DNA of 64,000 nucleotides from positions 1,844,385 through 1,908,384 of the forward strand of contig NZ_CP072392.1 of the NCBI RefSeq assembly GCF_017742835.1, in the 5' to 3' direction. The stretch is from Aquabacter sp. L1I39 (GTDB lineage: Bacteria; Pseudomonadota; Alphaproteobacteria; Rhizobiales; Xanthobacteraceae). This document shows positions 1 to 64,000 of this stretch, piece after piece. The translations under genes and the position numbers were made by a program. Positions within the stretch are counted from its first letter, which is position 1, and the number at the start of each line of letters is the position of its first letter. The notes beneath the pieces were generated by a model. That model saw only the letters and a program-made list of their open reading frames with translations, did no database searches and was not told the DNA's origin.

Positions 1-1
1 G

Positions 2-1270
2 CACGCCGCGCTCAATCCATCGCGGGCCTTGGCTGATGCCAGCCGCCTCATCTTCGAGAACCCCCTCAATCCCGCCGCGCACACCACCATGGGCAAGTCC
101 ATGGCGGCGGCCATCGAGCTGTTCGAGCGCTCCACGCGGCGCTACGCCAAGCCCGACTGGCGCCTCACCCATACCGTGGTGGGCGGGGAGCGGATACCCG
201 TCCACGTCAATACCGTATGGTCCCGGCCATTTTGTCGCCTGCTGCATTTCGAGCGCGCCTTTTCCCAGCCGCCGCGCCGCCCGCAGCCGCGCCTCGTGGT
301 GGTGGCGCCCATGTCCGGCCACCATGCGACGCTGCTGCGCGGCACGGTGGAGGCCTTCCTGCCCACCCACGATGTCTATGTGACCGATTGGATCGACGCC
401 AAGCTGGTGCCGCTGGCGGAAGGCCATTTCACCCTGTCCGATTATGTGGACTATCTGATCTCCATCTTCCACCGCATGGGCGGCGACTGCCATGTGCTCG
501 CTGTCTGCCAGCCGGCCGTCCCGGTGCTGATGGCCATCGCCCGCATGGAAGAGGAGGGCGATCCTTATGCGCCGAAGTCCATGGTGCTCATGGGCGGGCC
601 CATCGATACCCGGCAGGCGCCGACCGCGGTGAACCGCCTCGCCGAGAGCAAGGGCATCGACTTCTTCCGCCGCAATGTCATCACCACCGTGCCGTGGCCC
701 CATCCCGGCGCCATGCGGCAGGTCTATCCGGGTTTCCTGCAGCTCAATGGCTTCATGAGCATGAACCTGGATCGCCACCTTCAGGCCCATTACGATCTCT
801 TCCGCCATCTCATCCAGGGTGACGGCGATTCCGCCGAGAAGCACCGCGAATTCTATGACGAATATCTGGCGGTCATGGACCTGTCCGCCGAGTTCTATCT
901 GGAGACGGTCGAGCAGGTCTTCATCCGCCATGCCCTTCCCAAGGGCGAGATGTTCCACCACGGCGCCCGCGTTCGGCCCGAGACCATCCGCAATGTGGCG
1001 CTCATGACGGTGGAAGGGGAGAAGGACGACATTTCCGGCGTCGGGCAGACATTTGCCGCCCACACCTTGTGCCCGCTCATTCCGGACGAGAAGCGTGCCC
1101 ATTGGGTGCAGCCGGGGGTTGGCCATTACGGCGTCTTCAATGGCTCGCGCTTCCGCTCCGAGATCGCCCCGCGCATCTCCGACTTCATCCTGTCCAACAA
1201 CTGGCCGCGCAATCGCGACAACGTGGTCACGCCTCGGTTCGGCGATCGGGCTGCGCCAGGCGCGGAATGA
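2..1270 (+). CDS. phaZ: Intracellular polyhydroxyalkanoate depolymerase PhaZ, 5' end outside window
   Basis: Hydrolyses stored polyhydroxybutyrate granules in the cytoplasm. The frame is open to the left edge, and the residues encoded before the first possible start (TTG at 29), HAALNPSRALADASRL, match the usual PhaZ N-terminus, so the true start lies upstream of the window. The alpha/beta-hydrolase core shows the family's cysteine nucleophile in VCQPAVP (Cys about residue 160 counted from the TTG) instead of a lipase-box serine. The C-terminal HxG segment (GVGHYGVFNG) fits the catalytic histidine. About 422 residues are visible, near the usual full length of just over 400. A MaoC hydratase (22982) and Mcd (14930) in the same window also belong to C4 acyl-CoA/PHB metabolism. 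Confidence 0.93.
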   Translation, partial: HAALNPSRALADASRLIFENPLNPAAHTTMGKSMAAAIELFERSTRRYAKPDWRLTHTVVGGERIPVHVNTVWSRPFCRLLHFERAFSQPPRRPQPRLVVVAPMSGHHATLLRGTVEAFLPTHDVYVTDWIDAKLVPLAEGHFTLSDYVDYLISIFHRMGGDCHVLAVCQPAVPVLMAIARMEEEGDPYAPKSMVLMGGPIDTRQAPTAVNRLAESKGIDFFRRNVITTVPWPHPGAMRQVYPGFLQLNGFMSMNLDRHLQAHYDLFRHLIQGDGDSAEKHREFYDEYLAVMDLSAEFYLETVEQVFIRHALPKGEMFHHGARVRPETIRNVALMTVEGEKDDISGVGQTFAAHTLCPLIPDEKRAHWVQPGVGHYGVFNGSRFRSEIAPRISDFILSNNWPRNRDNVVTPRFGDRAAPGAE

Positions 1271-1464
1271 AAGCGGCCCGCGAAGTCTCGCTGGCGTCTT
1301 TCACAATCTTTCGCTGTTCTTCCCGCTTATGGCGGTAAGGGCTGGGACCTTTTGGCCGATCCCCAGCCAATTGGCATCGAGGACTAGCGCATCTGAGCGA
1401 ATTCCCCCACATTTCCTGAAATGGAAAGCGAGACGTCCCTGTCATGGGGCGTGCAAGGTGGGGA

Positions 1465-2226
1465 ATGCTGTTTCGGCGGCGTGACAGGCATCCGCCCCCG
1501 CCTCCCGGCGGGGAGTGGATCGAGCTGCGGCTGGACGACGAGGTGGTGAAGGTGGCGCTGCGTCGCCATCCCTCCGCCCGTCGGCTGACTTTGCGCGTGC
1601 GCACGGCCAGCCGCGACGTGGCGCTCACCGCCCCGCCCCATGTCTCCTTCGCCACCGCCAGCGATTTCGTCTCCCGCCATGTGGACTGGGTGCGCGCCCG
1701 TCTGGTGCGCCTGCCGGAAACGGTGCCATTCGCGCCGGGCGAGACCATTCCGCTGCGCGGCGTGCCCCATCTCATCGTCCACCGGCTGGGGGCACGTGGC
1801 ACCTGCTGGGAAGAGACGGGCGCTGATGGCGAGCGCCTGCTGTGCGTCGCCGGGGATGAACCCCATGTGGCGCGCCGCGTGCTTGATTATCTGAAGCGCC
1901 TCGCCCGCGCCGAACTGAAGGCGGCGGTGGCCCGCCATGCGGCAGCGTTGAAGGTGACGGTCGGGCCGATCACGCTGCGCGATACGTCGAGCCGCTGGGG
2001 CTCCTGCTCGGCGGATGGGAAGCTGTCCTTCTCCTGGCGGCTGATCCTCGCCCCGCCCTCAGTGCTGGATTATCTGGCCGCCCATGAGGTGGCCCACCGG
2101 CTGGAGATGAATCACGGCCCCCATTTCTGGCGACAAGTGGAGCGCATCTATCCCGACCGGAGGACGGCGGAAGCCTGGCTGCGGGCGAACGGTGCCGGCC
2201 TCCACCGCTTCGGCGCGGAGGGCTGA
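1465..2226 (+). CDS. YgjP-type (SprT-like, DUF45) zinc metallopeptidase family protein
   Basis: About 253 residues. The C-terminal half carries the metal site HEVAHRLEMNH (HExxH with a third His), preceded by the family hallmark SRWGSCS and followed by FWRQVERIYPD. Members are annotated as M48-like or YgjP metal-dependent hydrolases; the E. coli relative has been linked to nucleotide pyrophosphatase activity, but substrate assignment here would be a guess. I prefer the ATG at 1465, which has AAGGTGGGG just upstream, over the ATG at 1444, which has no good ribosome site. It stands alone downstream of phaZ and converges with the DoxX genes. Confidence 0.85.
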   Translation: MLFRRRDRHPPPPPGGEWIELRLDDEVVKVALRRHPSARRLTLRVRTASRDVALTAPPHVSFATASDFVSRHVDWVRARLVRLPETVPFAPGETIPLRGVPHLIVHRLGARGTCWEETGADGERLLCVAGDEPHVARRVLDYLKRLARAELKAAVARHAAALKVTVGPITLRDTSSRWGSCSADGKLSFSWRLILAPPSVLDYLAAHEVAHRLEMNHGPHFWRQVERIYPDRRTAEAWLRANGAGLHRFGAEG

Positions 2227-2243
2227 GCGCCCCGAGGAAGCGG

Positions 2244-2260
2244 CCCGGGCCGTGCCCGGG
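2244..2260. terminator. GC hairpin between convergent genes
   Basis: Perfect inverted repeat CCCGGGC-CGT-GCCCGGG lying between the convergent ends of the metallopeptidase gene and the DoxX gene. It has no U-tract on either strand, so termination is inferred only from position. Confidence 0.35.
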
Positions 2261-2283
2261 CGCGCCCAGTTCCCGCCGCGCGG

Positions 2284-2688
2284 TCAGCGCTTCCCGCCGA
2301 GCGCGAAGCGCCCCGCGCCGGAGACGAAATAGAACATGGTGCCGCCAATGATGGCCATGTTCTTGAGGAACTGGATCTGCTGGCCCATGGCCATGGCCGG
2401 GTCGGCGATTTCCCAGAAGCGGTGCGAGGTGAGGGTCGCCACCAGCACGAAGCCGCCAGCCAGCACTGCGGTGATGCGCGGCACCAGGCCCAGCACCAGG
2501 AGGATGGGGGCGACCGTCTCGGCCGCGCCCGCGGCGATGGCGAGGATTTCGGGCATGGGCAGGCCCTTGGCGGCGAGCATCTGCGTGGTGCCGCCAATGT
2601 CCATCAGCTTCTTCACGCCCGAGGGCAGCAGCAGGGCAGCCATCAGGATACGGCCGGTCAGGAGGGCGAGATCGTCCAGGAAGCGCAT
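2284..2688 (-). CDS. DoxX family membrane protein (copy 1)
   Basis: 134 residues with four predicted membrane segments and the DoxX pattern (GRILMAALLLPSGVKKL near the start; QFLKNMAIIGG near the end). I chose the ATG at 2688 because GAGGA sits four bases upstream and because this start aligns exactly with the N-terminus of the neighbouring paralogue; the frame extends further upstream to another ATG (2727) without a better ribosome site. Function of such small DoxX proteins is mostly unknown; some act in quinone-linked or thiol redox complexes. It follows copy 2 on the same strand after 141 bases. Confidence 0.85.
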   Translation of the reverse strand: MRFLDDLALLTGRILMAALLLPSGVKKLMDIGGTTQMLAAKGLPMPEILAIAAGAAETVAPILLVLGLVPRITAVLAGGFVLVATLTSHRFWEIADPAMAMGQQIQFLKNMAIIGGTMFYFVSGAGRFALGGKR

Positions 2689-2829
2689 GAAATCCTCGTC
2701 AGCAGGCTGAGACGAGGTCTTCTTCATGCTGCATTGCAAAATCGCAATGCGGGAGAGACGCACGATGACGTGAGCGAGCGCTCCGCCGCCTCGTACTCCC
2801 CCGGTGTCCGCACACAAGGCTGTGAGCGC

Positions 2830-3240
2830 CTACCAGTGCCGGCCGATGGAAAGCGAGAAGCGCCCTGGCCCGGTGACCAGATAGAACATCAGCCCGCCCA
2901 CGATGCCGAGATTTTTCAGGAACTGGATGAATTGCAGGTCCCACTGGGCTGCGGGAAAGGTCCAGAATTTGTGCGAGACGAAGGTGGCCACCAAGGTGAA
3001 GGCGATCAGCCCCAGGGCGGACAGGCGCGGAAAGACGCCGAGCAGGATGGCCAGCGGGCCGGCAATCTCCACCGCAATGCCGAGCACGGTGAGCACTTCC
3101 GGATATGGCACGCCGCTCTTCACCAGGCTTTGGGTCAGCAGCGCATCGGGATTGGTGAGCTTGTGGACCCCCACCGGCAGGAACAAGGCGGTGATCAGAA
3201 GCCGCCCCAGAAGCAGAATGACATCGTTCAGCCGGTCCAT
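2830..3240 (-). CDS. DoxX family membrane protein (copy 2)
   Basis: 136 residues, four hydrophobic segments, aligned along its full length with copy 1 (GRLLITALFLPVGVHKL near the start, QFLKNLGIVGGLMFY near the end), so the pair is a tandem duplication that has diverged. The start has a purine-rich GGGGAGGGG stretch just upstream. That stretch is part of an imperfect hairpin (about 3249-3276) which may end the upstream AbrB-type gene or mask the ribosome site. No catalytic residues can be named. Confidence 0.85.
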   Translation of the reverse strand: MDRLNDVILLLGRLLITALFLPVGVHKLTNPDALLTQSLVKSGVPYPEVLTVLGIAVEIAGPLAILLGVFPRLSALGLIAFTLVATFVSHKFWTFPAAQWDLQFIQFLKNLGIVGGLMFYLVTGPGRFSLSIGRHW

Positions 3241-3329
3241 GCGCCCCTCCCCGTCCGCCTCCGGGCGGAACGGGGAAAGCTTAGGCGTCGCCTTTGTGGG
3301 CCGGAAGCCCCCGGGCGGGCGTTCTACCC

Positions 3330-4427
3330 CTAGCGCCCGCCCTTGCGCCCGCGCCCCGCGCTGAACAGGAGATGCGCCGCCAGGGGCATGGCGATGGACA
3401 GGCTCGCGAAGCGGAAAATGTGGTGGGCGCTCATGAAGGCGGGATCGAAGCCCAGGGCAAAGCCCAGGACGCTCATGGTCTCCAGCGCCCCCGGCGCAAA
3501 CGCCATGACCAGTTTTCCGATCTCATCTCCCGTCAGCCAGGCGGCCAGCAGCGCGAACGCGACGGAAATGGAGAGCGCCACGAACACCGCCGCGAGCGCC
3601 GCCAGGGCACTTGCCCGAAGGTCGGCAAGCCGCGTGCCCTCGAAGCGCATGCCGACGCCAGCCCCCAGGATGATGAAGCTGGGCACCAGCAAGGCGTCGG
3701 GCAGTTGCGCATCCACAAGCCCGGTGCCGTGCAGCACGGCGCTTCCCGCCAGCGCGCCCACCAGCAGGCCGCCGGGAACCCGCGCCCGCGCCGCCGCCAT
3801 GCCGGTGGCAAGGCTGACCGCGAGCATCAGCGCCACCTGCGGCCAGTCTGTCTCATGGGCGGGGACCGCGATGGTGCCATGCCCCACCCCGGATGCCCCG
3901 ATGAGATGGGGCAGGGCGGCCACCAGTACGAACAGGCGCAGCGACTGGCCGAGCGCCACCTTGCGCATGTCCGCGCCGGAGGTGGCCGCCATGGCCATCA
4001 CCGCCGAGAGCGCGCCGGGAATGGAGGCATAGAAGGCGGTCTCGAACGACCAGCGGGCGACCCAGCACAGAAAGGCCGTCACGCCCAGCACCACCGCCAC
4101 CACGCTCAGCGCCAGCAGCGCCATGGAAACGGGCCAGGTGGCGGCGCGCGCCAGCATGTCCGGGGAGATGGCGGTGCCCATGGAGCAGCCGAGCACCAGG
4201 AAGGCGCAGAAGCGGATGGGGTCCGGCACCCGCGTCGGCGCCCCGCAGAGCGCCAGCACGGTGACGGCAATGAGCGCGCCGGAAATCCAGGGCGCAGGAA
4301 CCCCCAGCGCCAGGCAGGCAAAGCCCCCTGCCGTGCCTGCGGCGAGGGTGAGGGTGGCCGGAAGGGCGGCGGCCCGCGCGTCACGGCGCAGGCGGTGCAG
4401 GGCGTTGGCCGGGAGGACGAACCGCAT
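3330..4427 (-). CDS. AbrB family (ammonia monooxygenase-like) membrane protein
   Basis: 365 residues, almost entirely hydrophobic, with about ten membrane segments and the internally duplicated AbrB-type fold; typical phrases are PWISGALIAVTVLALCG in the first half and PGALETMSVLGFALG near the end. These proteins carry misleading names (AbrB regulator, ammonia monooxygenase); they are integral membrane proteins of uncertain transport function. The gene starts six bases after the aminotransferase stop, so the two are probably co-transcribed. Confidence 0.8.
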   Translation of the reverse strand: MRFVLPANALHRLRRDARAAALPATLTLAAGTAGGFACLALGVPAPWISGALIAVTVLALCGAPTRVPDPIRFCAFLVLGCSMGTAISPDMLARAATWPVSMALLALSVVAVVLGVTAFLCWVARWSFETAFYASIPGALSAVMAMAATSGADMRKVALGQSLRLFVLVAALPHLIGASGVGHGTIAVPAHETDWPQVALMLAVSLATGMAAARARVPGGLLVGALAGSAVLHGTGLVDAQLPDALLVPSFIILGAGVGMRFEGTRLADLRASALAALAAVFVALSISVAFALLAAWLTGDEIGKLVMAFAPGALETMSVLGFALGFDPAFMSAHHIFRFASLSIAMPLAAHLLFSAGRGRKGGR

Positions 4428-4433
4428 GAAAGC

Positions 4434-5651
4434 TCAGGCGCGCCCCGCGATCCAGCGGGCGAGGCGCTGGGCGGCCTCGTCCAGCTGATGGGCGCCGCGT
4501 GCGAAGCACAGGCGCAGGAAGCCCTCGCCGCCGGCGCCGAAGGCGGTGCCGGGCGCCAGCCCCACATTGGCCTCGTCCACCAGCTTCAGGCCGAGCTTGC
4601 GCACGTCGCTTTCGCCGGCGATGCCGAAGAAGAGGTAGAAGGCGCCCTTGGGCTTCACCAGGTCCACCTTGCCGGTGGCCAGCAGCGTGTCGGCCACCAG
4701 GTCCCGGCCGAGCCGCGCCCGGGCGATCTGCTCCTTCACGAAGGGTTCGCCCTCCTCCAGCGCCGCGATGGCGCCCCGCTGCATGAAGGCGGCCACCCCT
4801 GAGGTGGAGTATTGCACGAGGTTCTCGATCACCTGCCCGAGCGCGGGCGGCGCCTCGATCCAGCCGATGCGCCAGCCGGTCATGGCCCAGTTCTTGGAGA
4901 AGGTCTGCACAAAGAGGACGTGGTCGTCCGGCGCCATCACGTCATGGAACGAAGGTGCACGTTCCGCATCGTCATAATAGAAGCGGCCATAGATCTCGTC
5001 GGCGATGATCCACAGGCCCTTGGCGCGGGCGAGCGCCAGCAAGGCCTTGAGGTCGTCATGGGTGGCGACGAATCCGGTGGGATTGGCCGGCGTGTTGATG
5101 AAGAGGGCGCGGGTGCGCGGCGTCACCGCGGCGGCGATGCGGTCGATGTCCAGGGTGAAGCCGTCGGGCCCATAGGCCAGCGGAACCTCCACCGGCACGG
5201 CGCCCGCCTTCTGGGCGGCGGCGGCGGCATTGGGCCAGGCGGGGGTGGGCAGGATCATCTCGTCGCCCGCCCCAAGGGCCATGGCGACCGCAATATGGAT
5301 CGCCTGCATGCCCGAGCCGGTGACGAAATAGCGGCTCGGATCCACCGGCACGCCATAGAGCTCCGCATGGTAGCGGGCCAGCGCGTCGCGCAGCTCGGGA
5401 ATGCCCCGCTGCCAGGTATAGAAGGTCTCGCCCCCGTGCAGCGCCTTCGCGGCGGCCTCGCAGATGAAAGCGGGGGTGGGCACGTCGCCCTCGCCCGCCC
5501 AGAGCGGGATCATGCCGGGGCGGTTGCGGCCATAATTCATCACCTCGACGATGCCGCTTTCCGGCAAGGCGCGCACATGGTCGCGCACGCGGTCGAGGAA
5601 GGCATCGGACGGGGCGTCAAAGGACAGGGAAGCGGACGGGGAGGCGGTCAT
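4434..5651 (-). CDS. Class I/II pyridoxal-phosphate aminotransferase
   Basis: 405 residues from the ATG at 5651 (a longer in-frame start at 5702 gives a low-complexity extension). Fold-type I aminotransferase: the PLP lysine is Lys253 in TFSKNWAMTGWRIGW, with the NTPANPTG and ADEIYGRF motifs before it and the FLRLCFA segment with the substrate-carboxylate arginine near the C-terminus. This is the aspartate/branched-chain aminotransferase subgroup; the amino donor cannot be told from sequence. First gene of a two-gene unit with the AbrB-type membrane protein, which could suggest transport of a related amino or keto acid (inference). Confidence 0.85.
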   Translation of the reverse strand: MTASPSASLSFDAPSDAFLDRVRDHVRALPESGIVEVMNYGRNRPGMIPLWAGEGDVPTPAFICEAAAKALHGGETFYTWQRGIPELRDALARYHAELYGVPVDPSRYFVTGSGMQAIHIAVAMALGAGDEMILPTPAWPNAAAAAQKAGAVPVEVPLAYGPDGFTLDIDRIAAAVTPRTRALFINTPANPTGFVATHDDLKALLALARAKGLWIIADEIYGRFYYDDAERAPSFHDVMAPDDHVLFVQTFSKNWAMTGWRIGWIEAPPALGQVIENLVQYSTSGVAAFMQRGAIAALEEGEPFVKEQIARARLGRDLVADTLLATGKVDLVKPKGAFYLFFGIAGESDVRKLGLKLVDEANVGLAPGTAFGAGGEGFLRLCFARGAHQLDEAAQRLARWIAGRA

Positions 5652-5758
5652 GGTCAGTTCCGGGCGGGGCGGCGGCCCCTGGTCGGCGGGTGACCGGACC
5701 ATACAGGCAGTCGGCCACGGCTTCTCATCAAAACCCGTGATCGAAAAATCAGAACTGT

Positions 5759-5784
5759 TGATGCCTACCCTTTCGGAAGCATCA
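5759..5784. promoter_or_regulatory. Candidate operator dyad in divergent intergenic region
   Basis: TGATGC and GCATCA form an inverted repeat separated by 14 bases in the relatively AT-rich region between the divergent aminotransferase and nitroreductase genes. Seen by eye only; no regulator is assigned. Confidence 0.25.
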
Positions 5785-5890
5785 CTTTTTGCATTCCTGC
5801 AACGGACTATTGCAAAGACGAGGCTTCCCGAACGGGCCGTGCCTGCCTACCTGTGGCGCGATAAGCTCATCCCAGCTTCGGAGGAAGCGT

Positions 5891-6481
5891 ATGCCCTACA
5901 CGATCGACCAGGCGGCCCTCGACACCCTCTTTCTCAAGGCACGGTCCCAGAATGGCTGGACCGACACGCCGGTGAGCGAGGAGGAGCTGCGCGAGCTTTA
6001 TCACCTCCTGGTCCATGCTCCGACCTCGGCCAACACCCAGCCGGCGCGCTTTGTGTTCCTGCGCTCGGAAGAGGCCAAGCAGCGCCTTGCCCCGGCCCTG
6101 TCGCCCGGCAATGTGAAGGCGCTGGCCGCCCCGGTGATCGTGCTGATCGGCTACGACCTGGAATTCTACGAGAAGATCCCGCAAGTGTTCCCCCACAATC
6201 CCGGCTTCAAGGACCTGTTCCTGAACAATCCGGGCATGGTGGAGCCCCACGCTTTCCGCAATTCCTCGCTCCAGGGCGCCTATCTCATCCTCGCCGCCCG
6301 CGCGGTGGGCTTGGACGTGGGTCCCATGTCCGGCTTCGACGCGGCCAAGGTGGATGCGGAATTTTTCCCCGGCGGCAAGGTGAAGACCAATTTCATCGCG
6401 GCGCTCGGCCATGGCGACCCCGCCAAGGTGATGGACCGCCTGCCGCGCCTTGCCTTCGACGAGGTGGCGCAGGTGCTCTGA
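5891..6481 (+). CDS. rutE: RutE-like nitroreductase family protein (malonic semialdehyde reductase type)
   Basis: 196 residues, the length of RutE, which reduces toxic malonic semialdehyde to 3-hydroxypropionate in uracil catabolism using an FMN-type nitroreductase fold. Typical family segments are HAPTSANTQPARFVFL (flavin binding) and GLDVGPMSGFD. The ATG at 5891 has GGAGGAAG three bases upstream; the upstream extension of the frame is rejected. No other rut genes are nearby, so a role in beta-alanine or propionate metabolism, or general aldehyde reduction, is equally possible. Confidence 0.8.
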   Translation: MPYTIDQAALDTLFLKARSQNGWTDTPVSEEELRELYHLLVHAPTSANTQPARFVFLRSEEAKQRLAPALSPGNVKALAAPVIVLIGYDLEFYEKIPQVFPHNPGFKDLFLNNPGMVEPHAFRNSSLQGAYLILAARAVGLDVGPMSGFDAAKVDAEFFPGGKVKTNFIAALGHGDPAKVMDRLPRLAFDEVAQVL

Positions 6482-6509
6482 TCGCCCCTGCGATCGCCCT
6501 TGAAGGACA

Positions 6510-6541
6510 GGCGGCCGGAAATTTCCGGTCGCCTTTTCTTT
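6510..6541 (+). terminator. Intrinsic terminator after the rutE-like gene
   Basis: A 12-base arm (6510-6521) pairs with 6522-6533 with one G-U pair, giving a near-palindromic stem, and is followed at once by TTTTCTTT. It lies 29 bases after the stop codon. Confidence 0.75.
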
Positions 6542-6590
6542 GCCTTCCGTGGCAGCATCCCCCCATTGTCCTGACGCCGGAGGAGGCCGT

Positions 6591-7088
6591 GTGAATCCCA
6601 AGCGCCAGATCCATGAGGCCGGCCACAAGCGCAAATTCCTCGTCGTCATCGACGAGACGCCGGAATGCGATCGCGCGCTCTATTATGCCAGCCGCCGTGC
6701 CGCCCGCACCGGCTCGGGCGTGGTGATGCTCGGCATCCTGGAGTTGGAGGGCGTGGCGCAGCAATGGTTCGGGGTGGGCGACCTCATGCGCGCGGAGGCC
6801 ACCGAAGCCATGCAGGAGCGGCTCGACCATTTCGCCGCCCGCGCCAAGCGCGTCTCCGGCCTGGAAGCCGAGCCGGTGATCCGGGAAGGCAGCCGCGCGG
6901 AGGCCATTCTCTCCTTGATCGCGGAGGACCGCGATATCGCCGTTCTCGTGCTCGCCTCCGGCACCGGCAGCGAGGGACCTGGCCCCCTGGTGACGCTGCT
7001 CGCCGGCCCCGCATCCGCCCGCTTCCCCGTTCCCGTGACCATCGTGCCCGGCGCCCTTTCCGACGAGGAACTCGACGCCCTGGCTTGA
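6591..7088 (+). CDS. Universal stress protein (UspA family)
   Basis: 165 residues from a GTG start with GGAGGAGG four bases upstream. Single Usp domain: KFLVVIDETPECDRAL at the N-terminus and the conserved C-terminal block FPVPVTIVPG. The ATP-binding G-2x-G-9x-G(S/T) loop is not clearly present, which would place it in the non-ATP-binding UspA class; this is a judgement by eye. It sits 54 bases before the multi-domain signalling gene on the same strand, so both may share a stress-response role. Confidence 0.85.
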   Translation: MNPKRQIHEAGHKRKFLVVIDETPECDRALYYASRRAARTGSGVVMLGILELEGVAQQWFGVGDLMRAEATEAMQERLDHFAARAKRVSGLEAEPVIREGSRAEAILSLIAEDRDIAVLVLASGTGSEGPGPLVTLLAGPASARFPVPVTIVPGALSDEELDALA

Positions 7089-7142
7089 CGGCCCGCCGCC
7101 CGCCCGCCCACTTTGGCGCCATTCACGCGGGGCGAGGGTGCG

Positions 7143-9125
7143 GTGAAGCTGTTCGAGGCGCGGCGTCCGGCGACGCTCGAGGAGGTGTCCTGGCTGCGCA
7201 AGGCGCTCCGGCGACAATTACTGCAATTGCGCGTGGGTGCCGACATCACCGACGAGGTGGTGCTCGCCGTGGCGGAACTGGCGGCCAATGCGGTGCGCCA
7301 CGCCTGGCCCCGCCCGACCGAGATCGCCCTCACCGCAGAGCTGGACGGCATCGTCCTCACCCTGACGCTGGAGGAGGATGGCGGCCCGTTCGAGGCCTTC
7401 CCCAAGCGCTGGGCCGGCGCCACGCTGGGAGGTACGGGCGCCGATGGCACGTCCGGCCGGGGCCTCGCGCTCGCCCGCAGCGCACTGGACCGGGCCGACT
7501 ATGTGCCCGGCACCCCCAATCGGCTGGTGGCCCGCCGCCAGCTCGCCCGCCGCCGGCCCCTGGTGCTGGTGGTGGAGGATGAGGACATCCTCCTCGACAC
7601 CTATCTCAATCTCCTGGAGCCCCATTACCGCGTGTTGGGCGCGGCGACGCTGAAGGAGGCGCTGGCGCTGGCGCGGGAGACCCGTGTCGACCTCATCGTC
7701 ACCGACTTCCACCTGGCGGGGGAACCCGGCACCGCCTTGGTGGAGGCGCTGGAGGATGACACCGCCCGCCCGCCGATTCCCATCGTCATGATCACGGGCG
7801 ATCCCAGCGTGCGGGTGCGCGCCCTGGAACTGGGGGTGGACACCTTCCTCACCAAGCCGGTCCGTCCGGAGGCGCTGCTGGAGACGGTGAAGCTCGCTCT
7901 GGTTCGGGCCATGCGCCAGCGAGCGCGGCTGTTCCGCTATTTCGGCTCGGCGCTGGAGGATCTGGTCCGCCCCACTTTGCCGGAGCGGATCGGCCCCTTC
8001 TGCGCCACCTTGCGCACCGACACCGCCGACATTGGGGGGGGCGACCTGGTGGTGCATCTGCCGCTGGAGGGGCGCGAGCGGGTGGTGCTGGTGGATGTGA
8101 TGGGCCATGGCATCAATGCCAAGGCGGGCGCGGTGGCGCAGGCGGCCATGCTGCGCGGCCTCAACGCCGCCGCCCTCCTGCCGCCTGCCGACTTGCTGGC
8201 CCGCTGGTCGGGCGTGATCTTTTCCGAACCCGCCTTCGATGCCGCGCTCGCCACCGCCTTGGTGGTAGACCTTTATCCGGACGGCAGCATCGAGATCGCC
8301 TCCGCCGGCCACCCCCACCCCATGGTGGTGGGGGCAGGCGGCGCGCGCAGCCTGGCCGCCGACGGACCGCTGCTTGGCTTCACTGATGCAGCGACCTATG
8401 ACGCCGTGCGGCTGCGGCTCGCGCCGGGCGAGCGTCTGGTGCTGGCGACCGACGGCCTGGACCCGGCGGAATTGGCGAGCGGCGGGCCGTGCCCGGACTG
8501 GCTGATCGACATCCTCAAGAGCCAGGCCGGCGCGCCTCTGGAGCGCGCCGCGAGCCGGGCGGCCGGGCGCATCGCGGCCCGGCTCGGGCCGAGCCCGGAG
8601 GATGACTGGATGCTCATCCTCATCGAGGCTGCGGCACCCGAGGGTGCCGGGCCGGACGAGACGATGGAAGGGGAGGAAGGGGCGGAAACGCCGCTCCATC
8701 CGGCTCCGGTGGAGACGGTTCTGCCCGGCGCGCCTGAACCGTCCAGTCCGCAAAGTGCGGCCGCTCCGGCGCTGGAGGGGCCGACGGCGGAGGTGGACTT
8801 TTCCGGCGTGGCGGCGCTGCGCCGGGCGGTGGGGGAAGACAATTTCCAGCGCCTCGCCAGCCGCTTCGTGGATGGCACAGGGCAGCGCTTCATGGACTGG
8901 GCGGAACTGGTGGAGCGGGAGGATGCGGATGCGCTGGTCGGCCCCGCCCATGCGCTCGCTGGCCTGCTCGGCCAGTTCGGCCTGAACGGCGCGGCCGCCC
9001 TCGCGCGGTCGGCGGAGCGTGATCCCGATGCCGCCGCACGGCTGGCCGCCGCACGCCTCGTGGTGGCACAGGCCGAGCGGGAAGTGGCGTTGCTCAAGGC
9101 CTGGCTGGGTGAACCTCTGGTTTAA
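7143..9125 (+). CDS. Four-domain signalling protein: anti-sigma-type kinase, receiver, PP2C phosphatase, Hpt
   Basis: 660 residues from a GTG at 7143 (GCGAGGG upstream). Domain order: HATPase of the RsbW/SpoIIAB type (about 15-125; N-box ELAANAVRHA, glycine loop SGRGLALARSA); receiver (about 140-265; phospho-acceptor Asp188 in TDFHLAG, Lys238 in LTKP); SpoIIE/RsbU-type PP2C phosphatase (about 290-495; acidic residues in GGGDLVV, VDVMGHG and DDWML); acidic/proline linker; and an Hpt domain (about 550-660; His603 in HALAGLLGQFG). All key residues look intact. By analogy with partner-switching systems it could both phosphorylate and dephosphorylate an anti-sigma antagonist under phosphorelay control. 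No cognate STAS protein or sigma factor is next to it. Confidence 0.85.
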   Translation: MKLFEARRPATLEEVSWLRKALRRQLLQLRVGADITDEVVLAVAELAANAVRHAWPRPTEIALTAELDGIVLTLTLEEDGGPFEAFPKRWAGATLGGTGADGTSGRGLALARSALDRADYVPGTPNRLVARRQLARRRPLVLVVEDEDILLDTYLNLLEPHYRVLGAATLKEALALARETRVDLIVTDFHLAGEPGTALVEALEDDTARPPIPIVMITGDPSVRVRALELGVDTFLTKPVRPEALLETVKLALVRAMRQRARLFRYFGSALEDLVRPTLPERIGPFCATLRTDTADIGGGDLVVHLPLEGRERVVLVDVMGHGINAKAGAVAQAAMLRGLNAAALLPPADLLARWSGVIFSEPAFDAALATALVVDLYPDGSIEIASAGHPHPMVVGAGGARSLAADGPLLGFTDAATYDAVRLRLAPGERLVLATDGLDPAELASGGPCPDWLIDILKSQAGAPLERAASRAAGRIAARLGPSPEDDWMLILIEAAAPEGAGPDETMEGEEGAETPLHPAPVETVLPGAPEPSSPQSAAAPALEGPTAEVDFSGVAALRRAVGEDNFQRLASRFVDGTGQRFMDWAELVEREDADALVGPAHALAGLLGQFGLNGAAALARSAERDPDAAARLAAARLVVAQAEREVALLKAWLGEPLV

Positions 9126-9128
9126 TTA

Positions 9129-9163
9129 TGCCGGCTAAATAACTCTGATAGCCGGCAATTTTT
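9129..9163 (+). terminator. Intrinsic terminator
   Basis: Perfect nine-base stem TGCCGGCTA / TAGCCGGCA with an 11-base loop followed by ATTTTT, three bases after the stop of the signalling gene. The T-run reaches into the stop codon of the convergent SDR gene. Confidence 0.85.
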
Positions 9164-10058
9164 ACCCCCCTCCCTCGCCGTCCCGGTGGAGTGCGGACAG
9201 GCCCTCCCGGAAGGTGGGAAAAGCGAGGCGTACGCCCAGCTCCGCCTTGAGCCGGTCATTGCGCACACGTTTGCTGCTGGCCCAGAAGCTCAGCGCCATG
9301 GGGCTCATGGTGGCAGCGGCTTCCTCGAACGGCACCACCCGTGGCGCGGGGCGGCCGAGCAGGCGCGCCGCTTCCAAGATCGGCTCGGCGGGTGAGGCGG
9401 GCAGGTCGTCGGTAACGTTCACGATGCCGTCGAAGCGCCGTTCCAGGGCGGCGCGGATGGTGGCCACGATGTCGTCCACATGGATGCGGTTGAACACCTG
9501 CCCCTCCTTGTGGATGGGCCGCGCCTCGCCGGCCGCCAGCTGCGCCAGGGCATTGCGGCCGGGGCCGTAGATGCCGGCAAGGCGCAGCACGGCGACCGGG
9601 ATGCCCTTCAGTTCCCCGAAGGCCCGCCATTGGGCTTCCGCATCCAGTCGCCGCTTGAGGCGGGCGACGCCCGAGGCGGGCGGCGTCCGCTCGTCCACCC
9701 ATCCGCCTTTGTGGTCGCCATAGACGCCGAGCGTGGTGAGATAGATGACCTGCTTCAGCCGGGGCGCGTCCTCCAGCGCCTGCAGCGCCGCGGCGAGCAC
9801 CGGGTCGCCGGCCTCGCCCGGCGGGGCGGAGAGCAACACGACGTGCGCCGCCTCGATGGCGGTGAGGAATGTCTGGCTCGGGTGAGTGCCGTCAAAGACC
9901 AGCCCCTCCACCATCAGCCCCGGCCTCGACAGGTCGGAGAGGCGCGCCGCGCCCTCGGCGGTGCGGCTGGTGCCGATGATGCGCGTGATGCCGCCGCCGC
10001 CCGTCTGCGCGAGGCGGCGGGTGCAATAGCCCATTCCGATGGCGAGGACCGTGGTCAT
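9162..10058 (-). CDS. NAD-dependent epimerase/dehydratase-like SDR (YeeZ type)
   Basis: 298 residues. Extended short-chain dehydrogenase with a GMGYCTRRLA nucleotide loop at the N-terminus, a TTLGVYGDHKGGWVDE segment at the active-site position and GIYGPGRNALAQL after it. The usual catalytic YxxxK is not evident, as in YeeZ-like relatives, so activity is uncertain. It is the third gene of a GST-QueG-SDR series on the minus strand, an arrangement common in this bacterial order; spacing from queG is 129 bases. Confidence 0.78.
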   Translation of the reverse strand: MTTVLAIGMGYCTRRLAQTGGGGITRIIGTSRTAEGAARLSDLSRPGLMVEGLVFDGTHPSQTFLTAIEAAHVVLLSAPPGEAGDPVLAAALQALEDAPRLKQVIYLTTLGVYGDHKGGWVDERTPPASGVARLKRRLDAEAQWRAFGELKGIPVAVLRLAGIYGPGRNALAQLAAGEARPIHKEGQVFNRIHVDDIVATIRAALERRFDGIVNVTDDLPASPAEPILEAARLLGRPAPRVVPFEEAAATMSPMALSFWASSKRVRNDRLKAELGVRLAFPTFREGLSALHRDGEGGG

Positions 10059-10187
10059 GCTTCTCCCTTGGCGCGTTTTCCTGGCACGCTTTTCCCGGCG
10101 CGCACGCCGATCAGCCGAAGACGCCGGGGCATTGGATAGCGCGTTCCGGGCGCGCGGGGCAGGGGGCCGGGCGGAGATCTGATCGGT

Positions 10188-11405
10188 TCAAATTTTCCCG
10201 GATGGCGCGCCGCCATGGGGCAGCACGTCACCATGCACCTTTCCGATCTGCCATTCCCGGCGCACCTCTTCGTCGGTTTCGCTGCGCTTATATTGCGCAG
10301 CAAGCCCTGCGAAGGCGGATGCATCCATAAGGCGGGACAAGGCCCACACCGCCGCCCCACGCACCAGGGGATCGGTATGGGACAGATGAGGCAGCGCGCT
10401 CGCCACCAGCGCCGGATCGCCGGAATTTCCGATGGCGGTGAGGATGTTGCGCAGCATGCGCGTGCGCCCCGTGCGCTTGATGGGGCTGCGGGCGAAACGG
10501 GCGCGGAAGCTCTCTTCGTCGAGGGCGGCGAGCGCGGCAAGGTCGGGCGCGCGGTTCTCGTCCCGCGCGGCGAGTTTCGCCTCCCGGCCCGCTTGCGCGA
10601 ACTTGTTCCAGGGGCAGGCGGCCAGGCAATCGTCGCAGCCATAGATGCGGTTGCCCATGAGGGGGCGCAGGTCGCGCGGGATCGGCCCCTTGTGCTCGAT
10701 GGTCAGATAGGAAACGCAGCGCCGGGCATCGATCTGGTAGGGCGCGGGGAAGGCGTTGGTGGGGCAGGCGTCGAGGCAGGCCCGGCAGGCGCCGCAATGG
10801 TCGCGGGCGGGGGCGTCGGCGGGCAGGTCCAGCGTGGTGGCGATGGCGCCCAGGAACAGCCAGGAGCCACGTTCGCGCGAAACGAGATTGGTGTGCTTGC
10901 CCTGCCAGCCGAGCCCGGCGGCCATGGCGAGGGGCTTTTCCATGAGCGGGGCGGTGTCCACGAACACCTTCACGTCGCCGTTCAGGCCCTGTCGCACGGC
11001 GTCCGTGAGCAACGCGCGGGCAAGCCGCTTCAGCTTGGCCTTGATGAGATCATGATAATCCTCCGCCCGCGCATAGACGGAGATGGCGCCCCGGCTGCGG
11101 GCGGCAAGCACCGCCCGGGGGTCCTCGTCCGGCCCGTAATTGAGGCCGAGCATCACCACGCGCTTCACGTCCGGCCACATGGCGCGGGCATGGACGCGGC
11201 GGTCCAAAGTGTCGGCCATCCAGCCCATGTCGCCTTGCCGGCCTTCGGCCACCCATTGGCGCAGGCGCGCGCCGGCGGGGCCGATGGCGTCGGGATCGGC
11301 AATGCCGAACGCATCGAATCCCTCGTCCTGCGCCAAGTCGCGCAGGCGGTCCTTGAGGGTGAAAAGGGCAGAGGGGGGCGCGTCGGCGGCGGCCGGAGCG
11401 TTCAG
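10188..11405 (-). CDS. queG: Epoxyqueuosine reductase QueG
   Basis: About 405 residues. Last step of queuosine biosynthesis: cobalamin-dependent reduction of epoxyqueuosine to queuosine in the anticodon of tRNAs for Tyr, His, Asn and Asp. N-terminal DUF1730 cobalamin-binding domain (FGIADPDA; MWPDVKRVVMLGLNYG), then two 4Fe-4S clusters (CGACRACLDACPTNAF and CDDCLAACPWNKF), then a HEAT-like C-terminal domain. Start problem: no ATG, GTG or TTG lies in frame near the expected N-terminus. The only nearby candidate is CTG at 11405, which overlaps the gst stop as CTGA; the next upstream ATG (11636) would add 77 residues that are clearly a shadow of gst. Confidence 0.9.
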   Translation of the reverse strand: MNAPAAADAPPSALFTLKDRLRDLAQDEGFDAFGIADPDAIGPAGARLRQWVAEGRQGDMGWMADTLDRRVHARAMWPDVKRVVMLGLNYGPDEDPRAVLAARSRGAISVYARAEDYHDLIKAKLKRLARALLTDAVRQGLNGDVKVFVDTAPLMEKPLAMAAGLGWQGKHTNLVSRERGSWLFLGAIATTLDLPADAPARDHCGACRACLDACPTNAFPAPYQIDARRCVSYLTIEHKGPIPRDLRPLMGNRIYGCDDCLAACPWNKFAQAGREAKLAARDENRAPDLAALAALDEESFRARFARSPIKRTGRTRMLRNILTAIGNSGDPALVASALPHLSHTDPLVRGAAVWALSRLMDASAFAGLAAQYKRSETDEEVRREWQIGKVHGDVLPHGGAPSGKI

Positions 11406-12091
11406 AAGTCCAGATCCGTATAGGTCTTGGACGGCGGCATGCCCGGCATGGAATCCGCCAGCAGGCCGCGGAAGGTCGGCCGCGACTTCATCCGCGCATA
11501 CCAGGCCTTGGCGTCCTCGTCCTCTTCCCACGGCACATCGCCCAGATAGTCGGCCACCGAAAGATGGGCGGCGGCGGCAAGGTCGGCATGGCTGAGGCGC
11601 GATCCGCCGAGCCAGTTCCGCGCCCGCGCCAGCCATCCGATATATTTCAGATGATAGCGGATATTGGAGCGCGCCGCGCGCAACGCCGTGGCATCGGGCG
11701 GTCCGCCGCCCTGGTCGGCCTTCATGTAGCGCTTATAGATGCGCTCGCGCACCAGATGCTCGGTGGATTCCAGGAACATCTTCTCGTTGAACCAAGCCAC
11801 CAGCCGCCGCACCTCGACGCGCGAGAGCGGGTCCTCGGGGAGCAGGCGCCGATCGGCGAGCGCAAGGCCGCGCGTCTCGTCCATATATTCAGCGATGATG
11901 GACGCCCCGGGCACGGAAGGGGCCTGCTGCTCCACCAGCACCGGGGTCTCGCCAGCGGGATTGAGCACCAGGAAGTCCGCGCGCCGCTCCCATGTCCGCT
12001 CCTCCACCAGGACCGGCTCGATGCCGTATTCGGCGAGCACCAGCCGCACGAAGCGGGAATGGGGGCAGAAGGGGTGGTGGTAAAGTTCCAT
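11402..12091 (-). CDS. Glutathione S-transferase family protein
   Basis: 229 residues. N-terminal thioredoxin-like domain beginning MELYHHPFCPHSRFVRL (CPHS at the position of the active-site CxxS), the cis-proline in the ETPVLVE segment, and an all-helical C-terminal domain with LSHADLAAAAHLSVADYLG (the N-capping box). Substrate unknown. Overlaps queG by four bases, so translation is probably coupled. Confidence 0.88.
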   Translation of the reverse strand: MELYHHPFCPHSRFVRLVLAEYGIEPVLVEERTWERRADFLVLNPAGETPVLVEQQAPSVPGASIIAEYMDETRGLALADRRLLPEDPLSRVEVRRLVAWFNEKMFLESTEHLVRERIYKRYMKADQGGGPPDATALRAARSNIRYHLKYIGWLARARNWLGGSRLSHADLAAAAHLSVADYLGDVPWEEDEDAKAWYARMKSRPTFRGLLADSMPGMPPSKTYTDLDF

Positions 12092-12445
12092 GAGGGAAGG
12101 TGCGGACCTGAAGCCTGTTGCCGGGGGCGGGCCCTACAGCGGAGTGCCGGAAACGCATGCCCCAAGGGAAGGCGGCGGTTCCCCCCTCGAAGCGGCGATC
12201 TCACTTATCGCGCCTTGCGGACGATGATCGGTTCCGATCGCTGCCCCCGGTCTAGAGATGTTCTCGCACTGCCGCAAGACACAAAGGGCGGCGGCCTGTG
12301 GCCAGGCCGCCACATGGTGAACCATTGATCCACATGACCCTGGGGAGGGTGACAAGCCCCCCGATTGCGCCCGCCCCGCCGACGCCGCAGGATGCCGGCG
12401 CACCCTGGCCGGTCGGCCGGCTTTCACCTTTCTGGACGCTGTCAC
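12092..12445. other. 354-base divergent intergenic region with a strong hairpin
   Basis: No gene seen. It must hold the promoters of gst (minus) and uppP (plus). A perfect nine-base inverted repeat, GGCGGCCTG-TGGC-CAGGCCGCC (12290-12311), lies about 135 bases before uppP and is followed by a smaller one, ATGGT-GA-ACCAT. Neither has a U-tract. They could be 5' leader structure or protein sites. I could not pick out a convincing -35/-10 pair. Confidence 0.4.
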
Positions 12446-13252
12446 ATGACGCTCGGCACCATGATCGAGGCCCTGTTCCTCGGCCTCATCGAAGGCCTGA
12501 CGGAATTCATCCCGGTTTCCTCGACCGCCCACCTCCTGCTGGTGGGCCACTTTCTCGGCTTTGAAAGCAACGGCAAGACCTTCGAGGTGCTGATCCAGCT
12601 CGGTGCGGTGCTCGCCATTCTGGTGGTCTATTTCCAGCGCTTCCTGCGCATCGCCCTTATGCTGCCCACAAGCGCCGGCGCCCGGCGCTTCGTCATCGGC
12701 GTGCTGCTCGCCTTTCTGCCGGCGGCGGTCATCGGGGCGGCGCTGCACGGCTTCATCAAGCAGGTGCTGTTCGAATCGCCCATGCTGATCTGCGGCACGC
12801 TGATCTTCGGCGGCGTCGTGCTCCTCGTCATCGACAAGGTGGCGCCCAAGCCCAAATACAACAATGCCATGGGCCTGCCGCCCATGCTGGCGCTCAAGAT
12901 CGGCTTCTGCCAGTGCCTGGCGCTCATTCCCGGCATGTCGCGCTCGGGCTCCACCATTGTGGGCGCCATGCTGATGGGGGTCGACAAGAAGGCGGCGGCG
13001 GAATTTTCCTTCTTCCTCGCCTTGCCCACCATGCTGGGCGCCTTCGTCTATGACCTCTACAAGAATCGCGCCGCGCTGACGTTGGATGACGGCGTGCTCA
13101 TCGCCATTGGCTTTGCCGCCGCCTTCTGCGCCGCGTTGGTGGTGGTGCGCAGCCTGCTGGAATTCGTCAGCCGCCACGGCTATGCGCCGTTCGGCTGGTG
13201 GCGGATCGTGGTGGGCGTGGCGGGTCTGATCGGGCTCTATCTCACCCGCTGA
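12446..13252 (+). CDS. uppP: Undecaprenyl-diphosphatase UppP (BacA)
   Basis: 268 residues, the family length. Dephosphorylates C55-pyrophosphate so the lipid carrier can be reused for peptidoglycan and surface polysaccharide; overproduction gives bacitracin resistance in relatives. Multi-pass inner-membrane protein with both signature regions: [20 protein letters not shown] at the N-terminus and [11 protein letters not shown] near residue 165. ATG at 12446 chosen because it starts the family-conserved region; the upstream extension is arginine- and proline-rich and unsupported. Confidence 0.95.
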
Positions 13253-13261
13253 GCCAGATTC

Positions 13262-13288
13262 GGGGAGGCCGGGCGCCTCCCCTATTTT
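13262..13288 (+). terminator. Intrinsic terminator after uppP
   Basis: Stem GGGGAGGC / GCCTCCCC with a five-base loop, followed by TATTTT, nine bases after the uppP stop and directly against the end of the convergent SdhAF4 gene. Confidence 0.8.
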
Positions 13289-13506
13289 CAGAAGTCGCTG
13301 GCGATGCCGCCCACTTCCCAGTCGCCATAGCGCACCGGCTCGGCGCCGCCGCGGCCGTTGATTTCCTTGGGCATGGATTTCGCCACCGCATCGATGGCCG
13401 CGCGCCGCTCCGCCGCTTCGGCGAGGGCGCGCTTGGCCGCCTCGCTCAGAGGCGGGCGGCCCTCGGGCACCAGGGTGGCGGCATCGAATTCAGACTTGTC
13501 CGTCAT
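13288..13506 (-). CDS. DUF1674 / SdhAF4-type succinate dehydrogenase assembly factor
   Basis: 72 residues ending in the family signature EINGRGGAEPVRYGDWEVGG followed by IASDF. In mitochondria the SDHAF4 relative binds flavinated SdhA and aids complex II assembly; the bacterial proteins share the C-terminal motif and are assumed to act similarly. The N-terminal half is a charged, alanine-rich helix. Stand-alone gene, convergent with uppP. Confidence 0.85.
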   Translation of the reverse strand: MTDKSEFDAATLVPEGRPPLSEAAKRALAEAAERRAAIDAVAKSMPKEINGRGGAEPVRYGDWEVGGIASDF

Positions 13507-13700
13507 CGCATCGCATCCATCGGGTGGCCAGTCCCTGTCGGGCCGACCATGGGCATGGGGCTTTCTCTCTCGGTGCTTTCTAGCACAGGCCGCCCGCCGT
13601 GCCGAGGGCGGCCGCCGCCGCGCCTTGCCCGCGCGCCGCAGGCATGCTAGCGACCCGCCACCGCAAGGGGGGCAGGTCCCCGCACAGGATGGAGACGAGC

Positions 13701-14180
13701 ATGGCGACGCAGAACGGCACCCCGGACCCCAAGGCGCCTTCGCTCAATGTCCTCGCGCAATATGTGAAGGACCTCTCCTTCGAGAATCCCAACGCCCCCA
13801 ACTCGCTGGGCGCCCCCCAGGGCCAGCCCGACGTGAACCTGCAGATCAACGTCAATGCCCGTCCCCTCCAGGGCCCGGACTTCGAGGTTGAGCTGAAGGT
13901 GGAAGGCAGCGCCACGGTGAACGGCTCCACCCTGTTCGCCTTCGACCTGACCTATGGCGGCATCTTCCGCGTGCAGAACGTGCCCGAGCAGAGCCTCCAG
14001 CCGGTGGTTCTCATCGAGTGCCCCCGCCTGCTCTTCCCCTTCGCCCGCCAGATCGTGGCCGATTCCGTGCGCAATGGCGGCTTCCCGCCCCTCATGATCG
14101 ATCCGGTGGACTTCGCCGCCCTGTTCCAGCAGCGCATGGCCTCCGAAGCCCAGCGCATGGGCACCGCTGGCCAGGCGTGA
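13701..14180 (+). CDS. secB: Protein-export chaperone SecB
   Basis: 159 residues, as expected. Cytosolic tetrameric chaperone that keeps preproteins unfolded and hands them to SecA. Recognised from [13 protein letters not shown] near the N-terminus, [16 protein letters not shown] in the middle and [16 protein letters not shown] with [17 protein letters not shown] at the C-terminal side. The ATG at 13701 is preceded by GGAG at good spacing; the in-frame ATG at 13689 has none. The downstream exported-protein gene overlaps its stop. Confidence 0.95.
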
Positions 14181-14794
14181 AAGCCCGGCTCGCAGCCTTT
14201 GTCCTGATATTGGGGGTGGCCGGCGCACAGGCCGAGCCACCGCCCAGCCTGTCGTGCGAGGGGGTGTTCGCCCGCGATACCGACAAGGCGCGTCTCGTGG
14301 CGGCCTTTGGCGCCCCCAATGTGCGCGATGGTGAGATCCCCGGCGCGGAAGGGGCGACCGAGCACGGCACCCTGGTCTTTGCCGACGATCCTGCCCGCCG
14401 CATCGAGATCCTCTGGCAGGACGAGAAGAAAAGCCGCATCCCCGGCATGGTGCGGGTGGGGCCCGAAAGTACATGGACCTTCGCGGTGCAAGGCGGCGCC
14501 CTCAGGCCCGGCCAGACGCTGGCCGATGTGCGCGCGCTCAATGGCGGCCCCTTTGCCCTGTCCGGCTTCGAGTGGGACTATGGCGGCACCGTCACCGACT
14601 GGAAGACGGGGCGCCTCGCCCGCATTCCCGGCGGCTGCACCCTCTCCGTCATCTTCGCCCCTGATCCCGATGCCCCCGAAAAGGCCCTCCTGAAAGTATC
14701 CGGAGACGCCACCTTCTCCTCCGACGGCGCCGCCATGAAGGCCGTGCGCCCGAAGGTGGAGGTGCTCTCCTTCGGCTGGCCGGCCAAGCCCTGA
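14177..14794 (+). CDS. Exported hypothetical protein, translationally coupled to secB
   Basis: 205 residues from a GTG that overlaps the secB stop (GTGA). The N-terminus, [19 protein letters not shown], is a good Sec signal peptide with cleavage after AQA. The mature part has a [17 protein letters not shown] segment, a central [19 protein letters not shown] strand pair and one likely disulfide pair (Cys in LSCEG and GGCTL). I do not recognise the family. Coupling to secB is notable because the product is itself a likely Sec substrate. Confidence 0.7.
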
Positions 14795-14929
14795 GGTTGG
14801 GGCGTCCGGGATGCGCCGCGACAGGTGCGGTGCCGTTCGCCTAAAGGCCGAAAAATCCCCCGTTGCGTCCGGCCCCGCCGTCGATAAGGATTGGCGGAAT
14901 ATCGCAACGCACAACATCGGGGGAGTTGA

Positions 14930-16621
14930 ATGACCAGCAGCGCCGCGCTTGCCGCCGACGAGGGCACTTTCGATGCCGTGGGCCTCGGCCGCGAAGCCAC
15001 CACCACGCTGGAAAAGCTGCTGGCGGAAGTCACCTCCGAAATCCGCGCGCGGGTGAGCGAGGGCGGCAAGCTCTCCGCTCGCCTTCTGGATGCCGAGCAG
15101 CGCGCCACACATGGCCTTGCCTGGCTCGCCACCTATGTGTTCGGCGTGCGCGAGCTGGTCCATTATGCCGACCGCCTCACCGAGATGGGCAAGTTCGGCG
15201 AGACCGAGCGGCTGCTCGTGCAGATCGGCCTTGGCGAATATGTCTCCCAGATCCTGGGCGGCATCCCCATGAGCCAGGGCGAGGTGGTGCGGCTCGACGA
15301 TCTCTATGTTTCCGACGGCGCGCTGGCGGGGCTCCATGCGGACCTTGCCATCCGGTCGCTCGCCAAGCACGGCAACACCTGCGCCGCCCGCGCTGCGCTC
15401 GCCGCCCGCATCCGCGAGGCCCACGGCGCCACCACCATCGGCGAGGCCGGCCTCGACGAGACCATGGAGGCCATGCGCACCGAGATCCGCCGCTTCGTGG
15501 AGGCGGAGGTGGCCCCCCATGCCCATGAGTGGCATCTGGAAAACGCCTATATCCCGCTGGAGATCATCCAGGGCCTCGCCGATCTCGGCGTGTTCGGGCT
15601 CACCATCCCGGAGGAATATGGCGGCCTGGGCCTCCCCAAGGAGGCCATGTGCGTGGTCACAGAGGAACTGTCGCGCGGCTATATCGGCGTCGGCTCGCTC
15701 GGCACCCGCTCGGAAATCGCGGCCGAATTGATCCTAGGCGGCGGCACGGATGCGCAGAAGGACACCTATCTCCCCAAGATCGCCTCGGGCGAGATCCTGC
15801 CCACCGCCGTCTTCACCGAGCCCAATACGGGCTCGGATCTCGCTTCCCTGCGCACCCGCGCGGTGAAGGAGGGCGACGTCTACAAGGTCTCCGGCAACAA
15901 GACCTGGATCACCCATCCGGTCCGCGCCGACCTGATGACGCTCCTGGTGCGCACCAATCCGGCCGAGCCCGGATATAAGGGCCTGTCCATGCTGCTGGCG
16001 GAAAAGCCCCGCGGCACCGACGCGGACCCCTTCCCCGCCAAGGGCATGACCGGCGGCGAGATCGAGGTGCTCGGCTATCGCGGCATGAAGGAGTTCGAGA
16101 TCGGCTTCGACGGCTTCGAGGTGCCGGCCGGGCAATTGCTGGGCGGGGTCGAGGGCCAGGGCTTCAAGCAGCTCATGAACACCTTCGAGGCCGCCCGCAT
16201 CCAGACCGCCGCCCGCGCCGTGGGCGTTGCCCAGGCGGCCATGGAGACCGGCCTGCGCTATGCCGAGGAGCGCATCCAGTTCGGCAAGCCGCTCATCGCC
16301 TTCCCCCGCGTCGCCGATAAGATCGTGATGATGGCGGTGGAGATCGCCATCGCCCGGCAGATCACCTATTTCGCCGCCCGCGCCAAGGATGAGGGCCGCC
16401 GCACGGACCTTGAGGCGGGCATGTCCAAGCTGCTGGGCGCCCGCGTCGCCTGGGCGGCGGCGGACAATGCGCTGCAGATCCATGGCGGCAACGGCTTCGC
16501 GCTGGAATATCCGGTCTCCCGGCTCCTGTGCGATGCCCGCATCCTCAACATCTTCGAGGGCGCGGCCGAGATCCAGGCCCAGGTCATCGCCCGCCGCCTG
16601 CTGGAGAGCGGCGGCAACTGA
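14930..16621 (+). CDS. mcd: (2S)-Methylsuccinyl-CoA dehydrogenase Mcd
   Basis: 563 residues with GGGGGAG upstream of the ATG. FAD enzyme that oxidises methylsuccinyl-CoA to mesaconyl-CoA in the ethylmalonyl-CoA pathway, used to assimilate C2 units (acetate, C1 substrates, PHB) without isocitrate lyase. The acyl-CoA dehydrogenase core begins near residue 180 (GLTIPEEYGGLGLPKEAMC, then TAVFTEPNTGSDLASL, KTWITHPVRADL, LQIHGGNGFALEYPVSR). The extra N-terminal domain of about 170 residues and total length are characteristic of Mcd rather than ordinary acyl-CoA dehydrogenases. The C-terminal FEGAAEIQ replaces the YEG seen at this place in many relatives. Other pathway genes are not in the window. 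Confidence 0.85.
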   Translation: MTSSAALAADEGTFDAVGLGREATTTLEKLLAEVTSEIRARVSEGGKLSARLLDAEQRATHGLAWLATYVFGVRELVHYADRLTEMGKFGETERLLVQIGLGEYVSQILGGIPMSQGEVVRLDDLYVSDGALAGLHADLAIRSLAKHGNTCAARAALAARIREAHGATTIGEAGLDETMEAMRTEIRRFVEAEVAPHAHEWHLENAYIPLEIIQGLADLGVFGLTIPEEYGGLGLPKEAMCVVTEELSRGYIGVGSLGTRSEIAAELILGGGTDAQKDTYLPKIASGEILPTAVFTEPNTGSDLASLRTRAVKEGDVYKVSGNKTWITHPVRADLMTLLVRTNPAEPGYKGLSMLLAEKPRGTDADPFPAKGMTGGEIEVLGYRGMKEFEIGFDGFEVPAGQLLGGVEGQGFKQLMNTFEAARIQTAARAVGVAQAAMETGLRYAEERIQFGKPLIAFPRVADKIVMMAVEIAIARQITYFAARAKDEGRRTDLEAGMSKLLGARVAWAAADNALQIHGGNGFALEYPVSRLLCDARILNIFEGAAEIQAQVIARRLLESGGN

Positions 16622-16629
16622 GCGTTTGG

Positions 16630-16651
16630 CGGGGCGGCACCCGCCGCCCCG
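16630..16651. terminator. GC hairpin between convergent mcd and acyltransferase genes
   Basis: Perfect nine-base stem CGGGGCGGC / GCCGCCCCG with loop ACCC, without a U-tract on either strand; probable bidirectional transcription barrier by position. Confidence 0.45.
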
Positions 16652-16655
16652 TGGC

Positions 16656-18665
16656 TCAAGGCTTGGAGGCGGGCGCCGGCTCGGCGCTGCGCAGCAGCTG
16701 CTCCAGGCCCAGCTTCTCCACCAGCTGCCCCCGCGCCTTGGGGCTCAGCGTGCGGCGGAAATGGTCGCGGTCCAAATACAGGAACTCTCCGTTGATCCGC
16801 GCGGCGCAGCCTGAGGCATCGCACAGCGCGTCGGCGGGGACCGCCACCACCACGTCGTCCCGCGCCCCTTTGAGGGAGCGGAAGGCGGCGTTCACCCCAT
16901 CCTGCACGGCGCTGATCTCCGACCGGTCGATGCGGTCTACCTCCCGCTCGCACGGCGCGCGCAGCAGGGATCCGTCCTGCGCCGCCAGGCACGGCATGGG
17001 ATCGGTGTCCCAGTGTGGAATGTCGCCGAACAGCACGATCTTGCGTCCCGGCGCCGCGAGGTCGCCGGAGACCCGCAGCAATTCCTCCGCCAGCAGTTGA
17101 TAGCCCCTCTCCATGCTCTCCGGCTTGCCGCCGGCGCGGTAGATGGCATCGGGCATGAAGTTCCAGGCGGAGGCCAGGATCACCAGGCGGATGTCCGGGG
17201 AGGCCTTCAGCATCGCCCGCGTGCTGTCATAGGAGGTGGCGCAGATGGGCGGCAGGCCCGCCGGCGCCCGCCGCAGGCCCTCTTGCGAGAAGACGGCGGG
17301 GCAGGCGCGCACGAGGGCGATGGCGGTGTTGGTGCGCCGGCCGGCCTCGTCCAGCAGGTGCATCAGGTGCTCGGCATGGCTGTCGCCCCACACGATTCCG
17401 CGCGTTGAAGCGGTGCGCCAGTCGGCGCCGGCAACACACAAGACCTTGCCCTCGCCCACCGCCACACGCTGCGGGCAGGGCCAGTCCCACATGAGCTCGA
17501 AGGAGCCGAGGGCAGCCAGTTGCGGCGAAACGCGGGTTGAGACGCCATCTGCCAGATAGATGCCGAAGCCGAGCGCCGCGACCCCCGCGCCCGCCAGCGC
17601 GCCTGTGGCCACCACGCGGGGGGCTGGCATGCCCCGATAGCGGCGAAACGGCTGCTCCACGAAGCGCCAGGACAGCACGGCAAGGATGAAGGAGACCGCC
17701 AGCGCACCGATGGCTTCCAGGTCGGTGAGGCGGGCGCCGTTCACATAATGGCGGGCGAAGGCCAGGACCGGCCAGTGCCAGAGATAGAGCGAATAGGAGA
17801 TCCGCCCCACGAACCGCACCGGCTGCCAGGACAGCGCGGCGGCGGTGAGCGTCGGCGCGCGCGTGGGCAGGAGGAGGAGCGCAGTGCCGAGCACCGGGGC
17901 CACCGCATTGAGGCCGGGAAAGGGGCTGGCGGGGTCCAGCAGCAGCGCCGGCGCCAGGATGGCCACGGCCCCGGCAAGCTTCAGCCCCTCCGCCGCGAGG
18001 CGCGGCAGGTTGGCGAGGCGATCGCGCACCAGGATCAAGGCGCCGCCGACGGCAAATTCCCAGGCCCGTCCGAACGGCTGGTAAAAGGCGCTCTTGGCGC
18101 CCTCAGCCACCTTCACCACGGCAAGGGCGAAGCTGACGGCGATCACCAGCCCGAACAGGGCCGCCACCGCATAAGGCCAGCGGCGGGCGAGGCGCACCGC
18201 CCCCAGCAGCAGAAGCGGCCAGGCGAGGTAGAATTGCTCCTCCACCGCCAGCGACCACATGTTCAGCAGCGGCATCAGCTCGGCCGCGCCGTCGAAATAG
18301 CCGGTATGGCGGAAGAAGAAGAAGTTGGCGAAGCCCAGCGCGGATGCGGCGGCACTTCGGCCGAGGACCGCAAAGGCGCCGGGCATCAGCATCAAGGCGC
18401 CGGCCGCGAGCGTCGCCAGCAGGACCACCAGCAGCGCCGGAAGAATCCGCCGCACGCGCCTGTCGTAGAAGCCAAGGAAGGTGAAGGTTCCTGCGCGCGC
18501 CTCATTCAGGATCAGGTCGGTAATTAGGTAACCTGAGATGACGAAGAAGACGTCGACGCCGATGAAACCACCGCTTGGTTGAAACCCCGCATGAAACAAC
18601 AGGACGAGGCATACCGCTACCGCCCTGAGACCGTCGATGTCGGTCCTGTACTTGCCCCCGACCAT
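16656..18665 (-). CDS. OafB-type acyltransferase (acyltransferase-3 membrane domain plus SGNH domain)
   Basis: 669 residues from the ATG at 18665, just before the family start YRTDIDGLRAVAV; the TTG at 18725 adds nothing typical. Residues 1-350 form the ten-helix acyltransferase-3 domain (GFIGVDVFFVISGYLITDLI; NMWSLAVEEQFYLAWPLLLL; YSLYLWHWPVLAFA). A periplasmic SGNH hydrolase-like domain follows, with the GDSHAEHL block carrying the nucleophile serine and YLDRDHFRRTLSP carrying the DxxH pair. Such proteins O-acetylate lipopolysaccharide, exopolysaccharide or peptidoglycan. The acceptor is unknown; a polysaccharide locus lies 12 kb away. Confidence 0.88.
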   Translation of the reverse strand: MVGGKYRTDIDGLRAVAVCLVLLFHAGFQPSGGFIGVDVFFVISGYLITDLILNEARAGTFTFLGFYDRRVRRILPALLVVLLATLAAGALMLMPGAFAVLGRSAAASALGFANFFFFRHTGYFDGAAELMPLLNMWSLAVEEQFYLAWPLLLLGAVRLARRWPYAVAALFGLVIAVSFALAVVKVAEGAKSAFYQPFGRAWEFAVGGALILVRDRLANLPRLAAEGLKLAGAVAILAPALLLDPASPFPGLNAVAPVLGTALLLLPTRAPTLTAAALSWQPVRFVGRISYSLYLWHWPVLAFARHYVNGARLTDLEAIGALAVSFILAVLSWRFVEQPFRRYRGMPAPRVVATGALAGAGVAALGFGIYLADGVSTRVSPQLAALGSFELMWDWPCPQRVAVGEGKVLCVAGADWRTASTRGIVWGDSHAEHLMHLLDEAGRRTNTAIALVRACPAVFSQEGLRRAPAGLPPICATSYDSTRAMLKASPDIRLVILASAWNFMPDAIYRAGGKPESMERGYQLLAEELLRVSGDLAAPGRKIVLFGDIPHWDTDPMPCLAAQDGSLLRAPCEREVDRIDRSEISAVQDGVNAAFRSLKGARDDVVVAVPADALCDASGCAARINGEFLYLDRDHFRRTLSPKARGQLVEKLGLEQLLRSAEPAPASKP

Positions 18666-18762
18666 AATCAGCAATGTCCCGCAACAAAACGGCGGGACCC
18701 TAGCCAGTCGAAACCGGCGGATCAATGCGCGTCGGCAGAGAATCTTTCCGTGCGGCAGGTGG

Positions 18763-20052
18763 TCACTGTGCGGTGGGGCGATTCAGGAGGCCGCCGGCCA
18801 CCTTCAGCCCCAGCGCGATGCCCAGCACCTCCAGGGCGAACAGATAGAGGCTCGGTATCTGCGGCACGCTCGGCAGCAAAGCGGCGATGAAGATGGGGGT
18901 CAGACCGGCAATCACCCCGAAGCCCAGATTATAGGCCAAAGACACGCCGGAATAGGCCACGGCGGGCGGGAAGCTCCGCACCATCAGCACGGGCACCGCC
19001 GTCAGGAGCCCCGTCCCCGCGGCGGCGAGGCAATAGCCCGCCACCAGGATCGGGCCTCCCTGTCCCGCCGCGACGCCGAAGAAGAACTGCACGGTGAGGC
19101 CCGCCGCCAGCGTACCCACCGCCAGCGCCCGGCCCGGTCCGAGCCGGTCGAACATCAGCCCGGAGACCATGCAGGCGAGCGCCGCGCAGAAGGTGCCGAG
19201 CGAGCCAATGGACAGCGCCTGCGCCGGGGGAATGTGGAACTGGCTCTGGAGCAAGGTGGGCCCCATCAGCACCAGCACGGCGAAATGTCCCACCAGCACC
19301 CACAGCGCGAGCGCCGAGACCAGCAGCGCCCGCCGATAGGAGGACACCACCAGCTTCAGCGGCAATTGAACCGCCAGCGCGCGGCGGCGCTGGAGGTCGC
19401 GGAACACGGGCGTCTCTTCCAGCCACCGGCGCAGGAAAAGCGTCAGCAGCCCCAGCCCGCTCCCCAGGAGGAAGGGCAGGCGCCAGGCAAATGCGACGAC
19501 CTGTGCGTCGCTGGCGAAGGTGTGGACGAGGGTGGCGACGAACACCCCCAGCAAAGTGCCGGACGTCATGCCCATGGCCATGATGCCGCAGGCGAGCCCC
19601 CGTCGGTCCGCCGGCACATGCTCGCTGGCGAACACATAGGAGCCCGCCACCTCGCCGCCCACCGCGCCGCCTTGGATAAGACGGAGCAGCGCCAGGAGCA
19701 GCGGTGCCCAAAAGCCCAGGACCGCGTAGCCAGGCAGGCACGCCATGGCGAGCGTCGCCGCCGCCATCAGCAGCACGGAAAAGGTGAAGGTGCGCTTGCG
19801 CCCGATCCGATCGCCGAAATGGCCGAACACGACCCCACCCACCGGCCGGGCCAGGAAGCCCACGGCGAAGATGGTGAAGGTCTGGAGCTGGGCCAGCCAG
19901 TGGGGAATGTCGGGCGGGAAGAAGACCCGCGACAGCACCGGTACGAAAAAGACGAACACCATGAAGTCATAGAGTTCGAGCCCGCCGCCCAGCGCGGTGA
20001 GGCCGAGCGTCAGCCAGTGTTTGCGGGTGAGCGGGCTGGCCGGTGCCGTCAT
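18763..20052 (-). CDS. MFS transporter, metabolite:H+ symporter (MHS) type, copy 1
   Basis: 429 residues, 12 membrane segments. Signatures of the MHS family (ShiA, ProP and KgtP relatives): GGGLELYDFMVFVFFVPVLS at helix 1, the MFS loop GHFGDRIGRKRTFT, and GGAVGGEVAGSYVFASEHVP in helix 4-5. Substrate is probably a small organic anion or zwitterion. ATG at 20052; the frame extends upstream but over the next gene. It follows copy 2 by 38 bases, same strand. Confidence 0.87.
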   Translation of the reverse strand: MTAPASPLTRKHWLTLGLTALGGGLELYDFMVFVFFVPVLSRVFFPPDIPHWLAQLQTFTIFAVGFLARPVGGVVFGHFGDRIGRKRTFTFSVLLMAAATLAMACLPGYAVLGFWAPLLLALLRLIQGGAVGGEVAGSYVFASEHVPADRRGLACGIMAMGMTSGTLLGVFVATLVHTFASDAQVVAFAWRLPFLLGSGLGLLTLFLRRWLEETPVFRDLQRRRALAVQLPLKLVVSSYRRALLVSALALWVLVGHFAVLVLMGPTLLQSQFHIPPAQALSIGSLGTFCAALACMVSGLMFDRLGPGRALAVGTLAAGLTVQFFFGVAAGQGGPILVAGYCLAAAGTGLLTAVPVLMVRSFPPAVAYSGVSLAYNLGFGVIAGLTPIFIAALLPSVPQIPSLYLFALEVLGIALGLKVAGGLLNRPTAQ

Positions 20053-20090
20053 GACGTGCCTTTTGGAGCCGAGGGGATGGCCCGCTCCGT

Positions 20091-21395
20091 TCAGGGCCGC
20101 TCCACCTGCCCCGTGCGCCACAGATAAAGGCCGATAAGTGCGCCCATGACGCTCAGCGCCAGGATGTAGTGGGCATGGGCGAACGGGTCCGCCTGCAGGG
20201 CCAGCGTCACCACCAAAGGCGTGATGCCGCCAAACACCGCATAGGCCACGTTGTAGGAGAAGGACACGCCGGAAAAGGCGATGGCCGGCGGAAAGATGCG
20301 CACCATCACATAGGGCGTGACGGCGATGACGCCCACGCACAGGCCGGCAAGGCCATAGAGCGGGAAGAGGGCGGCCGGGTCGCCGCCCACGGTGCGATAG
20401 AGCAGGTAGGTGCTGGCGCCGAGCGCCACCGAGCCCAGCAGCAGCACCCGGCCGGCCCCGAACCGGTCACACAGCGCCCCCACCACGACGCAGCTCACGC
20501 ACAACAGCGCGGTGGCCAAGCTGTTGGCGGTGAGCGCGGTGGCGCTGTCGATGTGATAGAGCGAATGGAACAAGGTGGGCGTCATGAGGATGACCACCAC
20601 CACGCCGCCGGTCAGAAGCCAGGTGAGCAGCGCCGAGAGCAGCACCTCCCGCCAGTGATGCTGCACCACGAGGCGCACCGGCAGGCCGGAGGCGAGGGCC
20701 TTGCGCGCCTTCATCTCCTTGAAGACGGGGGTCTCTTCCAGCCAGGAGCGCAGATAGACCGCGCACAGGCCGAACACCGCGCCCAGCAGGAAGGGCACGC
20801 GCCAGGCCCAGTCGTGGATGACCTCGGGCGTGAAGCTGCGATTGATGGCGGTGGCCACCAGCGAGCCGAGCAGGATGCCGGAGACGAGGCCGGCGGTGAG
20901 CACGCCGCAGGCCAGGCCCACCTTGCGCTGCGGCACGTGCTCGGACACGAACACCCAGGCGCCGGGCACCTCGCCGCCAATGGCCGCGCCCTGCAGCACC
21001 CGCATGAGCAGCAGGAGCACGGGTGCCAAATGCCCGATGGTGGCGAAGGTGGGCATGACCGCCATGCCCAGCGTCGAGAGCGCCATGAGCAGGATGGAGA
21101 GCGTGAACATGCGCTTGCGGCCCAACCGGTCGCCGAAATGGGCGAGCACGATGCCCCCCAGCGGGCGCGCCAGATAGCCGGCGGCGAAGATGCCGAAGGC
21201 CTGGAGCTGCACCAGCCAGTCGGGAATGCCCGGCGGGAAGAACAGGGTTCCCAGAACCGACACGAAGAAGACGAAGATGATGAAGTCGTAGAATTCCAGC
21301 GCCCCGCCAAGGGCGGACAGGAACAGGGTGCGCGCATCGGACGATGTGAGCCGATGCCCGGCGCCGGACGTAGTGGACGTGGTGGTATTGCTCAT
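20091..21395 (-). CDS. MFS transporter, metabolite:H+ symporter (MHS) type, copy 2
   Basis: 434 residues, 12 membrane segments, same architecture as copy 1: GGALEFYDFIIFVFFVSVLG, AHFGDRLGRKRMFT, GAAIGGEVPGAWVFVSEHVP and SWLEETPVFKEMKAR in the central loop. The two are clearly paralogues but differ across most of the second half, so they probably handle different substrates. First gene of the pair. It is divergent from tspO with about 135 bases between them. No catabolic genes adjoin to hint at the substrate. Confidence 0.87.
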   Translation of the reverse strand: MSNTTTSTTSGAGHRLTSSDARTLFLSALGGALEFYDFIIFVFFVSVLGTLFFPPGIPDWLVQLQAFGIFAAGYLARPLGGIVLAHFGDRLGRKRMFTLSILLMALSTLGMAVMPTFATIGHLAPVLLLLMRVLQGAAIGGEVPGAWVFVSEHVPQRKVGLACGVLTAGLVSGILLGSLVATAINRSFTPEVIHDWAWRVPFLLGAVFGLCAVYLRSWLEETPVFKEMKARKALASGLPVRLVVQHHWREVLLSALLTWLLTGGVVVVILMTPTLFHSLYHIDSATALTANSLATALLCVSCVVVGALCDRFGAGRVLLLGSVALGASTYLLYRTVGGDPAALFPLYGLAGLCVGVIAVTPYVMVRIFPPAIAFSGVSFSYNVAYAVFGGITPLVVTLALQADPFAHAHYILALSVMGALIGLYLWRTGQVERP

Positions 21396-21530
21396 GGTGG
21401 CGATGCAATGCCGTTAAAGTTTTTGCGGTGCAAGAGAAATGAACGCAATGCTTGAGGATGCCAGCCTTGCGGAAAATGAGCGGCGGAACCGGCCTCGTCC
21501 GGCAGCGTCGTGCATGAGGAGCATGACATC

Positions 21531-22046
21531 ATGAATACAACCAGCTCGAGCTCGGCCCTGCGGGGCGGCCCCGGCATGTCCTTCCTGCGGGCGGCCGCCT
21601 GCGCCCTCCTGATGGTGGCGGTGGCGGCCATTGGCGGGGCGGTCACCTCGCCGCAGATCCCCACCTGGTATGCCACCCTGCCCAAACCCTCTTTCACGCC
21701 GCCCAATGCGGTGTTCCCGGTGGCCTGGACCATCCTTTACTTCCTGATGGGCATCAGCCTCTGGCGGCTGTGGGACCGCGCGCCCGAGGGGCCCGACCGG
21801 CGCTGGGCCATTGGCCTGTTCCTGGTGCAGTTGTCGCTCAACTTCGCCTGGTCGCCGGTCTTCTTTGCGCTCCATGCGGTATGGGCGGCTCTGGCCATCA
21901 TCGTGGCGCTCATCCTGAGCCTGGCGGCGACCATGCGCTTCGCCTTTCGCGCCGATGCCCTGGCAGGCTGGTTGCTGGTGCCCTATCTGCTGTGGGTGTG
22001 CTTCGCCTCCCTGCTGAACGGGTCCATCGCCTTCGCGCTGGGCTGA
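21531..22046 (+). CDS. tspO: TspO/MBR family tryptophan-rich sensory protein
   Basis: 171 residues, five membrane helices. Recognised from TWYATLPKPSFTPPNAVFPVAWTILYFLMG and the later LNFAWSPVFFALH segment. Family members bind tetrapyrroles and cholesterol; in photosynthetic alphaproteobacteria TspO modulates tetrapyrrole-linked gene expression in response to oxygen. I prefer ATG 21531, which has GAGGAG nine bases upstream, over the GTG at 21510. The cobalamin-related gene 300 bases downstream is a tetrapyrrole connection that may be coincidental. Confidence 0.88.
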   Translation: MNTTSSSSALRGGPGMSFLRAAACALLMVAVAAIGGAVTSPQIPTWYATLPKPSFTPPNAVFPVAWTILYFLMGISLWRLWDRAPEGPDRRWAIGLFLVQLSLNFAWSPVFFALHAVWAALAIIVALILSLAATMRFAFRADALAGWLLVPYLLWVCFASLLNGSIAFALG

Positions 22047-22176
22047 GGCCGGCAGAAGCGCCCTGCGGGGGGAGCGTGATTTGCCTCTCCCCCGCGCGGA
22101 CCCCGTTCCCATGATGCGGGGAAATGCTCTAACACTTCCCATCCAGACGCCGGCTCACTTCCGGCCGGGGATCGCC

Positions 22177-22371
22177 ATGCTGCATTGGACCATCTATCTC
22201 CTCATCCCGCTCGCGCTGGCCGTGGTGGCGGGCGTGCTGCTGCTCGGCCTGTTCAACTTCGCGGCGGGCGGCTCGCCCAAGCGGTCGCAGAAGCTGATGC
22301 AGATGCGGGTGCTGTTCCAGTTCGTGGCGATCGTCATCGTCATGATCACCATTTTCGCCATGGGCCGCTGA
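22177..22371 (+). CDS. HIG1-like twin-transmembrane small protein
   Basis: 64 residues: two hydrophobic helices separated by the charged loop AAGGSPKRSQKLMQMRVLFQ, the HIG1-type layout. GGGG lies six bases before the ATG. Function is not established in bacteria; eukaryotic HIG1 proteins affect respiratory complexes. It ends three bases before the cobalamin adenosyltransferase gene, a neighbourhood conserved in many alphaproteobacteria as far as I know. Confidence 0.8.
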   Translation: MLHWTIYLLIPLALAVVAGVLLLGLFNFAAGGSPKRSQKLMQMRVLFQFVAIVIVMITIFAMGR

Positions 22372-22374
22372 CAC

Positions 22375-22959
22375 ATGGTCAAGCTGAACAAGATCTATAC
22401 CCGCACCGGAGATGACGGCACCACCGGGCTCGGCACCGGGGAACGGGTGCGCAAGGACGATCTGCGGGTGGAGGCCTATGGCACCGTGGACGAGGCCAAT
22501 GCGGCGCTGGGCCTTGCCCGGCTGCATCTGGCTGATGTGCCGGAGGTGGAGGCGGTTCTCCTGCGGGTGCAGAACGACCTGTTCGACCTCGGCGCGGATC
22601 TGTGCACACCGGAGCGGGCGGGCGCGGCGCCTTTGCCTTACGAACCCCTGCGCATCGTGGAGAGCCAGGTGGCGCGGCTGGAAGCGGACATTGATAGCCT
22701 CAATGCCCACCTGCCGGCGCTGAGATCCTTCGTGCTGCCGGCGGGCGAGCCGGCCGCCGCCTATCTGCACCTTGCCCGCACCATTGCCCGGCGGGCGGAG
22801 CGGCTCATGGTGGCCTTGGCGCGGGAGGAGGGGGAAATCGTCAATTCGGCGGCTGTGCGCTACATGAACCGCCTCTCCGACCTGCTCTTCGTGGCGAGCC
22901 GCTACGTCAATGCGCGCGGGGCCGGCGACGTGCTCTGGGTGCCCGGGGCCAATCGCTGA
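22375..22959 (+). CDS. PduO-type cob(I)alamin adenosyltransferase
   Basis: 194 residues. Transfers adenosyl from ATP to cob(I)alamin, making coenzyme B12 for mutases such as methylmalonyl- and ethylmalonyl-CoA mutase; the latter fits the Mcd pathway in this window. Diagnostic parts are KIYTRTGDDGTTGLGTGERV at the N-terminus (ATP site), the YGTVDEANA helix and the C-terminal RRAERLMVALAR with NRLSDLLFVASRYVN. Probably an operon with the preceding small membrane protein. Confidence 0.92.
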   Translation: MVKLNKIYTRTGDDGTTGLGTGERVRKDDLRVEAYGTVDEANAALGLARLHLADVPEVEAVLLRVQNDLFDLGADLCTPERAGAAPLPYEPLRIVESQVARLEADIDSLNAHLPALRSFVLPAGEPAAAYLHLARTIARRAERLMVALAREEGEIVNSAAVRYMNRLSDLLFVASRYVNARGAGDVLWVPGANR

Positions 22960-22981
22960 CCGGCCCCGGAGGGTCTCAGAG

Positions 22982-23449
22982 TCAGGCCGACAACGCGCGC
23001 AGGGGCGAATCCTGCGTCTCGGCGCGGGAGGGCACCTTCACCCAGGCTTCCCCTTCCAGCACCAGCTCGTCCTTCACCTTGCAGGTGCAGGCGAGGCGGG
23101 CGCGGCGGCGCTCGGGGATGAGCTCGGCCACTTCCACCCGCACCACCACTTCGTCGCCGATCTTCACCGGCGCCTTGAAGTTCAGGGTCTGGGAAATATA
23201 GATGGCCCCCGGCCCGGGCAGGCGGGTGCCCAGCACCGCGGAGATCAGGCTCGCCGTATAGAGGCCGTGCGCGATCCGCGTGCCGAACGGGGTCTTGGCC
23301 GCAAAATGCTCGGACAAGTGGATCGGGTTGCGATCCCCCGTGATCTCGGCGAAGCCTACCACGTCCGAGGAGGCGATGGTCTTGCGCAATTCTTCCGTCA
23401 CGCCGACGGAGAGATCCTCGAAGCAGAGAAGGCGAAGCTCGGGGAACAT
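22982..23449 (-). CDS. MaoC-like (R)-specific enoyl-CoA hydratase
   Basis: 155 residues from ATG 23449 with AGGAG five bases upstream; the longer open frame upstream is not coding. Single hot-dog domain with the hydratase-2 motif: the catalytic Asp/His pair lies in ITGDRNPIHLSEHFAAKTPFG and is followed by RIAHGLYTASLISAVLG. It matches PhaJ-type hydratases that make (R)-3-hydroxyacyl-CoA from enoyl-CoA, linking fatty-acid oxidation to PHA; other MaoC roles are possible. Confidence 0.86.
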   Translation of the reverse strand: MFPELRLLCFEDLSVGVTEELRKTIASSDVVGFAEITGDRNPIHLSEHFAAKTPFGTRIAHGLYTASLISAVLGTRLPGPGAIYISQTLNFKAPVKIGDEVVVRVEVAELIPERRRARLACTCKVKDELVLEGEAWVKVPSRAETQDSPLRALSA

Positions 23450-23716
23450 GGTCGCTCCTGATGGGTCGCGGACTTTAAGCCCGCGCGCATGAAGGTCGGT
23501 TTCGGGGCGGATTTCAAGCCCGACCAATGTCCGTCGTAGCCCGCGGTTCCCCGGTGCGGCAAAAATTGCCCCTGACGTCGCGCTCCGTTGGATTGGCTTC
23601 GCGGCGACCCTGTGGTTTTCTGCCCGCGGGCTGGAGCGATCGATGCCGGCTTTCGGCAGGCGCGGTAACGGGTTCCAGCCTGCCAGCCCGCAACGTGAGA
23701 TGTGAGGAGCACCACC

Positions 23717-24172
23717 ATGTCGGGCATCATCCAGAAGGCGACGTTCGCGGACCTGGAGACCGCGCTCAAGGAGCGGGGCTTCCGGGCCGAGCTCATCGAC
23801 TGGCCGGGCGGGCGCAAGGCGCTGCGCAGCGCCAGCGGCGGCGTCGGATTCAACATCGTCCCCGGCAATGCGGTGGACGGCGGCTTCATGGACTTCACCT
23901 ATTTCGCCAGCTTCCGCGTGGACGGCCTGCCGCTGGAGGATGTGGCCGCCCACTGGAACCGCGCCCGCCGCTTCAGCCGCGCCTATACGCGCGACGGCTT
24001 CCTGAATTTCGAGATGGACGTGGTGATCGGCCCCGGCGTGGCGCCGGCTTACCTCGCCGTGACCCTGGACCTGTGGGACCGCCTCCTGAACGAGCTCCTG
24101 GCCGCTCTGCGCGAGCAGGCTGCCGAGCAGCAGAAGGCCGGGCAGGACGAGGCGACGGCCGCCGCCACCTGA
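23717..24172 (+). CDS. YbjN domain-containing protein
   Basis: 151 residues, GAGGAG seven bases upstream of the ATG. Small soluble alpha/beta protein of the YbjN / type III secretion chaperone-like fold: FADLETALKERGFRAELID, then FMDFTYFASFRVDGLPLEDV and WNRARRFSRAYTRDGFLNFEMD, the family's most conserved part, ending in a Gln/Glu-rich tail. Molecular role is unknown; YbjN in E. coli affects stress and motility phenotypes. Confidence 0.75.
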   Translation: MSGIIQKATFADLETALKERGFRAELIDWPGGRKALRSASGGVGFNIVPGNAVDGGFMDFTYFASFRVDGLPLEDVAAHWNRARRFSRAYTRDGFLNFEMDVVIGPGVAPAYLAVTLDLWDRLLNELLAALREQAAEQQKAGQDEATAAAT

Positions 24173-24214
24173 CGACGGCAAGAACCGTCCTCCCATCAAG
24201 CAAGGTTCACGCGC

Positions 24215-24249
24215 AAAGAAAAAGGCCGGTGGATGTCATCCGCCGGCCT
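24215..24249 (-). terminator. Intrinsic terminator of the ompA-like operon
   Basis: Twelve-base stem (24223-24234 with 24238-24249, one G-U pair) and a three-base loop; on the minus strand it is followed by TTTTTCTTT. It lies about 40 bases after the OmpA-family stop and may also block transcripts from the convergent ybjN-like gene. Confidence 0.85.
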
Positions 24250-24286
24250 CTTCATTCCGATCAGGCCGCAAGGGCCTGGTCGAACC

Positions 24287-24880
24287 TCACTGCTTGCCGG
24301 TGCGGCCCACGGTGAAGATCTGCACCCGGCGATTGATGGCGCTGGTGGGGTGCTTGGGATCGAGCAGCACTTCCTCGCCCAGGCCCACCGCTTCCAGGCG
24401 GCTGGCATTGACGTTGAAGGTGGTCTCGAGCGCGTTCACCACCGCGTCAGCGCGGGCCTGGCTGAGCTTGAGATTGATCTCGCGCGTGCCGGTCACGTCG
24501 GTGTTGCCGGTGACGATGAACTTGTAGCCGTGCAGGATCGGGTTGTGCATGGCGTCGGCGATGGCGCCGAGCGTCGCATAGGACGACGGCTCGATGATCG
24601 CGGAGCCCAGCCGGAACTGGATCTGCACGTTGATCTGCGGCAGCTTGTCCAGGTTCAGCGCCAGCGAGGGGCGGGTCAGCTCCTCGCCGGGATACTGGAC
24701 CATGTGCTGCTTCACCTGGTCCCGCAACTGCTGGGCGGTGATGACCGGCGCACTGTCGGTGAGGCCCTGGAGCCCCTGCAGGATCTGGCCGTCGGAGAGC
24801 GCGGTCTGGGCGCTGGCGGGGGCGGCGACGAGCGCGGCGAGCGAAGCTGCCAGCGCGAAGCGGATCAGAGGCGACTTCAT
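24287..24880 (-). CDS. OmpA family exported protein
   Basis: 197 residues. Signal peptide ending APASAQ, about 60 residues of linker, then an OmpA C-terminal peptidoglycan-associating domain (INVQIQFRLGSAIIEP; VTGNTDVTGTREINLKLSQARADAVVNAL; RRVQIFTVG). There is no lipobox and no beta-barrel, so it is probably periplasmic, resting on peptidoglycan. AAGGA precedes the ATG. It follows the Cys-rich gene by 38 bases, same strand. Confidence 0.86.
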   Translation of the reverse strand: MKSPLIRFALAASLAALVAAPASAQTALSDGQILQGLQGLTDSAPVITAQQLRDQVKQHMVQYPGEELTRPSLALNLDKLPQINVQIQFRLGSAIIEPSSYATLGAIADAMHNPILHGYKFIVTGNTDVTGTREINLKLSQARADAVVNALETTFNVNASRLEAVGLGEEVLLDPKHPTSAINRRVQIFTVGRTGKQ

Positions 24881-24918
24881 GTCTGTCGTCCTTCCTTCAG
24901 GCGTTCGGGTTGGCAGGA

Positions 24919-25338
24919 TCAGCGATAGCCGGCATCGGTGATCGCCTGGTTGCAGGCGGCCGAGACGACATTGGTGGCCTTCAGGAGGCACGAGAGCAGG
25001 TTGCCGTCCTGCGGCACCATGCCTGGGCAGAGCTGGGCGGCGTCGCGGCCGCAGACCTGCGCGATGGAATCCTGCGCCGCGTCGCGCTTGGCGATGGACG
25101 CGGTGGCGGTGGCATAGTCGGCCTTGCACTGGGCGCTGACCTTGGTGATCTGCTTCTCCATGCAGGCCACCAGCTTGCCGTCGCCCAGATTCACGTTCGG
25201 GCACAGCTTCGTAATGTCCTTGCCGCAGCTCTTGGCCAGAAGGCCGGCGGCCTGTGCGTAGCTCATGGTCTGCGCCTGCGCGCCGGCCACGGATCCCGCC
25301 AGCAGCGCGGCTGCCAGCATCACTCCCAAGCCCCTCAT
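24919..25338 (-). CDS. Exported cysteine-rich repeat (GLG1-like) protein
   Basis: 139 residues with a signal peptide (cleavage near GAQAQ) and two copies of a Cys-rich repeat: CGKDITKLCPNVNLGDGKLVAC and, about 50 residues on, CGRDAAQLCPGMVPQDGNLLSC, each followed by a further Cys. This is the pattern of the Golgi cysteine-rich repeat family found in alphaproteobacterial periplasmic proteins of unknown function. GAGAGGTG lies just before the ATG. Probably co-transcribed with the OmpA-type gene, which suggests an envelope role. Confidence 0.8.
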   Translation of the reverse strand: MRGLGVMLAAALLAGSVAGAQAQTMSYAQAAGLLAKSCGKDITKLCPNVNLGDGKLVACMEKQITKVSAQCKADYATATASIAKRDAAQDSIAQVCGRDAAQLCPGMVPQDGNLLSCLLKATNVVSAACNQAITDAGYR

Positions 25339-25711
25339 CTCACCTCTCCCTATCCCAGCGGAGGATAGGAGGCTTAGCAGAGGCGCCAATATCGTCAAAG
25401 CACGAAGAACGCAGGATTTTTTTCGCTGCGGCGCACCGGGCGGGCGCATGTGGCCCCTTCGTGCCGCTCGCCTCCGGCGGGAGGAGCCGTCGGACCATGC
25501 CGTCGCGTCTGCCCTTAGGTCGCGCAAAGGCTTGGAACGCCTCGGACTCGCCCACCGGATCCCGCTCGCGGACCATGTTTCGGCAAAATGATGCTTGACA
25601 GTTTTGCTATATAGTATTTTTCTTAAACTACATATTTAAAAAGGCGCGCCGACCCCTGGGATCGCGCCCGCCCAGCCCCGGCTGAACCGGGTCCAGATGA
25701 AAGGGAACGTA
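25339..25711. other. 373-base divergent intergenic region
   Basis: No gene seen. The part up to about 25590 is GC-rich and featureless by eye apart from serving the Cys-rich gene's promoter. The stretch 25594-25640 is sharply AT-rich and is described separately. The last 70 bases lead into the ABC ATPase gene. Confidence 0.4.
25595..25639 (+). promoter_or_regulatory. AT-rich promoter/operator island of the ABC-importer operon
   Basis: TTGACA (25595-25600) is a consensus -35; no good -10 lies at 17 bases, TATTTT (25615) being only 14 away. Within the island are the palindrome CTATATAG (25607-25614) and the dyad TTAAA-N7-TTTAA (25623-25639), plausible sites for the GntR/HutC regulator encoded after the operon. 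Confidence 0.45.
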
Positions 25712-26554
25712 ATGAACCGCACCCCCGGTGCGGGCGCGGGGGCGCATGTGCGCCCGCCGGACGCCCCCCTCATGTCCGCATCCTTGCGCGCGCCCCTGCT
25801 CCAGGTCGCGGACGTGACGCTGCAATACAAGACGCGCGACGTTCAGGTGACCGCCACGCGGGGCGTCGGCTTCGACGTGTATCCGGCGGATCGCTTCGTA
25901 CTGCTAGGCCCCTCCGGCTGCGGCAAGTCGAGCCTGCTGAAGGCGGTGGCCGGCTTCCTGCGCCCCGCCGCCGGCGCCATCCGCCTCAACGGCGCGCCCG
26001 TCACCGGGCCGGGGCCGGATCGCATGATGGTGTTCCAGGATTTCGATCAGCTGATGCCCTGGAAGACGGTGGCGCAGAACGTCATGTTCCCCATCCTGGC
26101 GAGCGGGCGCTTCCCCCGCGCCGAGGCGCGGGAGCGGGCGCTGGCGGCCATCGGCAAGGTCAAGCTGACCAAGTTCGCCGACGTCTATCCCCACATGCTC
26201 TCCGGCGGCATGAAGCAGCGCGTGGCCATCGCCCGCGCCATGGCCATGGAGCCGGCCATCCTGCTCATGGACGAGCCCTTCGCGGCGCTGGATGCCCTCA
26301 CCCGCCGGCAGATGCAGGACGAGCTTTTGAGCCTTTGGGACGACACGCGCTTCACGGTGCTGTTCGTCACCCATTCCATCGAGGAGGCGGTGGTGGTGGG
26401 CTCGCGCATCCTGGTGCTCTCCCCCCATCCCGGCCGTGTCAAGGCGGAGCTGAACGCCCACGCCTTCGGCCACCAGCATCACGCCGACGCCGAATTCGCG
26501 GCCTTGACCCGCCGCATCCACACCATGCTGTTCGCGGAGGCCGGTCATGGCTGA
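25712..26554 (+). CDS. ABC importer ATP-binding protein (nitrate/sulfonate/taurine type)
   Basis: 280 residues from the ATG at 25712 (AAAGGGAA upstream) in preference to 25697. One nucleotide-binding domain: Walker A GPSGCGKSS (about 66-74), Q-loop VFQDFDQLMPWKT, signature LSGGMKQR, Walker B ILLMDEPFAALD, switch His in THSIEEA. The Q-loop LMPWKTV phrase is typical of SsuB/TauB relatives. The N-terminal 30 residues are glycine- and proline-rich and dispensable-looking. Overlaps the permease gene by eight bases. First gene of the four-gene importer operon. Confidence 0.88.
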   Translation: MNRTPGAGAGAHVRPPDAPLMSASLRAPLLQVADVTLQYKTRDVQVTATRGVGFDVYPADRFVLLGPSGCGKSSLLKAVAGFLRPAAGAIRLNGAPVTGPGPDRMMVFQDFDQLMPWKTVAQNVMFPILASGRFPRAEARERALAAIGKVKLTKFADVYPHMLSGGMKQRVAIARAMAMEPAILLMDEPFAALDALTRRQMQDELLSLWDDTRFTVLFVTHSIEEAVVVGSRILVLSPHPGRVKAELNAHAFGHQHHADAEFAALTRRIHTMLFAEAGHG

Positions 26555-27455
26555 GCCCCTGTCTTCCCAAACTCCTGCCCTCGGTCGCGTGCCCCCGATC
26601 CGCCCCGAATTCGAGCGCGATTTGCCGGCTGTGGAGGAGCCGGGCGAGATCGTCCACCCGCTCTCCCTCTTCGAGCGCCTCGCCAATGTGGACGGGGTAC
26701 GGCGGGGGCTGATCCTCATCGCCTTGATGGCGCTCTGGCAGGCCTATGCGGTGATGCTGGGCAATCCGCTCATGTTCCCCACCCTCACCGACACGCTGGC
26801 GGCGCTGGTGGAGGGGGTGCGGGAAGGCACGCTGCTCCTGCGCATCCTGTCCTCCCTGCACGTGCTGCTCATCGGCTATGCCATCGGCATCGCGCTCGCC
26901 GCCGTGCTCACCTCGCTGGCGGTGTCCTTTCGCCTGGGGGCAGACCTGCTGGCGACGCTCACCGCCATGTTCAACCCGCTGCCGGCCATCGCCCTCCTGC
27001 CTTTGGCGCTGCTCTGGTTCGGGTTGGGAACGGCGAGCCTTGTCTTCGTCATCGTCCATTCGGTGACCTGGGCGGTGGCGCTCAACACCCAGACCGGTTT
27101 CCATTCCGTGCCCGACACCCAGCGCCTCGCCGGCCAGAATTACGGCCTGAAGGGCCTGCGCTATGTGGGGCTCATCCTCATCCCCGCCGCCTTCCCCTCC
27201 ATCCTGGCGGGGCTGAAGATCGGCTGGGCCTTTGCCTGGCGCACCCTGATCGCGGCGGAACTGGTGTTCGGCGCCTCGTCCCGCTCCGGCGGGCTCGGCT
27301 GGTACCTGTTCGAGAAGCGCAACCAGCTGGAGACGCCCGCCGTCTTCGCCGGGCTCACCTGCGTCATCATCATCGGTCTCGTGGTGGAAGGCCTCGTCTT
27401 CCGCACCCTCGAAGCGCGCACAGTCCAGCGCTGGGGCATGAGCCGCGCCGGCTGA
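26547..27455 (+). CDS. ABC importer permease (SsuC/TauC type)
   Basis: 302 residues. A hydrophilic N-terminal stretch of about 50 residues precedes six membrane helices. The coupling (EAA) loop is recognisable around QNYGLKGLRYVGLILIPAAF and is followed by SILAGLKIGWAFAWRTLIAAE. It pairs with the ATPase just upstream. Substrate unknown. Confidence 0.87.
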   Translation: MAEPLSSQTPALGRVPPIRPEFERDLPAVEEPGEIVHPLSLFERLANVDGVRRGLILIALMALWQAYAVMLGNPLMFPTLTDTLAALVEGVREGTLLLRILSSLHVLLIGYAIGIALAAVLTSLAVSFRLGADLLATLTAMFNPLPAIALLPLALLWFGLGTASLVFVIVHSVTWAVALNTQTGFHSVPDTQRLAGQNYGLKGLRYVGLILIPAAFPSILAGLKIGWAFAWRTLIAAELVFGASSRSGGLGWYLFEKRNQLETPAVFAGLTCVIIIGLVVEGLVFRTLEARTVQRWGMSRAG

Positions 27456-27496
27456 CCCTGTCCCCTCCCGTTTCCAAACGCCAAGAAGAGGCAAAC

Positions 27497-28381
27497 ATGC
27501 GTATCCGTCTGTTGGGCACCGGCACGCCCACCCCGTCCCTGCGCCGGATGAGCTCCGGCTATGTGGTGGAGACCGGCGACGACGTCGTCGTCTTCGACCA
27601 CGGCTTCGGCGCCCATCACCGCCTGCTGGAACTGGGCATCCCGGCCACCCGCGTGACCCATCTGTTCTTCACCCACCTGCATTACGACCATTGCGGCGAT
27701 TATGGCCGCCTGCTGCTGACCCGCTGGGACCAGGGCGCCAACCGCATTCCCGACCTCAAGGTCTATGGCCCGCCGCCCATCGCCGAGATCACCGAGCGCT
27801 TGTTCGGCAAGGATGGGGTCTATGACGCGGACCTCATCGCCCGCACCTCCCACGGCTCCAGCCTCGATCTGTTCGTGGCCCGCGGCGGCACGCTGCCCCG
27901 TCCGCGGCCCGCGCCGCAGGTCCAGGTGCTTCATCCCGGCGACGTGGTGCGCGAGGGCGGCTGGAGCGTGGAGGCTACCACCGCCCATCACTTCCAGCCC
28001 TACCTCAACGCCCATGGCTACCGGCTGGAGACGGCCGAGGGCAGCTTCGTCTATTCCGGCGACAGCGGCCCGGCGGAGAGCATGCTCAAGCTGGCGCAGG
28101 GCTGCGACGTGCTGGTCCATATGTGCCACTATCTCACCGGCACCCAATATTCCGAGGCCTTCTCCCACAGCTGCATGGGGCATATGGAGCTGGCCGAGCT
28201 CGCCCACGCGGCGGGGGTGAAGAATCTGGTGCTGACCCATATTACCGAGCAGTTCGACTTTCCCGGCCTGCGCGAGCGGGTGGTGAGCGAGATGTCGCGC
28301 GTCTATGGCGGCAACATCTTCTTCGGCGAGGACAAGATGGAGATCCCGCTCAAGGGACCCGTGCGCGACCGCCTGCTGTGA
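27497..28381 (+). CDS. Metallo-beta-lactamase-fold hydrolase inside the ABC-importer operon
   Basis: 294 residues, AGAGG before the ATG. RNase Z-like subgroup of the fold: GTGTPTPSLRRMSSGYVVE at the start, the dinuclear metal motif THLHYDHCGD (HxHxDH), then His in TTAHHF, Asp in YSGDSGP and His in LTHITEQFD. All metal ligands are present, so it is probably active. Relatives include RNase Z, arylsulfatase-like and phosphodiesterase enzymes. Its place between permease and binding protein implies that it acts on the imported compound, perhaps hydrolysing an ester, lactone or phosphodiester (inference). No signal peptide, so it is cytoplasmic. Confidence 0.83.
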   Translation: MRIRLLGTGTPTPSLRRMSSGYVVETGDDVVVFDHGFGAHHRLLELGIPATRVTHLFFTHLHYDHCGDYGRLLLTRWDQGANRIPDLKVYGPPPIAEITERLFGKDGVYDADLIARTSHGSSLDLFVARGGTLPRPRPAPQVQVLHPGDVVREGGWSVEATTAHHFQPYLNAHGYRLETAEGSFVYSGDSGPAESMLKLAQGCDVLVHMCHYLTGTQYSEAFSHSCMGHMELAELAHAAGVKNLVLTHITEQFDFPGLRERVVSEMSRVYGGNIFFGEDKMEIPLKGPVRDRLL

Positions 28382-28387
28382 TCGACT

Positions 28388-28415
28388 GCCCGCCGCCTCC
28401 GGGCGGCGGGCCTTT
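28388..28415 (+). terminator. Intra-operon hairpin between hydrolase and binding-protein genes
   Basis: Perfect ten-base stem GCCCGCCGCC / GGCGGCGGGC, loop TCCG, then CTTTC. It sits between two co-directional genes 65 bases apart, so it may be a partial terminator or an mRNA 3'-end stabiliser that sets the ratio of upstream to downstream products. Confidence 0.55.
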
Positions 28416-28446
28416 CTGCCTTCCAGACAATAAAAGGGAACAGACC

Positions 28447-29454
28447 ATGAAACGATCGACCCGATGGCTCGGCGCCTTCGCTTTCGCCGCGCTTTCCCTG
28501 TCTGCCGGGGCCGCCCGTGCCGCCGAGGTGCGCCTCGTGAGCGGGTTCGGCCTGTGCTACCTGCCGGCCTATGTGGCGGTGGAGAAGAAGCTGATCGAAA
28601 AGCATGCCGCGGCGTTGGGCGTGCCCGACGTGACGGTGAGCTACCAGCACCTGGCCAGCGGCCCGGCCATCACCGACGCGCTGATTTCCGGCAGCGCCGA
28701 CGTGGCCATGGCCGGCACCTCGGTGCTGTTGAACGTCTGGGACAAGACGGCGAAGTTCGCGCCCATCAAGGGGATGATGGCGATCTGCGATTCCCCCATC
28801 TATTTCAACACCATAGACCCCAACATCACATCCATCCGCGACTTCAAGGACAGCGACCGCATCGCCATGGCCTCCGGCAAGGGCACCCAGCATGCCCTCG
28901 TGCTGGAGATGGCCACCGCGCAGGCCTATGGCTTCGACCAGCGCAACCGCTTCGACACGCTGGCGGTGTCCATGTCCCATCCGGACGGAGTGGCGGCGCT
29001 GCTCTCGGGCGGGGCCGGGGTGAAGACCCATGTGACCACCGTGCCCTTCATCCAGATGGAGCTGGCCAACCCCAATGTGCGCACCATCCTGTCCTCCTAT
29101 GACGTGACCGGCGGGCCCAACACGCTGATCGTCGCCTATGCCGCCGACAAATGGCGCAAGGACAACCCCAAGCTCTACCAGGCGACGTTCGAGGCCCTCA
29201 AGGAGGCCATGGCGGTGATCGCCGCGGATAAGGGGGCGGCCGTGGACCTCTATCTGAAGGCCGAGAATTCCAAGCTCACCCGCGATCAGGTACTGGCCAT
29301 TGTCAATGATCCGAAGATGATGACCTTCTCGCCTACCCCGAAGAAGGTGATGGTCTTCGCCGACTATATGGCCAAGGCCGGCCTGCTGAAGAACCGTCCC
29401 GCCTCCTGGACGGACGTGTTTTTCGCCAATATCCACGACGCGCCCGGCGACTGA
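28447..29454 (+). CDS. ABC importer substrate-binding protein (NMT1/SsuA-like)
   Basis: 335 residues from ATG 28447 with AGGGAA upstream. Signal peptide ending GAARA, then a periplasmic type II binding fold: VRLVSGFGLCYLPAYVAVEK, HLASGPAITDALISGSADVAM, IAMASGKGTQHALVLEMA and ANPNVRTILSSYDV. This class binds nitrate, sulfonates, taurine, thiamine precursors or aromatic acids; the ligand is not readable from sequence. Last gene of the operon. Confidence 0.88.
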   Translation: MKRSTRWLGAFAFAALSLSAGAARAAEVRLVSGFGLCYLPAYVAVEKKLIEKHAAALGVPDVTVSYQHLASGPAITDALISGSADVAMAGTSVLLNVWDKTAKFAPIKGMMAICDSPIYFNTIDPNITSIRDFKDSDRIAMASGKGTQHALVLEMATAQAYGFDQRNRFDTLAVSMSHPDGVAALLSGGAGVKTHVTTVPFIQMELANPNVRTILSSYDVTGGPNTLIVAYAADKWRKDNPKLYQATFEALKEAMAVIAADKGAAVDLYLKAENSKLTRDQVLAIVNDPKMMTFSPTPKKVMVFADYMAKAGLLKNRPASWTDVFFANIHDAPGD

Positions 29455-29595
29455 GCGGCACGCGCGGTTGCTCCGGGCGCCGGTTGCCATCAGATTGCTC
29501 GGCGCGCTGGTCCGGCGCGGCGCCCTTGACCGGGCCTCGCGCCGGCCGGCCGATATCCTGAGCGGCCCATAAGGGGCCGCCGGTTCGGAGCAGGC

Positions 29596-30459
29596 ATGGA
29601 CCAGAGGCGGGGCGTGCGTCCCTCGACGACCTTGAAGGCGGCCACGGGCCTTGCACCGGCGGCCGCCGACACCGTTCGGGACGTGCCGGCCGCCGGCGCC
29701 GGCGAGTTCTGGGACCGTTTCGGCCACAAGGAAGCGGGCGGCGCGCCCAAATACATCTTCCTGCGCGACCGGCTGTTGGCCGCCATCCGCGAGGGCTTCT
29801 GGCAGAAGGGCGACCGCCTGCCGCCGGAAAAGGATCTGGCGCTGGCCACCGGGCTGAGCCTCGGCACGGTGCAGAAGGCCTATGGGGAACTGGCGCAGGA
29901 CGGCACCATCGAGCGCCGTCAGGGCCGGGCCGGCAGCGTGGTCAGCCGCCAGCCCCGCAGCGTCGACACCGTCTGGCACTTCCTGTTCTCCGATGACCGG
30001 CACGAGCGCTTCTTCTCGGTCTTCCCCCGCGTCGACCGCGTCCACCGCCACCGCGACCGCGGGTCCTGGAGCCTCCATCTGCACTGGGTGGAGGATGAGG
30101 TGGTGCAGATCGACCGCGTGGTGGATATCGGCCAGGAATTCCTGGTCTTCAGCCAGTTCTTCATCGATGCGCGAATCTATGACCAGGCCCGGCGGGGCAA
30201 GAGCGAGCCGCTGGAAGGCATCAATCTGCGGCGCGAGTTGAACCTGAATGTCCAGGGCCTGTGCTACGACATGCGCCTGGAGCGCCTGCCCCGGGAGGTG
30301 TGCGGCAAGATCGGGGTGAAGGCGGGCACGCTCGGCCTGGTGGTGGAGGTGCGCATGACCGCCAGCCCCCAGCAGCAGGGCTATTTCCAGCGCATCTTCA
30401 TTCCCGAGACCCGCTTCTGGCTGCGCATCGACGCCCAGCCCTTTCCCCGCGGCGGGTGA
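29596..30459 (+). CDS. GntR-family regulator, HutC subfamily
   Basis: 287 residues. Winged-helix DNA-binding domain after an unusual N-terminal extension of about 45 residues: LRDRLLAAIREGFWQKGDRLPPEKDLALATGLSLGTVQKAYGELAQDGTIERR. The effector domain is UTRA-like (DRVVDIGQEFLVFSQFF; INLRRELNLNVQG). Encoded 141 bases after the binding-protein gene on the same strand, so it is the likely local regulator of the importer operon; the AT-rich palindromes at 25607-25639 are candidate targets. The start has only a weak GGAG. Confidence 0.8.
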   Translation: MDQRRGVRPSTTLKAATGLAPAAADTVRDVPAAGAGEFWDRFGHKEAGGAPKYIFLRDRLLAAIREGFWQKGDRLPPEKDLALATGLSLGTVQKAYGELAQDGTIERRQGRAGSVVSRQPRSVDTVWHFLFSDDRHERFFSVFPRVDRVHRHRDRGSWSLHLHWVEDEVVQIDRVVDIGQEFLVFSQFFIDARIYDQARRGKSEPLEGINLRRELNLNVQGLCYDMRLERLPREVCGKIGVKAGTLGLVVEVRMTASPQQQGYFQRIFIPETRFWLRIDAQPFPRGG

Positions 30460-30465
30460 CCGGAC

Positions 30466-31512
30466 TTACGTCCGCATCGGCACGGGCGGCGCCGACCATT
30501 GCACCGGCCGCGCCAGGGCGATGACGCCGGAGCCGTGCATGCGCCGCTCGCCCTGCACCATGTCCGCAGGCGTGAGGGCGCCGGGATGGTGGGCGAGGCA
30601 GTCCACGTCGCGGTCCGGCAGGATGACCCGCAAGGCCTCGACCGCCGCTTCCGGCATGCGCACGGGGAGGGCATGGCGCCACATGCGCAGCGCGATCAGC
30701 CCGGCCTCCAGCACGGAAAGCCCCAGCGCCCCGGCAAACGCTGTCATGGCGGCGGGCAGGCGCTCGGCGAGGTCGAGCTGGGCCAGCTCCTGGCGCAGAA
30801 AGCCAGACGCGCGCGCCTGCTGGGTGCCATGGGTCTGCGACACCGCCTGCGGCGAGACGGTGTATTCGTAGAGCACCTTTTCCACCATGCGCGGGCGGAA
30901 GAACCGGATCCAGAGCGACCAGAGGGCGAAATCCTCGCAATGGTCGTAGCTGGCGAGGTGCGGATAGCCGCCCAGCGCCAGATAGACGTCCCGCCGCGCC
31001 ACCACCGAGCCGTGGGGGAAAGGGCAACCCACATCCACGGCAAAGCGCAGGATCGGCCCCCACTCCGCCGGCCGCACATGCTGCGACAGGCGCTTGCCCT
31101 CGGGCGTCACCAGCACCATGCCGGTGGCGGAGAGGCTGAGGTCGGGGTCGGCGGCGAACAGGTCCATCTGCGCCGCCATCTTGCCCGGCAGCCAGATGTC
31201 ATCCGCATCGAGCCGAGCGATCAGTCCGTGCCGGGCGGCGGCGAGGCCGCAATTGAGGGCATGGGTGACGCCGCGATTGGTGGCGAGGCGCAGGACGCGC
31301 GCCCGCGCCCCGGCCGCGCCCAGGGCCGTGCGATGGCTCTCCACCGGAACGGGGCTGCCATCATCCACCAGCAGGAGATCCACCGCGCCGGGGAAGGTCT
31401 GGTCCGTGACGCTTTCCAGCGCCCGACGCAGCAGCCGGATGCGCTCGGGCGCGGCGTCGCGGAAGAAGACGGGCAGGAGGACCGTGACATCCCGGTTCGG
31501 CGCGCCGGTCAT
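30466..31512 (-). CDS. Family 2 glycosyltransferase
   Basis: 348 residues from ATG 31512, two bases after the stop of the upstream glycosyltransferase gene. GT-A fold: VTVLLPVFFRDAAPERIRLL, VDLLLVDDGSPVP, and the DxD-type LIARLDADDIWLPGKM, then CPFPHGSVVARRDVYLALGG and CEDFALWSLWIRFF (the catalytic-base region). Cytoplasmic face of the membrane. The C-terminal 100 residues are a variable extension. Acceptor and donor unknown; grouping with Gmd suggests surface polysaccharide with a GDP-deoxyhexose. Confidence 0.86.
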   Translation of the reverse strand: MTGAPNRDVTVLLPVFFRDAAPERIRLLRRALESVTDQTFPGAVDLLLVDDGSPVPVESHRTALGAAGARARVLRLATNRGVTHALNCGLAAARHGLIARLDADDIWLPGKMAAQMDLFAADPDLSLSATGMVLVTPEGKRLSQHVRPAEWGPILRFAVDVGCPFPHGSVVARRDVYLALGGYPHLASYDHCEDFALWSLWIRFFRPRMVEKVLYEYTVSPQAVSQTHGTQQARASGFLRQELAQLDLAERLPAAMTAFAGALGLSVLEAGLIALRMWRHALPVRMPEAAVEALRVILPDRDVDCLAHHPGALTPADMVQGERRMHGSGVIALARPVQWSAPPVPMRT

Positions 31513-31514
31513 GG

Positions 31515-33797
31515 TCAGGCGTCCCCGAAGGCGCGCAGGAATTGCTTTTTGGCCAGCATCAGGTGACCGAGCGGGGCGGGATGGCGGGCGGCGCCGGCGC
31601 CGAAGTCGAAGTCCAGCAGGTCGCGATAGAATTGGGCCATGCCCAGGCGCCGCGCCGTCTCCTCGCCCCGCGCGAGCGCGCGGCGCAGGCATTGGGCGTG
31701 GTGCACGGGGTTGCGCTTGTGGGGAATGTTGCCGTCGCCGATGAGCAGGAACTCGCCCACCGCCTCCGGGACGAGGTGGAACCGCGCGCCGGCTGCCAGC
31801 AGCGAGATGAGCAAGTCCCAGTCCTCGAAATAATCCATGTCCTGCGCCACCTGGACCTGCGCCTCCGTCAGGATCTCGGTGCGCACGGCGTAGGAATTGG
31901 TGGGCATGAAGTTGCCGGCCACCAGGCAGGCCGTGGGCAGCGGCATGTGGGACGGTTCGGCGGCGGCGCCGGGTGCCCTTTTGTTGGTCAGGCCGAACAC
32001 CACGTCCGCCTCGGCGAGGCGGAAGCCCTCCACCATCCGCTGGGCGAAGAGGGGATAGTAGATGTCGTCGTCATCCAGGAAGCACACATAATGGTAGAGG
32101 TCCGCATGGGCGCGGGCATGGGCAATGCCGACATTCCAGGGATAGCCGCGCCGCTGGGCGGGGGCGTCCGCATGGAGGAAGACGGTGCGCCCGTCCATGG
32201 TCGGGGCGGTGGCGCGCACGGCCTCGAAAGTGGCGGCATCGCCATGGACGATGACGGCCGCCACCAGGGGTTCGCTCTGGCCATAGATGGACTGGAGCGC
32301 GGCAGCCAAGAGTTCGGGGCGTCGGCCCTGGGTGCGCACCAGGCACAGGCCCTGCTCCACCCGGCCCCGGCTCGGCGCGCGGGCGGCGGGCGCAGGCCAA
32401 GCCACATCCAGGAGGCGCCGCATGGCGGCCATCCGCACCGCGGCCAGCATCTGCTCGCGGCGCTCGCCCGGCGCGATCGCGCGGGGGGCATTGCCGATGA
32501 GGATCTCGGGCACCACCAGGATGGGCTCGTCCAGCGCCAGGCGCAGCAGGAGGTCGTAATCTTCAAGGCCCGCGAAGCGCGGCTCGAAGCCGCCGAGATC
32601 GGCCAGCAGGTCGCGCCGGAGCGCGAGCAGCGGCCCGGTCACCATGCCGAGGGCGAGGAGCTTGGAGGAATCGAAGGGCAGGGCGGTCCGGCGCAGCACG
32701 CGGCCGCGCTCATCCACATCGGCGGCGCCGCATCCCACCGCGCGGGATTGGGGGAAAGCAGCGGCATAATGGGCGAGGATGCGGGTGGCATCGCGGCTGA
32801 TCAGGTCGCCGGCGTCCAGGAAGACCACGAAGTCACCGCCGGCCGCCTGGGCGCCCTGCGTCTTGCGCGCGGGGCGCCCGAGCCGGCGCCCGTCGGCGAG
32901 AAGGGTGACCGCGTGACGGATCTGCGGCGGGATGTAAGCGGAGAGGTCCGCCGGCTCGCTGGCCGGGTCGTCATTCAACACGATCCAGTCGGCGCGCGGC
33001 CGGTCCGTCTCCTGCGCCATCAGGGCGGCGATGGTCTCGGCGGACCGGCTCAGCGCCGGCCCGTCGCCGTCGAAGACGGTCACGATGGTGAAGGATGGGT
33101 CAGCCGGACTTGGCGGCAGGTGGGCGGGCGGGCGGCGCGAGGCGACGCGCTGCTGGAACTCGTCCAGCGGGCCGAAGCGCATGAACCACTGTCCGGCCTC
33201 GGCGCCCGCGGTGCCGGGTTCGGCCGGCGCGGTGGCGGCGCCGGCAAGGCAGCAGTCCGAGGATCGCGGCCCCGCATAGATCTGGGCCGGTGTGAGAGAC
33301 ATGATGCCGTACCAGCCCCCGCTCGCGCCCTCGGTGCCGAGCGCGGCAGTGCCGTCGGCAGCCTGTCCGCCGCCATAGAGAAGATAATGGGTGAAGGGCT
33401 CTATGCCGCTTTCGGCCACGTCGGGATGGGCGGCCAGATAGCGCAGCGGGTCGAAGTCGGGACGGGGCCGGCGCCCTTCCCAGGCACCCTTGCGCACATA
33501 ATGGGTCAGCGGGCTCAGGCCCGAGCGGATCATGTCCGGATAGGCGGCGGCATACCAGCGCTCGTCAAAGGCGCGGGTGCGCCGCAGGCGTTCGATGTCC
33601 CGCAGGGCGGACATGCGCCGGTCGAGCTTGCCGAGGGCGGGAAAGCGCGTGCACAGGTCGCGCCACAGCCTCCGCGCCGGCCGCGTGGCCGATGACCGGC
33701 CAACCGGCACCAGCGCGCCAGGACCCGTGCCGCCTGAGGCGGTGGCATCCGTGTCCAGCCCCCGCCCCACAGCGGGATCTGGCCGTTCCGACGTCAT
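31515..33797 (-). CDS. Tandem-domain glycosyltransferase with N-terminal DxxxSGxxPxxHY repeats
   Basis: 760 residues. A basic N-terminal region is followed by two copies (about 80-145) of a repeat seen in polysaccharide enzymes: WYAAAYPDMIRSGLSPLTHY and YLAAHPDVAESGIEPFTHYL. A first GT2 domain (about 235-470) has FVVFLDAGDLISRDA as its DxD region, and a second (about 490-760) has YHYVCFLDDDDIYYPLF. Both acidic motifs are intact, so it may add two sugars in sequence. Start at ATG 33797. Operon with the next glycosyltransferase. Confidence 0.84.
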   Translation of the reverse strand: MTSERPDPAVGRGLDTDATASGGTGPGALVPVGRSSATRPARRLWRDLCTRFPALGKLDRRMSALRDIERLRRTRAFDERWYAAAYPDMIRSGLSPLTHYVRKGAWEGRRPRPDFDPLRYLAAHPDVAESGIEPFTHYLLYGGGQAADGTAALGTEGASGGWYGIMSLTPAQIYAGPRSSDCCLAGAATAPAEPGTAGAEAGQWFMRFGPLDEFQQRVASRRPPAHLPPSPADPSFTIVTVFDGDGPALSRSAETIAALMAQETDRPRADWIVLNDDPASEPADLSAYIPPQIRHAVTLLADGRRLGRPARKTQGAQAAGGDFVVFLDAGDLISRDATRILAHYAAAFPQSRAVGCGAADVDERGRVLRRTALPFDSSKLLALGMVTGPLLALRRDLLADLGGFEPRFAGLEDYDLLLRLALDEPILVVPEILIGNAPRAIAPGERREQMLAAVRMAAMRRLLDVAWPAPAARAPSRGRVEQGLCLVRTQGRRPELLAAALQSIYGQSEPLVAAVIVHGDAATFEAVRATAPTMDGRTVFLHADAPAQRRGYPWNVGIAHARAHADLYHYVCFLDDDDIYYPLFAQRMVEGFRLAEADVVFGLTNKRAPGAAAEPSHMPLPTACLVAGNFMPTNSYAVRTEILTEAQVQVAQDMDYFEDWDLLISLLAAGARFHLVPEAVGEFLLIGDGNIPHKRNPVHHAQCLRRALARGEETARRLGMAQFYRDLLDFDFGAGAARHPAPLGHLMLAKKQFLRAFGDA

Positions 33798-33916
33798 GTC
33801 CCGCGGATCCTTGCCTTGGCTTTAGGGATGCGTTCTGGCCGGACATTGTGGCGGAACAAGAGCCACGTTCAAGCCATGCCGGAACGGCAGACCGCCCCCT
33901 TGAGTGACGTTCTGTT

Positions 33917-34927
33917 TCAGCCTGCCACGCGATGGAGCTGGCCTTCCGCTTCCAGGTCCGCGTCCACCATGATCTTGACCAGTTCGTCGAACGAGGTGCG
34001 CGGCTCCCAGCCCAGTTGGCGCTTGGCCTTTGAGGCATCGCCGATGAGCAGGTCGACCTCCGAGGGGCGCAGATAGCGCGGGTCGAACTCCACGAAGTCG
34101 GCCCAGTCGAGGCCGACGCGCTGGAAGGCGCGGTCGAGGAAGTCGCGCACGCTCCAGGTCTCGCCGGTGGCGACCACGTAGTCGTCCGGCTGATCCTGCT
34201 GGAGCATCAGCCACATGGCTTCCACATAGTCCTTCGCGTAGCCCCAGTCGCGCTTGGCATCGAGATTGCCGAGATAGAGCTTCTTGTCCTTGCCGGCGAC
34301 GATGCGGGCGAGGCCCCGCGTGATCTTGCGGGTGACGAAGGTCTCGCCGCGACGCGGGCTCTCATGGTTGAACAGGATGCCGTTGGAGGCATGCATCCCA
34401 TAGGCCTCGCGATAATTGAGGACCTGATAGTGGCCATAGACCTTGGCGCAGGCATAGGGGCTGCGGGGATGGAAGGGCGTGGTCTCCGACTGCGGGATGG
34501 CGTGCACCGCGCCATACATTTCGGAGCTGGACGCTTGGTAGAAGCGGATCTTCTGCGCCGCGTCGCCGGCCACCGTGCGGATGGCTTCCAGGAGGCGCAT
34601 CACGGAGACGCCGCTCACGTCGGCGGTATAGACCGGCTGGTCGAAGGAGACGCGCACATGGCTCTGGGCGGCGAGGTTATAGACCTCTTCCGGCTCCACG
34701 ATGTCGATGATCTTCTCCAGCCGGCTGCCGTCGGCGATGTCGCCGTAATGGAGCCGCATGGGCGCGCCTTCCTCATGGAAGTCGCGATAGAGGTGCTCGA
34801 TGCGCCCGGTATTGAAGGAGGAGGAGCGGCGGATGATGCCGTGAACCTCATAGCCCTTGGCGATGAGCAGCTCCGCCAGGTACGAGCCGTCCTGGCCGGT
34901 AATTCCCGTGATGAGGGCTTTCTTCAT
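33917..34927 (-). CDS. gmd: GDP-mannose 4,6-dehydratase
   Basis: 336 residues, AGGAG eight bases before the ATG at 34927. Converts GDP-D-mannose to GDP-4-keto-6-deoxymannose, precursor of GDP-fucose, GDP-rhamnose or GDP-perosamine. Extended SDR with [18 protein letters not shown] at the NAD(P) loop, [18 protein letters not shown], the catalytic Ser/Thr stretch [11 protein letters not shown], YxxxK in [14 protein letters not shown], and [20 protein letters not shown]. Followed after 120 bases by two glycosyltransferases on the same strand. The second enzyme needed to finish a deoxysugar nucleotide is not in the window. Confidence 0.95.
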
Positions 34928-35167
34928 GGGCGTCGCTCCTCGACGGCGGCGCGCGCAAGGGGGCGTCCGGTCAGCGATGAAGGAAGGGGAGCGGCAGGCG
35001 TGCGTCCGTCCCAGCCGGCGCGACCGGGGCTCGAAAGAGCGGGCGGTAAGGGGTTGGGGAGGTTCGGGGCCATGCCTGCCGTGCGTTCTGTGCGCGGCAC
35101 ATAAGCCCATCCCGCCGCCCCCGGCAAGCCGGGTGCGACGCTTTTAGGATTCGATGAAAGTCAGCGC

Positions 35168-35485
35168 TCAGCGGCTCCGGCGGGCGACCACGCGCACGGG
35201 CTGAAGCGCAGGCCGCGCGGGAAGCCGAAGCGTGGCGCGCCGTCCACCCCGCCCGCCGTCCTGGCGCTCGGTCATCAGCATGACCGCGAAGCCCATCTGG
35301 GCACTGGCGAAAGTCAGGCCCGTGGCGAAGGTCAGGATGGCCAGAGCCAGCACGCCATCGGCGGAGGACTGGAGCAAGGTGCCGAGCCCATGGACGTCAA
35401 TGGCGACCAGCGCACCGACGAACACCACCGCCACGGCAAAGCCGATGGCAGCGTGACGGGCCAGGAAGACCACCAAACGGGGCAT
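35168..35485 (-). CDS. Small two-helix inner-membrane protein of unknown function
   Basis: 105 residues from ATG 35485, which has AAGGAGA five bases upstream (longer in-frame starts lack this). Two hydrophobic helices: IGFAVAVVFVGALVAIDVHG and GVLALAILTFATGLTFASAQ, then a very basic C-terminal tail rich in Arg. I do not recognise it. Stand-alone; divergent from the TetR gene. Confidence 0.6.
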   Translation of the reverse strand: MPRLVVFLARHAAIGFAVAVVFVGALVAIDVHGLGTLLQSSADGVLALAILTFATGLTFASAQMGFAVMLMTERQDGGRGGRRATLRLPARPALQPVRVVARRSR

Positions 35486-35685
35486 GGCATTCTCCTTCAT
35501 CGCATCGGCCCGGAGGCGGCGCGCAAGCGAAATGACACGGGAATGGTGCGCCCTTCGGGCCGGTGTGTCCATGGCCCTTTGGGCGCAAGCCGCGACAAGC
35601 TGATCCAGATTGGGGTCAAATCCCGCCATTGTGAACCCGCAGAAATTCCGCGCAGCTTTGACCTGTCGCAAAGGGCCGGGGGGTC

Positions 35686-35714
35686 TGGTATGTTAATGAC
35701 TGACGAGTCAGTCA
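35686..35714 (+). promoter_or_regulatory. Extended -10 promoter and TetR operator of the exporter operon
   Basis: TGGTATGTT (35686-35694) is an extended -10 element. Immediately after it lies a perfect palindrome TGACTGAC-GA-GTCAGTCA (35697-35714), the usual form of a TetR-family operator. The expected transcript start falls inside the palindrome, so the bound regulator would block initiation. Confidence 0.8.
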
Positions 35715-35728
35715 GTGAGAGTGCGGAC

Positions 35729-36391
35729 ATGCCGCATCCGGAAGGTGACGCGGGCAAGGTCTCTCGGCGGGCCCGGCCGGCCCACGGCCCCGAGCAGCGG
35801 GCGGCGCGCCGCCAGGACATCCTGAAAGCGGCGCTGGAGGAATTCACCCGCGCGGGCTTCGGTGCCGCGCGGCTGGAAGACGTGGCGCGTGCCGCGGGCG
35901 TCGCCAAGGGCACGCTCTATCTCTACTTCCCCAACAAGCAGGCTTTGTTCGAGGGGCTGGTGAAGGAGAATATCGCCCCGGTCATGGCCGATGCGGCGGA
36001 ATTGCTGCCCCATTTTCCCGGCACCACCCGCGACCTGGTGCGGCTGCTGGCCGACATGCTGGTGGCTCGCGTGCTTCAGGGGAGCGCCGCCGGCGTGCTG
36101 CGCCTGATGATCGCCGAGGGTGCGCGCTTCCCTGAACTCGCCGCCTTTCACCATCGGGAAGTGGTCTCCCAGACCTTGCCGCTGGTGCGCGCCGTCATGG
36201 AGCGGGGCCTCGCCCGCGGCGAAATCACCTCCGATGCGGCGATGCGCTTTCCGCAGATGGTGTTCGCGCCCGCCTTAACCGTCCTGGTCTGGAACTCCCT
36301 GTTCGGCGCCTTCGATCCCATCGACGCCGGGGCCTTCGTGGACACCTATCTGGACACGCTGCTGCGCGGCCTCGGGGAGCGGGCGCCATGA
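35729..36391 (+). CDS. TetR/AcrR-family repressor (CecR-like) of the ABC exporter operon
   Basis: 220 residues from ATG 35729; the in-frame ATGs at 35690 and 35696 lie in or before the operator and would precede the transcript start. Helix-turn-helix: RQDILKAALEEFTRAGFGAARLEDVARAAGVAKGTLYLYFPNKQALFEGLV. The ligand domain is variable (AGVLRLMIAEGARFPELAAF). The stop overlaps the HlyD start (ATGA). The gene set TetR, HlyD, ABC ATPase, ABC-2 permease parallels E. coli cecR-ybhGFSR, which affects drug sensitivity. Autoregulation through the palindrome is likely. Confidence 0.88.
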   Translation: MPHPEGDAGKVSRRARPAHGPEQRAARRQDILKAALEEFTRAGFGAARLEDVARAAGVAKGTLYLYFPNKQALFEGLVKENIAPVMADAAELLPHFPGTTRDLVRLLADMLVARVLQGSAAGVLRLMIAEGARFPELAAFHHREVVSQTLPLVRAVMERGLARGEITSDAAMRFPQMVFAPALTVLVWNSLFGAFDPIDAGAFVDTYLDTLLRGLGERAP

Positions 36392-37356
36392 GGGCCCGCC
36401 TCGGATCCGCTCTCGCCCCTCTCGCCCTCGCCCTTGCGCTGCTCGCCGGCTGTTCGCGGGCGCCGGAAGGGGAGTTTTCCGGCTATGTGGAGGGCGACCT
36501 CCTCTTCATCGGGCCGCAGGAAGCGGGGCGTGTACTGCGCCTGCCGGTGGCGGAAGGCACGAAAGTGACCGCTGGCACGGTCTTGGCGGAGCTGGAACCG
36601 GACATCCAGTCGGCGGACCTGGCCGCTGCTGCCGCACTGCTCGGTGAGGCGCAGGCCAAGCTCGCCCGCCTCAAGGCCGCCACCCAGCGCCCGGAAGAAA
36701 TCGCCATCCTGGAGGCGAGCGAGCGGCGGCTCACCACCGCGCTTGATCTCTCGCGCATCGAACTCCAGCGCCAGAAGACCCTGGTGCCCAAGGGCGCCTC
36801 CTCCCAGGCCAATCTCGACACGGCCCAGCACAGCTATGACCAGGCGGTGGCGAGCCTCGACGAGGTGCGCCGGCAGATCGATGTGGCCCGTATCGCCGGC
36901 CGCGACGAGGACATCGCCGCCGCCGCCGCCGCCGTGCGCAGCGCGGCCGCCAATCGCGACGCGGCGCAGATCCGCCTCGACCGCCGCATCCTGAAGGCGC
37001 CGCGGGAGGGCACGGTCCAGACGCTCTATTTCCGCCCGGGCGAACTGGTGCCCGAGGGCAAGCCGGTGGTGTCCGTGCTGCCGCCCGACCTCATCAAGGT
37101 GCGCTTCTTCGTGCCGGAGGCCCAGTTGCCGAAGGTGGCGCTGGGGGCGAACGTGGCCGTCCAGTGCGACGGCTGCCCGCCCTTGACCGCGCAGGTCACC
37201 TTCATCGCCGACAGCGCGGAATATACCCCGCCCGTCATCTATAGCCGCGAGGAGCGGGCCAAGCTCGTCTATCTGGTGGAGGCGCGGCCCTCCGATCCCG
37301 CCGCCGCGCGCCCCGGCCAGCCGGTGACCGTGCGCCTTGCGGAGGGCAAGCCGTGA
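36388..37356 (+). CDS. HlyD-family periplasmic adaptor (YbhG-like), probable lipoprotein
   Basis: 322 residues. Lipobox LLAGC with acylated Cys22, then the biotinyl-lipoyl-like half-motifs (EAGRVLRLPVAEGTKVTAGT and RRILKAPREGTVQTLYFRPG) flanking a long coiled-coil hairpin (about 75-205), then the beta-barrel domain (KVRFFVPEAQLPKVALG). Bridges the ABC-2 exporter and an outer-membrane channel, which is not encoded here. Overlaps both neighbours by four bases. Confidence 0.9.
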   Translation: MRARLGSALAPLALALALLAGCSRAPEGEFSGYVEGDLLFIGPQEAGRVLRLPVAEGTKVTAGTVLAELEPDIQSADLAAAAALLGEAQAKLARLKAATQRPEEIAILEASERRLTTALDLSRIELQRQKTLVPKGASSQANLDTAQHSYDQAVASLDEVRRQIDVARIAGRDEDIAAAAAAVRSAAANRDAAQIRLDRRILKAPREGTVQTLYFRPGELVPEGKPVVSVLPPDLIKVRFFVPEAQLPKVALGANVAVQCDGCPPLTAQVTFIADSAEYTPPVIYSREERAKLVYLVEARPSDPAAARPGQPVTVRLAEGKP

Positions 37357-38333
37357 CCGTGCCGGACCCCATCGCCATCGAGGTGGAGGGGCTGTCCAAG
37401 AGCTTTGGCGGGCGCCGGGTGGTGGATGACCTGACCATGCGGGTGCGGCGGGGCCAGATCTACGGCTTCCTCGGCCCCAACGGCTCGGGCAAGACCACCA
37501 CCATCCGCATGCTGTGCGGCCTGCTCACCCCCGATGCCGGGCGCGGCACATGCCTTGGCTACGACATCCTGACCCAGGCGCGGGAGATCCGCAGCCATGT
37601 GGGCTACATGACCCAGCGTTTCTCTCTCTATGCGGACCTCTCCGTGCGGGAGAATCTGGAATTCGTCGCCCGCCTTTATGGTGTGCCCCGGCCGGAAGCC
37701 GCCGCGCGGGCGGCGCTGGAGCGGCTCGGCCTGGAAGGGCGTGGGCGGCAATTGGCGGGGGAATTGTCGGGCGGCTGGAAGCAGCGCCTTGCGCTCGGCG
37801 CCTGCATCCTGCCCCAGCCCCAGCTTCTCCTGCTGGACGAGCCCACCGCCGGCGTCGACCCCAAGGCGCGGCGGGAATTCTGGGCGCAGATCCATGCCTT
37901 GGCGGCCGAAGGTCTCACCGTGCTGGTCTCCACCCATTACATGGACGAGGCGGAGCGCTGCCACGAGATCGCCTATGTGGCCTATGGGCGCCTGCTCGCC
38001 CAGGGGCGGGTGTCCGACGTGATCGCCGCCTCTGGCCTCGCCACCTATACGGTGGAGGCGACGTCGGCGACCATCGACAGCGCCGCGCTGGCCGCGCTCG
38101 CACGGGAGCTGGAGGCGGCGCCGGGCATTGGCATGGTCGCCCCCTTTGGCACCTCCCTCCATGTCTCCGGTCATGACCGTTCGGCGCTGGAGGCGGCCAT
38201 AGCGCCGTTCCGGGAGCGGCCGGGCCTCGCCTGGCGGGCGGATCAGCCCACTCTGGAGGATGTGTTCATCGACCTGATGGGTCAGGCCTCCGACAATATG
38301 GCCGCGCCACCCGGCGCGGGCGCGGCGTCATGA
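37353..38333 (+). CDS. ABC-2 exporter ATP-binding protein (YbhF-like)
   Basis: 326 residues from a GTG that overlaps the hlyD-like stop (GTGA). Single nucleotide-binding domain: Walker A GPNGSGKTT (41-49), signature LSGGWKQRLALG, Walker B LLLDEPTAGVDP, switch His in STHYMDEAERC. E. coli YbhF has two such domains in one chain; here there is one, followed by about 90 C-terminal residues typical of drug exporters. Stop overlaps the permease start (ATGA). Confidence 0.9.
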   Translation: MTVPDPIAIEVEGLSKSFGGRRVVDDLTMRVRRGQIYGFLGPNGSGKTTTIRMLCGLLTPDAGRGTCLGYDILTQAREIRSHVGYMTQRFSLYADLSVRENLEFVARLYGVPRPEAAARAALERLGLEGRGRQLAGELSGGWKQRLALGACILPQPQLLLLDEPTAGVDPKARREFWAQIHALAAEGLTVLVSTHYMDEAERCHEIAYVAYGRLLAQGRVSDVIAASGLATYTVEATSATIDSAALAALARELEAAPGIGMVAPFGTSLHVSGHDRSALEAAIAPFRERPGLAWRADQPTLEDVFIDLMGQASDNMAAPPGAGAAS

Positions 38334-39457
38334 GGGAGACGCTCGGCTTCCTGCGGCGGGTCGCCGCCATGGTGCGCAAGGAATTCATCCAGCTGCGGCG
38401 GGACCGGGTGACGTTCGCCACCATGATCTCCATCCCGCTGCTGCAACTGGTGCTGTTCGGCTATGCCATCAACACCACGCCCCGCAACCTGCCCACCGCG
38501 GTGCTGGTGCATGAGAATAACGAGGTCACCCGCGCCATCCTCGCCGCCATTCGCAACACCGACTTCTTCGCCTTCACGGCGGAGGCTGCGAGCGAGCAGG
38601 ATGCCGAGCGCATGATCCGCTCCGGCGAGGTGCTGTTCCTGGTGGAGATCCCCGCCGGCTTCGAGCGCGCGCTGCGCCGGGGCGAGACGCCGCAGATGCT
38701 GGTGGCGGCGGACGCCACCGATCCGGTGGCTTCGGCGAACGCACTGGGCGCCCTCTCCGGCCTCGTCTCCACCGCGCTCACCCGCGCGCGCTTCGTGGAC
38801 GCGCAGGGTACGGCGCCCTTCGAGATCGTCCAGCACCGGCGCTACAATCCCGCCGGCGACAGCCAGCTGAACATCGTGCCGGGTCTGCTCGGCACCATCC
38901 TCACGATGACCATGCTCATCTTCACCGCCCTCTCGGTGACCCGTGAGGTGGAGCGCGGCACCATGGAGAGCCTGCTCTCCATGCCCATCCATCCAGTGGA
39001 AATCATGCTGGGCAAGATCATCCCCTATGTGCTGGTGGGGGTGATGCAGGCGGTGCTGATCCTGGCCGCCGGCATGGTGCTGTTCTCCGTGCCGCTGGAA
39101 GGCTCGCTGATCCTGCTGACGGGGGTGACGCTCATCTTCATCACCGCCAACCTGTCCATCGGCTACACCTTCTCCACCCTGGCGCAGAACCAGCTCCAGG
39201 CGGTGCAGATGACCTTCATGTTCTTCCTGCCCAACATCCTGTTGTCGGGCTTCATGTTTCCTTTCGCGGGCATGCCGGTCTGGGCGCAGTGGATCGCCGA
39301 GGGGCTGCCGCTCACCCATTATCTGCGCATGGTGCGCGGCATTCTGCTGAAGGGCGCCACCGCCACCGACCTGACCTTCGACACCGGCATGCTGGTGGTG
39401 CTCATGCTGGTGGCCATGGCCATTGCGGTGGCCCGCTTTCGCCAGACCCTGGACTGA
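38330..39457 (+). CDS. ABC-2 type exporter permease (YbhS/YhhJ-like)
   Basis: 375 residues. One N-terminal helix (LLQLVLFGYAINTTP), a large extracytoplasmic domain (about 45-175), then five helices with the ABC-2 phrases TREVERGTMESLLSMPIHPVE and LLSGFMFPFAGMP...GLPLTHYLRMVRGI. Only one permease gene is present whereas ybhSR encodes two, so a homodimer is likely. Last gene of the operon. Confidence 0.9.
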   Translation: MRETLGFLRRVAAMVRKEFIQLRRDRVTFATMISIPLLQLVLFGYAINTTPRNLPTAVLVHENNEVTRAILAAIRNTDFFAFTAEAASEQDAERMIRSGEVLFLVEIPAGFERALRRGETPQMLVAADATDPVASANALGALSGLVSTALTRARFVDAQGTAPFEIVQHRRYNPAGDSQLNIVPGLLGTILTMTMLIFTALSVTREVERGTMESLLSMPIHPVEIMLGKIIPYVLVGVMQAVLILAAGMVLFSVPLEGSLILLTGVTLIFITANLSIGYTFSTLAQNQLQAVQMTFMFFLPNILLSGFMFPFAGMPVWAQWIAEGLPLTHYLRMVRGILLKGATATDLTFDTGMLVVLMLVAMAIAVARFRQTLD

Positions 39458-39754
39458 CCGGCCAGGGGTCCGACGGCCGCTCCTGGTGAGCGTCACGGTT
39501 TCGCCCCAATCTGGCCCTGCTTCCGCCCGGCTTCGGGCAGCCCGCGACATTCCTGCACACCTGACGCGCCGGGGAAGGTAAACCCCTTGGGGCGCCTGGA
39601 AACCCAGGCCTCCGCAACGTCCCGGGTGCGGCAAAGGCGCCACATCCGGGGCTTCCCTACCTTTGATTTGCATCAAAGCCAAAGAACAGCGCGGCCCCAA
39701 TTTGGCCCAAAGCCAGCAGAGCGGTCGGTGCCGCTCCGCGAACGGGGTTGACCA
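39458..39754. other. Control region upstream of ccoN
   Basis: 297 bases without a gene. It contains the FNR/FixK box (separate entry), a weak hairpin GCCTGG-AAAC-CCAGGC (39594-39609), and two near-identical 15-base copies (14 of 15 matching) of GCCCCAAT(C/T)TGGCCC at 39503-39517 and 39694-39708. The second copy covers the expected -10 area of the oxygen-regulated promoter. Confidence 0.5.
39663..39676 (+). promoter_or_regulatory. FNR/FixK anaerobox of the cbb3 oxidase cluster
   Basis: TTGAT-TTGC-ATCAA is a perfect match to the FNR/FixK/FnrN consensus TTGAT-N4-ATCAA. It is centred at 39669.5, 85 bases before the ccoN ATG. A class II arrangement would place the start of transcription near 39711. 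Confidence 0.9.
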
Positions 39755-41410
39755 ATGTCCATCGTGCAGACACCGATCAAGAGGATGACGGCCGGCGAGT
39801 TCGGCCTGCTGATCGTCTTTGCGGCGCTCGGCTTCCTGTCCATCGTGGTGGCGGCGAAGGCCCATACAACGGCCTATTCGTTCCACGCCTTTCTTTTCGC
39901 GGCGGCCTCCGTCGCGGCGGTGTTCGCCATCGGCAACCGCTACATGGACCGCCCGGCGGAGCTTCCGCCGCAGACCATCAACGGCAAGCCCAACTACAAT
40001 ATGGGCCCGGTGAAGGTTGCGACCCTCGCCGCGGTGTTCTGGGGCCTGGCCGGATTCACGGTGGGCGTGGTGATTGCCCTCCAGCTGGCCTTTCCGTTCC
40101 TGAATTTTGATCTGCCCTGGACCGCCTTCGGCCGTCTGCGGCCGCTGCACACCTCGGCGGTGATCTTCGCCTTCGGCGGCAATGTGCTGATCGCCACCTC
40201 CTTCTATGTGGTCCAGCGCACCAGCCGCGCGCGCCTTGCGGGTGACTTGGCCCCGTGGTTCGTGGTTCTCGGCTACAATTTCTTCATCCTGATCGCCGGC
40301 ACGGGCTATCTGCTGGGCATCACCCAGGGCAAGGAATATGCGGAGCCGGAATGGTATTCCGACCTGTTCCTGACCGTGGTGTGGGTGACCTATTTCGCGG
40401 TCTTCCTGCTGACGATCCTGAAGCGTGAAGAGCCCCACATCTATGTGGCGAACTGGTTCTACCTCGCCTTCATCGTCACCATTGCGGTGCTGCACCTCGG
40501 CAACAACACCACCATCCCGGTCTCCGTCTTCTCGCCGAAGTCCTACATCGTGTGGTCGGGCGTGCAGGACGCCATGGTCCAGTGGTGGTACGGCCACAAT
40601 GCGGTGGGCTTCTTCCTGACCGCGGGCTTCCTGGCGCTGATGTACTACTTCATCCCCAAGCGCGCGGAGCGGCCGGTCTATTCCTATCGCCTGTCCATCG
40701 TGCACTTCTGGGCCCTGATCTTCCTTTATATCTGGGCCGGCCCGCACCACTTGCACTACACCGCCTTGCCGGACTGGGCGCAGACGCTGGGCATGACCTT
40801 CTCCATCATGCTGTGGATGCCCTCCTGGGGCGGCATGATCAACGGCCTGATGACGCTCTCGGGCGCCTGGGACAAGCTGCGCACCGATCCGATCATCCGC
40901 ATGATGGTGGTCTCGGTGGCCTTCTACGGCATGTCCACCTTCGAAGGCCCGATGATGTCGGTGAAGGCGGTCAACTCGCTTAGCCACTATACCGAGTGGA
41001 CCATCGGCCACGTGCATTCCGGTGCGCTGGGCTGGGTCGCCTACATCTCGTTCGGCGCCATCTACTGCCTGGTGCCCTGGCTGTGGCACAAGCGTGAGAT
41101 GTATTCCATGAAGGCCATCAACTGGCACTTCTGGGTCTCCACGCTCGGCATCGTGCTCTACATCTGCTCCATGTGGGTGGCGGGCATCCTTCAGGGTCTG
41201 ATGTGGCGTGCCTATACGGCGCTCGGCTTCCTCGAATACTCGTTCATCGAGACCGTCGAGGCCATGCACCCGCTCTACGTGATCCGGGCCCTCGGCGGCA
41301 TCCTGTTCCTGGCCGGTGCCGTGATCATGGCCTGGAACGTCATCATGACCATCCGCAGCCCCGAACTCGCCACCGAGGCGAACACGGCGGCGCTTGCCCC
41401 CGCCGAATGA
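39755..41410 (+). CDS. ccoN: cbb3-type cytochrome c oxidase subunit I
   Basis: 551 residues. Catalytic subunit holding haem b and the haem b3-CuB site; reduces O2 at very low concentrations in the inner membrane. At least 12 helices with the histidine ligands in [46 protein letters not shown] and [13 protein letters not shown]. The extra N-terminal helix is as in rhizobial FixN. First gene of the cco cluster, controlled by the upstream anaerobox. Confidence 0.97.
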
Positions 41411-41421
41411 CGGAGACATCC

Positions 41422-42171
41422 ATGTCGACCAAATCCGCTTCGATCTGGAGCAAGCACGCCATCTTCGAGAAGCACAGCTATTGGCTGCTTCTCGGCGTCC
41501 TCTTGGTGATCTCCGTAGGTGGGCTCGTGGAGATCGTGCCCCTCTTCTACCTCAAGAGCACCATCGAGACCGTGTCGGGCATCCGCCCGTACACCCCCCT
41601 CGAGCTGGCCGGACGCAACATCTATGTGCGTGAGGGCTGCTATAACTGCCACAGCCAGATGATCCGTCCTCTGCGCGACGAGGTGGAGCGCTACGGCCAC
41701 TACTCGCTGGCGGCCGAGAGCATGTACGACCACCCCTTCCAGTGGGGCTCCAAGCGCACCGGGCCGGATCTGGCCCGCGTGGGCGGCAAGTATTCGGACC
41801 AGTGGCAGCTGGACCACCTGAACAACCCCCGTTCGGTGGTGCCCGCCTCCATCATGCCCGGCTATCCGTTCCTGGCGCGGACCAAGCTCGACGCCAAGCA
41901 CATCGCCGACGACATGAAGGTGCTGCGCATCGAGGGCGTGCCCTATACGGACGACATGATCGCCAACGCCCAGGCGGACCTGCGCACGCAGTCCACCACC
42001 GATGCCGACAATATGGATGCCCTCCAGGCCCGCTATCCCAAGGCGCAGGTGCGTGACTTCGACGGCAATCCCGCCGAGCTGACCGAGGCCGACGCGCTGA
42101 TCGCCTATCTGCAAATGCTGGGCACGCTGGTCGACTTCAAGCTCTACGACAACAAAGCCAACGTGAGGTAG
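41422..42171 (+). CDS. ccoO: cbb3-type cytochrome c oxidase subunit II (monohaem)
   Basis: 249 residues from ATG 41422 (GGAGA upstream); ATG 41407, overlapping the ccoN stop, is the alternative. One N-terminal membrane helix and a periplasmic cytochrome c domain with CYNCH (Cys73-His77) and distal Met region [11 protein letters not shown]. Passes electrons from CcoP to CcoN. Confidence 0.97.
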
Positions 42172-42176
42172 CTCCC

Positions 42177-42338
42177 ATGCGCGACCTCTATATGAGCCTT
42201 GCGAGCTTCGCACAGACCTGGGGCCTGCTGCTGTTCTTCTTCGGCTTCCTCGGTGTCATCGCCTATGCCTACTGGCCCTCGAAGAAGCAGAAGAAGAACT
42301 TCGACGAAGCGGCCCAGATCCCGCTGAAAGAGGATTGA
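42177..42338 (+). CDS. ccoQ: cbb3-type oxidase small subunit CcoQ
   Basis: 53 residues, five bases after ccoO. One membrane helix (TWGLLLFFFGFLGVIAYAYW) followed by PSKKQKKNFDEAAQIPLKED; the conserved YWPSKK-type junction is the CcoQ/FixQ signature. It stabilises the interaction of CcoP with the CcoNO core. Ends four bases before the ccoP GTG. Confidence 0.93.
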   Translation: MRDLYMSLASFAQTWGLLLFFFGFLGVIAYAYWPSKKQKKNFDEAAQIPLKED

Positions 42339-42342
42339 TCCC

Positions 42343-43224
42343 GTGAGCACCGCGCACGACAGCCATGACGGAGCCGTGGACACCGCAACGGGCGTCTCCA
42401 CCACCGGCCACGAATGGGACGGCATCCGTGAACTGAACAACCCCCTGCCGCGCTGGTGGCTGTGGGTGTTCTACGCCACCATCGTGTGGGCCTTCGGCTA
42501 TTGGGTCCTGTACCCGGCCTGGCCCCTGATCTCCAGCCACACCACCGGCCTCTTGGGCTGGAATTCCCGGTCGGCGGTGGCGATGCAGCTTCAGGATCTC
42601 CAGGCGCTGCGCGCCGAGACCAGCATGCGCCTGACCAACGCTTCGCTGGAGGAGATCGAGAAGACCCCCGATCTGCTCTCGCTCGCCCGCGCCGAGGGAC
42701 GGGTGGCCTTCGCCGACAATTGCGCGCCCTGCCATGGGGCGGGCGGCGGCGGCGCCAAGGGCTTCCCCAACCTCAATGACGACGACTGGCTGTGGGGCGG
42801 CACGCTGGCCGACATCCAGCAGACCATCACCCACGGCATCCGCTCCGGCGACGATGAAGGCCATCAGGGCAACATGACCCCCTTCGGCGGGGTCCTCTCC
42901 AAGGCGGACATCTCGGCGGCGGCCGACTATGTGCTCTCCTTGTCGGGGGCCGGTCCCGCCGACACGCCGAGCGCCAAGAAGGGGGCCGCCGTGTTCGCCG
43001 CCAATTGCGCCGTCTGCCACGGTGCCGACGGCAAGGGCAAGCAGGAGCTGGGCTCCAAGAACCTCACCGACGGCATCTGGCTCTATGGCGGCGACAAGGC
43101 CACCATCATGCAGACCATCACCAATGGCCGCGGCGGCGTGATGCCCGCCTGGGCCGGGCGCCTGTCGCCCACCACCATCAAGGCGCTCACCGTCTATGTG
43201 CATACGCTCGGCGGCGGCCAATAG
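42343..43224 (+). CDS. ccoP: cbb3-type cytochrome c oxidase subunit III (dihaem)
   Basis: 293 residues from a GTG. Cytoplasmic N-terminus with HEWDGIRELNNPLPRWWLWVF leading into a membrane helix, then two periplasmic cytochrome c domains with CAPCH (Cys about 127) and CAVCH (Cys about 222). Accepts electrons from soluble or membrane cytochromes c. Confidence 0.97.
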   Translation: MSTAHDSHDGAVDTATGVSTTGHEWDGIRELNNPLPRWWLWVFYATIVWAFGYWVLYPAWPLISSHTTGLLGWNSRSAVAMQLQDLQALRAETSMRLTNASLEEIEKTPDLLSLARAEGRVAFADNCAPCHGAGGGGAKGFPNLNDDDWLWGGTLADIQQTITHGIRSGDDEGHQGNMTPFGGVLSKADISAAADYVLSLSGAGPADTPSAKKGAAVFAANCAVCHGADGKGKQELGSKNLTDGIWLYGGDKATIMQTITNGRGGVMPAWAGRLSPTTIKALTVYVHTLGGGQ

Positions 43225-43269
43225 GTCGCCCCGCCAGCCTTGCGCAAGCCTGGTGTGAGACACGGGCGC

Positions 43270-43291
43270 GCCCCGGCCGGTCGGCCGGGGC
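43270..43291 (+). other. Hairpin at the ccoP 3' end
   Basis: Perfect ten-base inverted repeat GCCCCGGCCG-GT-CGGCCGGGGC, 45 bases after the ccoP stop, without a U-tract. Probably protects the ccoNOQP message or reduces read-through into ccoG. Confidence 0.5.
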
Positions 43292-43400
43292 GGCCCGCGC
43301 CGTGAGACAAGGACGCCCGGCCCCCGAAGGCCGGCTCAGTTTCCAGGAGGGCGTCTTCGAAGGGGCGTCGGGGGGCGCCGAAGGTGGCGCTGTCCGCAAG

Positions 43401-43436
43401 TCCCGCCTCCTCCGACCCGCTTTCTGCGAGGCGGGA
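43401..43436 (+). other. Second hairpin before ccoG
   Basis: Arms TCCCGCCTC and GAGGCGGGA with an 18-base loop, ending 15 bases before the ccoG ATG and followed by AAAGGGCTTTTG. It may be a weak terminator or a structure affecting ccoG translation. No second FNR-type box was seen in this 227-base gap. Confidence 0.4.
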
Positions 43437-43451
43437 AAGGGCTTTTGAACC

Positions 43452-44918
43452 ATGACCGCACCTGCCGTGAAGACGAAGACCCCGCCCGCCGCGGCCAGCG
43501 CCGACGATGCGCCGCTCTATGAGGCCCGGCGCCAGATCTATCCCCAGAGCGTGCGCGGACGCCTGCGCACCATCAAGTGGATCGTCCTCGCGGTCACGCT
43601 CGGCATTTATTACTTCCTGCCCTTCGTACGCTGGAACCGGGGCCCGGGCGCGCCCGACCAGGCGGTGCTGATCGATTTCCCCGCCCGCCGCTTCTATTTC
43701 TTCTTCATCGAGATCTGGCCGCAGGAATTCTACTATGTCGCCGGCCTGCTGATCCTGGCCGCCCTCATCCTGTTCCTCATGAACGCGGTCGCCGGGCGGG
43801 TGTGGTGCGGCTATCTGTGTCCGCAGACGGTGTGGACCGACCTGTTCATGGCGGTTGAGCGCCTCATCGAGGGCGACCGGCGCCAGCGCATGGTGGAGGA
43901 TGCCGGCCCCTGGACGCTCGACAAGTTCGCCCACAAGCTGATGAAGCATTCCGTCTGGCTGCTCATCGCCTGGTGGACGGGCGGCGCCTGGGTGCTCTAT
44001 TTCGCCGACGCGCCCACCCTGGTCCATGAGCTGGCCACCTTCCAGGCGCCCACGGTGGCCTATGTGGCCATCTTCACCTTGACCTTCACCACCTATTCGC
44101 TCGCCGGCCACATGCGCGAGCAGGTGTGCACCTATATGTGCCCCTGGCCGCGCATCCAGGCGGCGCTGACCGACGAATATGCCCTGAACGTCACCTATCG
44201 CTATGATCGTGGTGAGCCGCGCGGCTCGGTGAAAAAGGCCGCCGCCGCCCGAGCCGAGGGCAAGCCAGCCGGGGATTGCATCGACTGCCACCAGTGCGTG
44301 AATGTGTGCCCCACCGGCGTCGACATCCGCCAGGGCCTGCAACTGGCCTGCATCCAGTGCGGCCTGTGCATCGACGCCTGCAACAACATCATGGACAAGG
44401 TGGACCGCCCGCGCGGCCTCATCGCCTATGAATCGGAAGCCAATCTGGAGGCGCGGGTGGCCGGCAAGCCGCCGGTCCGCCGCATCGTGCGGCCGCGCAC
44501 CATCCTCTACACCGCCCTCATCGTCTTCGCCGGCGGCCTGATGCTGTTCACCCTGGCGAACCGCGCGAACGAGGGGCTGAACGCCATCCACGACCGCAAC
44601 CCCTTGTTCGTGAAGCTGTCCGACGGATCGCTGCGCAACGCCTATACGCTGCGGCTCATCAACAAGGACCTCGCCGAGCGTGGCTTCATACTGACCGCCA
44701 CCGGCGTGCCCGGCGCCACCCTCTCGGTGGTGGGCACGGAGGGCGGCCCCGAGGGCGAGGTGGTGACGGTGGGCCCGGACCAGACCCGCGAGGTCCGGGT
44801 CCTTTTGACCACCAAGGATCGTCTCGCCCCCGGCACCTCTCTGCCGGTGACGTTCCAGATCCGCGACCAGAAGAGCGGGGCGACCGCCACCGCCGTCGAC
44901 CACTTCATCGGCCCCTGA
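43452..44918 (+). CDS. ccoG: cbb3 oxidase assembly ferredoxin-like membrane protein CcoG
   Basis: 488 residues. About five membrane helices around a cytoplasmic ferredoxin domain with CIDCHQCVNVCPTGVDIRQG and CIQCGLCIDACN (two 4Fe-4S clusters), preceded by the NapH-like WCGYLCPQTVW and YMCPWPRIQ segments. The C-terminal Ig-like FixG domain lies in the periplasm. CcoG is reported as a cupric reductase that supplies Cu(I) during oxidase assembly. Leads the ccoGHIS group. Confidence 0.95.
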   Translation: MTAPAVKTKTPPAAASADDAPLYEARRQIYPQSVRGRLRTIKWIVLAVTLGIYYFLPFVRWNRGPGAPDQAVLIDFPARRFYFFFIEIWPQEFYYVAGLLILAALILFLMNAVAGRVWCGYLCPQTVWTDLFMAVERLIEGDRRQRMVEDAGPWTLDKFAHKLMKHSVWLLIAWWTGGAWVLYFADAPTLVHELATFQAPTVAYVAIFTLTFTTYSLAGHMREQVCTYMCPWPRIQAALTDEYALNVTYRYDRGEPRGSVKKAAAARAEGKPAGDCIDCHQCVNVCPTGVDIRQGLQLACIQCGLCIDACNNIMDKVDRPRGLIAYESEANLEARVAGKPPVRRIVRPRTILYTALIVFAGGLMLFTLANRANEGLNAIHDRNPLFVKLSDGSLRNAYTLRLINKDLAERGFILTATGVPGATLSVVGTEGGPEGEVVTVGPDQTREVRVLLTTKDRLAPGTSLPVTFQIRDQKSGATATAVDHFIGP

Positions 44919-44936
44919 CGGGGCGGAGGACAGGCC

Positions 44937-45461
44937 ATGGGCAAGACCGCAACGCAACTGCAAAGCCAACGCCCCGGCCGGGCATCACGCGAACTCACGG
45001 GGCGCATGGTGCTGGCCATGTTCCTGGGCTTTTTCGGGGTGGTGATCGGCGTCAACGTTGTGATGGCCCGCTATGCGGTCAGCACTTTCGGCGGCGTGGA
45101 GACGGAAAGCTCCTACAAGGCCGGCCTCGCCTTCCGCTCGGAGGAGGACGCCGCCGCCCGCCAGGGCGCGCTGGACTGGGCCGTGAACGTGGCCATCGCG
45201 CCCTCCGACACCTCTGATCGTCGTCTGACGGTAGAGGTGAAGGACGCCGCCGGCCGGCCGCTCAACGGCCTTGAGGTGCGCGCCGAGTTCACTCACCCCA
45301 CCGATGCCCGGCAGGACGTGGAGATCGCCCTGGTCGGCCTCGGCCAGGGTCGCTATGGCGGCGAGGTGATGGCGCACCGGGGCCAGTGGGACCTGGTGCT
45401 TGATCTTGCGCAAGGCGGGCAGCGCCAGTTCCGGTCCAAGAACAGGATCGTCATGAAGTAG
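44937..45461 (+). CDS. ccoH: cbb3 oxidase assembly protein FixH/CcoH
   Basis: 174 residues, GGAGGA before the ATG, 18 bases after ccoG. Single N-terminal helix (LAMFLGFFGVVIGVNVVMA) and a periplasmic FixH domain (ETESSYKAGLAFRSEEDAAA; GGEVMAHRGQWDLVLDLA). Needed for stable association of the oxidase subunits in species studied. Confidence 0.93.
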   Translation: MGKTATQLQSQRPGRASRELTGRMVLAMFLGFFGVVIGVNVVMARYAVSTFGGVETESSYKAGLAFRSEEDAAARQGALDWAVNVAIAPSDTSDRRLTVEVKDAAGRPLNGLEVRAEFTHPTDARQDVEIALVGLGQGRYGGEVMAHRGQWDLVLDLAQGGQRQFRSKNRIVMK

Positions 45462-45500
45462 CCGTCGGTGCCGCGCGCGGCCCGGCAAGGTCGAAGCGAA

Positions 45501-47738
45501 ATGTCCGAGGCGGTCGATTATTCCATTTTCCTGGCGCGGGATGCGCAGGGCCACGCCGAGATGAGCCTCGCCGTGGATGGAATCGACTGCGCGGCCTGCA
45601 TCGGCGACATCGAGAACGGCATCCGCGCCTTGCCTGGCGTGGTGAAGGCCCGCCTCAACTACTCCACCCATCGCCTGACCGTCGCCTGGGACGGGGAGGG
45701 GGCACCGGCGCAGGTGGTGGACCGCCTCCAGGCGCTCGGCTATCGCGCCCATCCCTTCGCCGGCCGGGCCGAGGAAAGCGAGGCCCGCCACGCCCAATGG
45801 CTGCTGCGGTGCCTGGGGGTCGCGGGCTTTGCGGCCATGAATGTGATGCTGCTTTCGGTCTCCGTGTGGTCGGGCAATGTCACCGATATCACGCCCGAGA
45901 CCCGCGATCTCTTCCACTGGATCTCCGCGCTCATCGCCCTGCCGGCCGCTGCCTATGCGGGCCAGCCCTTCTTTCAGAGCGCCTATCGCGCCCTGCGCAC
46001 CCGCCGGCTCAACATGGACGTGCCCATCACCATCGGCGTGATCCTGGCGCTCGGCATGTCGGTGGTGGAGACCGCGCTCCACCAGGAGCATGCCTATTTC
46101 GACAGCGCGGTGATGCTGCTCTTCTTCCTCCTGGCCGGGCGCTATCTGGATCATGAGGCCCGCCGGCGCACCCGTGCCGTGGCCGGCAATGTGGCCGCGC
46201 TCCGGGGTGAGATGGCCCACCGCCTCGGCCCCGATGGCGTCCCCGTGCGCGTGCCGGTGCAGGCGCTCGCCGCCGGCGACCATATCCTGGTGGCCGCGGG
46301 CGAGCGGATCGGCGCCGACGGCGTGGTGGCCTTCGGGGCCTCGGCGGTGGATGAGGCGCTCGTGACGGGGGAGACCTTGCCCCGTCCGGTGGGGTCCGGT
46401 GCGCCCGTCTATGCCGGCAGCCTGAACGGCGCGGGCGCCCTGACCGTGAAGGTCACGGCGGGCGGCGAGGGCACGTTGATCGACGACGTGCAGCGCCTGC
46501 TGGACGGCGCCACCAGCGCCCGCAATTTCTATGTGCGCCTCGCCGACCGGGTGTCGCGCCTCTATGCGCCCATGGTGCATCTCACCGCACTCGTTTCCGC
46601 CATCGGCTGGCTCCTCCTGGGGGCGGGCCTGCACCATGCGGTCATGATTGCCGTGGCGGTGCTCATCATCACCTGCCCTTGCGCCCTGGCGCTGGCGGTG
46701 CCGGTGGTGCAGGTGGTGGCCACCGGGCGCCTGTTCCGCGCCGGCCTGCTCATCAATGCTGGCGACATGGTGGAACGCCTCGCCATCGTCGACACGGTGG
46801 TGTTCGACAAGACCGGCACCCTGACCTTGCCCGAGCCCGAGCTGCGCCTGCCCGAGGGCGCCGACCCGGCGCTGGTGGCCGCCGCCGCGCGCCTGGCGCT
46901 GTCGAGCCGCCACCCGCTGGCGGTGGTGCTGGCGCGGCAGGCCGCCACGGCGCCGCTGTCGGAGGTCACCGAATGGCCGGGTCAAGGCATCAGCGCCCTC
47001 ATGGACGGGGTGGAGGCGCGCCTCGGCAGCCTCGCCTTCTGCGGTGCGCCGGCACCGGCGGACCTGCCGGCCACCGCCTCCCTCATCGCTTTCCGCCTGG
47101 GTGCCCGCACCCTGGTGGTGGGCATCGACCAGGGCCTGCGCCCCGACGCCGGCGAGGTGGTGGCGGGGCTGAAGGCGCGGGGCCTCGACGTGCGTATCCT
47201 GTCCGGTGACCGGCCCGAAGCGGTGGCTCCGGTGGCCGCGCATCTCGGCATTTCCGCGTTCGAGGCCGGCCTCAAGCCAGCCGACAAGATTGCGGCGATC
47301 AATGCCCTGAAGGCTGCCGGCCGCAAGGTGCTCATGGTGGGCGATGGCCTCAATGACGCGCCGGCCCTCGCGGCGGCGGATGTCTCCCTCTCCCCCGCCT
47401 CCGGCGCGGCGGTGACGCAGGCCCAGGCGGACGCGGTTTTCCTGGGCACGAGCTTGTCTCCGGTGGAGGCGGCCATCGACGGTTCGCGGGTGGCGCAGCG
47501 TCTCATGCGGCAGAACCTCGCCCTTGCCGTGCTCTACAATCTCGTTGCCGTCCCACTGGCGGTGCTGGGCCATGTGACGCCTCTGGTGGCGGCGCTGGCC
47601 ATGTCCGGCTCTTCCATCCTGGTCACGCTCAATGCCCTGCGCGCCGCCCGTTTCGGCCGGCCGGTCATTTCGGTGCCCCAGCAGAGCCCCCCCGGCGCGG
47701 ATGTGGTTCCGGCGGGGGTGGAGGAGGCGACCGCATGA
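45501..47738 (+). CDS. ccoI: Copper-exporting P1B-type ATPase FixI/CcoI
   Basis: 745 residues from ATG 45501 (the ATG-like start at 45468 adds 11 basic residues). N-terminal heavy-metal domain with GIDCAACIGDI (Cys30, Cys33), eight membrane helices with the metal-site CPC near residue 391, phosphorylation Asp in DKTGTLT near 436, and the hinge GDGLNDAPAL. Delivers Cu(I) to the periplasm for the CuB centre of CcoN rather than for detoxification. Stop overlaps ccoS (ATGA). Confidence 0.95.
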   Translation: MSEAVDYSIFLARDAQGHAEMSLAVDGIDCAACIGDIENGIRALPGVVKARLNYSTHRLTVAWDGEGAPAQVVDRLQALGYRAHPFAGRAEESEARHAQWLLRCLGVAGFAAMNVMLLSVSVWSGNVTDITPETRDLFHWISALIALPAAAYAGQPFFQSAYRALRTRRLNMDVPITIGVILALGMSVVETALHQEHAYFDSAVMLLFFLLAGRYLDHEARRRTRAVAGNVAALRGEMAHRLGPDGVPVRVPVQALAAGDHILVAAGERIGADGVVAFGASAVDEALVTGETLPRPVGSGAPVYAGSLNGAGALTVKVTAGGEGTLIDDVQRLLDGATSARNFYVRLADRVSRLYAPMVHLTALVSAIGWLLLGAGLHHAVMIAVAVLIITCPCALALAVPVVQVVATGRLFRAGLLINAGDMVERLAIVDTVVFDKTGTLTLPEPELRLPEGADPALVAAAARLALSSRHPLAVVLARQAATAPLSEVTEWPGQGISALMDGVEARLGSLAFCGAPAPADLPATASLIAFRLGARTLVVGIDQGLRPDAGEVVAGLKARGLDVRILSGDRPEAVAPVAAHLGISAFEAGLKPADKIAAINALKAAGRKVLMVGDGLNDAPALAAADVSLSPASGAAVTQAQADAVFLGTSLSPVEAAIDGSRVAQRLMRQNLALAVLYNLVAVPLAVLGHVTPLVAALAMSGSSILVTLNALRAARFGRPVISVPQQSPPGADVVPAGVEEATA

Positions 47739-47896
47739 ATGTCCTGCTCTATCTCGTCCCCCTGGCTCTTGGCCTTGGCCTGGCCGGCCTCTTCGCCTTC
47801 CTCTGGAGCCTGAAGAGCGGACAATATGAGGATCTGGACGGCGCCGCCGTGCGGGTCCTCTCCGACGACGACCTCACGGAGGAGTCGCGCAAATGA
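47735..47896 (+). CDS. ccoS: cbb3 oxidase maturation protein CcoS
   Basis: 53 residues, start overlapping the ccoI stop by ATGA. One membrane helix (PLALGLGLAGLFAFLWSLKS) with the CcoS signature SLKSGQYEDLDGAAVRVL, then an acidic tail. Required for insertion of haem b and CuB into CcoN in species studied. Its own stop overlaps the next gene by ATGA. Confidence 0.93.
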   Translation: MNVLLYLVPLALGLGLAGLFAFLWSLKSGQYEDLDGAAVRVLSDDDLTEESRK

Positions 47897-49017
47897 GGCG
47901 TGCGGCCCGCATCGGCGAACCGCGGGCGGGCATGCTGGTCTGCGTGTGCGACCCGCAACTGGACGTCCCGGCCAACGACAATCGCGCCCGGCCCGTGCCG
48001 CGCCTTGCTCTGGTGCTGGGCTTCGCCTTCGCCGTGCTGGCCCAGACTCTGGCCTCCGGCCTCCTGCCGCTGGCCGGCGCCATGCTCGCTCCCGTTCCGG
48101 CCCTCACCCCCGTGCCCTTCGCGGCCATGATGGCCGGGGCCTTGCTCGCCTCCTTTCCCGCCTCCTTCCTTGGCGACACATTCGGCCGGCGCACGGGCTT
48201 TGCGCTGGGCGCCTCGCTCGGCATTGCCGGTGGCCTGCTGCTGGCGTTGGGGCTGATGCAGCGCCAGTTCGTCTGGGTGAGTCTGGCCGCCCTCTGGCTC
48301 GGCATGGCGCAGGGCTTTTCCTTCTTCTACCGGCATGAGGCGGCGGCCTCCGCTGGCCGGCCCTCGGCCGCTGCGGCCGGGGTGCTGGCGGGGGGAATTC
48401 TGGCAGCGCTGGCCGGCCCGACGCTCGCGGGGGCGGCCGAATGGCTGTTCGCCCCCTTCTTCCTGGTAGGCTCCGCCCTCCTGGCGGCGCTCGCCCATAC
48501 CTGCGGCCTCGCGGTGGCGGTCTGGTACGCGCCCAATGCCGCGCCCCGCGTCTCCCCCGCGCGTCCCGCGCCGCTCAAGGCCATCGCGCTGCCCACCCTG
48601 GTGGGGGCGCTCGCCTGGGGCGGCATGAGCTTCGTCATGGCGGACGCCCCCCTGGCGCTCATGGGATGCGGCATCGGCGAGGGCGCCGTATTTGGCTTCC
48701 TGGCGCTGCATGTGGCGGCCATGTATGTGCCGGCGGCCGGGATCGCCTTCATCGCCCATCGCGTGCCGGCGGTGCCACTGGCCTTGGGTGGGCTTGCCTT
48801 TGTGGTCGCCGCCATCCCCCTCATGCTCGCTGGCGAGACGGTGGTTCTGACCGCCGCTTTGGTGATGGTGGGGGCCGGCTGGTCGGTGGCGACCGTGGGC
48901 TGCACCGGCTGGCTCTATGCCGACCGGCCCCCCTCCCGCCTCGCCTTGGCGCTCCATGACGGCGCCCTGTTCGGCGCCGCCATTCTGGGCGCGCTGGCCT
49001 CGGGCCGCCTGCTCTGA
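47893..49017 (+). CDS. ccoA: MFS-type copper importer, CcoA-like
   Basis: 374 residues, 11-12 helices, start overlapping the ccoS stop (ATGA). It lacks a strong general MFS signature except GDTFGRRTGFALG, so it could pass as an unassigned MFS protein. The second half carries MSFVM (Met245, Met249) and HVAAM (His273, Met277). CcoA of Rhodobacter, which imports copper for cbb3 oxidase, has essential MxxxM and HxxxM motifs in two adjacent helices with the same 28-residue offset between the first Met and the His. Position at the end of the cco cluster supports this. Odd feature: a Cys-Val-Cys pair (17-19) in the short N-terminal tail. Confidence 0.8.
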   Translation: MRRAARIGEPRAGMLVCVCDPQLDVPANDNRARPVPRLALVLGFAFAVLAQTLASGLLPLAGAMLAPVPALTPVPFAAMMAGALLASFPASFLGDTFGRRTGFALGASLGIAGGLLLALGLMQRQFVWVSLAALWLGMAQGFSFFYRHEAAASAGRPSAAAAGVLAGGILAALAGPTLAGAAEWLFAPFFLVGSALLAALAHTCGLAVAVWYAPNAAPRVSPARPAPLKAIALPTLVGALAWGGMSFVMADAPLALMGCGIGEGAVFGFLALHVAAMYVPAAGIAFIAHRVPAVPLALGGLAFVVAAIPLMLAGETVVLTAALVMVGAGWSVATVGCTGWLYADRPPSRLALALHDGALFGAAILGALASGRLL

Positions 49018-49086
49018 GCGGATCGCCCTCCCGCGACCCGCGTATTTTCCGTAAGTTCGGCCCCCTTTTCCGGTTGCGAGGGTGCC

Positions 49087-49848
49087 ATGGCCTCCATCTT
49101 CTCCCTGTCCGGACGCACGGCGCTGGTGACTGGCGCTGCTGCCGGTCTCGGCTTCGAGATCGCCCGCGGCCTCGCGCAGGCGGGGGCCTGCGTGGTGTTG
49201 AACGGGCGCCGTGCGGAGCCGCTCGCCGCCGCCCGCGAAACCCTCCTCGCCGAAGGCATCGATCCCGTCCAGGTGCAACTCGCCGCTTTTGATGTCTGCG
49301 AGGAAGGTGCGGTGGCGCGCTTCGTGGCGGAAGGGCCGGCCATCCATATCCTGGTCAACAATGTGGGGCTCAGGGACCGCAGGCCGCTGGCGGAGCTGGA
49401 TGGCCCCGCCTTTCGCGCCATGCTGGAGACCAATCTGGTGGCTCCCGCTCTGCTCGCTCGGGCACTGAGCCCGGCCATGGCGCGGCAGGGCTACGGGCGG
49501 ATCATCAACATCACTTCCATTGCCGGCCCCATCGCGCGGGCGGGGGATGCCGCCTATACGGCGGCGAAAGGTGGCCTTGCGGCGCTCACACACGCCTTGG
49601 CGGCGGAGCTTGGGTCCGCCGGGATCACCGTGAACGCCATCGCCCCCGGCTTCTTCGCCACCGCTCCCAATGCCGCCATGGTGGCCGACCCCGAGATCGG
49701 CGCCTGGCTGTCGCGGCGCACCTCGCTCGGCCGCTGGGGTCAGCCGGAGGAGATTGCCGGAGCCGCCATCTTCCTCGCCTCGCCGGCCGCAAGCTATGTC
49801 ACCGGACATATGCTCAGCGTGGATGGCGGCTATCTTTCCCATTTCTGA
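49087..49848 (+). CDS. Short-chain dehydrogenase/reductase (gluconate 5-dehydrogenase type)
   Basis: 253 residues. Classical SDR: TGAAAGLGFEIARGLA (NAD(P) loop), LVNNVGLRDR, catalytic Ser in INITSIAG, YTAAKGGL (YxxxK), and the C-terminal SYVTGHMLSVDGGY. The sequence resembles 3-oxoacyl-ACP reductases and gluconate 5-dehydrogenases. Substrate unknown. Separate from the cco cluster by 69 bases and probably its own unit. Confidence 0.85.
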   Translation: MASIFSLSGRTALVTGAAAGLGFEIARGLAQAGACVVLNGRRAEPLAAARETLLAEGIDPVQVQLAAFDVCEEGAVARFVAEGPAIHILVNNVGLRDRRPLAELDGPAFRAMLETNLVAPALLARALSPAMARQGYGRIINITSIAGPIARAGDAAYTAAKGGLAALTHALAAELGSAGITVNAIAPGFFATAPNAAMVADPEIGAWLSRRTSLGRWGQPEEIAGAAIFLASPAASYVTGHMLSVDGGYLSHF

Positions 49849-50093
49849 GGCCTGGCCTTGCCGCGGATCAACCGCTCGGCGCTCAAACCGGATCGACGAT
49901 AGGATCGCATGCCGACCTCGCAATCTGCTCGCCTGCCGCAAGGGGCACCGCCCCGCCTTCGTCCGATGCGGCGCGATCGCCTCCTTGCTTGCGGTGCCGG
50001 CGGCAGGGACTTGTTGCCGCGACCGACGAAAGTCATTGTAACGACGTGGCTTTTTCGCCTATCCATGAGTACCACGCAGGCTCGGGGGCGCCG

Positions 50094-52412
50094 GTGAAGG
50101 ACACGCGGCTCAATCCATGGACGGGCGAGTTCCTCTCCGAGGACGAGGAACGCGCCTATCGGGCCGCCTGTGCCCCGGAAGCCCAGCGGCAGGCCCGCCT
50201 GCTCTTCCTCCTCAGCGTGGCGCTGAACATCATCTTCCTGGTGACCGACTGGCAGCTGGGGGTGCCGGACCTGCGCTATTCCCTCGGCTGCCGATTGGGC
50301 ATGGTGGCGGTGGCGCTGGCCGGGGTGGCGGCGGTGCGCCACTGGCGGGACCATGCCCATGTGGAAGGGGTGATGATTGCCTGGCAATGGCTCACCGCGT
50401 TGGGGGGGGCGCTGCTGCTGCGGCCCGGCACCGACATCTCCCTGTTCGTGGTCATCGCCCTGCCCACCATCTATTACCTCGCCGTGCCCGTCCCTTTCCG
50501 GTGGTCGGTTATCAACGGGGTGGGGGCGTCGCTGCTGCTTCTGGCCGCGGCCATCGGCCTGCCGCCGGTGGGGGGCCGGGGGTTGGGACTGCTCGTCTCG
50601 GTGCTGGCGCTCAATGTTGGCCTGGCTTTGGTGGTGCAGCGGATGAACCGCCAGGCCCGCCTCGCCACCGCAGCGGTTGCGGCCGAACGCGAGGCCCGAG
50701 AAACCCTGCTGCAGAGCCAGCACCTTTTGGAACACACCTTCGCCGCCGTTCCAATCCCCCTCCTCATCACCGAGATCGAGAGCGGGCGCATCGTGCGGTA
50801 CAACGAAGCCGGGGTGCGCTATTTCGGCGGCGATCCCGAGACGTTCGGCATTTCCACCGTGAACCAGATCTATGCCGATCCGCGCGTGCGGCGCGCCTTT
50901 CTGGACCGCATCTCGAAGAATGGCCGCGTGACCAATTTCGAGACCAAGATCCGCCTGGGCCATGGCGAGATCCGCTCCGTCCTGCTGGCGGCGGCCTTCA
51001 CCGAGGTGGAGGGGCACGCCTGCCTGATCTCCGGCGTGGTGGACATCACGGACCGGCTGGCGGCGGAACAAAGGATCCGTTTCGCGGCCACCCATGATTC
51101 CCTCACCGGCCTCATGAACCGCTCCGCCTTCCTCAGCCAGCTTGAGACGATGCTGGACAAGCCCAGCGGAGCCAGCGGGAGGGTCGCCCTGCTGATGGTG
51201 GACCTCGACGGCCTGAAGGATGTCAACGACACGCTCGGCCATGATGCCGGTGATATGCTGCTGGTGGAGACTGCCCGCCGCCTGGAGCGGCTCACCAAGG
51301 ACGTCGGACGGGTGGCGAGGCTCGGCGGCGACGAGTTCGTGGTGCTGCTGCCGTCCCAGCCTTCGGTTCAGCCGGCCATGGACCTGGCCAGCGCCATCCT
51401 GAGCGAGTTCCGCAACCCGCTGGCGCTGGGCGAGCGGCACATGACCAGCCGCGCCAGCATCGGCATCGCCCTCAGCCCCGCGCCGGGCTATGCGGCGGGC
51501 GAATTGATGAAGGATGCCGACCTCGCCCTCTATGCCGCCAAGGCGCAGGGCCGCAACCGGGCGGTGACCTATTCCCCCGCCATGCGCCGCTCCATGAACG
51601 AGCGCATCCTGCTCAGCCGGGAACTGGCGCGCGCCGTCGCCAACGACCTCATTGTACCCTATTACCAGCCGAAATTCTCGCTTGCCACCGGCCGGCTGGT
51701 GGGGCTGGAGGCGCTCATGCGCTGGCAGCAAGGGCCGGGCCTGGTGGCGGGGCCGGACCGGTTCGCCCTCGCCTTCGAGGATGCCGAGCTGGCGCTGGCC
51801 ATGGGAGATGCCATGCTGCGGGCCATCGCGGTGGATGCCCGCGACTGGCTCTCCCAGGGCCTGTCCTTCGGGCGTATCGCCTTCAATCTTGCCCCTGCCC
51901 AGTTCACCCAGCCGCGCCTTGCGTCGCAGCTCCTCGGTATCCTGGCGCGGGAGGGGGTCGAGCCCAACTATTTCGACCTGGAAGTGACCGAGACCGTGGT
52001 GATGGGCAAGGATGCGGACTTCGTCGCCCCCATCCTCGACGAGCTTTATGCTGCGGGCATGCGGATCGCCCTCGACGATTTCGGCACCGGCTATGCGGCG
52101 CTGACTCATCTCAAGCAATTCCCCATCGACGCCCTCAAGATCGACCGCAGCTTTGTGGCCGATATCGAGACCGACACGTTCGACGCCGCCATCGTGTGCG
52201 CGGTCATCGAGCTCGGCCGCAATCTCGGCCTGAGGGTGATTGCCGAGGGGGTGGAGACGGTGGGGCAGGCGCGCTTCCTGAAGGAGCGGGGCTGCGAATA
52301 TGCGCAGGGCTATCTCTATGCCCGCCCCATGCCCGCCGCCATGTTCGCCGACTTCCTGATGGCCGAGCGTCAGGGCCGCGCCAGCGAGCGCCTCGCGCGC
52401 CTTGGCCCGTGA
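50094..52412 (+). CDS. Membrane-anchored PAS-GGDEF-EAL cyclic-di-GMP protein
   Basis: 772 residues from a GTG at 50094. Six or so helices (about 35-200) form a sensory membrane domain, followed by a coiled segment, a PAS domain (about 215-330; TFAAVPIPLLITEIESGRIV), a GGDEF domain with intact RLGGDEFV near residue 410, and an EAL domain beginning at GLEALMRW near 537. The EAL catalytic set looks complete (NLAPAQF, LEVTETVV, ALDDFGTGYA, LKIDRSFV, EGVET). Both synthesis and breakdown of c-di-GMP are therefore possible, with the balance set by the N-terminal sensors. Confidence 0.9.
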   Translation: MKDTRLNPWTGEFLSEDEERAYRAACAPEAQRQARLLFLLSVALNIIFLVTDWQLGVPDLRYSLGCRLGMVAVALAGVAAVRHWRDHAHVEGVMIAWQWLTALGGALLLRPGTDISLFVVIALPTIYYLAVPVPFRWSVINGVGASLLLLAAAIGLPPVGGRGLGLLVSVLALNVGLALVVQRMNRQARLATAAVAAEREARETLLQSQHLLEHTFAAVPIPLLITEIESGRIVRYNEAGVRYFGGDPETFGISTVNQIYADPRVRRAFLDRISKNGRVTNFETKIRLGHGEIRSVLLAAAFTEVEGHACLISGVVDITDRLAAEQRIRFAATHDSLTGLMNRSAFLSQLETMLDKPSGASGRVALLMVDLDGLKDVNDTLGHDAGDMLLVETARRLERLTKDVGRVARLGGDEFVVLLPSQPSVQPAMDLASAILSEFRNPLALGERHMTSRASIGIALSPAPGYAAGELMKDADLALYAAKAQGRNRAVTYSPAMRRSMNERILLSRELARAVANDLIVPYYQPKFSLATGRLVGLEALMRWQQGPGLVAGPDRFALAFEDAELALAMGDAMLRAIAVDARDWLSQGLSFGRIAFNLAPAQFTQPRLASQLLGILAREGVEPNYFDLEVTETVVMGKDADFVAPILDELYAAGMRIALDDFGTGYAALTHLKQFPIDALKIDRSFVADIETDTFDAAIVCAVIELGRNLGLRVIAEGVETVGQARFLKERGCEYAQGYLYARPMPAAMFADFLMAERQGRASERLARLGP

Positions 52413-52430
52413 CGCGGCGGTCCCGCGCCG

Positions 52431-53222
52431 TCAGTGGTGCAGGATCTGGCCGAGGAAGGTGCGGGTGCGCTCGTTCTTCGGATTGGCGAAAAACACGTCC
52501 GGCGCGCCTTCCTCCACGATCTCGCCCTTGTCCATGAAGATGACCCGGTCCGCCACCTGCCGGGCAAAGCCCATTTCGTGGGTCACGCAGATCATGGTCA
52601 TGCCCTCTTTGGCCAGCGAAATCATGGTGTCCAGCACCTCCTTGACCATTTCAGGGTCCAGCGCGGAGGTGGGCTCGTCGAACAGCATGATCTTGGGCGA
52701 CATGCACAAGGCCCGCGCGATGGCGACGCGCTGCTGCTGCCCACCGGAAAGCTGGCCGGGATATTTGTTGGCCTGCTCGGGGATCCGCACGCGCTCCAGA
52801 TAGGTCATGGCCACCGCCTCGGCCTCGGCCTGGGACATGCCGCGCACCTTGCGGGGGGCGAGCGTGCAGTTCTGGAGCACGGTCAGATGCGGGAACAGGT
52901 TGAAGGACTGGAACACCATGCCCACTTCGCTGCGCACCTTGTCGAGGTTGCGCGTGGAGGAGCCCACCTCCACGCCGCCCACCTCGATGCGCCCACCTTG
53001 GTGATGCTCCAGCGCGTTGATGCAGCGGATGAGGGTGGACTTGCCAGAGCCGGACGGGCCGCACACCACGATGCGTTCGCCGAGGCGCACGGTGAGGTTC
53101 ACGTTCCGCAGGGCGTGATAGGTGCCGTAATGCTTCTCGACGCCGTCCATGCGGATCATGACCGGCGCCTCGCCGGCGGCGGCGCGCGGGGATTCAGGCG
53201 CGGAGGTCGGAGGGGTGGTCAT
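52431..53222 (-). CDS. Polar amino acid-type ABC importer, ATP-binding protein
   Basis: 263 residues from ATG 53222 (GGAGA upstream); the frame runs further upstream without support. GlnQ/HisP-type ATPase: [83 protein letters not shown]. Last gene of the LacI-led operon (lacI, permease, permease, binding protein, ATPase). Confidence 0.93.
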
Positions 53223-53301
53223 GGGGCGGTCTCCCGGCGGCGGCAAGGGGGTCTGCAACGGATGAGGAGGCCGCGGGGTGGAACCCGCGGCCGGTCGACC
53301 T

Positions 53302-54126
53302 TCAGAAGGTGGGCATGTTGGGAAGCGGGGTCTTGAACCACTTCTGATTGATGGCGTCGAGCTCGCCATTATTCTTCACAAAATACAGGAAGGTGTTGAT
53401 CCACTGAAGGAATTCCGTGGAGCCGCGGCGCACCGTGATGCCGTTATACTGGCTGCGCAGCACCAGCTTGCGCTCGATGCCCATGTCCGGATACGTGGCG
53501 GCGAGCTGGGCACCGATGACATTGTTGGCACCGAGCAGGTCCACCTGGCCGGAAATGAAGGCCTGGGCGGCGGTGGCGTCGTCGTCGAAGCGCATGATGG
53601 TGGCGCCCTTGGGCACCGAGGCGGTGAGCGCGGTGTCCTGGGTGGAGGCGCGGGCGACGCCGATCTTCTTGCCGGCGGTCTGCTCGATGGCGGAGATGTC
53701 CAGCTTCTTGGGGCCGATCAGCTGGATCTCGATGGCCGAATAGGGAATGGAGAACTGCACCTGCTTGGCCCGCTCCGGCGTGATGCCGAAGGTGGCCACC
53801 AGCACGTCCACCTTGTTGGTGAGCAGGTAGGGAATGCGGTTCGGGCCGGTGACGGGGACGATATCCACTTCGACGCCGAGATACTTGCCCATGAGCTTGG
53901 CCACGTCCGCGTCATAGCCTTCCGGCTTGCCCTCGGTATTGAGGAGGCCGAAGGGCGGCAAGTCCACCAGCATGCCTACGGAGAGCTTCTTCTTCGACAG
54001 GATGTCGTCAAGGGACTGGGCGGCGGCGGTGCCGTGGCCCACCGCGAGCGCGCCGGCGGCCAGCGCCGCGACGCTGAGCGCGGCGAACGTGCGCCGCGTG
54101 AGGGTGGCGAGGGACTTCAGGGACAT
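53302..54126 (-). CDS. Polar amino acid-type ABC importer, substrate-binding protein
   Basis: 274 residues, AGGAAA before the ATG at 54126. Signal peptide ending GTAAAQ, then an SBP family 3 fold: [71 protein letters not shown], and the late [14 protein letters not shown]. The ligand Arg/Asp positions of amino-acid binders are plausible (ITPERAKQV), but the LacI regulator is unusual for an amino acid system, so the ligand may be an opine, amino sugar or sugar acid. Confidence 0.9.
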
Positions 54127-54182
54127 CTGCTTTCCTCCGATTGGCCCTTGGCGGGCGGTGCTTTCACGGGTCCGGGGCCGTC

Positions 54183-54836
54183 TCACCGCGAGACGGTGCC
54201 GAATTTCTTTTCCAGGTAGCGGGAATAGAGGGAGAGCGGCCAGCACAGCAGGAAGTAGATGCCGGCCACAATGCCGAACACCAGGAAGGGGCTGAACGTG
54301 GCGTTGTTGACGATCTGCCCGGCGCGGGTCAGCTCCACGAAGCCGATGATGGAGGCGAGCGACGTGCTCTTCATCAGCAGCACCAGGAAGCCCACTGTGG
54401 GCGCCACCGCGATCTTGGCGGCCTGGGGCAGGATCACCTCCTTCAGGCGGGTGAAGTAATGCAGGCCCAAGGCGGTGGAGGCTTCCCACTGGCCCTTGGG
54501 CACCGCCTGGATGCAGCCGCGCCAGATCTCGCCCAGGAAGGCGGAGGCGTTCAGCGTCAGGCCGATGGCGGCGGCCAGCAGCGGGTCCACCGCCGCGCCC
54601 AGGAGCGTGATGCCGAAGAAGACCAGGAAGAGCTGCATCAGCAGCGGCGTGCCCTGGAACAGCTGGATATAGGCGATGGCGATGGCCCGCAGCCACGGCC
54701 AGGGCGAGGTGCGCGCGAGCGCCACGCCGATGCCGCCGATCGCCCCGCCCACGAAGGCGATGGCCGAGAGCAGCAGCGTCCAGCGCACCGCCATGAGCAG
54801 GAAGAAGAACTCGGCGGAGGTGAAGGGACGGATCAT
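54183..54836 (-). CDS. Polar amino acid-type ABC importer permease (second)
   Basis: 217 residues from ATG 54836 with AGGAGGAAA upstream. HisM/GlnP family, five helices: VRWTLLLSAIAFVGGAIGG, YIQLFQGTPLLMQLFLVFFG and the coupling loop EASTALGLHYFTRLKEVILPQAAK. Forms a heterodimer with the permease encoded ten bases upstream. Confidence 0.92.
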   Translation of the reverse strand: MIRPFTSAEFFFLLMAVRWTLLLSAIAFVGGAIGGIGVALARTSPWPWLRAIAIAYIQLFQGTPLLMQLFLVFFGITLLGAAVDPLLAAAIGLTLNASAFLGEIWRGCIQAVPKGQWEASTALGLHYFTRLKEVILPQAAKIAVAPTVGFLVLLMKSTSLASIIGFVELTRAGQIVNNATFSPFLVFGIVAGIYFLLCWPLSLYSRYLEKKFGTVSR

Positions 54837-54846
54837 GGTTTCCTCC

Positions 54847-55521
54847 TCACCGGGCCGCGTCGGTGCGCGCGAACACCATCTTGTAGATGAGCGCGAAGGC
54901 ACCGGAGAACATGAGGGACATGGCGAGATACATGGCGGTGACCACGATGTAGATCTCGAACGACCGGAAGGTCTGGGATTGCAGGTTGTTCGCGATGGCG
55001 GTCAATTCCTCCGCCGAGATGGCCGAGACCACGCTGGAGGTCAGCATCAAGAGGATGAACTGGCTGGTGAGCGCCGGATAGATCGCCTTGAGCGCCGGGA
55101 AGATCACCACATAGGCGAACACCTGGAGCGGCTTCAATCCCAGCGCCAGGCCCGCCTCGATCTGCCCCTTATGGATGGTCTCGATGCCCGCCCGCACGAT
55201 CTCGGTGGCATAGGCGCCCACATTCACCACCATGGCGAGGAGTGCCGCCTCATTGGCGTCGAGGCGGATGCCGATCCGGGGCAGGCCGAAGAAGATGAGG
55301 AAGATCTGCACCAGGAAGGGCGTGTTGCGGATCACCTCCACATAGACGTCCACCAGCCAGCGCACCGGACGGGGACCAGCCGTCTTGCCGAGCGCGCAGA
55401 GGATGGCCACCACGAGGCCGATGCCCATGGCCATGGCGGACAGGCGGATGGTCAGCCAGGCGCCGAGCAGAAGCTCGGGCCAGTAATTGAAGACTTCGCC
55501 GAACTGAAACACATAATTCAT
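54847..55521 (-). CDS. Polar amino acid-type ABC importer permease (first)
   Basis: 224 residues. HisQ/GlnP family: WLTIRLSAMAMGIGLVVAIL, YVEVIRNTPFLVQIFLIFFG and the coupling loop EAGLALGLKPLQVFAYVVIFPA. Its ATG overlaps the end of the LacI gene by four bases, so regulator and transporter are translationally coupled. Confidence 0.92.
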   Translation of the reverse strand: MNYVFQFGEVFNYWPELLLGAWLTIRLSAMAMGIGLVVAILCALGKTAGPRPVRWLVDVYVEVIRNTPFLVQIFLIFFGLPRIGIRLDANEAALLAMVVNVGAYATEIVRAGIETIHKGQIEAGLALGLKPLQVFAYVVIFPALKAIYPALTSQFILLMLTSSVVSAISAEELTAIANNLQSQTFRSFEIYIVVTAMYLAMSLMFSGAFALIYKMVFARTDAAR

Positions 55522-56732
55522 GGCCGGGAGCGGTCCTTGGCGCTTTCCGTGCTGCGACCCTTGCCGTTCCCTTTGCTTGTGGCGCGGGGGGCGGGACGGG
55601 ACGGGGCGTGGGAGAGGGACGGGGCGGCACGCGCCCCGCAGGACTGGCGGATGATGAGCCGCGGGGGGACGATGATCTCTTCGCAGGGCAGGTCCGGGGC
55701 CGCGATGCGCCGCAGCAGCAGGCGCGCCGCCTCCCGCCCCACAAGCCGGGGATCGGTGGTGAAGGTGGTGAGCGCGGGGCGGTGAAGGGCCGCCTCCGTG
55801 ACGTCGTCGCAGCCCACCACGGCCACGTCGACGCCGGGCTCCAGACCCCGCTCGGTCAAGGCGAGCATCACGCCCAGCGCCACGATGTCATTGTAACAGA
55901 CCACGGCGGTGGGATGGTCGGGGCCGGCGAACAGGTCACGGGCGGCGGCATAGCCGGACAGGCGGTCCAGCACCGCGCAGGGCACGATGGGGCCGGGCTT
56001 CAGCTTGTGGCGCTTCAGCGCCCGGCGGAAACCGGCAAGGCGCTCGGAGAGCGGCGCGATGCGGCGCACGCCGCCGATGAAGCCGATACGGGTATGGCCG
56101 AGGCCGATCAGGTGCTCGGTCACCATCTCCATGCCGGCGGCATAATCGGGGCCCACATAATCGCCCTGGAAGCCATCCACCCGACGCTGTGCCATGACGC
56201 AGGGCAGACCGGCGCAATGGGCCTCCTCCAGCACCTCGGCGGTGGTGTTTTCGGCGGGCACCAGGATGAGGCCGTCCACCCCATGTTCCTGCATGCGGAC
56301 CAGCACCCGGCGCTGGCGGTTCGCGTCCTCGGCGGTGTTGGTGATGAAGGCCACATAGCCTTCTGCGTCCAGCACCTCGTCAATGCCGGCGGTGAGCTGG
56401 GAATAATTGGGGGTGATGATCTCGCACAGGACGAGGCCGAGGGTGCAGGAGGCGCCCGAGCGCAAATTGGCAGCACGGCGATTATAGACATAGCCGAGCT
56501 CAGCCATGGCCGCGTCCACCTTGCGGCGGGTCTCGTCCTTCACCAGCGGGCTCTTGCGCAGGACGAGGGAAACGGTGGCGCGGGAGACACCCGCGAAGGC
56601 GGCGATGTCGTTGAGCGTGACGCGCGCGGGCGCGCCGCCGGGGCCGGAACGCAGCACCTGCGCCCCCGCCACCGCGTCATCGGCGGCAGGCGCTTGCAAG
56701 GCTTTGGGCGTGCTGCGCTTTCTGGGCGGCAC
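55518..56732 (-). CDS. LacI-family regulator heading its own ABC-importer operon
   Basis: 404 residues from a GTG with GAGGAG upstream. Helix-turn-helix and hinge: VTLNDIAAFAGVSRATVSLVLRKSPLVKDETRRKVDAAMAELGYVYNRRA (about 38-85). The periplasmic-binding-protein-like effector domain follows (LGLVLCEIITPNYSQL; DGLILVPAENTT; GHTRIGFIGG; VAVVGCDDVTEAALHRPALTT). Oddities: a 35-residue N-terminal extension and a basic, disordered C-terminal tail of about 35 residues rich in Ser, Arg and Lys. It shares a promoter with the transporter, and two palindromes upstream fit LacI-type operators. Confidence 0.9.
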   Translation of the reverse strand: MPPRKRSTPKALQAPAADDAVAGAQVLRSGPGGAPARVTLNDIAAFAGVSRATVSLVLRKSPLVKDETRRKVDAAMAELGYVYNRRAANLRSGASCTLGLVLCEIITPNYSQLTAGIDEVLDAEGYVAFITNTAEDANRQRRVLVRMQEHGVDGLILVPAENTTAEVLEEAHCAGLPCVMAQRRVDGFQGDYVGPDYAAGMEMVTEHLIGLGHTRIGFIGGVRRIAPLSERLAGFRRALKRHKLKPGPIVPCAVLDRLSGYAAARDLFAGPDHPTAVVCYNDIVALGVMLALTERGLEPGVDVAVVGCDDVTEAALHRPALTTFTTDPRLVGREAARLLLRRIAAPDLPCEEIIVPPRLIIRQSCGARAAPSLSHAPSRPAPRATSKGNGKGRSTESAKDRSRP

Positions 56733-56795
56733 GGGCGGCTCCTCGGATGGGGTTTCCTGACGCCGCCTTGTTGTGTTCTTGATGCGGCGGACCCG

Positions 56796-56824
56796 TGTTT
56801 AGGAAGCCGAACGACGCCGGTCAA
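56796..56824 (-). promoter_or_regulatory. Sigma70-like promoter of the lacI-ABC operon
   Basis: On the minus strand TTGACC (56824-56819) and TAAACA (56801-56796) are separated by exactly 17 bases. The predicted transcript starts near 56789, giving a leader of about 57 bases before the lacI GTG. Confidence 0.7.
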
Positions 56825-56832
56825 CGGAAAAA

Positions 56833-56846
56833 TTAGATCGATCTAA
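56833..56846. promoter_or_regulatory. LacI-type operator 1
   Basis: Perfect 14-base palindrome TTAGATCGATCTAA with a central CpG, as in LacI/PurR-family operators, lying eight bases upstream of the -35 element. It shares the core GATCGATC with operator 2. Confidence 0.75.
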
Positions 56847-57002
56847 AGCCCGGCAGCGTTGTGGGCTCGCGTTGCACTGCGGGAAGTGTGCGAAAAGGCG
56901 AAGGAATCGTCGAACTGGCCGTCACGGGCGATTTTTTGGAGGGGATGTCCGGCGGGATCTGACCCGTGAAGCGCCCTGATCCACCGTTCCGCGAGAAAAT
57001 TT

Positions 57003-57014
57003 TGGATCGATCCA
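57003..57014. promoter_or_regulatory. LacI-type operator 2
   Basis: Perfect 12-base palindrome TGGATCGATCCA, centred 169 bases from operator 1 and related to it by the pattern T(A/G)GATCGATC(T/C)A. The spacing is about 16 helical turns, which would allow looping. Confidence 0.65.
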
Positions 57015-57137
57015 TAAGTCGGATGCCGCCTCTCCGCCGTTCGTTCCGGGGCGCGTTTCCTCTTGGCGGGGGCGTCCTGGAGGACGGGCCGGAATGGCGG
57101 TGAGCCGAACCTTGGCAGTGCGGGGGGCGTGAGCGCG

Positions 57138-57160
57138 GAGGGCGGCCCGCGGCCGCCCTC
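57138..57160 (-). terminator. Hairpin at the end of the carboxylase cluster
   Basis: Perfect ten-base stem GAGGGCGGCC / GGCCGCCCTC with a three-base loop, 28 bases after the last stop of the cluster. On the minus strand, the direction of the cluster, no U-tract follows; on the plus strand GCTTTT does. Confidence 0.5.
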
Positions 57161-57188
57161 GCTTTTAATCAGGCCCGAAGGTCCGACC

Positions 57189-57614
57189 TCAGCCCGTCCG
57201 GCCGGTCACATAGGCCCGCCAGCCACCGAGCGCGGTGATCTCCTGCGCGCCATCCACCGCATGGGCCTCGCACAGGAAGCCGGGCACCTGCGTGCCATCT
57301 TCCAGGGTCAGCTTGCCGATGCCGAGCGGAGCGGGGATGCGCTCCACGAAACGGCCGAACGCATCCGGCGGCAGGGCCCAGACTTCCACGTCGAGGCCCG
57401 GCCCGGCGAAGCCCGGCACCCGCACGAGGCCGGGCTTGGGCGGGGTGGTGTCGGGCAGCACATAGAGCCGGTAGTCCGGCGCCGTGCGGCAGCGGCGCAG
57501 CAATGCGCCGCCCGCCCCCGTCAGTTCCCCATTGAGCGGCATGCCGGTCAGATGGGCGCCCACCACAGCGATGGGCAGGAAGTCGGCCGTTTGGGTGTGC
57601 GTCGTCGCGCTCAT
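57189..57614 (-). CDS. Free-standing allophanate hydrolase C-terminal (AtzF-C-like) domain protein
   Basis: 141 residues, start overlapping the carboxylase stop (ATGA). It matches only the C-terminal domain of allophanate hydrolase: IAVVGAHLTGMPLNGELTG at the start, then DYRLYVLPDTTPPKPGLVRV and KLTLEDGTQVPGFLCEAHA. In yeast and bacterial allophanate hydrolases this domain carries out the second step, decarboxylation of N-carboxycarbamate. The amidase domain with the Ser-cisSer-Lys triad is missing here and must be encoded elsewhere, or this protein has another role. Last gene of the cluster. Confidence 0.82.
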   Translation of the reverse strand: MSATTHTQTADFLPIAVVGAHLTGMPLNGELTGAGGALLRRCRTAPDYRLYVLPDTTPPKPGLVRVPGFAGPGLDVEVWALPPDAFGRFVERIPAPLGIGKLTLEDGTQVPGFLCEAHAVDGAQEITALGGWRAYVTGRTG

Positions 57615-60600
57615 GCCAGACCCTCCAGGACAGCAACCACGTCGCCCGTGCGCACGGTGCGGCCGGGCTGGATACGGATGTCCCGCACCCGGCCCGCCGC
57701 GTGGGCGGTGATGGAGATTTCCATCTTCATGGATTCGATGATGGCCAGCGTCTGCCCCGCCTCCACGGCGGCGCCGGGCTCCACCAGCACCTTCCACACA
57801 TTGCCGGGCACATTGGCGCTGACCCCGAAGCAGCCTTCGGGGATTTCCCCCTCCTCGCCGCCGAGCACGCCTTCGTCGGCCACGAAGCTGTCGAGCCCCT
57901 GCTCCTTCCAATGGGCGCGCTCCGCATCGAAGGCCGCCTGCTGGCGGGTCTTGAAGGCGGAGATGTCGCCGGCATTGGCGGCGAGCATGGCCGCGTAGTC
58001 GCCATAGGAGAAGGCGGTCTCCTCGATGGAGACCGGATAGGCCCCGTGGGGGAAGGCGGCGCGGGCCTCCTTCAGTTCCTTGTGGTCCACGGGGAAGAAG
58101 CGGATCTGGTCGAAGAAGCGCAGCTGCCAGGGCGTGCCGGGCGCGAACTGCCGCGTTGACCGCCAGGTGTTCCAGACCTGGATGGTGCGGCCGAACAACT
58201 GGTAGCCGCCCGGACCCTCCATGCCATAGATGCACATATAGGCGCCGCCGATGCCCACCGCGTTTTCCGGGGTCCAGGTGCGGGCCGGATTGTACTTGGT
58301 GGTCACCAGCCGATGGCGCGGGTCCACGGGGGTGGCGACTGGCGCGCCCAGATAGACATCGCCGAGGCCCAGCACCAGATAGGCGGCATCGAACACCACC
58401 TTGCGCACCGCCGCCTCGTCCTCCAACCCGTTGATGCGGCGGATGAACTCGATGTTGGAGGGGCACCAGGGCGCGTTGGGGCGCACCAGCTCCTGATACT
58501 TGCGCATGGCCAGCTGCGCGTCCTCGTCATTCCAGGACAAAGGCAGGTGCACGATGCGGCTTGGCACCACCACGTCCTCGGCGCGGGGCAGGGACCGCTC
58601 GATTTCGTCCAGAAGCCCGATGAGCCGGGTGCGCGTCATGGCGCGGCCGTCATAATGGAGCTGGAGCGAGCGGATGCCGGGAGTGAGGTCAATGAGGCCC
58701 GGCACCTTTTCCCGCGCCACCGCCTCCGCCAGCAGATGGGCGCGCAGGCGAAGGGCGATGTCCAGCTTCATGTCGCCGAACTCGACCAGGAGATTGTCGT
58801 CGCCCTGGCGGCGATAGACCACCTCCACAGGTCCGTCGGTGCGGCGCGCGAGGATGGGCGAGCCCGCCTCCGCGCCCGCCCGCTTCACCGCCGGCCCGGC
58901 CACGGGATCGTCGGGACGGGGGAGGGGATGGAAGCGCATCCGGTCGCCGGGCTTCAGCTGGCCCATCTTCCATTGCTCGTCCCGCGCGATCACCGCCGGG
59001 CAGACGAAGCCGCCCAGCGAGGGACCATCCGGGCCGAGAATGATGGGCATGTCGCCGGTAAAGTCGATGGCGCCCACCGCATAGGCATTGTCATGGAGGT
59101 TGGAGGGGTGGAGCCCTGCCTCCCCGCCATCGGTGCGGGCCCAGCGGGGCGTCGGGCCGATGAGGCGCACGCCGGTGCGGGCGCTGTTGAAATGCACCTC
59201 GTAAGGCGCGCTGAAGAGGTCGTCGATGTCTTCGTCCTGGAAGAAGTCCGGGGCGCCATGGGGGCCATAGAGGACGCCGATCTCCCAGTCCGATGTCAGC
59301 TCCGCCGCTGGTGCCGCCACCGTGCCAGGCAAAGGCGGGCGGCGCTCGGCTGCCACAAGGTGCAGCACGTCGCCGCCCTTCAGCGTGCCGGTGGCGTGGC
59401 CGCCAAACTGGCCCAGCGCGAAGGTGGCGCGCGAGCCGAGCACCTCCGGCACGTCAAAGCCGCCGCGCACGGCGAGATAGGTGCGCTGGCCCGGCCCGGA
59501 GATGGCACCGATGGCCAGCACCTGCCCGGCCTTCACCGGGAAGGCGGCATCATGGGGCACGGGCACGCCGTCGAGGGTCGCCGGCATATGTGCGCCGGCC
59601 AGCGCCACGTCCGCGCCGGTGTGGAAGCGCAATGTGGGGCCGTTGACGGTGAGTTCCAGCGCCGGCAGCGTCTCGCCATTGCCCACCAGTGCATTGGCGC
59701 GGGCAAAGGAGCGGGGGTCCATGGGGCCGGAGGGCGGCACGCCCACATGCCAGAGGTTCAGCCGCCCCGGCAATTCCTGGATGGAGGACTGGGCGCCGGG
59801 GGCGAGCACCTCGATGCTTTCGGGGGCGAAGGCGAAGTCCTTCAGCGCCGTGGTGGCCACGTCCCCTGAGGCGAGCAGCTCCGAGCCGGCGATGGCCTTG
59901 AGATAGGCCAGATTCGTCTCGATGCCGCAGACCGAGGTCGCCTCCAGCGCCGCCTTGAGGGCCGCGATCGCCGCCGGCCGGTCGGCGCCGGAGACGATGA
60001 TCTTGGCCAGCATGGGGTCGTAGAAGGGGGTGACCTCCGTGCCCGTCTCCACCCAGGTGTCGATGCGGGCCGCGTCGGGGAAGCGCACCTGCGTCAGCAG
60101 GCCGGCGCTGGGCTGGAAATTGGCGTGGGGGATCTCCGCATAGAGGCGCACCTCCATGGCGGCGCCCTTGGGAACCAGAGGGGTGGCGGGGATCACATCC
60201 TCCCCCGCCGCCTGCCGGATCATCCATTCCACGAGATCAATGCCGAACACCGCCTCGGTGACGGGGTGCTCCACCTGGAGGCGGGTGTTCACCTCCAGGA
60301 AGTAAAAGTCGTCCCGCGCCGGGTCATAGATGAATTCCACCGTGCCGGCGGAGGCATAGGACACCGCTTCGCCGAGCCGCACCGCCGCCGCATGAAGGCG
60401 GACGCGGGTGGCGTCGGGCAGGAGGGGGGCGGGGGTTTCCTCCACCACCTTCTGGTTCCGGCGCTGGAGCGAGCAGTCGCGCTCGCCGAGCGCCACCACC
60501 CGGCCCTTGCCGTCGCCGAAAATCTGCACTTCCACATGGCGCGCCTTGGCGACGAAGCGCTCCAGATAGACGCGGGCATCGCCGAAGCTCGCCCGGGCCG

Positions 60601-61156
60601 TGCGCTGGACGCGGGCGAAGGTCTCGGCCAGTTCCTCCGGCGTGGCGCACAGCTGCATGCCGATGCCGCCGCCGCCCGCCGTGCTCTTGAGCATCACCGG
60701 ATAGGAGATGGCCTCGGCCCCCGCGAGGGCCGCCTCCACGTCCTCCAGCAATCCGGTGCCCGGCAGAAGCGGCACGCCGCTTTGCTGCGCGATCTCGCGG
60801 GCGGTGTGCTTGAGCCCGAAGGCAGTGAGGTGCGCGGGCTTGGGGCCGATGAAGGTGATGCCGGCCGCGGCGAGCTTTTCCGCGAAGCCCACATTCTCCG
60901 ACAGGAAGCCATAGCCGGGATGCACCGCCTGCGCCCCCGTGGCGCGGCAGGCGGCGATGACCGCCTCCACGTCCAGATAGGACTGGGCGGCGGGCGCCGG
61001 CCCGAGGCGCACCGCCTCGTCGGCATCGAGCACGGGCCGCGTGAAGCGGTCCGCGTCGGAATAGACGGCGACGGATGAAATGCCCATCCGGCGCAAGGTT
61101 CGGGTGATCCGGCCGGCGATTTCGCCCCGGTTGGCAATCAGGACCTTCTTGAACAT
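57611..61156 (-). CDS. Biotin-dependent urea/guanidine carboxylase
   Basis: 1181 residues. Biotin carboxylase domain (1 to about 450; MFKKVLIANRGEIAGRITRT, glycine loop STAGGGGIGMQ, FLEVNTRLQVEHPVTE), carboxyltransferase halves of the KipA/KipI type (about 465-1010; LWHVGVPPSGPMDPRSFARA, HPSNLHDNAYAVGAIDFTGD, ILGPDGPSLGGFVCPA), and a C-terminal biotinyl domain with Lys1144 in ESMKME. ATP-dependent carboxylation gives allophanate from urea or carboxyguanidine from guanidine. The two DUF1989 genes immediately upstream favour guanidine, because such pairs act as carboxyguanidine deiminase in characterised clusters. Confidence 0.92.
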   Translation of the reverse strand: MFKKVLIANRGEIAGRITRTLRRMGISSVAVYSDADRFTRPVLDADEAVRLGPAPAAQSYLDVEAVIAACRATGAQAVHPGYGFLSENVGFAEKLAAAGITFIGPKPAHLTAFGLKHTAREIAQQSGVPLLPGTGLLEDVEAALAGAEAISYPVMLKSTAGGGGIGMQLCATPEELAETFARVQRTARASFGDARVYLERFVAKARHVEVQIFGDGKGRVVALGERDCSLQRRNQKVVEETPAPLLPDATRVRLHAAAVRLGEAVSYASAGTVEFIYDPARDDFYFLEVNTRLQVEHPVTEAVFGIDLVEWMIRQAAGEDVIPATPLVPKGAAMEVRLYAEIPHANFQPSAGLLTQVRFPDAARIDTWVETGTEVTPFYDPMLAKIIVSGADRPAAIAALKAALEATSVCGIETNLAYLKAIAGSELLASGDVATTALKDFAFAPESIEVLAPGAQSSIQELPGRLNLWHVGVPPSGPMDPRSFARANALVGNGETLPALELTVNGPTLRFHTGADVALAGAHMPATLDGVPVPHDAAFPVKAGQVLAIGAISGPGQRTYLAVRGGFDVPEVLGSRATFALGQFGGHATGTLKGGDVLHLVAAERRPPLPGTVAAPAAELTSDWEIGVLYGPHGAPDFFQDEDIDDLFSAPYEVHFNSARTGVRLIGPTPRWARTDGGEAGLHPSNLHDNAYAVGAIDFTGDMPIILGPDGPSLGGFVCPAVIARDEQWKMGQLKPGDRMRFHPLPRPDDPVAGPAVKRAGAEAGSPILARRTDGPVEVVYRRQGDDNLLVEFGDMKLDIALRLRAHLLAEAVAREKVPGLIDLTPGIRSLQLHYDGRAMTRTRLIGLLDEIERSLPRAEDVVVPSRIVHLPLSWNDEDAQLAMRKYQELVRPNAPWCPSNIEFIRRINGLEDEAAVRKVVFDAAYLVLGLGDVYLGAPVATPVDPRHRLVTTKYNPARTWTPENAVGIGGAYMCIYGMEGPGGYQLFGRTIQVWNTWRSTRQFAPGTPWQLRFFDQIRFFPVDHKELKEARAAFPHGAYPVSIEETAFSYGDYAAMLAANAGDISAFKTRQQAAFDAERAHWKEQGLDSFVADEGVLGGEEGEIPEGCFGVSANVPGNVWKVLVEPGAAVEAGQTLAIIESMKMEISITAHAAGRVRDIRIQPGRTVRTGDVVAVLEGLA

Positions 61157-61159
61157 GGC

Positions 61160-61822
61160 TCAGCCCTTATCCGCCGCAAACACCAGGACGCGGATGGGCG
61201 TGGGGTTGAAGCCATTGCAGGGATTGTTGATCTGCGGGCAGTTGGAGATGACGCACAGGACATCCATCTCGGCTTTCAGCTCCACATAATCGCCGGGCTT
61301 CGACACGCCGTCGACGATGGCCAGATTCCCCGAGGGCTCCACCGGCACGTTCATGAAGAAGTTGATGTTGGGCACGATGTCCCGCTTGGACATGCCGTGC
61401 TTGGCCACCTCGATGGCGAAGTTTTCCCGGCAGGCATGGAGATAGCGGGTGTGCTGGCCGAAGCGCACGGTATTGCTCTCGCACGAGCAGGCGCCCGCCG
61501 AGGTGTCGTGGCGCCCGCAGGTGTCGGCGGTCACCGTGAGCATCAGGCGCCCTTCATTGGAGATGAGGCGGGTGCCCGTGCTCACATAGGCCGAGCCCTG
61601 GACGCGCAGCGTGTCCTGGGAGGAATAGCGCTCGGCGAAATTGTCGGCGCGGTAGAACAGCGTGTCCACCGCCTGCTGGCCTTCCAGGTCGATGATACGG
61701 ATGGACTGGCCGCGCTTCACGAGGCCCGACCAGGGCGCCTGCGCGGGAATGTTGTGCACCTGGATGGCGTCCTTGGGATCGCGCACCGGAGTGGCGAAGA
61801 AGCCGGAGAGACGGTTCGACAT
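61160..61822 (-). CDS. Urea carboxylase-associated protein 2 (DUF1989), probable carboxyguanidine deiminase subunit
   Basis: 220 residues, three bases before the carboxylase gene. DUF1989 fold with the conserved polar set IIDLEGQQAVDTLFY, ADTCGRHDTSAGACSCESN and NINFFMNVPVEPSG, ending CVISNCPQINNPCNGFNPTP. The Cys and His cluster suggests metal binding. In guanidine-degrading bacteria UAAP1 and UAAP2 form a heteromeric deiminase (CgdAB) converting carboxyguanidine to allophanate. Confidence 0.88.
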   Translation of the reverse strand: MSNRLSGFFATPVRDPKDAIQVHNIPAQAPWSGLVKRGQSIRIIDLEGQQAVDTLFYRADNFAERYSSQDTLRVQGSAYVSTGTRLISNEGRLMLTVTADTCGRHDTSAGACSCESNTVRFGQHTRYLHACRENFAIEVAKHGMSKRDIVPNINFFMNVPVEPSGNLAIVDGVSKPGDYVELKAEMDVLCVISNCPQINNPCNGFNPTPIRVLVFAADKG

Positions 61823-61832
61823 GATGGCCTCC

Positions 61833-62642
61833 TCAGCGCGTCAGGTTTTCAAAGCCGCGCTGGGCTTCGGGCGTGGCGGTGCGGCACAGATCGTCCGGGC
61901 CCGGCGCGGCGGCGGTGAAGCGGATCACCTCCACGGGCTTGGGGTCATAGGCCGGGTTCGGGTCGAGCGGGTGCGGGCAGTTGGAGAGGGCGATCTTGAC
62001 CGGCATCTCCGCGCGCAGGTCCACGAAATCTCCCGCCACCCGGGGCGTGCCGGCCCACACGAAGGCGCCCTCTTTGTCCGTGCGCACGGGGGCGAAGAAG
62101 GAGATGCAGGGCGGCACGTCGCGCTTTTCCAGGCCCAGCTTGAGGGCGGCGAGGGTGAAGTTGTCCCGCGTGTTGCGCAGGGTCTCTTGGCCATAGCGCT
62201 TGCGGTTGGAGGCCGGCGTCGAGCCGCCCATCAGCGCGTCATGGGCGCATGTGGTGTCCTCGGTGAGGGAGAACATCACCCGCCCCATGTCCGAGAACAA
62301 GACGCGCCCTTTGCCGAGCGCGGCGGTCCACTGGACCTTGATGGTGTCGGCATAGTTCAGCCGCTCGGACGTGTCGGCGGCGTTCCAGGCGATCATGGAG
62401 ACGCAGCTCTCCCCTTCCAGGAGGGCAATGCGCAAGGTCTCGCCGGCTTTCAGCTCCGCCGTCCAATACCAGCCGCCGGGAATGGTCTCCCGCTTCAGAT
62501 CGCCCGCCGGCAGCAGGGCGGTGCCCCGCTCCGTGGGCGGGGGCAGGACCAGCGGGGCCTTGCCCTGGCCGGCGGCTTTCAGCGCCTCGTAATTGCGCCG
62601 GTTCTGTTCGATCCGGGCCAGGCTGTCTTCGCGCGCGGTCAT
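61833..62642 (-). CDS. Urea carboxylase-associated protein 1 (DUF1989), probable carboxyguanidine deiminase subunit
   Basis: 269 residues. Paralogue of the next gene with an extra N-terminal helix (LARIEQNRRNYEALK). Typical segments: LLEGESCVSMIAWNAADTSE, LTEDTTCAHDALMGGST, CISFFAPVRTDKEG and ALSNCPHPLDPNP. Ten bases from UAAP2. Expected to be the partner subunit of the deiminase. Confidence 0.88.
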   Translation of the reverse strand: MTAREDSLARIEQNRRNYEALKAAGQGKAPLVLPPPTERGTALLPAGDLKRETIPGGWYWTAELKAGETLRIALLEGESCVSMIAWNAADTSERLNYADTIKVQWTAALGKGRVLFSDMGRVMFSLTEDTTCAHDALMGGSTPASNRKRYGQETLRNTRDNFTLAALKLGLEKRDVPPCISFFAPVRTDKEGAFVWAGTPRVAGDFVDLRAEMPVKIALSNCPHPLDPNPAYDPKPVEVIRFTAAAPGPDDLCRTATPEAQRGFENLTR

Positions 62643-62653
62643 GTCGTCTCTCC

Positions 62654-63469
62654 TCAGACCGTCATGAGCGCCGGGTCGTCCCGGCCGGGGGTGAGAAGGG
62701 CGGCCGGGTCGTCCCGGTGCCCGTGGGGGGAGGTTTGGCCGGCAATGCGGCGGGGCCAGACCTCGATGTCATGGGCGACGGTGGCGCCATAGCGGCCCGC
62801 TTCCTCGGGCCGGCGGCGCTTGCGCTCGAAGGCGATCACGCGCGTGGCCAGCGTGAAGGCCTCCTTCAGATCGTGGGTCACCATGACCACGCTCATCTCG
62901 CAGGAGTGCCATAGGCGCAGCATGAGGCAGTGAATGTCGGCGCGGATGCCGGGGTCCAGGGCGCCGAAGGGCTCGTCCAGGAGCAGGATCTTCGGCTTGC
63001 GCATGATGGCCTGGGCGAGTGCCAGGCGCTGCTGCATGCCGCCCGAAAGGGCCGAGGGATATTTGTCCTCCGCGCCGGCAAGCCCCACCTCGGCGATCAG
63101 CGCCCGGGCCTCCTCCTGCGCCTGCCGCCGGGCGGCGCCGAACAGGCGGCCGGTAAAGGGGGCGGCGGGCAGTTCGGCTGCCAGCAGCACATTGCCTAGC
63201 ACGGTCAGATGGGGGAACACCGAATAGCGCTGGAACACCACGCCCCGGTCCGCGCCCGGCTCGCGGGCGATGGGCTTGCCGTCGATGAGAATGGTGCCGC
63301 GCGTGGCGGTCTCCTCCGACAGGAGGATGCGCAGAAAGGTGGTCTTGCCGCAGCCGGAGGGGCCGACCAAAGCGATGAAGGAGCGGGGCGCGAAATCGAG
63401 GCTGATATTCTCCAGCACGATCTGCTCGCCATATTCCTTCCAGAGATGCTCGACGCGGATGGCGGTCAT
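62654..63469 (-). CDS. ABC importer ATP-binding protein of the carboxylase cluster
   Basis: 271 residues. SsuB/TauB-type: GPSGCGKTTFLRILL, VVFQRYSVFPHLTVLGN, LSGGMQQRLALAQAI, ILLLDEPFGALDPGIR, THDLKEAFTLATRV. The Q-loop RYSVFPHLTV differs from the PWKT type seen in the importer at 25.7 kb, so this is a distinct subgroup, found beside urea/guanidine carboxylase genes. Start overlaps the permease stop by four bases. Confidence 0.92.
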   Translation of the reverse strand: MTAIRVEHLWKEYGEQIVLENISLDFAPRSFIALVGPSGCGKTTFLRILLSEETATRGTILIDGKPIAREPGADRGVVFQRYSVFPHLTVLGNVLLAAELPAAPFTGRLFGAARRQAQEEARALIAEVGLAGAEDKYPSALSGGMQQRLALAQAIMRKPKILLLDEPFGALDPGIRADIHCLMLRLWHSCEMSVVMVTHDLKEAFTLATRVIAFERKRRRPEEAGRYGATVAHDIEVWPRRIAGQTSPHGHRDDPAALLTPGRDDPALMTV

Positions 63470-64000
63470 TTCGCAGCTCCGAACCAGGGGAAGAGGCCGT
63501 CGCGCAGCCGCGCGAGGGCATAGTCCATGGCCACCGACAGGAGCGTGATCCAGGCGACATAGGGCAGGATCACGTCCATGGCCAGATACCGGCGCACCAG
63601 GAAGATGCGGTAGCCAAGGCCTGAATCCGCCGCGATGGCCTCGGCGGCGATGAGGAACAGGAAGGCCGGCCCCAGCGACAGGCGCAGCGCGTCGATGAGG
63701 CGGGGCAGGATCTGCGGCAGCACCATGCGCAAGGCGATCTGCCAGGTGGAGGCGCCCAGCGTCTGGGCCTTGATGAGCTGCTCGCGCGGCAGTTCCAGCA
63801 CCCGCATGGCAAGGTCGCGGATGAGGAAGGGGGTGACGCCGATGGTGATCAGCGCCACCTTGGAGGCCTCCCCCAGGCCCATGACGATGAACAGGATGGG
63901 CAGGAGCGCCAGCGGCGGCACCATGGAGACCATGCCGACGAACGGCGCGAGCAGCGCCCGCACCGCCGGCAGGAGCCCCACCGCCATGCCCACCACGAGG
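63466..64000 (-). CDS. ABC importer permease of the carboxylase cluster, 5' end outside window
   Basis: At least 177 residues visible; the frame is open to the right edge, so the N-terminal helices lie beyond it. BPD-type permease with the coupling loop LIKAQTLGASTWQIALRMVLPQ and the preceding helix IGVTPFLIRDLAMRVLELPR. The binding protein gene is probably upstream, outside the window, as is the promoter and any guanidine riboswitch. Confidence 0.9.
   Translation of the reverse strand, partial: LVVGMAVGLLPAVRALLAPFVGMVSMVPPLALLPILFIVMGLGEASKVALITIGVTPFLIRDLAMRVLELPREQLIKAQTLGASTWQIALRMVLPQILPRLIDALRLSLGPAFLFLIAAEAIAADSGLGYRIFLVRRYLAMDVILPYVAWITLLSVAMDYALARLRDGLFPWFGAAK

Follow-up and report, generated by a model that had tools for sequence, protein, structure and literature searches.

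A CcoA-like transporter at the end of the cbb3 oxidase cluster of Aquabacter sp. L1I39: an invariant N-terminal CxC tail and loss of cysteine pairs from CcoI in related operons

The analysed stretch of DNA, further referred to as the window, comprises 64,000 nucleotides of the genome of Aquabacter sp. L1I39 (contig NZ_CP072392.1, positions 1,844,385 to 1,908,384 of the forward strand); coordinates below are given relative to its first letter. It contains a cbb3 oxidase cluster with the gene order ccoN, ccoO, (ccoQ), ccoP, ccoG, (ccoH), ccoI, ccoS, followed by calT, all on the + strand. The genes ccoN (39755..41410, TIGR00780), ccoO (41422..42171, TIGR00781), ccoP (42343..43224, TIGR00782), ccoG (43452..44918, TIGR02745), ccoI (45468..47738, TIGR01511, a Cu P1B-type ATPase) and ccoS (47735..47896, TIGR00847) match NCBIfam models above the cut-off. 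The open reading frames at the places of ccoQ (42177..42338) and ccoH (44937..45461) gave no NCBIfam match at E 0.001 and were assigned by place and size, and by place, respectively; FixH is annotated at the place of the latter in other operons. CcoI carries the TCPC and DKTGT motifs and one N-terminal CxxC (residues 41–44), the metal site of the HMA domain, which reads CAAC and is encoded at 45588..45599.

The sequence TTGATTTGCATCAA (39663..39676, + strand), which we take to be a box of the FNR/FixK type, lies 78 bp before ccoN; nowhere else in the window is TTGATNNNNATCAA matched exactly. Among 68 loci in which ccoN was matched, the window being one of them, 66 have a TTGA-N6-TCAA box of this type ahead of that gene, and L069 and L096 lack it. 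The first-pass annotation had described the structural genes, copper import, copper export, cupric reductase and maturation factors as one continuous unit. The gene order and the common strand agree with this description, whereas the largest gap in the cluster, 227 bp between the ccoP and ccoG frames, leaves a single transcript putative.

Several other features surround the cluster. A gene for a FabG-like SDR (49087-49848) is located on the same strand 69 bp after calT. It was considered as a member of the unit, since CalT neighbours of the FabG-like kind are described in neighbourhood N2 (PMC6362234). Of the named loci, only those of Aquabacter sp. P-9, Xanthobacter and two MAGs have it at a distance of up to 2 kb. 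Upstream of the cluster, the region 35390-39457 on the + strand contains genes that by eye resemble those for a TetR-type regulator, an HlyD-like membrane fusion protein, an ABC ATPase and an ABC permease. On the minus strand, two long frames of 862 and 1045 aa (44985-47573 and 38282-41419) run antisense over the cbb3 genes and their neighbours, most likely because of the G+C content of 68%.

The calT gene (47893..49017, + strand) encodes a CcoA-like transporter of 374 aa with 11 predicted transmembrane (TM) helices. Its start lies in the ccoS stop, the two genes sharing ATGA, as had been noted at first pass. The MxxxM motif MSFVM (Met245/Met249, 48625..48639) lies in TM7 (helix 228-258 in the structural model) and the HxxxM motif HVAAM (His273/Met277, 48709..48723) in TM8 (helix 263-290), both on the + strand. 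The offset from the first Met to the His is 28, the value annotated initially, and the motif residues of Rhodobacter capsulatus CcoA, M233/M237/H261/M265 (PMC8406296), have the same offset. These are the sole M...M and H...M occurrences of the protein, and the spaced pattern arose in one of 20,000 shuffles of its residues.

The product matches no NCBIfam model, and its Pfam MFS_1 match is below the cut-off. The gene had been called a copper importer hidden as an unremarkable MFS gene, and the wording is fair, given the lack of an NCBIfam match, the weak Pfam match and the labels of its relatives, namely 'hypothetical protein', 'MFS transporter' and 'MFS family permease'. The four Met/His residues, with the offset of 28, are invariant in all 121 aligned proteins, that is, the query and 120 of 124 matches, as listed. 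The five most distant of these 120 relatives are CalT without an N-terminal CxC. A phylogenetic tree was built for 61 sequences: 18 of the operon-bound subfamily, 13 other motif-bearing CalT, and 30 MFS proteins from the genome of the window, the best 30 of its 52 MFS_1 matches. The motif-bearing proteins are separated from the 30 MFS proteins with SH-aLRT 100, and the operon-bound subfamily occupies one side of a branch with SH-aLRT 99; the tree comes from a short search, contains several long branches among the 30 MFS proteins, and its reference CalT bear the motif but are others than the experimentally tested ones. The spaced Met/His motif is absent from all 30 other MFS proteins. Placement in a drug- or sugar-exporter clade with unconserved Met/His residues, named at the outset as evidence against the annotation, did not occur. 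Of the claim of a CcoA-type importer, membership in the CalT family stands by motif, conservation and tree, whereas the equivalence to CcoA does not, as the protein belongs to a separate, shorter branch than the tested CcoA.

The AlphaFold model of the product, built from 49 sequences, has the MFS fold (mean pLDDT 85.9, pTM 0.87), and MFS transporters head the list of its PDB matches (E 8.7e-7 and weaker). The model contains 12 helix elements. We read the elements 126-143 and 145-153 together as a single, broken TM4, so that the count is 11 TM helices and TM12 is missing; hence the protein departs from the usual CalT trait of 12 TM helices. The part after the HxxxM motif has 97 residues, whereas the median for other CalT is 137. 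His148 (48334..48336, + strand) lies within YRH in the short helix 145-153, just behind TM4. This triplet occurs in 114 of 116 subfamily members, whereas 117 of 124 other CalT have YRF there; the rest show no clear match.

The arrangement of these genes was considered as a possible novelty, and this was dropped because reports of it date from 2018 and 2019. According to PMC5829832 (mBio 2018), Rhizobiales have CcoA homologues without helix 12 whose genes directly follow ccoNOQP-ccoGHIS. In PMC6362234 (Sci Rep 2019) the Rhizobiales group is named CalT 'cluster 11B' and presented as the only CalT adjoining cbb3 biogenesis genes; the published tree puts it with cluster 11, apart from the tested CcoA of cluster 1. 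Matched by description, the window gene agrees with every feature given there for cluster 11B: the place after ccoGHIS, the MxxxM and HxxxM motifs and the missing helix 12. The available passages of PMC5829832 and PMC6362234 contain no functional test of this group.

The tested R. capsulatus CcoA (cluster 1) is likewise an MFS protein with two motifs at an offset of 28, but has 12 helices instead of 11. Cys259 of the window protein (48667..48669, + strand; kept in 119 of 121 proteins) corresponds in position, 14 residues after the first motif Met, to R. capsulatus Cys247, which is among the functional periplasmic cysteines of CcoA (PMC8406296). By the published residue numbers, used here instead of an alignment with CcoA, R. 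capsulatus Cys49 and Cys367 have no counterpart. The cysteines of the window protein are at positions 17, 19, 204, 259 and 337, and by the topology read from the model only Cys259 is near the periplasmic end of a helix. Since only one of the three cysteines is kept, the thiol-exchange scheme of R. capsulatus cannot run here in the same form. The RfnT-like CalT (CalT-O, CalT-R and CalT-A) share the CalT motifs with the window protein and import copper in Escherichia coli; unlike it they do not adjoin cbb3 genes, cluster 11B being described as the only such CalT (PMC6362234). From the motif, its invariance and the tree we conclude that the operon-bound CalT very probably imports copper. It is not the sole candidate importer, since the same genome encodes a second CalT outside the window (locus L002, G000:C1:263905-264945). 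The latter is of ordinary length; it bears MNFLM and HVIAM, extends further at the C-terminus and lacks a CxC ahead of TM1.

Relatives were collected by scanning one genome per species, which yielded 107 places, and the analysis kept the best 80 of these. They come from Xanthobacter, Azorhizobium, Aquabacter, Ancylobacter, Rhodoblastus, Methylocella, Methylocapsa, Chelatococcus, Pseudochelatococcus, Bosea and bins. In 79 of the 80 loci ccoS directly precedes calT on the same strand, and the contig of the 80th begins inside calT. The 4-base overlap of the two genes is found in 62 of 80 cases (window and 79 loci), and the spacing ranges from −4 to +11 in all, measured from whichever start codon is closest to the end of ccoS, a choice that favours short spacings. 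One further sequence (P0109) appeared to be a ccoS-calT fusion and was rejected, as it reads as a frameshifted stretch. A plasmid of Methylovirgula sp. HY1 (L147/L155) bears a cbb3 cluster with a CxC-bearing CalT and, between ccoI and ccoS, an IS200/IS605 transposase gene and a TnpB gene. On a plasmid of Methylobacterium currus (L154:4870-6159) a gene for an unrelated, motif-less MFS protein overlaps ccoS in the same slot and is followed by ccmE.

Around 36 residues precede TM1 in the window protein. They contain the motif RAGMLVCVC (RxGxxxCxC; residues 11-19 with Cys17 and Cys19), encoded at 47923..47949 on the + strand. The loop DxFGRR at residues 95-100, which follows TM2, is presumably the inner MFS motif A. 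As this loop is then on the inner side and both ends of a typical MFS protein are inner (PMC8406296), the N-tail is predicted to be cytosolic. RxGxxxCxC occurs in all 80 loci that include the N-terminus (window and 79) and in six further tailed operons, that is, operons with a CxC-bearing CalT (one from a plasmid and five from the order-level sample described below). The entropy is zero at the R, the G and both C, whereas 23 of the 28 other places in the 32-residue stretch exceed 2 bits. Within the first 45 residues, CxC is present in 114 of 116 subfamily members, query included, the other two being one start-cut and one frameshifted sequence; it is present in none of 124 other CalT, a partial sample of which 119 were among the matches listed in one search. 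The tail has pLDDT below 50 at residues 1-12 and 14-27, and the model gives no contact of the tail with any site. The invariant CxC appears to be a feature, not found in print, that is layered on the already described CalT group. More precisely, the RxGxxxCxC tail and the loss of the CcoI CxxC considered next were not found in the open-licence PMC literature (main texts of published articles); 'CxC' is absent from the main texts of PMC5829832 and PMC6362234, and 'N-terminal' in the available passages of PMC5829832 concerns CopA and related ATPases.

We then compared CcoI from operons with and without a CxC-bearing CalT. The N-terminal CxxC of CcoI is lost in 20 of 82 tailed operons versus 2 of 178 operons without the tail, and is kept in the remaining 62 tailed operons, that of the window included. 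No N-terminal cysteine pair at all (CC, CxC or CxxC) is found in 19 of 82 tailed versus 0 of 178 untailed operons; Aquabacter spiritensis and Azorhizobium oxalatiphilum are examples. Cysteine pairs were sought in open frame reaching at most 64 residues upstream of the HMA segment, so that a chance pair in frame that is not translated may hide further cases in either group. All 20 CcoI without the CxxC keep TCPC and DKTGT, and their transporters keep the CxC; in one locus of this set (L093) the contig stops short of the Met/His motifs.

Besides the named loci, three samples contributed to these counts: a plasmid sample (10 loci of 97 matching records; one of them, L147, is tailed), a class-wide sample (69 of the places found in 192 genomes) and an order-wide sample (105 of the places found in 249 genomes; five are tailed). 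A ccoS match is present in 177 of the 178 untailed loci. Five loci with less than 900 bases after ccoI (L184, L282, L288, L292 and L328) are counted among the 178, and each side contains one pair of identical CcoI (L111/L230; L148/L192). Loci with a missing CcoI start (L053, L094, L098 and L104) or a missing CcoI (L076) were left out. In the untailed group, the CxxC loss occurs in 0 of 78 loci of the plasmid and class-level sets and in 2 of 100 of the order-level set. The latter two loci (L306 and L308), from two genera of one family, have lost the HMA CxxC and have a CC further upstream. They weaken the view that CxxC loss is exclusive to operons with the tail. A further idea, that a CC in the upstream part of CcoI (at the N-MBS1 place) excludes the CxC tail, was hinted at by the first 10 plasmid operons and was abandoned, as 37 of 79 loci counted as untailed (the tailed L147 included) lack the CC too.

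A naive Fisher test gives P of 1.4e-7 for CxxC loss (20/75 versus 0/78) and 6e-11 for the lack of any pair (19/82 versus 0/178), and both values are inflated by kinship among the operons. For 74 CcoI from the window and the named loci, of which 19 show the loss (two short rows were excluded), the tree requires four changes. On a tree of 260 CcoI the loss takes seven changes and forms eight maximal clades, six of them in the tailed group, which accounts for 16.4% of the branch length. The binomial P is 4e-4; for the total lack of a cysteine pair, five of five clades are in the tailed group (P 1.2e-4). This test takes branches as exchangeable and uses maximal clades on a FastTree tree. The independent-pairs test yielded two contrasts, too few to reach significance; it is without power because the tailed operons form nearly one group (two changes on the tree). 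It was the data themselves that first suggested the link between tail and loss, and the later test used further data of a like kind. Thus, the counts show a clear association that recurs within the tailed group, yet the tail has nearly one origin.

Cytosolic copper chaperones bear on the same question. In the genome of the window there are two HMA profile matches, namely CcoI and one 781-aa frame of ATPase size, and an HMA-type CopZ was not found among the HMA profile matches there. Among the matches listed, 16 of 24 genomes of the family with the subfamily have exactly two HMA matches. Short HMA frames, possible CopZ, were found among the matches listed in other tailed genomes (103 aa in G041 and 85 aa in G097). 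We considered whether absence of CopZ goes with the tail; many untailed genomes also have few HMA matches, and the observation was kept as support for the window's own genome only.

Sequence, conservation, gene order and the co-occurrence of tail and loss are what is observed, and the following scheme is proposed on this basis. Copper would enter via Met245, Met249, His273 and Met277 in TM7 and TM8, as family knowledge and conservation suggest. At the inner mouth, where CcoG, a cytosolic cupric reductase (PMC8475189), could supply Cu(I), the CxC of the N-tail would catch the ion. The tail would then load CcoI, either at its CxxC or, where this is lost, at its membrane site, and CcoI would export copper back into the periplasm to serve the CuB site of CcoN. 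With direct delivery to CcoI by the tail, the CxxC of CcoI would be less needed and could be repeatedly lost. The tail would thus do the job of CopZ and of the N-terminal HMA domain of CcoI, which hold cytosolic Cu(I) for the pump, but with a CxC on the importer's own tail instead of an HMA fold. PMC5829832 suggests that copper may pass from CcoA to CcoI, either directly or via a partner, and that the two proteins possibly form a complex.

We give an even chance to the explanation as a whole, that is, a CalT importer without helix 12 whose CxC tail hands Cu(I) to CcoI, in which import, copper binding by the tail and transfer are all inferred. The hand-off from the tail to CcoI, taken by itself, may well occur, with doubt slightly prevailing: tail-less CalT still import copper (PMC6362234), and glutaredoxin and glutathione, named as likely candidates among the donors besides CopZ from which CcoI can perhaps take copper, would need no tail (PMC8475189). 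The fuller version, a relay from importer to exporter with no free chaperone, in which the N-terminal site of CcoI is dispensable and has been lost several times, is put forward tentatively, as possible rather than probable.

The tail could serve another end. It might be a sensor or redox lock, its thiols binding copper or forming a disulfide and shutting a copper-importing CalT when copper suffices, the CcoI losses then reflecting a need for its N-terminal site that was relaxed for other reasons. Such a device would be in keeping with a short tail that the model shows as disordered and in which only R, G and the two C are strictly invariant, and the N-terminal sites of ATPases of this kind are described as regulatory, not essential (PMC8475189). 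However, a lock does not predict that losses of the CcoI cysteine pair cluster in tailed operons (19/82 versus 0/178), and we consider it unlikely, although worth keeping in mind. It is also rather improbable that the CxC binds another ligand, such as zinc, or serves only folding or contact with CcoS or CcoH while copper is imported as by any CalT. The calT-ccoS overlap fits a physical partnership with CcoS, but ccoS is also present in 177 of 178 untailed loci, and CxC is a known Cu(I) site, as is CxxC, in copper-trafficking proteins (PMC7558416).

An MFS protein for another substrate (a drug, a sugar or riboflavin), present in the operon by chance or by hitch-hiking, would account for the Pfam MFS_1 match being below the cut-off and has a parallel in the motif-less MFS gene behind ccoS in M. 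currus; further, CalT relatives were once named riboflavin transporters (PMC6362234). Against this stand the invariant motif, the common clade with CalT and the constant linkage, as well as the finding that RfnT-like CalT import copper and do not import riboflavin efficiently (PMC6362234), which makes such a substrate very improbable.

The preferred reading, a copper importer with a tail that hands Cu(I) to CcoI, has two layers. The first is a new member of a described group; the second is the CxC tail and the matching decay of the CcoI N-terminus, not found in print. For the route of imported copper to CcoI and the specificity of CcoA for the cbb3 oxidase, the invariant CxC names a concrete pair of residues. 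If the reading is true, the CalT tail would be a copper donor to CcoI in this lineage, and it should be indispensable where CcoI has no N-terminal cysteine pair, for example in Aquabacter spiritensis. Three RfnT-like CalT imported copper in E. coli and did not complement a ccoA mutant (PMC6362234). A relay from importer to exporter would help to explain why CalT are not interchangeable between species.
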